Part shown: positions 1 through 29,783 of the stretch, piece after piece
Layout: the number at the start of each line of letters is the position of its first letter
Position numbering within the stretch: the first letter of the stretch is position 1
IMG/VR virus record: IMGVR_UViG_3300049215_000092
Coordinates: 1-29,783 of that record
Source: a virus
Direction: 5' to 3' (one strand)
DNA: 29,783 nucleotides
The notes under the pieces: generated by a model
What the model was told of the DNA's origin: nothing
What the model saw: the letters and a program-made list of their open reading frames with translations, nothing else
The model's database searches: none
Program-made: the position numbers and the translations under genes

Positions 1-62
1 AGCGGAGAGGGGGGGATTCGAACCCCCGGTGAGGTTTGACCCCCACACAGCATTTCCAGTGC
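1..62 (-). tRNA. tRNA-Ser(GGA) 3' fragment; probable phage attachment site (attL/attR core)
   Basis: Read on the minus strand this is the 3' part of a serine tRNA. It has the anticodon loop CTGGAAA (anticodon GGA), the 3' anticodon strand TGCTG, a long variable arm, a T-arm with a GGGGG/CCCCC stem around TTCGAAT, the acceptor strand CCTCTCC and discriminator G; CCA is not encoded. The 5' half is absent: the bases before GCACTGG do not continue the anticodon stem (CAGCA would be needed to pair with TGCTG), and no D-arm or GGAGAGG strand follows to the right. A tRNA cut at the anticodon stem at the end of a phage late operon is the classic residual att copy left after integration into a tRNA gene. 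The intact tRNA should lie at the other prophage end. Non-functional as it stands. Confidence 0.8.
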
Positions 63-219
63 GCCTATTGGTTTAATTGATGTTGAAGCGACTTGGAAAC
101 ACCATGATTCATGGGCCTCGGCGTGATCGAATTGCCGGCGATGCACTGTTGAACAGGTGAAAACAAGCCGCCATACGTAGCGCTTTGCGTAGCGCTCGAT
201 CTCGATTTCAACAAATGAA

Positions 220-252
220 GGCCGCCGCCAGTTGGATGTCCTGGCGGCGGCC
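220..252 (-). terminator. Terminator-like hairpin ending the leftward late operon
   Basis: A perfect 12-bp inverted repeat (220-231 with 241-252, GGCCGCCGCCAG and its complement) encloses a 9-nt loop. On the minus strand it is followed by the T-rich stretch TTCATTTGTTG. It sits about 40 bp after the last late gene (stop at 292) and before the tRNA fragment, where a rho-independent terminator would be expected. The T-run is interrupted, so termination strength is uncertain. The rest of 63-291 holds no gene I can support; a 10-bp direct repeat (CGTAGCGCT core) lies at 175-184 and 187-196. Confidence 0.6.
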
Positions 253-291
253 GGCGCAAAGGGGGTTTGCGACCAATGTCTCAGACTCGAT

Positions 292-558
292 TCACGGTCC
301 GGCGTATTCGCATTCGCCGAGCGTCACATAGCTCGTCGTCATCTTCACGACATGCGACCGGTTGCCTTCTTCGCCGTCCGATTCGATATGCGGGAAAGCC
401 ACGAGCGCGTTGCACGATGAAGCGCCCGGAATGATGCGGAAGATCACGGCTTCGCGCATGGTGTCAGCGAATCCGGAGCCATCGCGCTTTTGCTGGGTCG
501 TTTTGAAGCGGCAGCGATCGCCAACCTTGGCTTCGCTGCCATCCTTGTAATGCGGCAT
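292..558 (-). CDS. Hypothetical small protein (88 aa), start MPHYKDGSEAKVGD
   Basis: This is the last gene of the leftward operon. I place the start at the ATG at 558 because AAGGAAGG lies about 8 nt upstream; the in-frame extension to 630 has no ribosome site. The N-terminus (PHYKDGSEAKVGDRCRFKT) resembles the opening of small beta-barrel, SH3-like proteins in which a 'DGTEAKVGD' turn precedes the first strands, and the rest alternates strand-like segments (AVIFRIIP, NALVAFPHI, KMTTSYVTL). There is no signal peptide, membrane segment or catalytic motif. Two cysteines (SSCNAL, GECEYAGP) are not arranged as a metal site. Function unknown. Its place beside the attachment site is typical of accessory cargo. 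The resemblance to an SH3-like fold is an inference from sequence pattern only. Confidence 0.7.
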   Translation of the reverse strand: MPHYKDGSEAKVGDRCRFKTTQQKRDGSGFADTMREAVIFRIIPGASSCNALVAFPHIESDGEEGNRSHVVKMTTSYVTLGECEYAGP

Positions 559-633
559 CAGTGCTACCTTCCTTGGACTCAGTTGGTTGGAATGACGGCC
601 GTCAATCGGCGCGTCGTTAATGCTATCCAAAGA

Positions 634-1833
634 TCAATGGATCACGCCGAGCAGTTTCAGAAGTTCGGTAACGTCCGCGAAGATCGCGGGCCAGTTCTGA
701 ACAATCCAGTTCAGGAAGTTCTGGATCGTGCCCGGCTGGAGTCGGCCGATCGCGGCGCTCGAATCCGTCAGAGAGGCGGCGTGCGGAGACGCTTCCGCGC
801 GAGCCAGGACCAATTGCGTCAAGGCGCTCAAGGCACGGTGATTGCCAAGCGTCGCCTTGATCTGCGCTTGCTGGTCTGCCGTCAGTCCGCCAGTGGCCAG
901 CTGCTTATTCAGCGCCGGCACGACGACGTGATTCGTGATGAAATGATCGTAAAGCGGATGGTCGCTGAAGATCCCGCGAGCCGCGCGGGCAGTCGCCACG
1001 TCGCCCACGCTCACGACCTCGGCCGCCGGCTGAATGACCGTCGGCGCTGCCTCGGTGTAAGTGAAGAAGCGGCCGCTCAAGCGCGGGGCGAAGCCGCGCC
1101 GGCCGTGGAATCGGTTTCGAATCGCGGCCAACCGAGGGAAGCGAGCAGTAACCGCCGCCTCGACGTATTCCGGATTGGCCGAATACGAATAGCTCACCAC
1201 ATCCGAAGCTTGCTGGCCGTTCGCCTCGGCGCTGATTGACTGCGTGTTCTGACAGCGGCCGGTTGGACAATTGGGACAAAAGCCGCCGGGGCACGGACCG
1301 GGAACCCAGTCGCCGGCATCCAGCGCCGTCATGCCGAGCACGAGCGATTCGAGAAGCTCGTCGCTGACGCTAAGCTCCGGGTGAGCCCGGCGAGCTTCAT
1401 CCTGCGCCTTCAGCCAGGTCTCAATCGCCGAGCGGATCGCGGCCGGGCTCGGCAACGTGGACCATTGCTGCACACGCCAAAGCGTCCCCTCGGAAGTCGG
1501 GCACATCAAGATCGCTCGCGGCGTCTTGTCGCCGCCGAGTTCGTCTTCATGGCAAGTGATCAACTCCGGACGCAGTTTGCCGCAAACCGACTTGCATTGC
1601 AAACCGACCGACACGAACACCGGGCGATGCGACGCCCTCGATTCACCGACCGCCTGCTCGTAGGTCAGGTGTTCGCTGAACGATCGGATCGATGGGCTCG
1701 CTTTGATCTTCGCCAGCTCGAACTGAACCGATACCGACGCCTTGGCTTTCGTCGCGGCATCGTCGGCGCTGGCCGGCAAAAGAAAGATGCCGGCGGCCAG
1801 GGCTGCCAGCGGCAAGAAAAATCGTCCCTTCAT
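634..1833 (-). CDS. Secreted thioredoxin-like protein with Cys-rich segment (399 aa)
   Basis: The protein starts with a clear Sec signal peptide (MKGRFFLPLAALAAGIFLLPASADDA, cleavage near residue 23), so it acts outside the cytoplasm. Residues of about 50-145 look like a thioredoxin fold: LTYEQAVGESRASHRPVFVSVG precedes a Cys motif CKSVC, and WRVQQWSTLPSPAAIRSAIETWL looks like the last strand and helix. The motif is C-x3-C, as in Sco1-like copper/thiol proteins, rather than C-x2-C. A second Cys cluster follows (PCPGGFCPNCPTGRC), then a region without recognisable domains and a hydrophobic C-terminal helix (IQNFLNWIVQNWPAIFADVTELLKLLGVI). GGAG lies 6 nt before the ATG. It is the distal gene of the envelope-directed set 634-4577. 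Possible roles are disulfide exchange or metal binding in the envelope. The fold call is moderate; the function is not established. Confidence 0.75.
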   Translation of the reverse strand: MKGRFFLPLAALAAGIFLLPASADDAATKAKASVSVQFELAKIKASPSIRSFSEHLTYEQAVGESRASHRPVFVSVGLQCKSVCGKLRPELITCHEDELGGDKTPRAILMCPTSEGTLWRVQQWSTLPSPAAIRSAIETWLKAQDEARRAHPELSVSDELLESLVLGMTALDAGDWVPGPCPGGFCPNCPTGRCQNTQSISAEANGQQASDVVSYSYSANPEYVEAAVTARFPRLAAIRNRFHGRRGFAPRLSGRFFTYTEAAPTVIQPAAEVVSVGDVATARAARGIFSDHPLYDHFITNHVVVPALNKQLATGGLTADQQAQIKATLGNHRALSALTQLVLARAEASPHAASLTDSSAAIGRLQPGTIQNFLNWIVQNWPAIFADVTELLKLLGVIH

Positions 1834-1882
1834 GCGTTACTCCATCAGGAAAGAAACCGCTCGAACTTCCATGATCGTCAGA

Positions 1883-2077
1883 TCACGGCTTCCGTCGGAA
1901 GATCACTTCAAAACAGCCGCCGAGGCCGCGATAGTGCGACGCGAAGAATCCCTTGAACCGAGGATGACGATTCTCTTGCTGGCAAATTTTCCGCACCTTT
2001 CCTAAGGTGAAATCCTCGCACGCATAGTAAAACGCGACCTCGCCAGAGTCGTTCGTAAACTGGTCGTCCAGCAACAT
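1883..2077 (-). CDS. Hypothetical small protein (64 aa)
   Basis: A short gene lying just after the papain-like protease (stop at 2087) and before the secreted thioredoxin-like gene. Two in-frame ATGs compete, at 2083 and 2077. I choose 2077 (MLLDDQFTND) because GAGGG ends 6 nt before it, whereas it directly abuts the 2083 codon. The sequence is basic towards the C-terminus (HPRFKGFFASHYRGLGGCFEVIFRRKP) and has two Cys (YACEDF, KICQQE) but no recognisable domain, signal peptide or membrane helix. Tight spacing, a good ribosome site and operon direction support a real gene. The function is unknown. Confidence 0.6.
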   Translation of the reverse strand: MLLDDQFTNDSGEVAFYYACEDFTLGKVRKICQQENRHPRFKGFFASHYRGLGGCFEVIFRRKP

Positions 2078-2086
2078 GTCCATCCC

Positions 2087-3301
2087 TCATGGAGAGAGCG
2101 AGAAGACAGCGAACAAGTTGGCTTGTTGCTGCCGGCGGTTCAGCGTCGGCCAGTCGATCTGCTGAGCCGGGAAGCCGTCGAAGCCCGACAGGGCATAGCA
2201 CTCGCTGCCGCGCTGTTTGCACATCTGATCGACAACGCGAGCATCGACGTAGAAACCGGCGATCGGCGGATTGCCCTTCCCGACCGGGCCGCCGTGAGCC
2301 TTGTCGCCCCATGAATTCAGAATGAACAATCCGGGACGCGAGCCGCCTACCATGCCGATGCCGGCCATGCAATGCGGCCAGACGCCGTTCGGAGCAATGA
2401 AGCCATCCTTGTCGCGTGTGCCGGGGTTGACCTGGTTGCGGCGCGTGCCGGGCTTATTGAAACCGGTGTTCGTTGCCATGATCAGCGTGTAACCCTGCGC
2501 GATCGCTTTGCGGCAATCATCCCAGGAATGCACCTGGCTGATATGTTGCACGACGTGTTTCTTCGCCTCGGATTGCAAGCTCGCCGGAACGCCGCTGTCG
2601 CCCCATTCCTGGACGCGGTGCGGATCAAAGCGAGAAAGGTCGATGCTCGGATATGGCCGCATGAGAAGGTTGCCGTAGTCGCGGGCCGCCTGCGCGACCC
2701 AACTCCCATTGCTGCCGTCCTCACCCTGCAACTGATTGTGACCGATATTGACCCGCGACTCGGCGTAGACCGATTCGACGGCGATCGGCTCCCAATCAGT
2801 CAGCGCCCCCTTGGCTTCCTGCAAGACGGCCGTGAGCGCGTCTTCCGCGTGCTTGGTCCCACAGCCGCAGCAAATGCCGGTGTCCGCCTGGTCGACGTTC
2901 GGATAGGGAGCGCTCGTCTTGGCCGGCCCGGAGTATTTGCTCCACGCCTGGCGGACATAATTCCACATGAACACATCGGTATCGGGAACATCAGCCTGGC
3001 CGGCGGGCGTCGCGGCGAAGCGCGGATATTTCAACGTCGAGACGAATGCCTCGCGAGCCGCTTCGTCCGGCCTCCAGCCCATGCCGTAGCCGCGAGTCGG
3101 CCACTCGGGAACCGGATCGGGAATTGGAATCGGCGCTGGTTGGGGCTGGCCCTTGAAGCCGCCGGCAGCCCAAACGAGCAAGCCGACAAGCGTCGGCAGC
3201 ATCGCCGCGATCACGTGAGTGAACCAAGGCTGCTTGTACCAAGGCAAAGCTGCCGGAGTTGGGGCTGGGATCGGAGTCGGTTGCGGCGTCGGATCGGCCA
3301 T
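2087..3301 (-). CDS. Membrane-anchored papain-like (C1-type) cysteine peptidase (404 aa)
   Basis: An N-terminal Pro-rich stretch (residues 4-20) leads to one hydrophobic helix (about 28-48, THVIAAMLPTLVGLLVWAAG) and another Pro-rich linker, so the rest is probably tethered to a membrane with the C-terminus outside. The C-terminal 260 residues carry a papain-like layout. Q138 lies six residues before C144 (oxyanion Gln and catalytic Cys, as Q19/C25 in papain), H310 is in VWPHCMAG, and N329 is in the signature NSWG. Spacing and order match clan CA family C1, but the Cys motif (TGICCGCG) differs from the usual GSCWAF. GGGAG lies 5 nt before the ATG. It lies between the secreted coiled-coil gene and a small gene. 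Phage peptidases of this kind are unusual; substrates could be envelope proteins of the host or virion proteins. Activity is inferred from motifs. Confidence 0.78.
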   Translation of the reverse strand: MADPTPQPTPIPAPTPAALPWYKQPWFTHVIAAMLPTLVGLLVWAAGGFKGQPQPAPIPIPDPVPEWPTRGYGMGWRPDEAAREAFVSTLKYPRFAATPAGQADVPDTDVFMWNYVRQAWSKYSGPAKTSAPYPNVDQADTGICCGCGTKHAEDALTAVLQEAKGALTDWEPIAVESVYAESRVNIGHNQLQGEDGSNGSWVAQAARDYGNLLMRPYPSIDLSRFDPHRVQEWGDSGVPASLQSEAKKHVVQHISQVHSWDDCRKAIAQGYTLIMATNTGFNKPGTRRNQVNPGTRDKDGFIAPNGVWPHCMAGIGMVGGSRPGLFILNSWGDKAHGGPVGKGNPPIAGFYVDARVVDQMCKQRGSECYALSGFDGFPAQQIDWPTLNRRQQQANLFAVFSLSP

Positions 3302-3343
3302 GAATCTCCCTCACGATTCGAAAACGATTTGGTCTTGGTGTAA

Positions 3344-3937
3344 TTACTTCGAGAGGCCGTCGAGCGCCGAGGCGGCCCGCGAGTAGATGTCGGCAATCTT
3401 CGTCCGGTCATCCTTGGCGCTGGCAATCTCGTCATGCACGCGATCGCGAACGCCCTTGAGCGACTTGGGGCCGAGGTACTGATTGTTGGCGACAATCGCC
3501 GCGATCTCGGCTTTGACGGCCGCCAGCGTCATCGATCCGTCCTTCACATCCTTGGCCGCCGTCTGGTAGAGCGAGGACAGAGCCGCCGCCTGAACCTTTT
3601 TGTTGGCGGCGTCGGCATCGCTGGCGAAGAGCTTGACCAGGTCGCCCGCAAATGGATCGGCTGCCGGAGTCGGAACGGGCGGCGCTGGCGGAGCCGGCGG
3701 GGCCGGCGACGGATCTTCGGGCTTCACGCCGGCAGAGTCCTCGGCCTCTTTGAGCTTTTTATTTTCCGCCTTGATCTGCTCTTGGAGCGCCTTCTCCTTG
3801 GCGTCGAGTTGGGCTTGCTGACCGTGAATCTCATTAAGCGCTTTGATCATGTCGTAAATGGTCGCCGCCGGAGCCGCCGGCTTGGGCGCGGGCGCTGGAT
3901 CGGCCGAAAGAAGCAAGGCAAGAAGAAACAGGCTCAT
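3344..3937 (-). CDS. Secreted or anchored coiled-coil, Ala/Pro-rich protein (197 aa)
   Basis: I start this at the ATG at 3937 (MSLFLLALLLSADPAPAP), with GGAG 5 nt upstream; the in-frame GTG at 3943 is less well placed. The N-terminus is a short hydrophobic segment with an Ala-Asp boundary, consistent with a signal peptide or uncleaved anchor, although it lacks the usual basic residues. Residues of about 28-70 form a charged heptad-like helix (QQAQLDAKEKALQEQIKAENKKLKEAEDS), likely a coiled coil. A Pro/Ala linker (SPAPPAPPAPPVPTPAA) and a second helical region follow. The layout of an envelope anchor, coiled coil and linker is reminiscent of periplasm-spanning spanin-type proteins, but no lipobox is present and I do not claim homology. 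It sits between a multi-pass membrane protein and the papain-like protease. Confidence 0.7.
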   Translation of the reverse strand: MSLFLLALLLSADPAPAPKPAAPAATIYDMIKALNEIHGQQAQLDAKEKALQEQIKAENKKLKEAEDSAGVKPEDPSPAPPAPPAPPVPTPAADPFAGDLVKLFASDADAANKKVQAAALSSLYQTAAKDVKDGSMTLAAVKAEIAAIVANNQYLGPKSLKGVRDRVHDEIASAKDDRTKIADIYSRAASALDGLSK

Positions 3938-3947
3938 GAACACTCCA

Positions 3948-4385
3948 TCAAATGTGTTGAGGAAGAAAACGGTGACCGAGCTCCATCCCCATCACGAACC
4001 CTGCGACCATCAGGGCCGGCGGCGACCCGAGAACGCCAATCATACCGGCGTGAACGTGCGACGTGCCAACGCCTGGCTGAACCAGATTGCGAATCAGCCC
4101 GTAGGCGACGACAAGGAACGGCGGCCCGATGATGCATACGGCGGCGACGATTTCCTCCCGTTCGACGCCCACGCCTCGAACCGGCCAGAACAAATGGCCG
4201 TGCAACGTGCCGAACAGCATCGACATCGACAACGCGAATTGCCAGTAGCGAAGAGACACATTCAGGCATTCGCGCGAGATCGTGGCCTCATTGCCGCCGA
4301 AGACGCCGGCGCAAACGTCGTACACCAGCCCGATCCAAATGGGGCTTCCGAGAATGACAGCGACAGTGGAGACCTTCCAGAACAC
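3948..4385 (-). CDS. Small multi-pass membrane protein (145 aa), holin candidate
   Basis: The protein shows about four hydrophobic segments: residues 5-25 (VSTVAVILGSPIWIGLVYDV), 45-65 (RYWQFALSMSMLFGTLHGHL), 78-100 (IVAAVCIIGPPFLVVAYGLI) and 112-132 (HAGMIGVLGSPPALMVAGFV). A GTG start at 4385 follows GGAGTGG by about 9 nt. Its stop lies 10 bp before the start of the secreted coiled-coil gene. Size, hydrophobicity and position beside envelope-directed genes fit a holin or other phage membrane protein, but there is no recognisable holin family signature and the number of helices needs a topology prediction. I call it only a membrane protein of unknown function. Confidence 0.65.
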   Translation of the reverse strand: MFWKVSTVAVILGSPIWIGLVYDVCAGVFGGNEATISRECLNVSLRYWQFALSMSMLFGTLHGHLFWPVRGVGVEREEIVAAVCIIGPPFLVVAYGLIRNLVQPGVGTSHVHAGMIGVLGSPPALMVAGFVMGMELGHRFLPQHI

Positions 4386-4424
4386 GATCCGCCACTCCGG
4401 AGCAAGTGATCACCGCGTGCTATT

Positions 4425-4577
4425 TCACTTGTCGGTTAAGCGCGATCGTCGAGCACACTTTTCGCATTCAAAAATCCAACGAACTTCACGCGGCCCGCGC
4501 ATCAGCGGGCGCGGCTTGAAATGACGCCTGTGCCAAACGCGGCAAAACAGAAATCCGGCAAACGCGATTAGTCTCAT
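4425..4577 (-). CDS. Small DUF1660-like zinc-ribbon protein (50 aa)
   Basis: This mini-gene begins at an ATG (4577) that overlaps the TGA of the glycosyltransferase gene (ATGA), a translational-coupling arrangement. The product MRLIAFAGFLFCRVWHRRHF...FECEKCARRSR has a Cys and His near the N-terminus (FCRVWHRRH) and a C-x2-C (CEKC) near the C-terminus. This is the layout of small prophage proteins of the DUF1660 type, where 'CRLFGHKW' pairs with a C-terminal CxRC to bind zinc. The match is by pattern only. The longer in-frame reading to 4742 overlaps the glycosyltransferase gene and is rejected. The role is unknown; such proteins are common small cargo in phage genomes. Confidence 0.6.
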   Translation of the reverse strand: MRLIAFAGFLFCRVWHRRHFKPRPLMRGPREVRWIFECEKCARRSRLTDK

Positions 4578-5335
4578 AGCGCCTGTCGAGTGAGCGCGGA
4601 ATAATCCTGCCGCCAGTGCGGACGAAGGATGAATCGCCCGGCCTGGCGAGGCTTCAGCGCCTCGGCTCGCCAGGCCGCTTCGCAATCCGAATTGCCGGAG
4701 AGATGATTCGGGCTGACTCCCCAGCGGTAAATGTACTGCCACTCAGCCGGCGGAATGCCGGCGGGGAAATGCTCGATCTGATGTCGGCAGTCCATCAATT
4801 TCGAGTCCATGATTGCATCCTGGTTTCCGCTCGCCCTCGGATAACCGCCGAAGCGACGCCAGGCGTCGCGCGTGAAGATGCTCGCGTGGTGGCGGACGCC
4901 GACATTATGTTTCCAGACTGGGGCCATGCCGTGCTGAAGGAACCAGACTTGGGGAGGCTTCCAGTAGTCGATCCCATCGCGCATCATGTAGAACGCCTGC
5001 ACTAACCGTTCCGGCAAACTAATGTCGTCGTCCTCCCACGGAACGAGAAGATCGCCGCGTGCCATTGCGACGAGCATGTTGAATTTGTCGCCGAGGCTCG
5101 GCAGCCGATAGGGCAAATTGACAATCCGGATCTGAAAATCAGGTCGCAACCGACCATCGATCACAACCTGGTCGAGAACCAGTTCCTGTGAAGGGCAATC
5201 ATTGAGGATGATCAGCTCGGCGTGCTCCATGCCCATGTACAAATTGGTTTGACGCACGAACGACTCGATCGCTTCCTCAAGCAACCACTGATAATCGGGA
5301 CAGCGGCCATAGGTGGGACAGAGACAGGAGATCAT
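4574..5335 (-). CDS. GT2-like (GT-A fold) glycosyltransferase (253 aa)
   Basis: The start is fixed at 5335: GGAGGTGA lies 7 nt upstream, and the ATG overlaps the TGA of the preceding glycosyltransferase-methyltransferase gene (ATGA). The product opens with a GT-A Rossmann-like strand (MISCLCPTYGR), followed by LIILNDCPSQ, where Asp usually contacts the nucleotide, and the metal-binding type acidic motif EDDD at residues 101-104 (LLVPWEDDDISLPERL). A predicted acceptor-side motif follows (FTRDAWRRFGGYP...NQDAIMDSKLM). The length is right for a minimal GT2 domain with no membrane segment, so it probably works in the cytoplasm on a nucleotide-sugar donor. Placed downstream of a second glycosyltransferase and the Thr-rich protein, it may glycosylate that protein. 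Donor and acceptor are unknown. Confidence 0.85.
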   Translation of the reverse strand: MISCLCPTYGRCPDYQWLLEEAIESFVRQTNLYMGMEHAELIILNDCPSQELVLDQVVIDGRLRPDFQIRIVNLPYRLPSLGDKFNMLVAMARGDLLVPWEDDDISLPERLVQAFYMMRDGIDYWKPPQVWFLQHGMAPVWKHNVGVRHHASIFTRDAWRRFGGYPRASGNQDAIMDSKLMDCRHQIEHFPAGIPPAEWQYIYRWGVSPNHLSGNSDCEAAWRAEALKPRQAGRFILRPHWRQDYSALTRQAL

Positions 5336-7197
5336 GCGGCAATCACCTCCAGCTCGACCTTCCCCCAACGCGGCGGATTGTCGGGGCATTCGCTCGACGC
5401 CCACGATGTTTTCTTGTCGACTGGGCAGCCGCACAGGCCGCACGTATCGTAGAAACGATTCGGGCAGAGCATGCACAGGTCCAGCCGCCCTTTCCACGTC
5501 TCATCATCGACGAGCCGCAGGCCATCCTTGGCGTGTTCGGCAAGCGCCTTGGTGAAGTTCAGAGCCCTGTAAAATGTTCCCGGCGGCTGCTTTTTGTCGC
5601 CGTCGTCGCGGGATAGGACCATCAGGCCGTTATTGTTGAGATCGTGACGAATCACGGTCCATTCGCGATTGGTTTGCAGGAACTGTCGGACTGCCGGCAG
5701 CAGCCCGGCCCCGCCGTCTTCGCCGCGCTCGCCGAAGATCACGGTGTCATGCAGGACAATCCACTTCTTGACCTTCGCGGCCGCGTTGCCGAGCTCGGCC
5801 GCGAGGTGCCCGGCCGTGTGCTTGGTGTCGATAAACAGCATGTCCGTCTCTTCGATCGGCACGGTTTGCGAGTCGCCGATACGGAACTCGAACTCGCAAC
5901 CGCCCTGCTTCTGTTTGAGAGCAGCCGCCTCGGCGGTCGCATTGAGGTCGTAACTGATCAGCCGCTTGGGTTGGCCGGCCAACAAAGCGACGGTCGAGAC
6001 GCCGCGACGAACGCCGAACTCGGTGACGTGATCACACTTGCTGGCCAACTCGCGAAGCGTCGGCACGTGCTCATTGATGTCGCCGGGCGTCTTGGCCGCC
6101 TGCTCGTACCACTGATCCAGAGAAAGCGAGTTCGCGGCAGCGCCGCCGCATGAGCCGCAGCCCTTCGGGGCCGGCGGACTCTCCGGCGGCGGGTCGCTCG
6201 CAATCAGAAACTTCCATTCGTCTTCGGTTAGGGGCGGCGGGTTGGCTTGCCGATTGCTTGGATCGATAACCCAAGCTTTGTTTTTTTCATCGTAAGTGGT
6301 TTTGTCCGGACGAAGAATATATCCCCGCGTCGGCGTCCCATCTTCATTCAGCCCCTCGACGAAATGCCGATGCACGCGATCGAGCGGCAAGCCAAGCTCG
6401 CGATGGCCGATGACATAATTGCGAACCTTGTTCCAGAGCGTCAGCGGATACTTGACGCCGTCCGGGCGGCCGAAGCGATGCACCCAACGGAATGCCGGCA
6501 AACAGAGATTGCGACCGCCGGCCCGGCGAATCTTCTCGTGGACGTACAACTCCTCGCCGCCGAAGCCGCGGAAGTTCGGATTGAACCCTGGCCAGGCCGC
6601 CTTGCGCACGGCGAAGGCCCCGAGCCCGCAGCCAGGAATTTCGAATGCGGTCGTATCAAGATGAGGCGAACGAGTTGTCCAAATCGTTTGGCCCGGTTCC
6701 AGCTTTGGGGGCGGATAGGTAACGATGTGATTGCCTCGTGAATCAGTGGCCCAGATGCCCCACATCTCGCCACGCCATACGTCCGCGAAGTGGGTCGCAT
6801 ATTGCTTCAAATCGTCGTAGAGCAGTGGCCCGCTCACGAGATCCTTGCTCTTGGGGTTCGCTTCGAAGAAGCTCCTTACTGCATCGATCGCTCCAGGCGG
6901 GAACAAGACGTGCGGATCAAAGCAAATCACGATCTCATTTTTGGCCTCGGCAATCGCTCGATCGCGCGGGACCGCCGTCCCGACCGGTGAGGCCAGCGGA
7001 ATGTATCTGGCCACATCCTTCATCCAGCTGACGACGTTCATTGAGTCGCGGCCGTGCAGGCTGGCGGGGTTGTTATCGACGACGACGATCTCGTCGCCGT
7101 CCTGGAAGTCGTGGAGCCGGATCGATTGGAGCGTCGGCCAGAGTCCGTAGAAATCGTCGAACACTGCACAGACGAAACTGATATTTCGCGCTGACAT
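5332..7197 (-). CDS. Glycosyltransferase-methyltransferase fusion with C-terminal Cys cluster (621 aa)
   Basis: The start at 7197 (MSARNISFVCAVFDDF) has AAGGGGA 8 nt upstream; the upstream extension overlaps the preceding gene. Residues 5-300 are GT2-like: a first strand SFVCAVF, EIVVVDNNP near 37-44, ICFDPH at 91-96 in the DxD place, a GGEELYVHEKIRRAGG block and KVRNYVIGHRELGLP. After a Pro-rich linker with a CGSCGG motif, residues 375-535 look like a class I SAM-dependent methyltransferase of the Methyltransf_24 type: TEFGVRRGVST (motif I), SYDLN with D417, FIDTKH with D457 and VLHDT. The tail (575-604) has six Cys in CMLC...CGLCGC...C, a zinc-ribbon tail seen at the ends of some phage proteins (DUF6171-like). 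The three-part fusion suggests sugar transfer and methylation of the same acceptor. The acceptor is not known. Confidence 0.85.
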   Translation of the reverse strand: MSARNISFVCAVFDDFYGLWPTLQSIRLHDFQDGDEIVVVDNNPASLHGRDSMNVVSWMKDVARYIPLASPVGTAVPRDRAIAEAKNEIVICFDPHVLFPPGAIDAVRSFFEANPKSKDLVSGPLLYDDLKQYATHFADVWRGEMWGIWATDSRGNHIVTYPPPKLEPGQTIWTTRSPHLDTTAFEIPGCGLGAFAVRKAAWPGFNPNFRGFGGEELYVHEKIRRAGGRNLCLPAFRWVHRFGRPDGVKYPLTLWNKVRNYVIGHRELGLPLDRVHRHFVEGLNEDGTPTRGYILRPDKTTYDEKNKAWVIDPSNRQANPPPLTEDEWKFLIASDPPPESPPAPKGCGSCGGAAANSLSLDQWYEQAAKTPGDINEHVPTLRELASKCDHVTEFGVRRGVSTVALLAGQPKRLISYDLNATAEAAALKQKQGGCEFEFRIGDSQTVPIEETDMLFIDTKHTAGHLAAELGNAAAKVKKWIVLHDTVIFGERGEDGGAGLLPAVRQFLQTNREWTVIRHDLNNNGLMVLSRDDGDKKQPPGTFYRALNFTKALAEHAKDGLRLVDDETWKGRLDLCMLCPNRFYDTCGLCGCPVDKKTSWASSECPDNPPRWGKVELEVIAA

Positions 7198-7213
7198 TCG
7201 GAAAATCCCCTTA

Positions 7214-9481
7214 TCACGAACAGGGAACATGGGTTGTGCTGGTACTGATCGACACACAGCCGCCGGTAAAGCCGGGCAGGCTCGAACAGGTATGAGCACA
7301 GCCGCCCGCACAGGTGCTACTATCGACAACCCAAACGTTCGAGACGCACTTCATTCCACAGAACCCGGAGCATGGCGCGGCCGTCGTCGTTGTGGTTGTC
7401 GTCGTCGTTGTCGTGGTGGTAGTCGTCGTTGTGGTGGTAGTCGTGGTCGTCGTCGTGCATTGACCCAGGCCGCCGGCACAGGTGCATGCCCAGCCGCGAG
7501 TCGAGCTGCCGCTGCAAGATTGGCCGATCAAGTTGCAGCCGTTGCAGCGGCAGCCGGAGTTGGCACAATTCGTATTCAGAATCCACACGCCGCCCGAACA
7601 TTTGATCGAGCATCCATCGGTAGTGCAATTGTTCGGAGCGCATGTCGTCGTCGTGCTCGTCGATGTAGTCGTGGTCGGGATCGGCGTTGTCGTCGTCGTG
7701 TTTTGGCATTGCGTGGCCGTCGTCTCGCATGAAGCGTCCTGACCATCAAAGGCCGGATAGAGGCAGTCGCAGTTCGGGCAATTGCGGGACTGGATCGCCC
7801 AGTAGGTTCCGTTCCAACTCCAGATGCACGTCCCGCTGCAATTCGGCGGTCCGCTGTCGGTCGTGGTCGTATTTTTGCTTTGGACGCACGGATAGGTTCC
7901 CGGCTGGCTCTGCGACGCGCAGACGCACTGGGGCAGCCCCGCATTGAAGGTGCAATTGCTGAAGACATTGACGACGGTGAAAACGCCATTCACGCCCAGA
8001 AGCTGCCAGACGCAAAATCCGCTGCACGGCGCTGGCGTGGTCGTTGTCGTGAGGATCACCCAATGGCAGGGAGTGATGTCCGTCGCGCAGGCCGAGCCGG
8101 CCTTCGAGGGCGGGTCGCACTGGCAGGGACCTGGTGCTCCCAATCCGCAGAGGATGCCGCAGCCGCCCGAGAGGAAGGTCCACGAACTCGAAATCGGATT
8201 GTAATACCACTTGCAGCTTCCACCGCAGACAGGCTGGCAGGTCGTGGTCGTGGTTGCCTGGCACGGCGTGTTGGCGGTCGAGCAATCGCCGGTGCAGGGA
8301 TCGCTGGGCGGCGCGCACGGGCAACTCGCGGCGCAGGGCTGGCTGGTCATCTGCCAGCCGACGCCGGGCAGGCAGATCCAGCTACAGCCGGCCGTGCAGC
8401 CGGGGCCTTGCGTCGTCGTCGTCGAGGTGGTGGTCGTGACTCCGGTCCAACATTGATCGAAGAAATACGAGTTGTAGACGTAGGTGCAGCCGCTATCGCA
8501 GCACGACGGATTGCCCGAGGGCTGGGCATAGCAGCCGCAGCCGGCGGTACAATTGCTCGTGACGAGTTGCCAACCGCTCTTGGTGCAGCGGAACTGGCAG
8601 GTATGACCGCACGGCGCGGGCGTAGTCGTGCTCGTCGTGGTTGTCGTTGTGCATTCGATCGGCGGGAAATAGACGCCGTAGATGCAATTGGTGTAGGTGC
8701 ATTCGCCATCGGTCGAGCCGCAGTATTGCGGCGAAGCGCAGGTGCAGGTTGGGGCCGGCGTCGTCGTGGTCGTGCTCGTCGTGCTCGTGCTGGTCGTGGT
8801 CGTGCCGCCGGCCGTCGTGGTCGTGCTGCTGCTCGTGGTCGTGGTCGGGCAGGCGCACGGCGGCTGAGTGGTGGTTGTCGACGAGCTTGTTGTCGTCGTG
8901 CTCGACGTGGTGGTAGAACTCGTCGTCGTGGAGCTCGTCGTCGTGGTCGTGGTCGCGGCCAGGCCGCAGGTGCTCGATACCTGCGTCCAGGTTTTTGCGC
9001 TCGCGCTCCAGGTCCATTTGCATTGCCCGGCGCAGGGCGGCGGCGTCGTCGTGGTCGAGGTCGTCGTCGAGGTTGTGCAGCTTGTCCCGCACGGCGTGCC
9101 CGTCCCAGGCAAGTCGACGATATAGATCGGCTTGCCATCCGCATGCTCGCCGCTGAGCCTGGCTGCGTACATTTGCGGAGTCAGGGCTTCCTTGCCCGGC
9201 CCGCGAGCCCAAGCGCAGCCGTAAGGCGTATTCCCGTCGATCGAGGCGTCATAGATTTCAACGAAGCAAGGATACAGATCGTCGGCGTCCGGGGCCGTCA
9301 ACCCATCGGTGACGCAAACATACTGCCAAACCGGCGGCATCCCGCCGCCTTGGCGGCGCTGGTTCGGAGCGCCGGATTGCTCGGTCCGCTCCAGGGCCGA
9401 GTTGAGGCGGTTGGCCGTCGCCGGGCCAATGATGCTCGCCGCGTTGAAATTCGGAACGACCATAATGAAAACGGGGGCCAT
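7214..9481 (-). CDS. Thr-tract/Cys-rich modular virion or adhesin protein (755 aa)
   Basis: The first 125 residues are an ordinary globular domain (MAPVFIMVVPNFNAASIIGP...YIVDLPG). The rest alternates about nine to ten Cys-rich modules with threonine/serine tracts. A typical module reads C-x2-x-C-x-W-x-W ... W-x(6-9)-C ... C-x-C, for example CAGQCKWTWS, CGGSCKWYYN, CSGTCIWSWN and CSGFCGMKC. The tracts reach 25 consecutive Thr near the C-terminus. Repeated small disulfide- or metal-stabilised units on stiff, mucin-like linkers suggest an elongated surface or receptor-binding protein. It lies in the distal tail gene region and directly before two glycosyltransferase genes, so O-glycosylation of the Thr tracts is plausible. 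There is no signal peptide, which favours a virion component over a secreted one. The ribosome site is weak (GGGGG 6 nt before ATG). I do not recognise a named family. Confidence 0.85.
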   Translation of the reverse strand: MAPVFIMVVPNFNAASIIGPATANRLNSALERTEQSGAPNQRRQGGGMPPVWQYVCVTDGLTAPDADDLYPCFVEIYDASIDGNTPYGCAWARGPGKEALTPQMYAARLSGEHADGKPIYIVDLPGTGTPCGTSCTTSTTTSTTTTPPPCAGQCKWTWSASAKTWTQVSSTCGLAATTTTTTSSTTTSSTTTSSTTTTSSSTTTTQPPCACPTTTTSSSTTTTAGGTTTTSTSTTSTTTTTPAPTCTCASPQYCGSTDGECTYTNCIYGVYFPPIECTTTTTTSTTTPAPCGHTCQFRCTKSGWQLVTSNCTAGCGCYAQPSGNPSCCDSGCTYVYNSYFFDQCWTGVTTTTSTTTTQGPGCTAGCSWICLPGVGWQMTSQPCAASCPCAPPSDPCTGDCSTANTPCQATTTTTCQPVCGGSCKWYYNPISSSWTFLSGGCGILCGLGAPGPCQCDPPSKAGSACATDITPCHWVILTTTTTPAPCSGFCVWQLLGVNGVFTVVNVFSNCTFNAGLPQCVCASQSQPGTYPCVQSKNTTTTDSGPPNCSGTCIWSWNGTYWAIQSRNCPNCDCLYPAFDGQDASCETTATQCQNTTTTTPIPTTTTSTSTTTTCAPNNCTTDGCSIKCSGGVWILNTNCANSGCRCNGCNLIGQSCSGSSTRGWACTCAGGLGQCTTTTTTTTTTTTTTTTTTTTTTTTTAAPCSGFCGMKCVSNVWVVDSSTCAGGCAHTCSSLPGFTGGCVSISTSTTHVPCS
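7382..7456 (-). repeat. 25-codon threonine tract (degenerate ACN triplet repeat)
   Basis: On the minus strand these 75 bases are 25 consecutive threonine codons that mix ACG, ACC, ACA and ACT. Shorter Thr/Ser tracts from the same gene lie at about 8759-8850 and 8868-8960. The mixed synonymous codons mean the tract is not a pure microsatellite, suggesting selection for the amino acids. Triplet arrays of this kind can still expand or contract by recombination. Confidence 0.9.
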
Positions 9482-9511
9482 TGCTAGCCCCCGGCGTCAG
9501 GCCAGCATCGA

Positions 9512-10015
9512 TCACTGCGGGTCTTCGTTTAACACCAGGCGGCAGAATACGCCCTTGGCGATCGTGCCGCCGCCCGCCGTGGCACTGGTAATAGCCGCTT
9601 CGAGAATGTCGCCCGCGACGAGCGACGACGAGGTCAGGCCGGGATTGGCCTTCAAGGTGAAAGCCGGCGTGGTGTTGTCCAGGGTGAATGTGCCGGTCAG
9701 GATTGACGAGCCGTTTTTCTTCAGGTCGATCGTTACCGTGGCCCCGCCAACGTTGGCAGTGACGGCTCCGACCGAGAAATCCAGGATCGTGCCCGTCGCC
9801 CCATAGAGCGCGTGAACGATCTGCCGGCAGACGGCTGCCGTCACGGTCGAATCCTGAAACGCCCAATGCAGGTTGCGAACCTGTTGGACCTTGGTGCTCT
9901 TGATGCCGGCCGAGCCGGCGATCATGGCATCCGTCACCGAGCTTGCCGGCAAGGTGACCGTCTTGGCCGACAGGTTGCCGTCGACGTAGAGATCATCATC
10001 CAATCGATTTCCCAT
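9512..10015 (-). CDS. Probable virion/tail protein, beta-rich (167 aa)
   Basis: The product begins MGNRLDDDLYVDGNLSAKTVTLPASSVTDAMIAGSAGI, a pattern of short strands and turns ('dDlyVdGnLsakt') like that used in phage tail-spike and fibre collar segments. The rest is beta-rich (TVTIDLKKNGSSILTGTFTLDNTTPAFTLKANPG), resembling a small Ig-like or jelly-roll sandwich. AGGGA lies 7 nt before the ATG. It sits two genes after the tape measure and just before the Thr/Cys-rich protein, the place of baseplate or fibre components. There is no signal peptide or catalytic motif. Function as a structural tail or fibre-base protein is inferred from position and composition. Confidence 0.75.
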   Translation of the reverse strand: MGNRLDDDLYVDGNLSAKTVTLPASSVTDAMIAGSAGIKSTKVQQVRNLHWAFQDSTVTAAVCRQIVHALYGATGTILDFSVGAVTANVGGATVTIDLKKNGSSILTGTFTLDNTTPAFTLKANPGLTSSSLVAGDILEAAITSATAGGGTIAKGVFCRLVLNEDPQ

Positions 10016-10094
10016 TGTGTCATCCCTGCATGAAGGAACTCGATCCTATCAACACTCTCGGCCAGCATGGCGCGTCGAGATCAACAATTGAACG

Positions 10095-11153
10095 TCAGGC
10101 TCCTGGCGGCGACGGGATCGCCAAGTCGTTCAAATCCGCAGCCGGGAAAACCCAGAAAGATTGATAGTACTTCGGGCTGCCCGGCTGCACGACATGGCCG
10201 GAACTGTCAAGCGGCTGGGGCTGCATCACGACGCCATGATTCGGACACAGAATCGCGATCCGCTTGACCGCGTTATTGGGATCGATCTGGTTATAGCCCT
10301 GGCTCAGGGCCAGGAATCGCCAGTCGATGAAGATCGGCAATGTCGGGTCGCTTTGATCCTGAACCGTAAAGCTGCCGTCTCGCGGCAAGGTCAAATCCTT
10401 GATCCAAAATTCGTAGCGCACTTTCGAATAGGCGAAGCCGTTCTCGATCTCGTCGGAACCAGTGATGCTGCGACAGAGAATGCAATACTGCAAATGCCCC
10501 CACATCGGAGCCGAGTTCATCCGACGCGAATAAGCATTCGCCTTTTTGGTGTCGAAAAACGGTTCATTGCGCGTGACGATGATCGAGAGCCCGGCCTCTT
10601 CGAACATATACGGCGGGTCGAATTTGTCGCCCGCCGTGTTCGTCATGGACTGCGAGCCCAAGATCCCATTGCCGGTCTGAAGATTGCGGAAATCGTGATC
10701 GAGCGCCCGCTGCCAGGTCCACTGCCCGTAATCATAATGGGGCGGCCGCGTCAGGGGATTTTGCGGCGAGTCCTTATTCTGCGAATTTGGATCTTGGCCG
10801 TTCTTCTTCAAGTCGCGATTGATCGCATCCCAAAATTTGCTCGTGTAGGTCGCCTTCAGAATCCAGGTAAACGGGTCGGTCGGATTTTCGCGCTCGGCGG
10901 TAATGCTGACAGCGAGCGCCCACTTGTCCTCGAAGCTGATGACTGCGGCCGGGCCGTTATCGGTCGGATAGACGCTGTATTCGACGTAGGGTTCCCATCG
11001 CTTGATCGGCGCGGCCAGAACGGCCTCGCCGGGGCCGTTAATCATGGAATCCGACCAGACGCGCCAAGCGCGGTAGTAACGGCGCTCGCCTTTTTCCGTT
11101 ACTTCGGCTTTGCGATTGCCCAGATCGATTTCGTCGATGCGAGTAAAGGTAAT
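10095..11153 (-). CDS. Probable distal tail protein (about 352 aa), apparently ATT start
   Basis: This gene follows the tape measure, the position of Dit-like or minor tail proteins, but I do not recognise its family. It contains YVEYSVYPTDNGPAAVISFEDKWALAVSI, a Cys pair (YCILC), and many aromatic strand-like stretches. The first ATG (11045) has no ribosome site and lies inside coding-like sequence: upstream the frame reads ITFTRIDEIDLGNRKAEV then EKGERRYYRAWRVWSDS up to the tape measure TGA in the same frame. No ATG, GTG or TTG occurs there. CGGAG precedes an ATT codon at 11153 by 6 nt, so ATT is my preferred start. Alternatives are a CTT two codons earlier, readthrough of the TGA, or a sequencing error. 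Confidence 0.7.
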   Translation of the reverse strand: MTFTRIDEIDLGNRKAEVTEKGERRYYRAWRVWSDSMINGPGEAVLAAPIKRWEPYVEYSVYPTDNGPAAVISFEDKWALAVSITAERENPTDPFTWILKATYTSKFWDAINRDLKKNGQDPNSQNKDSPQNPLTRPPHYDYGQWTWQRALDHDFRNLQTGNGILGSQSMTNTAGDKFDPPYMFEEAGLSIIVTRNEPFFDTKKANAYSRRMNSAPMWGHLQYCILCRSITGSDEIENGFAYSKVRYEFWIKDLTLPRDGSFTVQDQSDPTLPIFIDWRFLALSQGYNQIDPNNAVKRIAILCPNHGVVMQPQPLDSSGHVVQPGSPKYYQSFWVFPAADLNDLAIPSPPGA

Positions 11154-11165
11154 GGCAAGCTCCGA

Positions 11166-12734
11166 TCAAAGGACGCCGAGGTTTTCCAGCGCCCGAGCCG
11201 TGTCCTTCGTGTTCTGCGCAGTCTCGTCTTGCTTGGCCTTAATCGCATCGAGCAGCGACTTCATTTGCGCCTGGATGTCGATCGATTTGTTCCGCGCGTC
11301 GCTTTCGTTCTGCGCGATCGTCGAGAAGGCGCTGGCGCTGCCGAACTCGGCGAGCTCCGGGCCTTTGGCCGGTGGCGGGGCGAGATCCTTGTATTGATCG
11401 ATGATGGACGCCAGGTTGCCATTGAAGACATCGCCGCTCAGTCCCAAATGCTGCTTGGCGTCTTTGAGATCGCTGATCTGTTTTTGAAACTTGTCGAGCG
11501 GCCCCATCGCCTTCTCGATAAACGGCTTCGAGAAGGTGTCTTTGACCGCGTCCATCGCCTTCTTGAACTTGTCCGGCGAAATATCCTTGATGGCGGCGTT
11601 AACCTTCTTGATGTCCTCTTCCATCTTGCCCCACGGATTGGCCTTGTCGATGATCTGGTCGACGGCCGCGATCCGCTGCTTTTGGTCGTTCATCTCCTTC
11701 GCTTGCTTCGCCGCCTCGGCGATCTGCGCTTGCTCTTTCTTGGCGTCCTCGATCGCCTGTTTGCGCTTGTTGGCCTGGTTGGCCAATTCCATCTCAGCCC
11801 GCGAGCTGGCGCTGGCCCCGGACCCCCAGTCGAAGCTGACCAAATCCTGGAACATGTATTTGAGTTGCAGGAGCGTACTGCCGCGCTCCATCGCGCCGCC
11901 GATCGAATCCTGGCCGTCGTCGGCGAGGTCGTTCGCGAGCGATTGCATGGTCGGCGAGACCTTCAGCGCAATCGTCCGCCACATCGCCTCCCAGCCCGAA
12001 TCGAGCTGCTTGATCGATTGCTCCGTTTGCTTGACGATCTCGACATCTTCGGTGCTGAGCAATTTGCCTTGCCGCTTGCCGCGATCAATTGCGGCTCGAA
12101 TGCCTTCCTCTCCCTTGTTGATCAGCGGCATGGCCTCGGCGGCGCTGCGGCCCATGAGCTTCATGGCGTCCGCGTTTCGCTCGGCGGAGTTTTTTACCTT
12201 GGCCAGAGCGTCGGCGACTTTGATGAATTGCTCGTCGGTCGAGAGCTTTGACAGGGCCCCGAGATTCAGGCCAAGCTGATTGAAGACTTCCGCGCCTTCG
12301 CCGCCTTCCATTGCCGCCTTTCCAATGCCTTCGCTGACATGGAACAAGGCCGTATTGAGCATGTCGGCTTTGCCGCCGGATGCATAAAGCAAGCCGCTGT
12401 AGCCCTCGACGCTCGCGCCAACTCCTTTGGCAGCTTTGCCGACTTCCAGGATTTCCTTTTGCGTCTCGCGGATCTTGGAAATAAAGCTACCCGCCAGGGC
12501 GATGCCGCTCTGGAGCGCCGGGCCAATCATCGGGATCGAGCCGACGAGATTCTCGGCCGCTCCCTTTAATTGCTGGAATGGATCGGCACCGCCGACGATC
12601 GCGCCAAACGCGGCTCGCATGCCGGCGGTCTGATTCCCGAGGCTATTGAGTTTGGAAGACAGCCTTGAAATGGCCGACTCAGCCTGCTTGCTGTCGCCGC
12701 TGATCACCAGCTGAAGATGCTTCGCCGTCGCCAT
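11166..12734 (-). CDS. Tail tape measure protein (522 aa)
   Basis: The tape measure protein sets tail length and is ejected into the host during infection. The start at 12734 (MATAKHLQLVISGDSKQAE) has AAAGGG upstream, and the opening is the usual 'lxlvisgdskqaesai' of small tape measures. Residues 20-45 are helical. A Gly/Ala-rich hydrophobic stretch follows (about 50-85, GADPFQQLKGAAENLVGSIPMIGPALQSGIALAGSFIS), then long Ala/Lys/Glu-rich helices, including AELELANQANKRKQAIEDAKKE-like coiled coil near 330-360. Position after the G/GT chaperone genes, overlapping the end of GT by 56 bp, confirms the identity. At roughly 0.15 nm per residue (known for lambda-like tails) it would predict a tail near 80 nm. 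Confidence 0.9.
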   Translation of the reverse strand: MATAKHLQLVISGDSKQAESAISRLSSKLNSLGNQTAGMRAAFGAIVGGADPFQQLKGAAENLVGSIPMIGPALQSGIALAGSFISKIRETQKEILEVGKAAKGVGASVEGYSGLLYASGGKADMLNTALFHVSEGIGKAAMEGGEGAEVFNQLGLNLGALSKLSTDEQFIKVADALAKVKNSAERNADAMKLMGRSAAEAMPLINKGEEGIRAAIDRGKRQGKLLSTEDVEIVKQTEQSIKQLDSGWEAMWRTIALKVSPTMQSLANDLADDGQDSIGGAMERGSTLLQLKYMFQDLVSFDWGSGASASSRAEMELANQANKRKQAIEDAKKEQAQIAEAAKQAKEMNDQKQRIAAVDQIIDKANPWGKMEEDIKKVNAAIKDISPDKFKKAMDAVKDTFSKPFIEKAMGPLDKFQKQISDLKDAKQHLGLSGDVFNGNLASIIDQYKDLAPPPAKGPELAEFGSASAFSTIAQNESDARNKSIDIQAQMKSLLDAIKAKQDETAQNTKDTARALENLGVL

Positions 12735-13430
12735 GCCACGCCCTTTGAGTATCAACCAAGGCCATCAGTTTGCCGCGAAGACGATTCACGTCCGGCTTCT
12801 CCGGATCGCTGTAGGGCATGAAGTCTCGCGGCTTGTACCAGTCGCCCGACAACTTCGCGCCTTGCGCCATCGCTGTCAGCCGCCCGGCGTTGGCCGCCGC
12901 CGCCGAGATCGTGCCCGACCGCAAATCTTCGCGATCGTTGCCCCACGGATCGATCGCCCACAGCGCCCGCCACTTCGACAACTCGCGTGAGTCGATGGAC
13001 ACGAGCAGCTCCTCGACCGTGCGGCCGAGGCGAGCGGCTAGCTCGAAGAGGAACCTTGTCCAGGTTCCTCGGGCAAGTTTTTTTGGTCGGCGCTCGCTTC
13101 CTTCGAAGACATCCCGTTCAATCGGAGAGCGGCTTCGAAGACACGCTGGAGCGCCGTCCATGATTTCGCGGCCAGGTCCTTCACTTCCTTGGCCGAGAAC
13201 AGCTGGTCGCCCTTGTCGTCGACCATGCTCGCAGCGCTCAGAATCGTCCGCACGTCGTTTTGAATGACTGGCGACCCTTCCTTGTCGCGCTCCAGCGCCG
13301 TCTCGTAATCGTTCCTGGCCTTGCCTGACATGCAACGAACTCGGACCACGCCACCCCATTCGGGGACCGGAACGTCCTCGAACGGCAGATCATTGGCCTG
13401 GCGAATTTGTTCGGCCGTAAGCAATACCAT
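12679..13430 (-). CDS. Tail assembly chaperone, frameshift product (GT type, about 250 aa)
   Basis: A -1 frameshift at the slippery heptamer A AAA AAC (13077-13083) joins the first 118 codons of the G-type gene to a second frame running to 12679. The downstream part includes TRFLFELAARLGRTVEELLVSIDSRELSKWRALWAIDPWGNDREDLRSG and YKPRDFMPY. This matches the gpT-like segment of siphophage chaperones ('isSrELseWmayyrleP.G..R.D...dFmp'). The long and short forms bind the tape measure and recruit tail tube subunits during assembly; neither is in the mature tail. The end of the frame overlaps the tape measure start. The downstream frame has no well-placed start of its own, supporting frameshifting. 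Confidence 0.88.
13038..13430 (-). CDS. Tail assembly chaperone, short form (G type, 130 aa)
   Basis: The short product of the G/GT pair reads MVLLTAEQIRQANDLPFEDVPVPEWGGVVRVRCMSGKARNDYETAL and continues with helices. 'qi..a.dlp.edv.vPeWg' is the usual beginning of such chaperones in HK97-like phages. It terminates at 13038, about 12 codons after the slippery site, with a Ser-rich tail (GQGSSSS). AGGGA lies 7 nt before the ATG. The gene sits between the tail tube gene and tape measure gene, the conserved place of this pair. Confidence 0.9.
   Translation of the reverse strand: MVLLTAEQIRQANDLPFEDVPVPEWGGVVRVRCMSGKARNDYETALERDKEGSPVIQNDVRTILSAASMVDDKGDQLFSAKEVKDLAAKSWTALQRVFEAALRLNGMSSKEASADQKNLPEEPGQGSSSS
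13048..13083 (-). promoter_or_regulatory. Programmed -1 ribosomal frameshift signal (slippery site plus stem-loop)
   Basis: The minus strand reads A AAA AAC at 13083-13077 in the zero frame, preceded by CAA, then a 6-nt spacer (TTGCCC), then a perfect 9-bp hairpin. The stem arms are GAGGAACCT (13070-13062) and AGGTTCCTC (13056-13048) around the loop GGACA. The slippery site, spacer length and stimulatory stem-loop all fit the known rules for -1 frameshifting, and the -1 frame opens into the gpT-like sequence. Confidence 0.9.
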
Positions 13431-13443
13431 CGAATGTCCCTTT

Positions 13444-13482
13444 AAAAAACCGCGGGGCCATCCTTGGCCACGCTTCTCACCA
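13444..13482 (-). terminator. Possible attenuator/terminator after the tail tube gene
   Basis: Between the tail tube stop (13494) and the chaperone start, the minus strand has CCTTGG and CCAAGG arms, a GGCC/GGCC pair, a CCGCGG palindrome and then six T (13449-13444). It could partly terminate transcription so that the abundant tube protein is made in excess of downstream proteins. The stems are short and compete, so this is weak. Confidence 0.35.
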
Positions 13483-13493
13483 AGGAATCAGAA

Positions 13494-13946
13494 TCACGAT
13501 CCAGCCGTGAAGGTCGGCAGGCCGGTGACGGTGAATTCGAACGTGCTTTGCATGACCTTGGTGTCGAGCGGATCGAGCTTATCAGGCCCCATCGGGATCT
13601 CGGTGAAGAACCCCTCGAAGAGGAAGGTGTCTCCGGCCACCGATTGGCTCGCTGTCTTCGGCAAAATGATCTTCATGAAGACGACGGTTCGGGCGTAGCC
13701 GAAGATCGTATTCCACTGCGTCTGGACGTAGTTGATGGTCAGCTTCACCGGCTGGGCGTCGATCATGGCCGGTTTTTTTTCGGTCGCCGCCCCGGCGCTG
13801 GCGATGTAAGTCGCGGCCGCCGCGTTAATCTTCAGCTTGCCCGGATCAACGTCGACGAGTTCGCCGATCGCGGTATAGGTGCCGTTGACCGTCGTCGCCA
13901 GGGACACGGAGCCGCCATACGCATGCAAACCGGCCGAATCCGCCAT
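13494..13946 (-). CDS. Major tail tube protein (150 aa)
   Basis: This forms the hexameric rings of the tail tube. The product MADSAGLHAYGGSVSLATTVNGTYTAIGELVDVDPGKLKIN has the usual opening of small phage tail tube proteins: a short strand, 'g.yt.igel.di..p', then a region in which loops vary, and the C-terminal FEGFFTEIPMGPDKLDPLDTKVMQSTFEFTVTGLPTF, matching 'G.it.ig.......d...........vtG.p.f'. GAGGG lies 7 nt before the ATG. It lies between the tail terminator and tail chaperone genes, the conserved siphovirus order, and a possible attenuator follows it. Confidence 0.87.
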   Translation of the reverse strand: MADSAGLHAYGGSVSLATTVNGTYTAIGELVDVDPGKLKINAAAATYIASAGAATEKKPAMIDAQPVKLTINYVQTQWNTIFGYARTVVFMKIILPKTASQSVAGDTFLFEGFFTEIPMGPDKLDPLDTKVMQSTFEFTVTGLPTFTAGS

Positions 13947-13949
13947 GAA

Positions 13950-14378
13950 TCAGCCCTCGTAAAAAACCGTGATCGAACAGACGCTACAGAAGAAACCAAG
14001 ATCGTCAGCGTGCGTCGGGATCTGCGGATTGTCGCTGTCGCTGTCCTCGTCAACCAAGAGCGCTTGCACGAACCAGCCGGCCAAGCGACCGCGACCGAAA
14101 TTCTCGATCGCGGCCTGAACCAAAAGATCGATCCCGCGAGCTTCCTCTTGCGACTTCCCGGACCAACTCTCGATCTGGAAGACGCCGCGCTTCGTACCGG
14201 CGATCCCATTCAGCGTTCGCTGCGGGCCGCCGCTGACGCGCTTGGTGATCACGGCGGGCAGTTGCTCGCGCTGAGGAACGCGGTTCGGATAAACGCGATC
14301 GCTGACAAGCGAGACCACGCCGTCGTCATTTATCAGGAGCGTGCTCAGCGCTTCCTCGAAATCGCTTGGAACACTCAC
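13950..14378 (-). CDS. Tail terminator/completion protein, DUF3168-like (142 aa)
   Basis: The protein MSVPSDFEEALSTLLINDDGVVSLVSDRVYPNRVPQREQLPAVITKRVSGG has the DUF3168 signature: an N-terminal helix, then 'l..rvyp...pq...lPavi...vsg', then FQIESWSGKSQEEARGIDLLVQAAIENF. These proteins cap the tail tube and end tail growth, like lambda gpU. It starts with GTG overlapping the TGA of the gp10-like gene, and GGAG lies 11 nt upstream. Two Cys (FFCSVCS) at the end may be incidental. The neighbours (gp10-like protein and tail tube) fit this role. Confidence 0.85.
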   Translation of the reverse strand: MSVPSDFEEALSTLLINDDGVVSLVSDRVYPNRVPQREQLPAVITKRVSGGPQRTLNGIAGTKRGVFQIESWSGKSQEEARGIDLLVQAAIENFGRGRLAGWFVQALLVDEDSDSDNPQIPTHADDLGFFCSVCSITVFYEG

Positions 14379-14830
14379 AGCTTGCCGAGCTCCTTCTCGG
14401 CCTCGGCGGCGACGGCCGCCTCGACCTTCGACTCATTGGCAGTAGCCGCCGGATAAAGGTACGGCTCGGCTCGCTGAGATCCCCGGTTGAATCCCTTCTT
14501 CGTCCGCCGGGCGTTTGTCCCACGCTCCTTCAAGTGAGCGATTCGCCTCGGGTCGTTGTAAATCGGCCTGCCGGATTTCGTCGTTCTCACCAGGATTCGG
14601 AATCCGGCTCGCGGCTCGACGACGGCGACTACCATACTTCCACTAACCGTCACCTTGACGCCGAGCGATTTCTTCAGCGGGCCATTCTGCCCCAAGTTCG
14701 CCTTGGCTGCCTTGTTCACGATGCTTGCGCCCTTGCGAAGCCCATTCCGCAAGACGCGCCTGGCCAGGGCCGGCCGCAGCACTTTCAGCTTGTTGATGGT
14801 CTCCTGGAGCCCTCGGAACTCCGCTCGCAT
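14375..14830 (-). CDS. HK97 gp10-like neck/tail protein (151 aa)
   Basis: The start at 14830 (MRAEFRGLQETINKLK) has GAGG 6 nt upstream within the previous stop region; the longer reading would need a TTG. It has the HK97 gp10-like layout: an N-terminal helix ('f.Gl.el...l..l....arr.lr.alrkga..v...ak'), a beta region (VKVTVSGSMVVAVVEPRAGF) and the C-terminal 'aHl.E.GT......r...aePyl.PA' seen here as IAHLKERGTNARR...RAEPYLYPA. Proteins of this family lie between head-closure and tail-terminator genes and help complete the head-tail junction. Its stop overlaps the GTG of the next gene. Confidence 0.88.
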   Translation of the reverse strand: MRAEFRGLQETINKLKVLRPALARRVLRNGLRKGASIVNKAAKANLGQNGPLKKSLGVKVTVSGSMVVAVVEPRAGFRILVRTTKSGRPIYNDPRRIAHLKERGTNARRTKKGFNRGSQRAEPYLYPAATANESKVEAAVAAEAEKELGKL

Positions 14831-14838
14831 GGACAACC

Positions 14839-15249
14839 TCAGGTTGCTTCATCCTGCACCCATTCGATCGCCAGCACTTCCCATTTGGCGTCGCGCTCGT
14901 CGATGTTGCGCGGCTGCGAGGCAAAGTGGAAAACCCTTCCCCCAATCACGCCCCGCATGTCGGCCGTCAGAGCAATGTCACCACGATACCGGAGCGTGAT
15001 CTTGTGAGTGATGTCGCTCTGCACCTGGACCGCGTTCCAATACTCGCGGCCCGTCATTGGCTCGATGCCGGCGTAAACCGTCGATGTCGTCACGTTGCCC
15101 GTCACCGGCTGCCAGTTATCGACGTTCTCGCCGTTCGACAGCCGTTGCGTCGGCGAGTTGACCTGGAGCACCATCCGTTTCCGCAATCTGCCGATCCGCA
15201 TCGTGATCGACGAGGCGACGTTCGGTTTTCTCGGCTCCATGAATGCCAT
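14839..15249 (-). CDS. Head closure protein (SPP1 gp16 / HK97 head-tail adaptor type, 136 aa)
   Basis: The region MRIGRLRKRMVLQVNSPTQRLSNGENVDNWQPV is the standard opening of head-closure proteins ('m.aG.LrhrvtiQ......d..G....W..v'), followed by TSTVYAGIEPMTGREYWNAVQVQSDITHKITLRYRGDIALTADMRGVIGGRVFHF and a last IEWVQDE strand, all typical. I keep the start at the ATG 15249, which overlaps the preceding stop and has AAAGG upstream; an internal ATG at 15201 would give the usual start but has no ribosome site. It plugs the portal channel after packaging and joins head and tail. Adjacent to the connector and gp10-like genes. Confidence 0.85.
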   Translation of the reverse strand: MAFMEPRKPNVASSITMRIGRLRKRMVLQVNSPTQRLSNGENVDNWQPVTGNVTTSTVYAGIEPMTGREYWNAVQVQSDITHKITLRYRGDIALTADMRGVIGGRVFHFASQPRNIDERDAKWEVLAIEWVQDEAT

Positions 15250-15893
15250 CAGAAGTAACCTTTCACCGCGAAGCTCACGAACAGGCGATCGAGATAGTCG
15301 TCGTCTTGATCCTCGCGATGCTCATAGCAGTGAGCGACGTAGGCGAGCAATCGATCTTGAATTTCCGCCGGCACGTTTGCCGCGGCGTCGCCAAAGCCGG
15401 CCGTGTAGGTGATCACCGCCGAGCCGGCTTGCGGCAGAGTCACCGGCCAGTAGTTGCCATAGCTCGGGAACACTCTCGCCAGCTGGGTCTTGTTGTCGAC
15501 GATGTATCCCGAGCTAGGCAACGTTTGGACGGTTTGCGTCGTGTCCGTGTACTGGATCGAACTCACGGCTTGCAGCGGCGGCCTCGGCAGCCGGATCACT
15601 CGCGGATCGCCATCGCTGCCGAGCCTCAGATACTCCCAGCCCGGAAAGTCCGGAGCCACGACGACCAGGCCGGGGAACCGATCCAACTGCAACTGCCAAG
15701 TCTGGGTGATCAGAGCCAGGCCAGCGACGCTTTCGCATCGCTGCCTGGCGGCCTTGATCAATCGATTGAGAGCCCCGTCCTGGCTCGTGTCGCTGTCGTC
15801 GATGCGGAGCCACTGCTTGACCCCGCCGTCGCCATTGAGAGCCAGCGGCTCGGCCACCGGCTCCACAGTCCGAACAATGGCGAAATGTTCCAA
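15249..15893 (-). CDS. Phage gp6-like head-tail connector (214 aa)
   Basis: The N-terminal part (EPLALNGDGGVKQWLRIDDSDTSQDGALNRLIKAARQRCESVAGLALITQTWQLQLDRFP) is the gp6-like connector signature: 'vs...ak.hLRvd...dd..l..li.aA......tgr.l..qt....ld.fP'. The rest is a longer version with RLPRPPLQAVSSIQYTD, TYTAGFGDAAANVPAEIQDRLLAYVAHCYEHRED. It forms the ring below the portal. The start is a TTG at 15893 preceded by GGGTGATCC; no ATG lies nearby upstream. The stop overlaps the next ATG. Confidence 0.87.
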   Translation of the reverse strand: MEHFAIVRTVEPVAEPLALNGDGGVKQWLRIDDSDTSQDGALNRLIKAARQRCESVAGLALITQTWQLQLDRFPGLVVVAPDFPGWEYLRLGSDGDPRVIRLPRPPLQAVSSIQYTDTTQTVQTLPSSGYIVDNKTQLARVFPSYGNYWPVTLPQAGSAVITYTAGFGDAAANVPAEIQDRLLAYVAHCYEHREDQDDDYLDRLFVSFAVKGYF

Positions 15894-15916
15894 GGATCAC
15901 CCATGCCCGGCCCGGC

Positions 15917-16594
15917 TCACTGCACCGGGAGTTTGACTTCGTGCCACTCGACGCCGAGGATAGCGGTCCCCGCCGCCGTGCCAGCCAGTCCAGCCAGGCA
16001 GAACGCGGCTCCCGGATAAACGATGTAGCGCCCGTAAACATCCTTGTCGCAGGTCGCTCCGAGGTTCGTCGTCATGGGCGACATGTCACCGCTACCAAGA
16101 CTGAACCAGAGATTGGTCAGGGCGAATGCCGTGTTGGCAACCATGAGCCTGGCGTTGCCGGTGTACGTCTTGACGCGGCCGGAAAGCGACTGTCGCAGCA
16201 CGGCCGCGTTGTCGGTCGGAGCGGCAACCGCGAGAGCGGCCGGAGCAAGCTGGGCGAGGATGCTCGACGGCTGGGCGGCACCTTCGCTCGTGATGTTCGC
16301 CATCCACACGCGATCGATCAAGTAAGCCAGGCCGCCGGCCGGCTCGCCGTTCCACAGCACAAGCTCAGCCCGCGTTGTCGGCCAGGCGTTGACGAAGGTG
16401 AAGGCCGAGCCGGTCGGGATCTGGGCTCCCCAGCTATTGCCCTGACGAACCAGTTCGGATCTTTCCGGGAGCGCCTGCGACATCAGGCTTTCGCCGCGAT
16501 TGTTGATCCCGGCGGCTCTCTGATCGCCTTCGCTGTAATCCGGAACGAGGATGCGGCGAACCAGCCTTGTAACTCCCACGTCGCCGAGAATCAT
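15917..16594 (-). CDS. Unknown virion-type protein (225 aa)
   Basis: I do not recognise this family. Residues 1-45 are polar (MILGDVGVTRLVRRILVPDYSEGDQRAAGINNRGE), then the sequence is strand- and loop-rich (TGSAFTFVNAWPTTRAELVLWNGEPAGGLAYLIDRVWMANITS, LMVANTAFALTNLWFSLGSGDMSP, YIVYPGAAFCLAGLAGTAAGTAILGVEWHEVKLPV). It has no signal peptide and few charged residues, like viral structural proteins. GGAG lies 6 nt before the ATG. It sits between head genes and the connector together with two other unrecognised structural-type genes, suggesting capsid decoration or head-fibre roles. Confidence 0.72.
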   Translation of the reverse strand: MILGDVGVTRLVRRILVPDYSEGDQRAAGINNRGESLMSQALPERSELVRQGNSWGAQIPTGSAFTFVNAWPTTRAELVLWNGEPAGGLAYLIDRVWMANITSEGAAQPSSILAQLAPAALAVAAPTDNAAVLRQSLSGRVKTYTGNARLMVANTAFALTNLWFSLGSGDMSPMTTNLGATCDKDVYGRYIVYPGAAFCLAGLAGTAAGTAILGVEWHEVKLPVQ

Positions 16595-16646
16595 GGATCA
16601 CTCCATTGAGCGAACTCGTTCAAACCCAAGAGGCAGGCTCGGCCTC

Positions 16647-17432
16647 TCACCGTAGTTGGAAAACTCGATATCCCTGGATCGTCATCGTCGGTTCGCTGGT
16701 GCCGGTGCTCTGGCAGACGAACGACGGATAGACGACGAGCTTCGGAATGTACGTGGTCGCGATCGCGGAGCCGACCGCCACGCCATCGATGAACTGCTGC
16801 ACGGTGTCGGCCGTGCCGTCGTAATAGAAGCCGAGCTTGTGGGGAACCGTGATCGACAGGGTGGTTCCCGTCGTCTGGTTCCCGGTGCCCGCCTTGTCGC
16901 AATCGAACTGCATCACGCCGTCGCCGGCGACGCCGGTCCAGCCGATGCGGTTGTTCGTGGACATCGCGCCGGCGGCGATGATCGTGGTATCGCTGGCGGC
17001 CAGGCCGACGAACGCCTCGATCGTCAACGCGGTGCCGAGCAGGATCTTGGCCTCAAACCAGAGATCCTTGCCGGCGGCCGGGATGAACGCCGCCTTGAGC
17101 CGCTGGATCTGGTAACCGTGATGCGCGGTCGAATCGCCCGCGTCGAGCAGGAGAGAGCCGGGAACCGTCGTGCTGATCGCCGCCGAACCAGCCGTCGCCT
17201 GCGTGCCGACGTAATCGCCGTCGGTCGCGGCCTTGTTGAAGCTGACGAAATCCTCGTCGAGAAAGACGCCGATCGACGGATCGAGCAGCCAGGCCGACAG
17301 CGGGCAATTCCCCCAGAGCGCGTTTTCGCTGGAGAGAATGCCGCTGGTCCCGCGCAGGACGATCGAGTTGCCGCCCTGCGGCATGTAGACGTTGTTCTGA
17401 AAGGTCGGGTCAGCGCCTCGCGCCAGTGTCAT
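16647..17432 (-). CDS. Unknown virion-type protein with concanavalin/LamG-like pattern (261 aa)
   Basis: The start at 17432 has GAGGG 6 nt upstream, better than the in-frame ATG at 17447. The middle to C-terminal part looks like a jelly-roll lectin-type sandwich: LWFEAKILLGTALTIEAFVGLAASDTT, a strand with W (RIGWTGVAGDGVMQF), VPHKLGFYYDGTADTVQQFIDGVAVGS, and IPKLVVYPSFVCQSTGTSEPTMTIQGYRVFQLR, which match the 'w.....d....yvdG..v' order of LamG-like domains. This is an inference from pattern. It is in the same cluster as the other unknown head-region proteins and may be an exposed capsid protein that binds carbohydrate. Confidence 0.7.
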   Translation of the reverse strand: MTLARGADPTFQNNVYMPQGGNSIVLRGTSGILSSENALWGNCPLSAWLLDPSIGVFLDEDFVSFNKAATDGDYVGTQATAGSAAISTTVPGSLLLDAGDSTAHHGYQIQRLKAAFIPAAGKDLWFEAKILLGTALTIEAFVGLAASDTTIIAAGAMSTNNRIGWTGVAGDGVMQFDCDKAGTGNQTTGTTLSITVPHKLGFYYDGTADTVQQFIDGVAVGSAIATTYIPKLVVYPSFVCQSTGTSEPTMTIQGYRVFQLR

Positions 17433-17475
17433 TGCAAGCCCTCGCAATCGAATCGATCAAGCGAACGAGACACGC

Positions 17476-17922
17476 TCAGCGATTCGGCCCGGCGACCGCT
17501 GAGGCGATCATGGCCGAGACGAGCGACTGAGGCACCGAGCGAGCGTTGAACTGGATTGCAATGATGCCGTCGACAACGCAATTTTGCGTGCCGCGAGCGA
17601 ACGTGCAGTAAACGTAATCCTGACTCGGCCGATGCACTTCGACAGCGTACATGCCATTGTCGAGCGATGTACCGTCCGGGTCGGTCTTGCCAGCCGTCGC
17701 CCCAGTCTCGGCCGTGCCGCCGGAATTGCTGTTCGTCGGGTTGGAGAGCACGGTCAGGAGCTGAACCGATCCGTTCGTCGAATCGCCGATCAGAACCAGG
17801 AACAAGACCGAGTCGAAGCCGGCCATCGAGATAGCCGAGCTGGTTACCGTCGACGTGCCGGCAACCGCATCGTTGGCGACGCGATTGATCTTCATGTCCT
17901 TCAGGATCGAGAAATTGTCCAC
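17476..17922 (-). CDS. Unknown small virion-type protein (148 aa)
   Basis: A GTG start at 17922 follows GAGGG by 6 nt. The product MDNFSILKDMKINRVANDAVAGTSTVTSSAISMAGFDSVLFLVLIGDSTNGSVQLLTVLSN is beta-rich and neutral, ends with YVYCTFARGTQNCVVDGIIAIQFNARSVP, and has a late helix (QSLVSAMIASAVAGP). The pattern 'vnvd.v.agts.v.ss.isma..d.v.flv.lG..t.g....' suggests a small virion protein, and it lies two genes after the capsid. It could decorate the capsid or form head fibres. No enzyme motif or signal peptide. Confidence 0.75.
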   Translation of the reverse strand: MDNFSILKDMKINRVANDAVAGTSTVTSSAISMAGFDSVLFLVLIGDSTNGSVQLLTVLSNPTNSNSGGTAETGATAGKTDPDGTSLDNGMYAVEVHRPSQDYVYCTFARGTQNCVVDGIIAIQFNARSVPQSLVSAMIASAVAGPNR

Positions 17923-17977
17923 GGCTTGCCCTCAGTGTGATTCCATCGTCACCCGACGCGATCGACTGCTCGGCCGC

Positions 17978-18145
17978 TTACTTGCGGGACGGCTTCTCGG
18001 CCTCTTCAACGACTTTGGCGACGCGACCCTTGAGCATCCGCTCGCCGTCGCGAGCGGAGACCTCGACGATGTCGCCTTTCTCGTTGGACGTGGTGAGTCC
18101 TTCGCCGTCGCCACTCACCATCCCCGTCAGCAATTCAACTTTCAT
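17978..18145 (-). CDS. Small protein downstream of capsid gene (55 aa)
   Basis: A 55-codon gene not easily seen by length: the ATG at 18145 has GAGG 5 nt upstream and TAA at 17978. The product MKVELLTGMVSGDGEGLTTS continues NEKGDIVEVSARDGERMLKG and ends RVAKVVEEAEKPSRK. 'G....kGdivevsa.dg.rml..g.A' is the pattern of tiny capsid-proximal phage proteins, a small beta-barrel-like fold that often follows the major capsid gene. It falls in the only space between the capsid and the next structural gene. Function unknown. Confidence 0.75.
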   Translation of the reverse strand: MKVELLTGMVSGDGEGLTTSNEKGDIVEVSARDGERMLKGRVAKVVEEAEKPSRK

Positions 18146-18204
18146 GTAGACCTCGAAAGTTCAAAGAGTTCGATCGGTCAACACGGCCGCTATGCCGGCC
18201 CGGA

Positions 18205-19656
18205 TCAATGCTGCAAGTATTTGACCGGCGCGGTGCCAGCCGTCAGCAAGTTGCCGTCTTCGCGAACCAGGGCGACAAAGCCGTCCTGATCCGTGTCGCG
18301 GTAACGCTCTTCGAGCCGGTACAGGCGGAGCTTGTTGACGCGACGAATCTTGTACTTCGGAAGCTGTCCGAAGAGCAGCGTCTTCTTGCCGCTCGTCGTC
18401 GCACTGTCCATGTCCTGATTGATCGTGAGCGGATACTTGAACAGCCGATCCGGGGCTCCGTCCTGCATACCGTCCTGCCAGAGGTACCGGCCCATGCCGT
18501 CCTTCAGCTTGCGGAGCGTGAGCAGGATCGTATCGTGCATCATGAAACCGGCATCGTTCGTGCGGTAAGCCGGATCGATGCTGTGAATCAGGCCCAGGAT
18601 GTCGTCGGGGAAAATCGCCGTGCTGGAGATGGCGCTGAACGAACTCGCCGCCGTGATGATGCCCTTGGCCGTCGAAGCCCCGCTGCCGACCGTGTATTTC
18701 GTGTTGGTAATACGACCGAGGCGAATGCCCATCATTTCGCCGAGCACTTCCGCCAGATCGACCTCGGCGTCTTCGAGCAGTTCGTAATTGACCAGGATCG
18801 GCTTGCTCGAAAACTTGTAAGCGTCCCAGAACACCTTGGCCCACGTCGGATCGACGGAGACCTGGCCTGGCGGCATCGCCGCCCCGCCTTCGCCAAGCTG
18901 AACGCCGGTATTAGTGGTGTCGTCGGCAGTCGGCCACGACATGCGCTCGCCGCTCTTGGTCACGATCGTTTCGGCGACCTGCCTCATGCCGCCGTACCAG
19001 AGCATGTTGACTTCGAGATTTTTGATCAACGTTTCTGGCGGGATCAGATAGCCGCCGGCCGTGCCGGGAGTCGTGCCGAGGTTGGCCTGAAAATCCATCA
19101 TGCGATCGAAGGCGAGATCGCGATGCGTGCTGCGAGCGATGCGCTGAAGCTTCTTGGTGACCTTGGCCCCAGGAAGCTTCAGATCGAGCCGGGGCCGGTT
19201 GGGATTGAGGCCGACGATCTTGCAGGCTTCGTCGTGCTCTTCGCTGATGTCGTGGCCATTGTTGACGCGGAGCCACGCCTGGAGAGCCAGGTTGAATTGT
19301 TCCGGCGTCGCCGTCTGAGCGCCGTCGCCGCCACCACGGCGGAAAGACTTCTTGCCGTTGTCGCCGCGAAAATCCTCACGGCCGATTCTGCCATCATCGC
19401 TGTCGCGGCGGGCGTCCATCTCTTTCTCGACGGTCTCGATCGCGTCGAGCCGGTCGATACGATCCTTCAAGAGATCGACTTCGCCGCGAATCGCAGTCCC
19501 GTCTGGACGAACGCCGCCCATGATTTTTTCCCAGGCCGAATTCTCCTCGGCGTTCATGGGCCTGTTTTCGGCCTCGGCCTTTTCAAAGATTTCCTTGCGG
19601 GCCTTGGTGACCAGGGCGCGACGTTGTTCTCGAAGAGCTTTCGCGGTTACAGACAT
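18205..19656 (-). CDS. Major capsid protein, HK97 fold (483 aa)
   Basis: The N-terminal 110 residues are charged and helical (MSVTAKALREQRRALVTKARKEIFEKAEAE), the delta/scaffold domain that the maturation protease removes. The mature region (from about 115) shows HK97-type features: TTPGTAGGYLIPPETLIKNLE (N-arm), the beta-hinge/E-loop WPTADDTTNTGVQLGEGGAAMPPGQVSVDPTWAKVFWDAYKFSSKPILVNYELLEDAEVDLAEVL, the P-domain helix IRLGRITNTKYTVGSG and the A-domain GFMMHDTILLTLRKLKDGMGRYLWQDG. GAGGG lies just upstream of ATG. It follows the protease gene and precedes head-to-tail genes. Confidence 0.93.
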   Translation of the reverse strand: MSVTAKALREQRRALVTKARKEIFEKAEAENRPMNAEENSAWEKIMGGVRPDGTAIRGEVDLLKDRIDRLDAIETVEKEMDARRDSDDGRIGREDFRGDNGKKSFRRGGGDGAQTATPEQFNLALQAWLRVNNGHDISEEHDEACKIVGLNPNRPRLDLKLPGAKVTKKLQRIARSTHRDLAFDRMMDFQANLGTTPGTAGGYLIPPETLIKNLEVNMLWYGGMRQVAETIVTKSGERMSWPTADDTTNTGVQLGEGGAAMPPGQVSVDPTWAKVFWDAYKFSSKPILVNYELLEDAEVDLAEVLGEMMGIRLGRITNTKYTVGSGASTAKGIITAASSFSAISSTAIFPDDILGLIHSIDPAYRTNDAGFMMHDTILLTLRKLKDGMGRYLWQDGMQDGAPDRLFKYPLTINQDMDSATTSGKKTLLFGQLPKYKIRRVNKLRLYRLEERYRDTDQDGFVALVREDGNLLTAGTAPVKYLQH

Positions 19657-19910
19657 GAGGCCCTCGCTGGGTTGTCACCAGCGGGAGCCACGCAAACGAA
19701 GCGGCGGCGGCCAGCCGGCGACGGTCCATTTTTCAGTGGACAATCACCAGCCAGACGCCGCCGAGTAAATCGACGTGCATTCTGGCAAACTCGCTCGCCA
19801 AGGGCGGTCAGTAAATGCGCCGCTTAATGGCTCGCGGAAAATCGAATTTTCATTCCAACATTGCCTATGATCGGCACTGCGTCAGATCCAGCGCAGAAAA
19901 AAAGCAGAAA
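19657..19910. other. Non-coding gap between maturation protease and capsid genes
   Basis: About 250 bp without a gene I can support, the largest gap inside the structural operon. Just after the protease stop the minus strand has a seven-T run, preceded by the near-inverted repeat GCGGAA...TTTCTGC, which could be a weak terminator. A perfect 15-bp palindrome (GAAAATCGAATTTTC, 19837-19851) lies in the middle. I see no convincing -35/-10 pair. It may hold a promoter giving extra capsid expression. Confidence 0.45.
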
Positions 19911-20885
19911 TTATTCCGCTTCCGCCTCGGCGAGCTTCAGCCGGGCGGCGCACAGGGATGGCGGTCGCGGGCCGGCGCTACTTGCCGACGCCGATCCGGA
20001 GCCGCCGTCTTCATACGCTCCGAGCCTGGTCAGGACCTGACTCAGTGTCGCTACGCGGTCGGCCATGCCGCAACTGACAGCATCCTTCGCGAGCACCATG
20101 CGGCCCTTGCCAAAATCGGACTTAACGCGAGACTCGGAAACGCCGCGACCTTTGGCGACGGCCGCGACGAATGCTGAATAGTAGGCGTCTACCTGTTTTT
20201 GCATCTGCTCCTTCGCTTCCGCATTCAACGGCTCGAAGGGATTACCCTCAACCTTGTAGTCGCCGGCAGATACCAGCGTTGTCTTGACGCCAAGCTCTTC
20301 GTCATACTTCGACCAGTCCTCATGGGCGCAGAAAACGCCGATGCTACCGACCATGCCGCCGGGCGTCACATTGATTTCGGCGCACTGGCTCAACAGCCAG
20401 TACGCCGCGCTGGCGGCCATGCTGTCGGCCACGCCAACGGTTTTCTTCTGATCCCGCATGCCGCGAATCTTGTCGCCAAGCTCCTGGACGCCGAAGACGC
20501 TCCCGCCCGGCGAATCGAAGCCGAGGACAACCGATCGGACGCCCTTGTCGGCCGCCAGGCTGTCGAGCGTGCGCCCGATCTGCTCGCAGGAGACGCCGCC
20601 CGACGCTTGTTCGAGCATGCCGCAGCGCTGGGAGATCGTGCCGAAGATCGACACCACGGCGACGCGGCCGATCTGGAGCGCCCCGTCTTGCCGGCGAAAC
20701 GCCGCCGCGAGCGGCCCCTCGGCCATCGCATCGCGGCGAGCCCGGACGATTTCCTCGATCTCGGCGGGATCGACATCGCCGCCGGCCGCCTTGGTGTGCA
20801 GGAAGCGGCGGATGGCCTCAATCTTCGCCGGCAACAGGCCGAGCGGAGTCGAGTAGAACGCGGCCAAAATCTGCTCATACCTCAT
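19911..20885 (-). CDS. Capsid maturation protease, S49/SppA type (324 aa)
   Basis: This enzyme cleaves the scaffold domain from the capsid protein. It shows the S49 layout: a helical N-terminal part (1-65), VAVVSIFGTISQR (75-87), GVRSVVLGFDSPGGSVFGVQELGDKI with DSPGG at 124-128, the serine nucleophile S159 in DSMAASAAYWLLS, and the general base K211 in SAGDYKVEGNPF, typical of SppA-type phage enzymes. The C-terminal part (FGKGRMVLAKDAVSCGMADRV) matches 'grv..a.eA...GLvD'. GGGAG lies 8 nt before the ATG. It sits between portal and capsid genes; order matches HK97-like genomes. Confidence 0.93.
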   Translation of the reverse strand: MRYEQILAAFYSTPLGLLPAKIEAIRRFLHTKAAGGDVDPAEIEEIVRARRDAMAEGPLAAAFRRQDGALQIGRVAVVSIFGTISQRCGMLEQASGGVSCEQIGRTLDSLAADKGVRSVVLGFDSPGGSVFGVQELGDKIRGMRDQKKTVGVADSMAASAAYWLLSQCAEINVTPGGMVGSIGVFCAHEDWSKYDEELGVKTTLVSAGDYKVEGNPFEPLNAEAKEQMQKQVDAYYSAFVAAVAKGRGVSESRVKSDFGKGRMVLAKDAVSCGMADRVATLSQVLTRLGAYEDGGSGSASASSAGPRPPSLCAARLKLAEAEAE

Positions 20886-20888
20886 GTC

Positions 20889-22535
20889 TCATTCTCCCGC
20901 GAATTTTCGAGCTAGTTCGGACGGAAGCTCCAATTGCAATTCCGCCACGCACGAAGCGATCGTTTCAGCCAGGCCCGAAGCTTTGCACGTCCCCGAGGCA
21001 TTGAGCAGCCGCTCGCATGCTTCGCCGACAAGCCATTCGGCAAGCTCACCCGCCGAAACGTCGACGAAGGCGCTCGCCGGAGTGAACGCCTCGGTGATTG
21101 CCACTACGTGATCGTTTCGGACTTCCGACAGCCAATTGACAAATGCCGCCGGCTTCTTGGCCGCGACATTGGCCTCGTTGCCAAGCCGCCTGGCCATCCT
21201 CCTGGCCGCGTCTTCGAGCACGCCGCGAACAGCCGATAGCGTCGCCTCTCCCTTCGCTTCGTCGTCGGCCGGCTTCTTCGGCAGCTTTGGCGGCTTCGGC
21301 GGCTTGGGAGCCGGCGGGCTGTCGCCGTCTTCCGTGTCATCGCCGCCCTGGTCGATGTTGAGCGGATCGCGGAGCTCGGCGGCGTCGCCGCCCTGCAACT
21401 CCATGTCTTCCTCGTCTCGCACTTCGTCTGGCGTCATCCAGGCCCTTCCTCCGGTCGCCGCCTTGAAGTAGTTGCCGCGATCGGCGCGGCTGGCGCGAAC
21501 GAGATTCTTCCGCTGGAAAAAGAATTCATGCGTCTCGTCGTTCTTCTCTTCCTCGGTCAAAAGCTTGTCCCAGCATTCGTCCTCCCAGGTCGCGAGCCAG
21601 GGATCGAGACCACTGTCGACGTAATCCTGGTTCTCCTGTTCGAGCGAGTTGTAACTGGCCTTGCTGCTGTCGCCCAATTTGTGCGGCGGCAGTCCGAACC
21701 ACAGCGCCATTTCCCGGATCTCGAATTGCCGCGTCTCCAACAGCTGCGAATCCTTGGCGCTGATCGAGAACGTTTTCAACTCGGCCCCGCCCTGAATCAC
21801 GGCGATCCGGTGCGCGTTCTCCAGGCCGGCCTGCATCGAGTCCCAGCCCTTACGCATGTCTTGAAGCTGCGTGTCGGTCAGCATCTTCGGGACCTGGATC
21901 GCCACGTTGGGCCGAGCGTTGTTCCGGAAGAAGACAGCGCCATACTTGCGCGCCCCGATGCCGAGGCCGAGACTTTCCCGCGCCAAGTGAAACACCGAAT
22001 AACCGACCAGGCCGTCCGACGAAAAGCCTTTGATGTGAAACATGTTTTCGGCCGCGACTTTTCGCCGCTCCGTTTTCATGTCGACGACGTAGAGCAATTT
22101 GCCGTTCTCGCGGGCCGGCGTCACCTGGTTCGGATCGAGCGGTAAGAGAGCGTTTGGCCGGCCGTCTCCCAGGCGGTCGATGTAGGCGTAACCGTTGCCC
22201 TCGGTGACGGCATGGCAGGTGAGCAACTTTTTGAACGTGCTTGCCGTCATGAATTCATTCGGCTTGCGGCGAACGAGCCGCCAGGATGGATGCTTCCTGT
22301 CAGGCGACTTGCCGCTCGGCCGCATCTTGTAGCAAAGCAGGGGGAGCTTGGAGACGCCGTTGCCAATCAGGTTCGTGCCGCGATACCACGGCGCGTAGGT
22401 CAGCGACGTTTCGCGCGTGACCCGGACGCCGGTCGCCGCCGGCTCGCCGCCGAGGAAAACGTCCCACGCTTGCGGGTCGTTCAACGAGAATCGCGGATTG
22501 TCCGGCGTCGCGGCAAAGAACCTTGACAAGATCAC
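20889..22535 (-). CDS. Portal protein, HK97 gp3 type (548 aa)
   Basis: A GTG at 22535 is the start (VILSRFFAATPDN): it overlaps the TGA of the membrane-peptide gene (GTGA) and GAGGG lies 7 nt upstream. The portal is the dodecameric DNA-entry ring of the head. Typical segments are VTRETSLTYAPWYRGTNLIGNGVSKLPLLCYKM, KHPSWRLVRRKPNEFMTASTFKKLLTCHAVTEGNGYAYIDR, EARENGKLLYVVD-like strand region, MFHIKGFSSDGLVGYSVFHLARESLGLGIGARKYGAVFFRNNARP and PPHKLGDSSKASYNSLEQENQDYVDSGLDPWLATWEDE. The C-terminal 150 residues are longer than in HK97, with a Pro/Lys-rich linker (PPAPKPPKPPKLPKKPADD) and a helical extension. Confidence 0.93.
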   Translation of the reverse strand: MILSRFFAATPDNPRFSLNDPQAWDVFLGGEPAATGVRVTRETSLTYAPWYRGTNLIGNGVSKLPLLCYKMRPSGKSPDRKHPSWRLVRRKPNEFMTASTFKKLLTCHAVTEGNGYAYIDRLGDGRPNALLPLDPNQVTPARENGKLLYVVDMKTERRKVAAENMFHIKGFSSDGLVGYSVFHLARESLGLGIGARKYGAVFFRNNARPNVAIQVPKMLTDTQLQDMRKGWDSMQAGLENAHRIAVIQGGAELKTFSISAKDSQLLETRQFEIREMALWFGLPPHKLGDSSKASYNSLEQENQDYVDSGLDPWLATWEDECWDKLLTEEEKNDETHEFFFQRKNLVRASRADRGNYFKAATGGRAWMTPDEVRDEEDMELQGGDAAELRDPLNIDQGGDDTEDGDSPPAPKPPKPPKLPKKPADDEAKGEATLSAVRGVLEDAARRMARRLGNEANVAAKKPAAFVNWLSEVRNDHVVAITEAFTPASAFVDVSAGELAEWLVGEACERLLNASGTCKASGLAETIASCVAELQLELPSELARKFAGE

Positions 22536-22714
22536 TTTTGGTCCCTCTGTTTGGCGATGCGTTCGCGGGCGACCGTCAACGCTCCCCAGACTCCGACCAG
22601 GAGAAGAGCGCCGCCGATGAACAGCATCGCGAGTGGGAGATAGATCAATCCAAGCCCAACGCTGATGAACACGGCACCGACCAACGCCGTCGTATCCCAA
22701 ACCAGTGAGCGCAT
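22532..22714 (-). CDS. Two-helix membrane peptide between terminase and portal (60 aa)
   Basis: The product is almost only two hydrophobic helices (about 8-27 LVWDTTALVGAVFISVGLGLIYL and 28-50 LAMLFIGGALLLVGVWGALTVA) followed by a basic tail (RERIAKQRDQK). It starts one base after the terminase stop and its stop overlaps the portal GTG, so it is clearly translated within the operon. Small membrane proteins at this place exist in several phages, but their role is unknown; it could be a superinfection-related or holin-like peptide. Confidence 0.78.
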   Translation of the reverse strand: MRSLVWDTTALVGAVFISVGLGLIYLPLAMLFIGGALLLVGVWGALTVARERIAKQRDQK

Positions 22715-22715
22715 G

Positions 22716-24536
22716 TCACACCCAGGATATTCTCGGCGCGTCGTTGTTCGGCATCAGCATCGCCCGCGACAGCGCCATGATCGCGGCGACAATTCCGTCA
22801 ATCTTCTTCACGTCGTGAGGCTTCGGCTTAACCGGTCGAATGTTCGAGTTCACGTCGATCCGTACCTTCACGTGGCCGGCCTGCCAATTCATGATCGGAT
22901 GATCGTTGTGATGGAGTTTCCTCGCCAAAATCAACCGCTCGAAATCCTTGCATGGAGCGGCAAATTCCATGATGGTCTGCTTGAAGATGAATCGCTCGAC
23001 GCCGGTTCCTTCCTCGATCTGTTTGCCGGCATCGTCGACGACGCCTTGCTCCAAATTCTGCGTCGTCTCCTCGGCATAGGTCTTGTCGTAAGCAAGCTGC
23101 CGAATCAGAAACTTCTGAGCGAGTTTCCGGAACTTTGCCCGAATGTAGCCGTAGTCGATCACGTTGCCTGGCGTCAGTTCGAGATAACCGTCCTTGGCCC
23201 ATTGCTGAAACGCCGCCAGGTGCCCCTTCTCCTTGGCGACTTCTTCGGGCAACCAAAAATACGAGAGGATTCGAAACGTCTCCGGCTCGTCCCACGGAAA
23301 GACCAGGACGAGCGATGACATGTCCTGAGTCTTTGAGAGATCGAGCCCGGCACAACATTCCCGGCCCTCCAGGTCCGCCTCGGTGAAATCCCGGCGGCAT
23401 GATTGCCAGTCGCCAGGCTTCAGCCAAGGCGACGCCGATCGTTGCCAGATATTCAGCCGGTACATCATGAATTCGAGCAGCGCCGGCAGGCTCCGCTTCG
23501 AATTCTCGTAGTCCCGCAAATACTCTTCCGGCTCGACCGTATGGCCCATCGCCGGGTTGGCCATCCGGCCCCACTTCAGCGGATCGGCGGCGAGCTCCGC
23601 GTCGGTCAGCGTTTGCGGAGCTGCGTAAACCGCCGTGAACAATTGCTCGTCGGTCGCCTCGCCGGCCTCGACAGCGACGGCATGATCAAACCGCTCCTTG
23701 CCGTAGCCGTCCGGAGTGTTTCCGGCCGTCGATACCTCAATCTGGAGCGGCTCGCTGCGACTGATGCCGGCCCGGCTGATGCGGCTGACAAACTCGCGAT
23801 CGACGACGTGCGTTTCGTCGATCAGTACCGAGCCGTTCAGCCCTTCTTTGCTTTGCTGGTTCCGTTCGTTCGAGCTGCTCAGCGGCTCCATGAAGCTGCG
23901 CGTCGGATGGTGTGTGATCCGGTAAGTCGATCGATTGAGGCTGCAATCCTCGCTAAGCTCGTCGGACTGATCGAGCATTTGCGCCGCGTGCTCGCCCGCG
24001 ATCTTCCGGGCCTGCTGTCCATCCTTGGCGGCCAGGTACACCTTCTGACCAGGCTCGCCATCGCCGCAAAGAAGATAAAGGCCCCACGCCGCCTCGGTCG
24101 GTGATTTCTTGTTCTTCTTCGCGACCCAGATCGACGCCTGGCGGAAGCGCCTGATCCATCGGTCCCATCGCGTCGAAAACCTGACCCAGCCAAACAGCCG
24201 CATCGTACACTCATACTGCCAATCGATCGGATGTCCGGCCGCGACGCATTCCAGGTGGCGGTTCGCTCGCTCGGTGCAGACCGCAATCCCTTCATCATCC
24301 CAGCCGTCAAGCTCCGCCGCCGCCGGCAACCCGTATGTCCCGCATTGATGGCAGCCGTGCAGGATGAGCGGCTGGCCGGCTTGCTCGCCCTCATACAGGC
24401 GGCAATGATGCTCGATCCAAAAAACGGTCCGAGCGCCGCGTTTAACGTTAAAGCGGCAGCCATTGGCCGCCGCTCGCTCATCCCCGATGTTGCGAGACCA
24501 TTGACGTGTCATGGCCTCGGCGTCGACATCAACCAT
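22716..24536 (-). CDS. terL: Terminase large subunit (606 aa)
   Basis: The packaging motor ATPase and nuclease, Terminase_1/HK97 gp2 type. The ATG at 24536 overlaps the small subunit stop (TAATG). Motifs: Walker A-like AKKNKKS around 139-145, Walker B VLIDETH around 237-243, coupling motif STAGN near 269, nuclease AGLDLSKTQD near 396-405 and the C-terminal DGIVAAIMALSRAM. Before the motor there is an unusual Cys/His-rich insert of about 45 residues (from HGCHQCGTYG near 61 to HLECVAAGHPIDWQYECTMRLFGW), where family members normally have a short '..L.pWQ.f...lfGw'. A zinc-binding insert is an inference. Confidence 0.95.
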   Translation of the reverse strand: MVDVDAEAMTRQWSRNIGDERAAANGCRFNVKRGARTVFWIEHHCRLYEGEQAGQPLILHGCHQCGTYGLPAAAELDGWDDEGIAVCTERANRHLECVAAGHPIDWQYECTMRLFGWVRFSTRWDRWIRRFRQASIWVAKKNKKSPTEAAWGLYLLCGDGEPGQKVYLAAKDGQQARKIAGEHAAQMLDQSDELSEDCSLNRSTYRITHHPTRSFMEPLSSSNERNQQSKEGLNGSVLIDETHVVDREFVSRISRAGISRSEPLQIEVSTAGNTPDGYGKERFDHAVAVEAGEATDEQLFTAVYAAPQTLTDAELAADPLKWGRMANPAMGHTVEPEEYLRDYENSKRSLPALLEFMMYRLNIWQRSASPWLKPGDWQSCRRDFTEADLEGRECCAGLDLSKTQDMSSLVLVFPWDEPETFRILSYFWLPEEVAKEKGHLAAFQQWAKDGYLELTPGNVIDYGYIRAKFRKLAQKFLIRQLAYDKTYAEETTQNLEQGVVDDAGKQIEEGTGVERFIFKQTIMEFAAPCKDFERLILARKLHHNDHPIMNWQAGHVKVRIDVNSNIRPVKPKPHDVKKIDGIVAAIMALSRAMLMPNNDAPRISWV

Positions 24537-24988
24537 TACCACTCATCCTGGTTCCTGTCACGACCCATCGCCCTTTGTTTCTTCGGCTGGTCGGATACGC
24601 GGAGTTTCGCTCTGTCAGAAGGAGTGAGCCCGAATCTCGCGGCGATCTTGTCGAACTTGTCCGAAGCGATTGCGCAACCAGTCATCGCTTGAACGAGTCG
24701 CCGATCCTCGTTTTTCATTTTCTCGATCATGCGCGAGAATCTCTGGTACTTCGCCCACCATTCGCACATGAGCGCCAATTGTGGGCCGTCAATAGCTTTC
24801 GCGATACCTTTCGCGACTAATTCGGGTACGTGCTTTTTCCAGAATTTGAGGGCGTCACCCTTCATGTCCGGCGGCGGCGAAGGAACGCCTTCGAAGACAG
24901 CTTGCGGCAAAGGTCCGTCGCGATCCTCGCGGTAAGTGCCATCCAGGATTTTGGCCTCAATTGGCTTACGAGGCCGGCCCATAACCAT
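24536..24988 (-). CDS. terS: Terminase small subunit, P27 family (150 aa)
   Basis: Binds phage DNA at the packaging site and hands it to the large subunit. MVMGRPRKPIEAKILDGTYREDRDGPLPQ is the typical P27 start ('mGRprkp...k.l.Gt.R'), followed by PPPDMKGDALKFWKKHVPELVAKGIAKAIDGPQLALMCEWWAKYQRF and a second helix pair. GGAG lies 11 nt before the first ATG; an ATG two codons on is possible. The stop overlaps the large-subunit ATG. The 105 bp before it (24989-25093) holds a G-rich/T-run stretch on the minus strand that could contain the cos site, unproven. Confidence 0.93.
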   Translation of the reverse strand: MVMGRPRKPIEAKILDGTYREDRDGPLPQAVFEGVPSPPPDMKGDALKFWKKHVPELVAKGIAKAIDGPQLALMCEWWAKYQRFSRMIEKMKNEDRRLVQAMTGCAIASDKFDKIAARFGLTPSDRAKLRVSDQPKKQRAMGRDRNQDEW

Positions 24989-25093
24989 CGCTGTTCAAGC
25001 TCCTTTTAGACTTTTGCCAAAAAATTTGCGCCGGTGGGGGCACGGTTTGCGGCGGTCGCGCCGTAGAAAAAAGCACCCCTACCCGGTGTGCGA

Positions 25094-25561
25094 TTATGGC
25101 TCATAGTCGGCCCACCATTGGGCCACGGTCGCTGGCCAATCAATTGTGCTATCAACGCGCATACGATCGGCCTGGATGCGCCGTAGGCATTCGCTGGCCC
25201 CGACGGCGAGCACAACTATTGACGCCGAAAGGTCCTCGACGAAGCGCTGGCGACCCGCTCGCTTGGCTCCCATCATGACCACCCATGTTCGCGGCCGGTT
25301 CTGATCGGCAACCAATCGCCTAATCACGGCATCGCGGGCAGTGGTGACATAGCCGTGCAAGGCCTCCGGCTTGACATAAGCCGGCAATCCCGCAAACGCC
25401 TGCCAAATGAGATCCAGATCGATCACCAGATCGCCAGGCTTCATGCGTTCGCGTACATATGTCGTCTTGCCGCTGCCAGGCGGGCCGCACACCAGCGTCA
25501 CTTGGCCGCCGCGTTGTCGTTGGCCGTTGCCGCGATCACGCTCCAGGAATCGAGACGCCAT
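25094..25561 (-). CDS. P-loop ATPase/kinase-like protein (155 aa)
   Basis: Starts at ATG 25561 (MASRFLERDRGNGQRQRGG) with AGGGA 8 nt upstream. The Walker A GPPGSGKT is at residues 26-33 after strand VTLVC, followed by VRERMKPGDLVIDLDLIWQ (acidic DLD at about 48-50), TWVVMMGAKRAGRQRF and VVLAVGASECLRRIQAD, the pattern of small P-loop kinases related to polynucleotide kinase/zeta toxin (AAA_33-like). The C-terminal WWADYEP matches phage relatives. It overlaps the HNH gene by 26 bp and lies between HNH and TerS, an unusual place. Role possibly end repair or nucleic-acid kinase. Confidence 0.85.
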   Translation of the reverse strand: MASRFLERDRGNGQRQRGGQVTLVCGPPGSGKTTYVRERMKPGDLVIDLDLIWQAFAGLPAYVKPEALHGYVTTARDAVIRRLVADQNRPRTWVVMMGAKRAGRQRFVEDLSASIVVLAVGASECLRRIQADRMRVDSTIDWPATVAQWWADYEP

Positions 25562-25895
25562 TTCTGTTTTCCCTGATTGCCAGCTTCTTGGGTCTGCCAA
25601 AGCCGCCGTCTTCGCTGGCGGTCTTAACGCTGTGATGATGGTGGCAGAGCCCTTGCCAATTCGATTCATCCCAGAACAAGGGATCATGCGGACCAATGAC
25701 GGGCGTGATATGGTCGATGTGTTCAGCCGGCTCAGTGCAACGTTCGCCGCGAAAGCCGGCACAAACTGGATTATTGATCAGGAACGCTTGCCGGTACTTT
25801 GACCATTGCCGCGTGTAGCCGCGCTGGTGAGATGACGGCCTGGTGTCGACTGGCCTTGGAGCGGGCGGCGTGTGAGAGCGGGCGCGACTTGGCAT
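25536..25895 (-). CDS. HNH endonuclease (119 aa)
   Basis: Shows an HNH domain: a basic N-terminal tail (MPSRARSHTPPAPRPVDTRP), WSKYRQAFLINNPVCAGF, zinc Cys C45/C53, the HIDHITPV catalytic strand (H59-D61-H62), N79 in ESNWQGLCHHHHSVKT with C84 and H87, and a downstream helix. HNH proteins beside terminase genes help cut cos DNA in cos-packaging phages, so this suggests cos packaging. There is no strong ribosome site before the ATG. Stop overlaps the P-loop gene. Confidence 0.92.
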   Translation of the reverse strand: MPSRARSHTPPAPRPVDTRPSSHQRGYTRQWSKYRQAFLINNPVCAGFRGERCTEPAEHIDHITPVIGPHDPLFWDESNWQGLCHHHHSVKTASEDGGFGRPKKLAIRENRNGVSIPGA

Positions 25896-25928
25896 ACGAG
25901 CGATGTCGGTAAAGCGCTGTTGAGCAGA

Positions 25929-26096
25929 TCAACCAAAAAGAGATGATTCCGGTTTGTCGGTCCAATTTGGCGATGTCTCGCGTTCGATCGCGAATCCGAT
26001 CGGTTCAAGCTCGGCGACCAGACGCTCGACCGAGTGAGCGGCAAACTCGCGGGCCATCTTGGCGATCGAGTCCATGATTTCCTTGGTTGCTTTCAT
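25929..26096 (-). CDS. Small helical protein (55 aa)
   Basis: A small gene: ATG at 26096, TGA at 25929. The product MKATKEIMDSIAKMAREFAA continues HSVERLVAELEPIGFAIERE and ends TSPNWTDKPESSLFG. It has one long amphipathic helix with a Pro/Trp tail. GAAGG from the end of the methylase gene lies close upstream, and the gap to the methylase stop is 6 bp. I do not recognise a family. Coding pattern and operon placement support it. Confidence 0.65.
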   Translation of the reverse strand: MKATKEIMDSIAKMAREFAAHSVERLVAELEPIGFAIERETSPNWTDKPESSLFG

Positions 26097-26102
26097 GGGC
26101 CT

Positions 26103-26942
26103 TCAAAACAGCGCCGGCGTTGGCTTTTTGTTGATCAGCAGGATTTCCGGAGCTACGACCGCGCCGCCACTATCGCGAGCTCCCATGTTCACCATCGCCT
26201 TGGTCGCATCGAGCGATCGGCGTTGCCAATCCGGGTAAAGCGACTCTAGGTCCGGATGGTCGTAATAGCTGACGACGACCTTAGTTTTGCGGAATCGGTG
26301 CAACAGCGTGGCCAGCCGCTCATGGTCATCGGGCTCGAAGTCGAACCTGTATTTAGCGCCCTTCACGATGTAGGGCGGATCGCAGTAGATCACCGTTCCC
26401 TCGAGATCCTCTATTCGCTCCAGGAGTTTGAATCCATCTTCGTTCAGCATGACGACTCGACGCAACCGCTCCGCCCAGGTCGGCAACGAATCGACAGCCG
26501 ACGAGAACCGCGTCGCCGGTTGGCCGCCCTTGCTCGTGTAGCGGATGCAGAAATTGTTGCCGCCATTGCTGCCCACGGTGCCATTGCGACCGAGCCAGGA
26601 ATCGACGAACCAGTGATAGGCTCGATCTAGTGTCGGCGCAAACTCGGTTTGCGCAATAACGTCGTGCGACTCGCGCCAGAGTTCCTTGGCCGCAAACGTT
26701 CGCTGGAGTCGACTGAAAAGCACGGGCCAAGTTGCTGGATTCTGAATCATTCGAGCCAAGTTGATCAGGTCGCCGTGCAGATCGTTGACGGTTTCCATTG
26801 TGCATTGATCTTTGGCAAACAGCACGGCCATCGATCCGCAAAACGGCTCGAAGTAGGCGCGATGCGGTCCGATCGCCTTGACGATTTCAGGCGCAAGCGT
26901 GCGTTTACTGCCAAACCAGGGAGCAATGGCGGTCACTTTCAT
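26103..26942 (-). CDS. DNA adenine (N6) methyltransferase, Dam/D12 class (279 aa)
   Basis: Methylates adenine in double-stranded DNA. The D12 class order is seen: APWFGSKRTLAPEIV near the N-terminus (the FGSK/GGK motif), YFEPFCGSMAVLF (30-42, SAM-binding motif I), NDLHGDLINL, and the catalytic DPPY at 188-191 in VIYCDPPYIVKG. The rest (DHERLATLLHRFRKTKVVVSYYDHPD) is typical. GGAG lies 6 nt upstream of ATG. In phages such enzymes may protect against host restriction. Its target sequence is not inferable. Confidence 0.93.
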   Translation of the reverse strand: MKVTAIAPWFGSKRTLAPEIVKAIGPHRAYFEPFCGSMAVLFAKDQCTMETVNDLHGDLINLARMIQNPATWPVLFSRLQRTFAAKELWRESHDVIAQTEFAPTLDRAYHWFVDSWLGRNGTVGSNGGNNFCIRYTSKGGQPATRFSSAVDSLPTWAERLRRVVMLNEDGFKLLERIEDLEGTVIYCDPPYIVKGAKYRFDFEPDDHERLATLLHRFRKTKVVVSYYDHPDLESLYPDWQRRSLDATKAMVNMGARDSGGAVVAPEILLINKKPTPALF

Positions 26943-26992
26943 TTTTCACTCCGCTGCGCAAAACGAGCTTTGGTGTTTCCTTGGCCATGCGT

Positions 26993-27883
26993 TCACGCCG
27001 CCTCGGGGTATTGCCTGACTCTCAGATCAGCCGGCCATTCGCTCATGTCGCCGCCTTTGCTGTGAACGAGCTTCAGCGGAACACGACAATCAAGGCCATG
27101 CTGAACTTGCCCGCAAAATTGGATCGGCTCAGCGCCAAGCTGCTTGACGAAACAGGCGACTTTGGCACGCTCGCATTGGCCGACGATTGATCGAATCCAA
27201 TCGAGATCGCATGGCCTGGCACCGTGGCCCGACTCGCCGCCGACAACAACCCAGCGAATGCCTTTGTCGCAGAGCCAGTTTCGCATGATTCGGTAGGCGT
27301 CATATTCATGCTGCATCTTGATCGGTCCAAGCAGCGGCTCGGCGCTCACCCACACCAGCCAACCGTCTCGCATCAACGGGGCCGCGTGAATGGCGCGCTC
27401 GTCGAAGTATTTTTGGTTTTCAGCCGAGAAACCGAGCCAGACGTTTGGCAGCGGCCAATCGAATGGCTCCCGGTTGAGCTTGATGCCCGGAATGTCGAAC
27501 TTGATTTCGCGGCCGTCTGCGGATTGGATGTATTTGCGCATCCGGTCGACCCGTTTTGTCAAAACTTGAAACGTGTGCCGCTTGCAGACTGCCATCACGG
27601 CGAATGCCTTGTCGATGTAGTCAAACGGTACGTCTTCGTGAAACAGGTCGCTCATGGAGTTGACGAAGATGCGTCGCGGTTTTTGCCAGCGAAGCGGGTC
27701 GCCGAGCTTCTCTGGAACGAGCCGCAAATCAAAGCCTTGCTCGTAGGGATGACCAGGGATTCCGCGCCATCTCTCGGCGAACGTCTCGGCGTAGCAGTTC
27801 TTGCAGCCCGGACTGATCTTCGTGCACCCACGCACCGGGTTCCAGGTCGCCTCGGTCCATTCGATCTTCGATTGGTCGGACAT
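26993..27883 (-). CDS. DUF5131 (phage Gp37/Gp68) family protein (296 aa)
   Basis: MSDQSKIEWTEATWNPVRGCTKISPGCKNCYAE is the diagnostic N-terminus of the Gp37/Gp68 family, with C20, C27 and C30 resembling a radical-SAM-like Fe-S motif. Other conserved pieces follow: RIFVNSMSDLFHEDVPFDYIDKAFAVMAVCKRHTFQVLTKRVDRM, WLGFSAENQKYFDERA, WVSAEPLLGPI and VVGGESGHGARPCDLDWIRSIVGQCERAKVACFVKQLG. The family function is not established. It lies 4 bp after VRR-NUC and before the methylase, with GAGG just before the ATG. Confidence 0.93.
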   Translation of the reverse strand: MSDQSKIEWTEATWNPVRGCTKISPGCKNCYAETFAERWRGIPGHPYEQGFDLRLVPEKLGDPLRWQKPRRIFVNSMSDLFHEDVPFDYIDKAFAVMAVCKRHTFQVLTKRVDRMRKYIQSADGREIKFDIPGIKLNREPFDWPLPNVWLGFSAENQKYFDERAIHAAPLMRDGWLVWVSAEPLLGPIKMQHEYDAYRIMRNWLCDKGIRWVVVGGESGHGARPCDLDWIRSIVGQCERAKVACFVKQLGAEPIQFCGQVQHGLDCRVPLKLVHSKGGDMSEWPADLRVRQYPEAA

Positions 27884-27887
27884 TGCC

Positions 27888-28268
27888 TCACGCCGCCTTC
27901 CGAATGAGCGGTTTTTCGCCCTTCAAGGTTCTTTCGATCTCCGGCCAATCCGCTGGCGTCCACACGTAAACGCCGAGGTTGGAACTGCCGTGCGAAATCC
28001 GGTCCAGGTCGATCAGCCACGCGAGCTGTTCGTCGCTGACTTCGCCGGTCATGGATTTCAACTCGGCGAAGATGATCAAGCCGTGGCCCGCGTGGACAAG
28101 CACCAAGTCCGGGAAGCCAGCGCCGTCGGCCGATACCGGCGTCCGCCAGCCCTTGTTCGTCTTAGCCGGCCGGAAGTGAGCGACGAGCCAGCCGCACAAT
28201 TGGGCCAACTTGATCACTTGGTCGCCGAAATCGTCTTCGCTCTGTTTCACCTTGATCGATGCCGCCAT
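27888..28268 (-). CDS. VRR-NUC nuclease (126 aa)
   Basis: Typical stand-alone VRR-NUC domain, a PD-(D/E)XK nuclease of the Holliday-junction resolvase type. Residues 8-35 (QSEDDFGDQVIKLAQLCGWLVAHFR) precede the active-site pattern GFPDLVLV (D54) and IIFAELKS (E69-x-K71), then SDEQLAWLIDLDRI. Such nucleases act in phage recombination or branched DNA processing. It is preceded by GAGG 4 nt before the ATG and lies next to the replication gene. Confidence 0.92.
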   Translation of the reverse strand: MAASIKVKQSEDDFGDQVIKLAQLCGWLVAHFRPAKTNKGWRTPVSADGAGFPDLVLVHAGHGLIIFAELKSMTGEVSDEQLAWLIDLDRISHGSSNLGVYVWTPADWPEIERTLKGEKPLIRKAA

Positions 28269-28327
28269 GTCGCCTCACCCTTTCAACGAGAGATACCACG
28301 TGAAGAACGCCGCCTTCGCTTCGAGCT

Positions 28328-29305
28328 TCACGGCGGGATTTCCCCCGGTTTGAGTTCTCGTTTCACTTCATCGCCCGACTGCTGCCCGGATCGCCTGGCC
28401 GCTAGCTTGGCCGCGAATTCGCCGAGCGGTATTGCCAACTCCTTGCCCTCGGCCAGGCGCTGGCGTTCTTTTCTGATCCGCTCGTCGCGCTCTTTCGGCG
28501 TCTCGATCCTTCGAACAGGCGTGAGGCTGGTTTCCTCGTCCTCCCAGCGGCGCTGGTTCAACCAGGTCGCCGGGTGCGGGATGATGCCTTTCCGCCATTG
28601 CTCGCTCCGGCAATGACGCTCGATCGCTTTCATGATCATCGTCCGCGCCGCTTCATCGGGATCGAGTTTAATCCACGCCCTCACGGCCACGACTTTGGCG
28701 ACTTTGCGTGGATACACCGCCCAGAATGCCTCAAACTCCGGTCCGGCACCCTTCGCGTTGCGTCGAGCCGGGTTCCGTTTTCCCCGCTTTGCGCTTTCCG
28801 GAGATTCGGACAAAACCACACTTTCCCCCGCTTGCGGGGGATTATGGGGGTCTTTGTCTTCTTCGTAAGGCGTAAGGCGTAAGGCGTAAGGCGGGCGCAT
28901 CTGCGCGCATGCGTCGTCGTCTGCGCGCGTCTGCGCGCAGATGCGCGCAGGTTGTTCGTTGTCAGCCAGCGGCCCGACTTCACCTGGCGGCGGAGGCAAC
29001 TTCGACGTTTTTGCGCGAGGCTCACCGAGTTTCAGAAACAGGCCATACTGGCAACCTGCGTGGTCGTAGAGACGGATCAGTCCGGAAGATTGGCATACGG
29101 CCAACCAACGGGATATGTCGGCCTCACGCACAGCATGCGTCAGGAGCGGGTAGCACCGGCTTCTAAGAACGTCGGCTCTGGCGTCAAACCGGCCAAAGTC
29201 ATCCACCACGGACATCAACCGGCGGTAAAAAAGCTCGGCCTTGAAGCCGAGGCTGTTCACCGCATCGCTATAAAGGATGCCCTCCCGCAAAATGCGATTG
29301 GGCAT
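28328..29305 (-). CDS. Phage replication initiator-like protein (325 aa)
   Basis: The N-terminal domain MPNRILREGILYSDAVNSLGFKAELFYRRLMSVVDDFGRFDARADVLRSRCYPL is a winged-helix of the phage replication-initiator type. A variable linker (about 90-185) follows, then a C-terminal domain FEAFWAVYPRKVAKVVAVRAWIKLDPDEA...IPHPATWLNQRRWEDE, seen in many phage replication proteins. DNA repeats coding the linker resemble iterons (28864-28950). The ribosome site is weak; an AAGGAG lies 13 nt upstream of ATG. A palindrome (29341-29361) lies 36 bp upstream and may control it. Confidence 0.82.
   Translation of the reverse strand: MPNRILREGILYSDAVNSLGFKAELFYRRLMSVVDDFGRFDARADVLRSRCYPLLTHAVREADISRWLAVCQSSGLIRLYDHAGCQYGLFLKLGEPRAKTSKLPPPPGEVGPLADNEQPARICAQTRADDDACAQMRPPYALRLTPYEEDKDPHNPPQAGESVVLSESPESAKRGKRNPARRNAKGAGPEFEAFWAVYPRKVAKVVAVRAWIKLDPDEAARTMIMKAIERHCRSEQWRKGIIPHPATWLNQRRWEDEETSLTPVRRIETPKERDERIRKERQRLAEGKELAIPLGEFAAKLAARRSGQQSGDEVKRELKPGEIPP
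28864..28950. repeat. Iteron-like tandem repeats within the replication gene (candidate origin)
   Basis: Four perfect tandem copies of CGTAAGG (28864-28891) are followed by four copies of a 10-bp element with core TGCGCGC (starting 28901, 28921, 28931 and 28941), the last three directly abutting. They lie in the variable linker of the replication initiator gene, as the lambda origin lies in gene O. Regular spacing supports protein binding, but low-complexity coding cannot be excluded. Confidence 0.6.
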
Positions 29306-29340
29306 ATTCCGTCCAGGACTCCTTTCCTGTTTTCGCGTAG

Positions 29341-29361
29341 GTCACGTCTGCCGGACGTGAC
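29341..29361. promoter_or_regulatory. Perfect palindrome, candidate operator
   Basis: GTCACGTC (29341-29348) and GACGTGAC (29354-29361) form an 8-bp perfect inverted repeat around TGCCG. It lies in the 98-bp gap before the replication gene, 36 bp upstream of its start. No T-run follows on the minus strand, so a terminator is unlikely and an operator for a dimeric repressor is the better reading. I see no clear promoter elements. Confidence 0.5.
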
Positions 29362-29403
29362 GTTCGTGCTCGCGGGTCCAAAGTCCAGCCCGGCAGGCTT
29401 GAC

Positions 29404-29628
29404 CTACTTTCCGCCTTTGCGGCTTGGCGCGCCTTTCTTCTTCTTCCGGGCGTGCATCTGGCGAACCGTCTCCACGTGCGGGCCTTCTTGACCAGCAACA
29501 GCCTCGGCCATCCCGTTCTTGATCAGACGCTCGGCGTCGATCCTGGTAACTTCGACCATATCATTGCGCAGCGTCCGCTGAATCCCCGAGGGCATCCCGC
29601 GACAACTGCCGGTCAGCCTGACCTTCAT
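29404..29628 (-). CDS. Small hypothetical protein (74 aa)
   Basis: The start at 29628 is fixed by GGAGG 7 nt upstream and by overlap with the TGA of the preceding mini-gene (ATGA). Product MKVRLTGSCRGMPSGIQRTLRNDMVEVTRIDAERLIKNGMAEAV has the pattern 'vrlt...gg...g....v.v....A.rLI..G.Ae.v' of small phage SH3-like/capsid-proximal proteins, with a strongly basic end (HARKKKKGAPSRKGGK). Function unknown. Confidence 0.7.
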   Translation of the reverse strand: MKVRLTGSCRGMPSGIQRTLRNDMVEVTRIDAERLIKNGMAEAVAGQEGPHVETVRQMHARKKKKGAPSRKGGK

Positions 29629-29708
29629 GCTCCATCCTCCGTGAATGAGACAGTCATTAACCACTCAAAATCGGTGATTTGAACCGCCGCGATTGAGTCA
29701 ATATTCAT
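29625..29708 (-). CDS. Possible 27-aa coupled mini-gene
   Basis: ATG at 29708 overlaps the stop of the upstream gene (ATGA) and its TGA overlaps the ATG of the next gene (ATGA). Product MNIDSIAAVQITDFEWLMTV continues SFTEDGA. Coupling at both ends is the main support; the sequence is too short to classify. It may serve mainly to couple translation. Confidence 0.4.
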   Translation of the reverse strand: MNIDSIAAVQITDFEWLMTVSFTEDGA

Positions 29709-29783
29709 GCCGGAAACCCAGCCGCCCGCAGCGCCACGCGAATGACTTCGCCCTGGTCGAGCCCTTGTTTGCTGCAACGCTCG
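29705..29783 (-). CDS. Partial gene, C-terminal 25 codons, cut by window edge
   Basis: The minus frame from the window end reads ERCSKQGLDQGEVIRVALRA and ends AGFPA before TGA at 29705. The pattern 'l.....l..g.vir.Alr..g' suggests a small DNA-binding (ribbon-helix-helix-like) end, but too little is visible. Its stop overlaps the next start. Confidence 0.5.
   Translation of the reverse strand, partial: ERCSKQGLDQGEVIRVALRAAGFPA

Follow-up and report, generated by a model that had tools for sequence, protein, structure and literature searches.

A likely phage-encoded O-glycosylation cassette with a dedicated threonine- and cysteine-rich acceptor in the tail region of a siphovirus-like genome

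The polypeptide GalNAc-transferases of family GT27 are the initiators of mucin-type O-glycosylation. Eukaryotic mucins, like bacterial glycoproteins with Pro/Thr linkers such as the cellulosome scaffoldins, alternate Cys-rich or folded domains with Thr-rich tracts. Among phages, glycosylation is known mainly for DNA, for the host O-antigen and, recently, for mycobacteriophage capsids and tail tubes. In mycobacteriophages such as Che8, capsid and tail tube subunits carry the virion glycans on their C termini (PMC12619734). Our search of open-licence papers returned none that deals with glycosyltransferases together with Thr-rich tail proteins of phages and none on GALNT homologues in phages. 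Here we describe a viral locus in which a Thr/Cys-rich protein is encoded directly before two glycosyltransferases, one of them resembling GT27.

The window, which is the whole 29,783-nt IMG/VR stretch that we analyzed, derives from a siphovirus-like genome, and the virus is tailed and probably infects Planctomycetota. All features described here lie on the minus strand. The tape measure gene (11166..12755; PHROGs tail tape measure, 5e-25) is followed by a gene for a 316-aa protein, recognized by position (10095..11045; order common to L017-L020), and by a 167-aa gene (9512..10015; order as in relatives) immediately upstream of the block. The block itself (9481-4574) lies downstream of the tail genes, with all three open reading frames present: the Thr/Cys protein of 755 aa (7214..9481), the glycosyltransferase-methyltransferase fusion GT1-MT (5332..7197; 621 aa from its ATG), and a second GT-A glycosyltransferase, GT2b (4574..5335; 253 aa). 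The operon with 16-bp and ATGA junctions that had been proposed in a preliminary description was recovered. The TGA of the Thr/Cys gene is separated by 16 bp containing AAGGGGA from the ATG of GT1-MT at 7197, and GT1-MT overlaps GT2b by the four bases ATGA (GCATGA at 5335-5332), preceded by GGAGG. The start codons are most likely the ATG at 7197 and the ATG at 5335, and the listed TTG (7329) and GTG (5497) are mechanical assignments. As in virion glycosylation systems, the phage-encoded glycosyltransferases are located in or near structural genes.

The Thr/Cys protein contains 170 Thr and 77 Cys residues, and an N-terminal domain of ~130 aa is followed by Cys modules linked by Thr tracts, the mucin-like alternation of Thr/Ser-rich and Cys-rich regions. 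The longest tract, found by Thr-pattern match and run count, comprises 25 Thr (7382..7456), whereas 2000 shuffles of the same protein gave runs of 11 at most, and a 12-codon Thr pattern has 14 matches in the window versus 0 expected. Each of the four Thr codons is used in the tracts, and the share of neighbouring codons that are identical is no higher than expected (36% observed versus 41% expected). The tracts therefore appear to be maintained at the protein level rather than generated by a slipping DNA repeat.

The Cys modules are homologous to one another. An iterated HMM detects six of them in the Thr/Cys protein and 69 over 15 proteins in all; those in the window lie at 8474..8617 (i-E 2e-7), 8258..8404 (3e-13), 8063..8233 (5e-13), 7865..8032 (2e-8), 7703..7846 and, at the C terminus, 7217..7378 (1e-6). 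By eye, two more can be recognized in the sequence: a degenerate seventh (7457..7642) that the HMM misses, and a first module (approximately 8672..9040) in which Thr/Ser tracts interrupt the loop that follows the third Cys. This split form recurs in L014, L018, L023, L024, L026 and L032, and L013 and L015 have the module unsplit. The earlier picture of Cys-rich modules joined by Thr tracts is thus upheld by the reading frame, the composition, the shuffles and the module HMM. Structure prediction of a single module, suggested at the same time, gave a three-stranded model for the 48 aa of 7703..7846 (pLDDT 92), but no convincing fold match in the PDB (best Foldseek E 6.7), which for 48 predicted residues does not show a new fold; the module also has no significant match in Pfam or PDB sequences. 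A resemblance to a tick complement inhibitor (best VIA Z 2.9) is likely due to chance, and a RING-like Pfam match on the Thr/Cys protein fell below the cut-off and was put down to chance placement of Cys. In L014, the only case of its kind that we saw, the Thr/Cys stalk may be fused to a putative tail protein (39-residue match, hhalign probability 85%), which we keep as a weak candidate.

Pfam recognizes GT2 and Methyltransf_24 in the fusion, and the best generic GT2 profile matches to the GT1 domain (6343..7197) cover just its N-terminal 110-120 residues. However, comparison of the GT1 model with the PDB by Foldseek returned polypeptide GalNAc-transferases for all of the top 50 matches (E down to 1e-13). 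With VIA-align, 29 GT27 entries gave Z 20.7-24.3 over ~260 residues, versus Z 18.9 for the next family, K4 chondroitin polymerase. Moreover, a search with the GT1 sequence profile matched GALNT10 (E 3e-5) over the catalytic domain, in an alignment that superposes the DSH and GGE motifs as well as the Mn-ligand His. The GT27 motifs DxH, (W)GGE and His occur in order as D94-x-H96, FGGEE (212-216) and H240, the W of WGGEN being F in GT1, and D94, H96, G213, G214, E215 and H240 are invariant among 31 sequences. No ricin-type lectin domain, a GT27 feature, was found by Pfam in 22 members, and the C-terminal part of the fusion is instead methyltransferase-like with a Cys-rich segment. We class GT1 as GT27-like and not as a member of GT27, and since GT-A folds are widely shared, the likeness is no proof of a peptide acceptor. 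Neither GT1 nor GT2b has a predicted transmembrane helix. Among 50,697 GenBank records of isolate phages, no kin were found for the fusion or for two other GT1 proteins.

The methyltransferase-like domain (5581..6120; Pfam Methyltransf_24 4.5e-6) combines the fold of SAM-dependent O-methyltransferases (Z 17.4 with 8c9v by VIA-align) with an intact ExGxxxGxS motif I, EFGVRRGVS. It had been proposed that methylation could cap the sugars. This appears plausible for the fusion in the window, judging by its motif, but doubtful as a general role, because most fused relatives have lost the two glycines of the motif. The Cys-rich segment at the C terminus (5377..5526) resembles DUF6171/phrog_13558 (phrog_13558 5.3e-7), and DUF6171 was found in 9 of 22 relatives. 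GT2b belongs to Pfam GT2. Some cassettes hold sulfotransferases or separate methyltransferases inside.

Conservation of the same block in other phages had been set beforehand as a test, and the block is kept together in many viruses of diverse kinds. We counted ~25 distinct loci, of which 21 are viral contigs and 4 are bins from bacteria or archaea, with GT1 encoded after the Thr/Cys protein, mostly at a spacing of 2-43 bp; ~20 of these also have GT2b. We propose the Thr/Cys protein as the acceptor. Among the carriers of the block is L042, a prophage-like locus from a Pirellulales bin. Distances among GT1 and among GT2b sequences correlate (Mantel r 0.71, p 0.0002; 15 loci, 30-83% identity). 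When contigs were found only via the Thr/Cys protein, independently of any glycosyltransferase, GT1 was present in seven of the eight that were testable, although one 31.9-kb record, L207, has Cys-module/Thr proteins and lacks GT1.

The Thr tracts could be plain flexible linkers or filler between the Cys modules, with the glycosyltransferases acting on another virion protein such as the tail tube, the capsid or another fibre. Viral Thr-tract linkers without neighbouring glycosyltransferases are indeed common. Only 4 of 63 viral Thr-tract proteins had a glycosyltransferase match in the next gene, which rules out a general rule that such a tract predicts a glycosyltransferase neighbour and means that a Thr tract alone is no sign of glycosylation. 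The C-terminal location of the mycobacteriophage glycans (PMC12619734) also fits this explanation. Nevertheless, we consider it unlikely, as GT1 has a fold of the peptide-acceptor type and is repeatedly paired with Thr- or Ser/Thr-rich proteins, in unrelated phages as well as on bacterial chromosomes beside Tat-signal Thr-tract proteins. For example, when GT1 relatives were retrieved without regard to Thr content, 8 of 11 viral loci had a preceding gene with a Thr or Ser/Thr tract, the relatives L008-L010 having no such tract in the fetched flanks. In bacterial genomes, 19 of 185 locus-bins in the 3 kb upstream of GT1 relatives contain a tract, versus 1 of 507 bins lying 5-10 kb away. Finally, GT1 was found in 7 of 120 viral stretches with Thr tracts and in 0 of 120 with poly-Ala (one-sided p about 0.007).

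Alternatively, the enzymes might modify the host cell surface, in lysogenic conversion or superinfection exclusion, with the Thr-rich tail gene nearby by coincidence. Phages do carry serotype-conversion glycosyltransferases (PMC12619734), and the profile matches of GT2b include heparosan synthase, chondroitin synthase and SpsA. We regard this as quite improbable, as the enzymes lie within the tail module directly after the Thr/Cys gene across the conserved loci, GT1 relatives follow Thr/Ser tracts in unrelated contexts, and we noticed no flippase-like gene beside GT1 or GT2b. Furthermore, serotype-conversion enzymes of the GtrB type have transmembrane helices, unlike GT1 and GT2b. Some virus-encoded glycosyltransferases modify DNA (PMC12619734), but glycosylation or hypermodification of phage DNA is extremely improbable for a block inside a tail module whose conserved cassette neighbour is a Thr-tract protein, whose GT1 fold is closest to polypeptide transferases, and beside which no base-hypermodification genes were noticed.

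We therefore consider it likely that the block constitutes an O-glycosylation cassette, encoded by the phage together with a dedicated acceptor that is built into the tail tip, such that the virus may coat part of its virion with sugar. The Thr/Cys protein would be expressed from a late gene in the tail region, with compact modules that are stapled by cysteines and strung along Thr tracts, and with more tracts inside the loop of the first module. GT1, as a soluble cytosolic GT-A enzyme of polypeptide GalNAc-transferase design, would link a sugar, which may be GalNAc or another HexNAc, directly to Thr hydroxyls of the tracts, and GT2b would lengthen it; methyltransferases and, in some relatives, sulfotransferases might then finish the glycan. 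At the tail tip, the densely glycosylated protein would form a stiff brush or stalk that resists proteases and either shows its Cys modules to the surface of the host or keeps them masked. The O-glycosylation of the Thr tracts originally proposed is thus supported in part, by block conservation, by the GT27-like fold and motifs and by the Thr/Ser-tract neighbours, with the sugar and its linkage predicted. Similarly, synteny puts the Thr/Cys gene in the tail region, in keeping with the suggested tail decoration, and gene order suggests that its product is part of the virion tail. Roles in adsorption or in evasion of antibodies, also suggested, are conjectural, and Planctomycetota as likely hosts imply no antibody-bearing host.

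A broader proposal, which we put forward tentatively and at somewhat less than even confidence, is that GT1 stands at the root of a branch of polypeptide O-glycosyltransferases in prokaryotes and viruses, one that is related to the animal-mucin GALNTs, is specific for homopolymeric Thr/Ser tracts, and serves mucin-like tail brushes in phages and Tat-signal Thr-tract proteins, via an HprK/PqqD system, in bacteria. If so, mucin-type initiation would predate eukaryotes and reach far beyond them. A cassette of Thr-tract/Cys-bead acceptor, GT27-like initiator, extender and optional methyl- and sulfotransferases would constitute a mucin-type system in a bacterial virus. It would offer a defined enzyme-acceptor pair and a simple bacterial source of Thr O-glycosyltransferases, as well as a handle on the origin of the polypeptide GalNAc-transferases.

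Among described enzymes, the polypeptide GalNAc-transferases of CAZy GT27, among them the GALNT family and Toxoplasma GalNAc-T3, are nearest to GT1 in fold by a clear margin; their DxH, GGE and His motifs follow one another as in GT1 and coincide in the profile alignment, and GT1 adjoins Thr/Ser-rich putative acceptors. However, GT1 shares only ~15% identity, lacks the ricin-type lectin domain and any signal or membrane anchor, is phage-encoded and is fused to the methyltransferase-like domain and Cys-rich tail, with donor and acceptor both putative. The mycobacteriophages offer phage-encoded glycosyltransferases that decorate structural proteins, as predicted here, and the Che8 glycosyltransferase Q855A2 is among the BFVD structure matches (rank 16, E 9e-9); what differs is the predicted pairing of a dedicated Thr/Cys tail-region acceptor with a GT27-like initiator. 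With mucins and scaffoldins the Thr/Cys protein shares the alternation of Cys modules and Thr tracts, but it is viral, its module is without a significant Pfam or PDB sequence match, and its glycosylation is predicted. The bacterial HPr-rel-A/PqqD peptide system (TIGR04352, TIGR04353) is chromosomal, its GT1 is fused to an HprK-like kinase domain, and its neighbours are small Tat-signal proteins without Cys modules; nevertheless, there too a homologous GT1 domain stands beside Thr-tract proteins.

The window is an IMG/VR virus record of 29,783 bp. Its minus strand has a siphovirus-like gene order, with terminase (22716-24542), major head protein (18205-19656) and tape measure (11166-12755) followed by genes of 316 and 167 amino acids and then by a three-gene block. 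The block opens with the 755-residue Thr/Cys protein (9481-7214, minus strand), whose stop lies 16 bp before ATG 7197, the start of a glycosyltransferase-methyltransferase fusion (GT1-MT; ribosome site AAGGGGA). The second glycosyltransferase, GT2b, starts at ATG 5335 within an ATGA overlap (ribosome site GGAGG). The coordinates of the preliminary description, and the 16-bp gap and ATGA overlap that it reported, proved correct. Beyond the block are two further genes without a Pfam match (2087-3301 and 634-1833), one carrying papain-like motifs (LFILNSWG) and the other a CPGGFCPNCPTGRC segment resembling one in the contig L207.

The preliminary description had suggested looking for this block in other phages, and the same order does recur. 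We assessed gene order by HMM and ORF analysis in 36 viral loci, some overlapping, gathered by GT1 (the glycosyltransferase domain of the fusion) searches and independent GT2b searches. In total, a Thr/Cys gene followed by GT1 was found in about 25 distinct loci, and GT2b as well in about 20. Several phages share the entire series of tape measure, ~300-residue gene, ~165-residue gene, Thr/Cys protein (528-1301 residues across relatives), GT1-MT (~590-690 residues) and, at the end, GT2b, often with a separate methyltransferase or sulfotransferase between the two enzymes. Loci with more divergent GT1 also tend to have more divergent GT2b (Mantel r 0.71, p 0.0002). Because circularity was to be avoided, Thr/Cys proteins were also retrieved without the enzymes, by the split-first-module motif or from unselected Thr tracts. 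GT1 was present in 7 of 8 testable module-bearing contigs (three of the seven already known through the GT2b search), immediately downstream or within the same gene run; L361, whose record stops within the Thr/Cys gene, was left out. The exception, L207, encodes Cys-module/Thr proteins (4610-8541) with no GT1 anywhere in its 31.9-kb record, and is either a counterexample or an incomplete genome.

The Thr/Cys protein contains 170 Thr and 77 Cys, with up to 25 Thr in a row, compared with at most 11 after shuffling. Since ACG, ACC, ACA and ACT codons are mixed in the tracts and identical neighbours are not in excess, the tracts look as though they are kept by selection at the protein level. The Cys module (45-60 residues, 2-11 copies per protein) follows CxGxCxWxW..W....C..CxC..P...(C)..TxC and is confidently predicted as three strands (pLDDT 92 for a single module), with no noteworthy match in the PDB by sequence or structure. 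The first module of most phages is interrupted in the loop past the third Cys, where a Thr tract is inserted, suggesting a surface position for the tracts. The split occurs at 8672-9040 in the window and likewise in L014, L018, L023, L024, L026 and L032; the module is unsplit in L013 and L015. At L362:2635-6389, a tandem pair of Thr/Cys proteins precedes one more gene and then GT1 and GT2b.

The fused domain matches Methyltransf_24 and the O-methyltransferase 8c9v (Z 17.4). Its ExGxxxGxS motif is intact in the window, and almost all of the 15 other aligned fused sequences have lost one or both glycines. Several phages with a glycine-deficient domain have Methyltransf_24 as a stand-alone gene, and two encode sulfotransferases within the cassette (Stf0, L014:7230-7991; Sulfotransfer_2, L023:6825-7433), which suggests sulfated glycans in some relatives. 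Glycan finishing seems to be conserved as a theme, not through one enzyme. The Cys-rich C-terminal segment of the fusion (5377-5526) matches phrog_13558, and DUF6171 in relatives. Genomic full-length fused relatives fall mainly in Planctomycetota bins (Schlesneria, Thermogutta, Pirellulales), including a phage-like block within a 478-kb Pirellulales contig (L042), and a Planctomycetota host is likely.

Methyltransferase-free GT1 occurs in very different phages, where the preceding gene carries Thr tracts (L003, L007, L147, L150, L190) or Ser/Thr/Pro tails (L005, L011, L012). GT1 accompanied 7 of 120 viral Thr-tract stretches versus none of 120 poly-Ala stretches. Viral Thr-tract proteins were directly followed by a glycosyltransferase gene in 4 of 63 cases and, about as often, by a VanY or peptidoglycan-binding endolysin-like gene (5 of 63; L118-L237). 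When GT1 was the sole basis for retrieving bacterial loci (73 in all), Thr/Ser tracts were most frequent immediately upstream of it (19 of 185 one-kb locus-bins at ≤3 kb, versus 1 of 507 at 5-10 kb). At these loci, GT1 frequently forms a fusion with an HprK-related kinase or PqqD-like domain (L058:9020-10834, L052:8888-10849, L097:9293-11437) and adjoins small Tat-signal proteins with Thr tails (L046:8564-8905, L050:6576-6890, L064, L073, L087, L093, L103). These HPr-rel-A loci look like an uncharacterised glycosylation system for Thr tracts.

From sugar transfer onwards, we infer the following steps. While the late genes are expressed, GT1 would add the first sugar to Thr in the cytosol and GT2b would extend it; the glycan may then be completed with methyl or sulfate groups. 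The decorated protein would then become part of the tail tip, forming an extended stalk that resists proteases and brings its beads into contact with the host surface.

Neither enzyme has a membrane helix. GT2b, similar to heparosan and chondroitin synthases, SpsA and other GT2 enzymes, is best read as an extender. For the GT1-MT model (22-sequence alignment, mean pLDDT 82), polypeptide GalNAc-transferases provide all of the 50 best Foldseek matches in the PDB. With VIA-align, 29 such entries superpose at Z 20.7-24.3 over ~260 residues (model 1-339), ahead of K4 chondroitin polymerase as the next family (Z 18.9, 219 residues). A 31-sequence GT1 profile reaches GALNT10 (E 3e-5) across the catalytic domain, pairing DSH with DSH, FGGEE with WGGEQ, and the metal His; the DxH, GGE and metal-His positions are invariant within the GT1 family. 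Because GT1 lacks the lectin domain and shares only ~15% identity with GT27, it is classed here as GT27-like rather than as a member of GT27.
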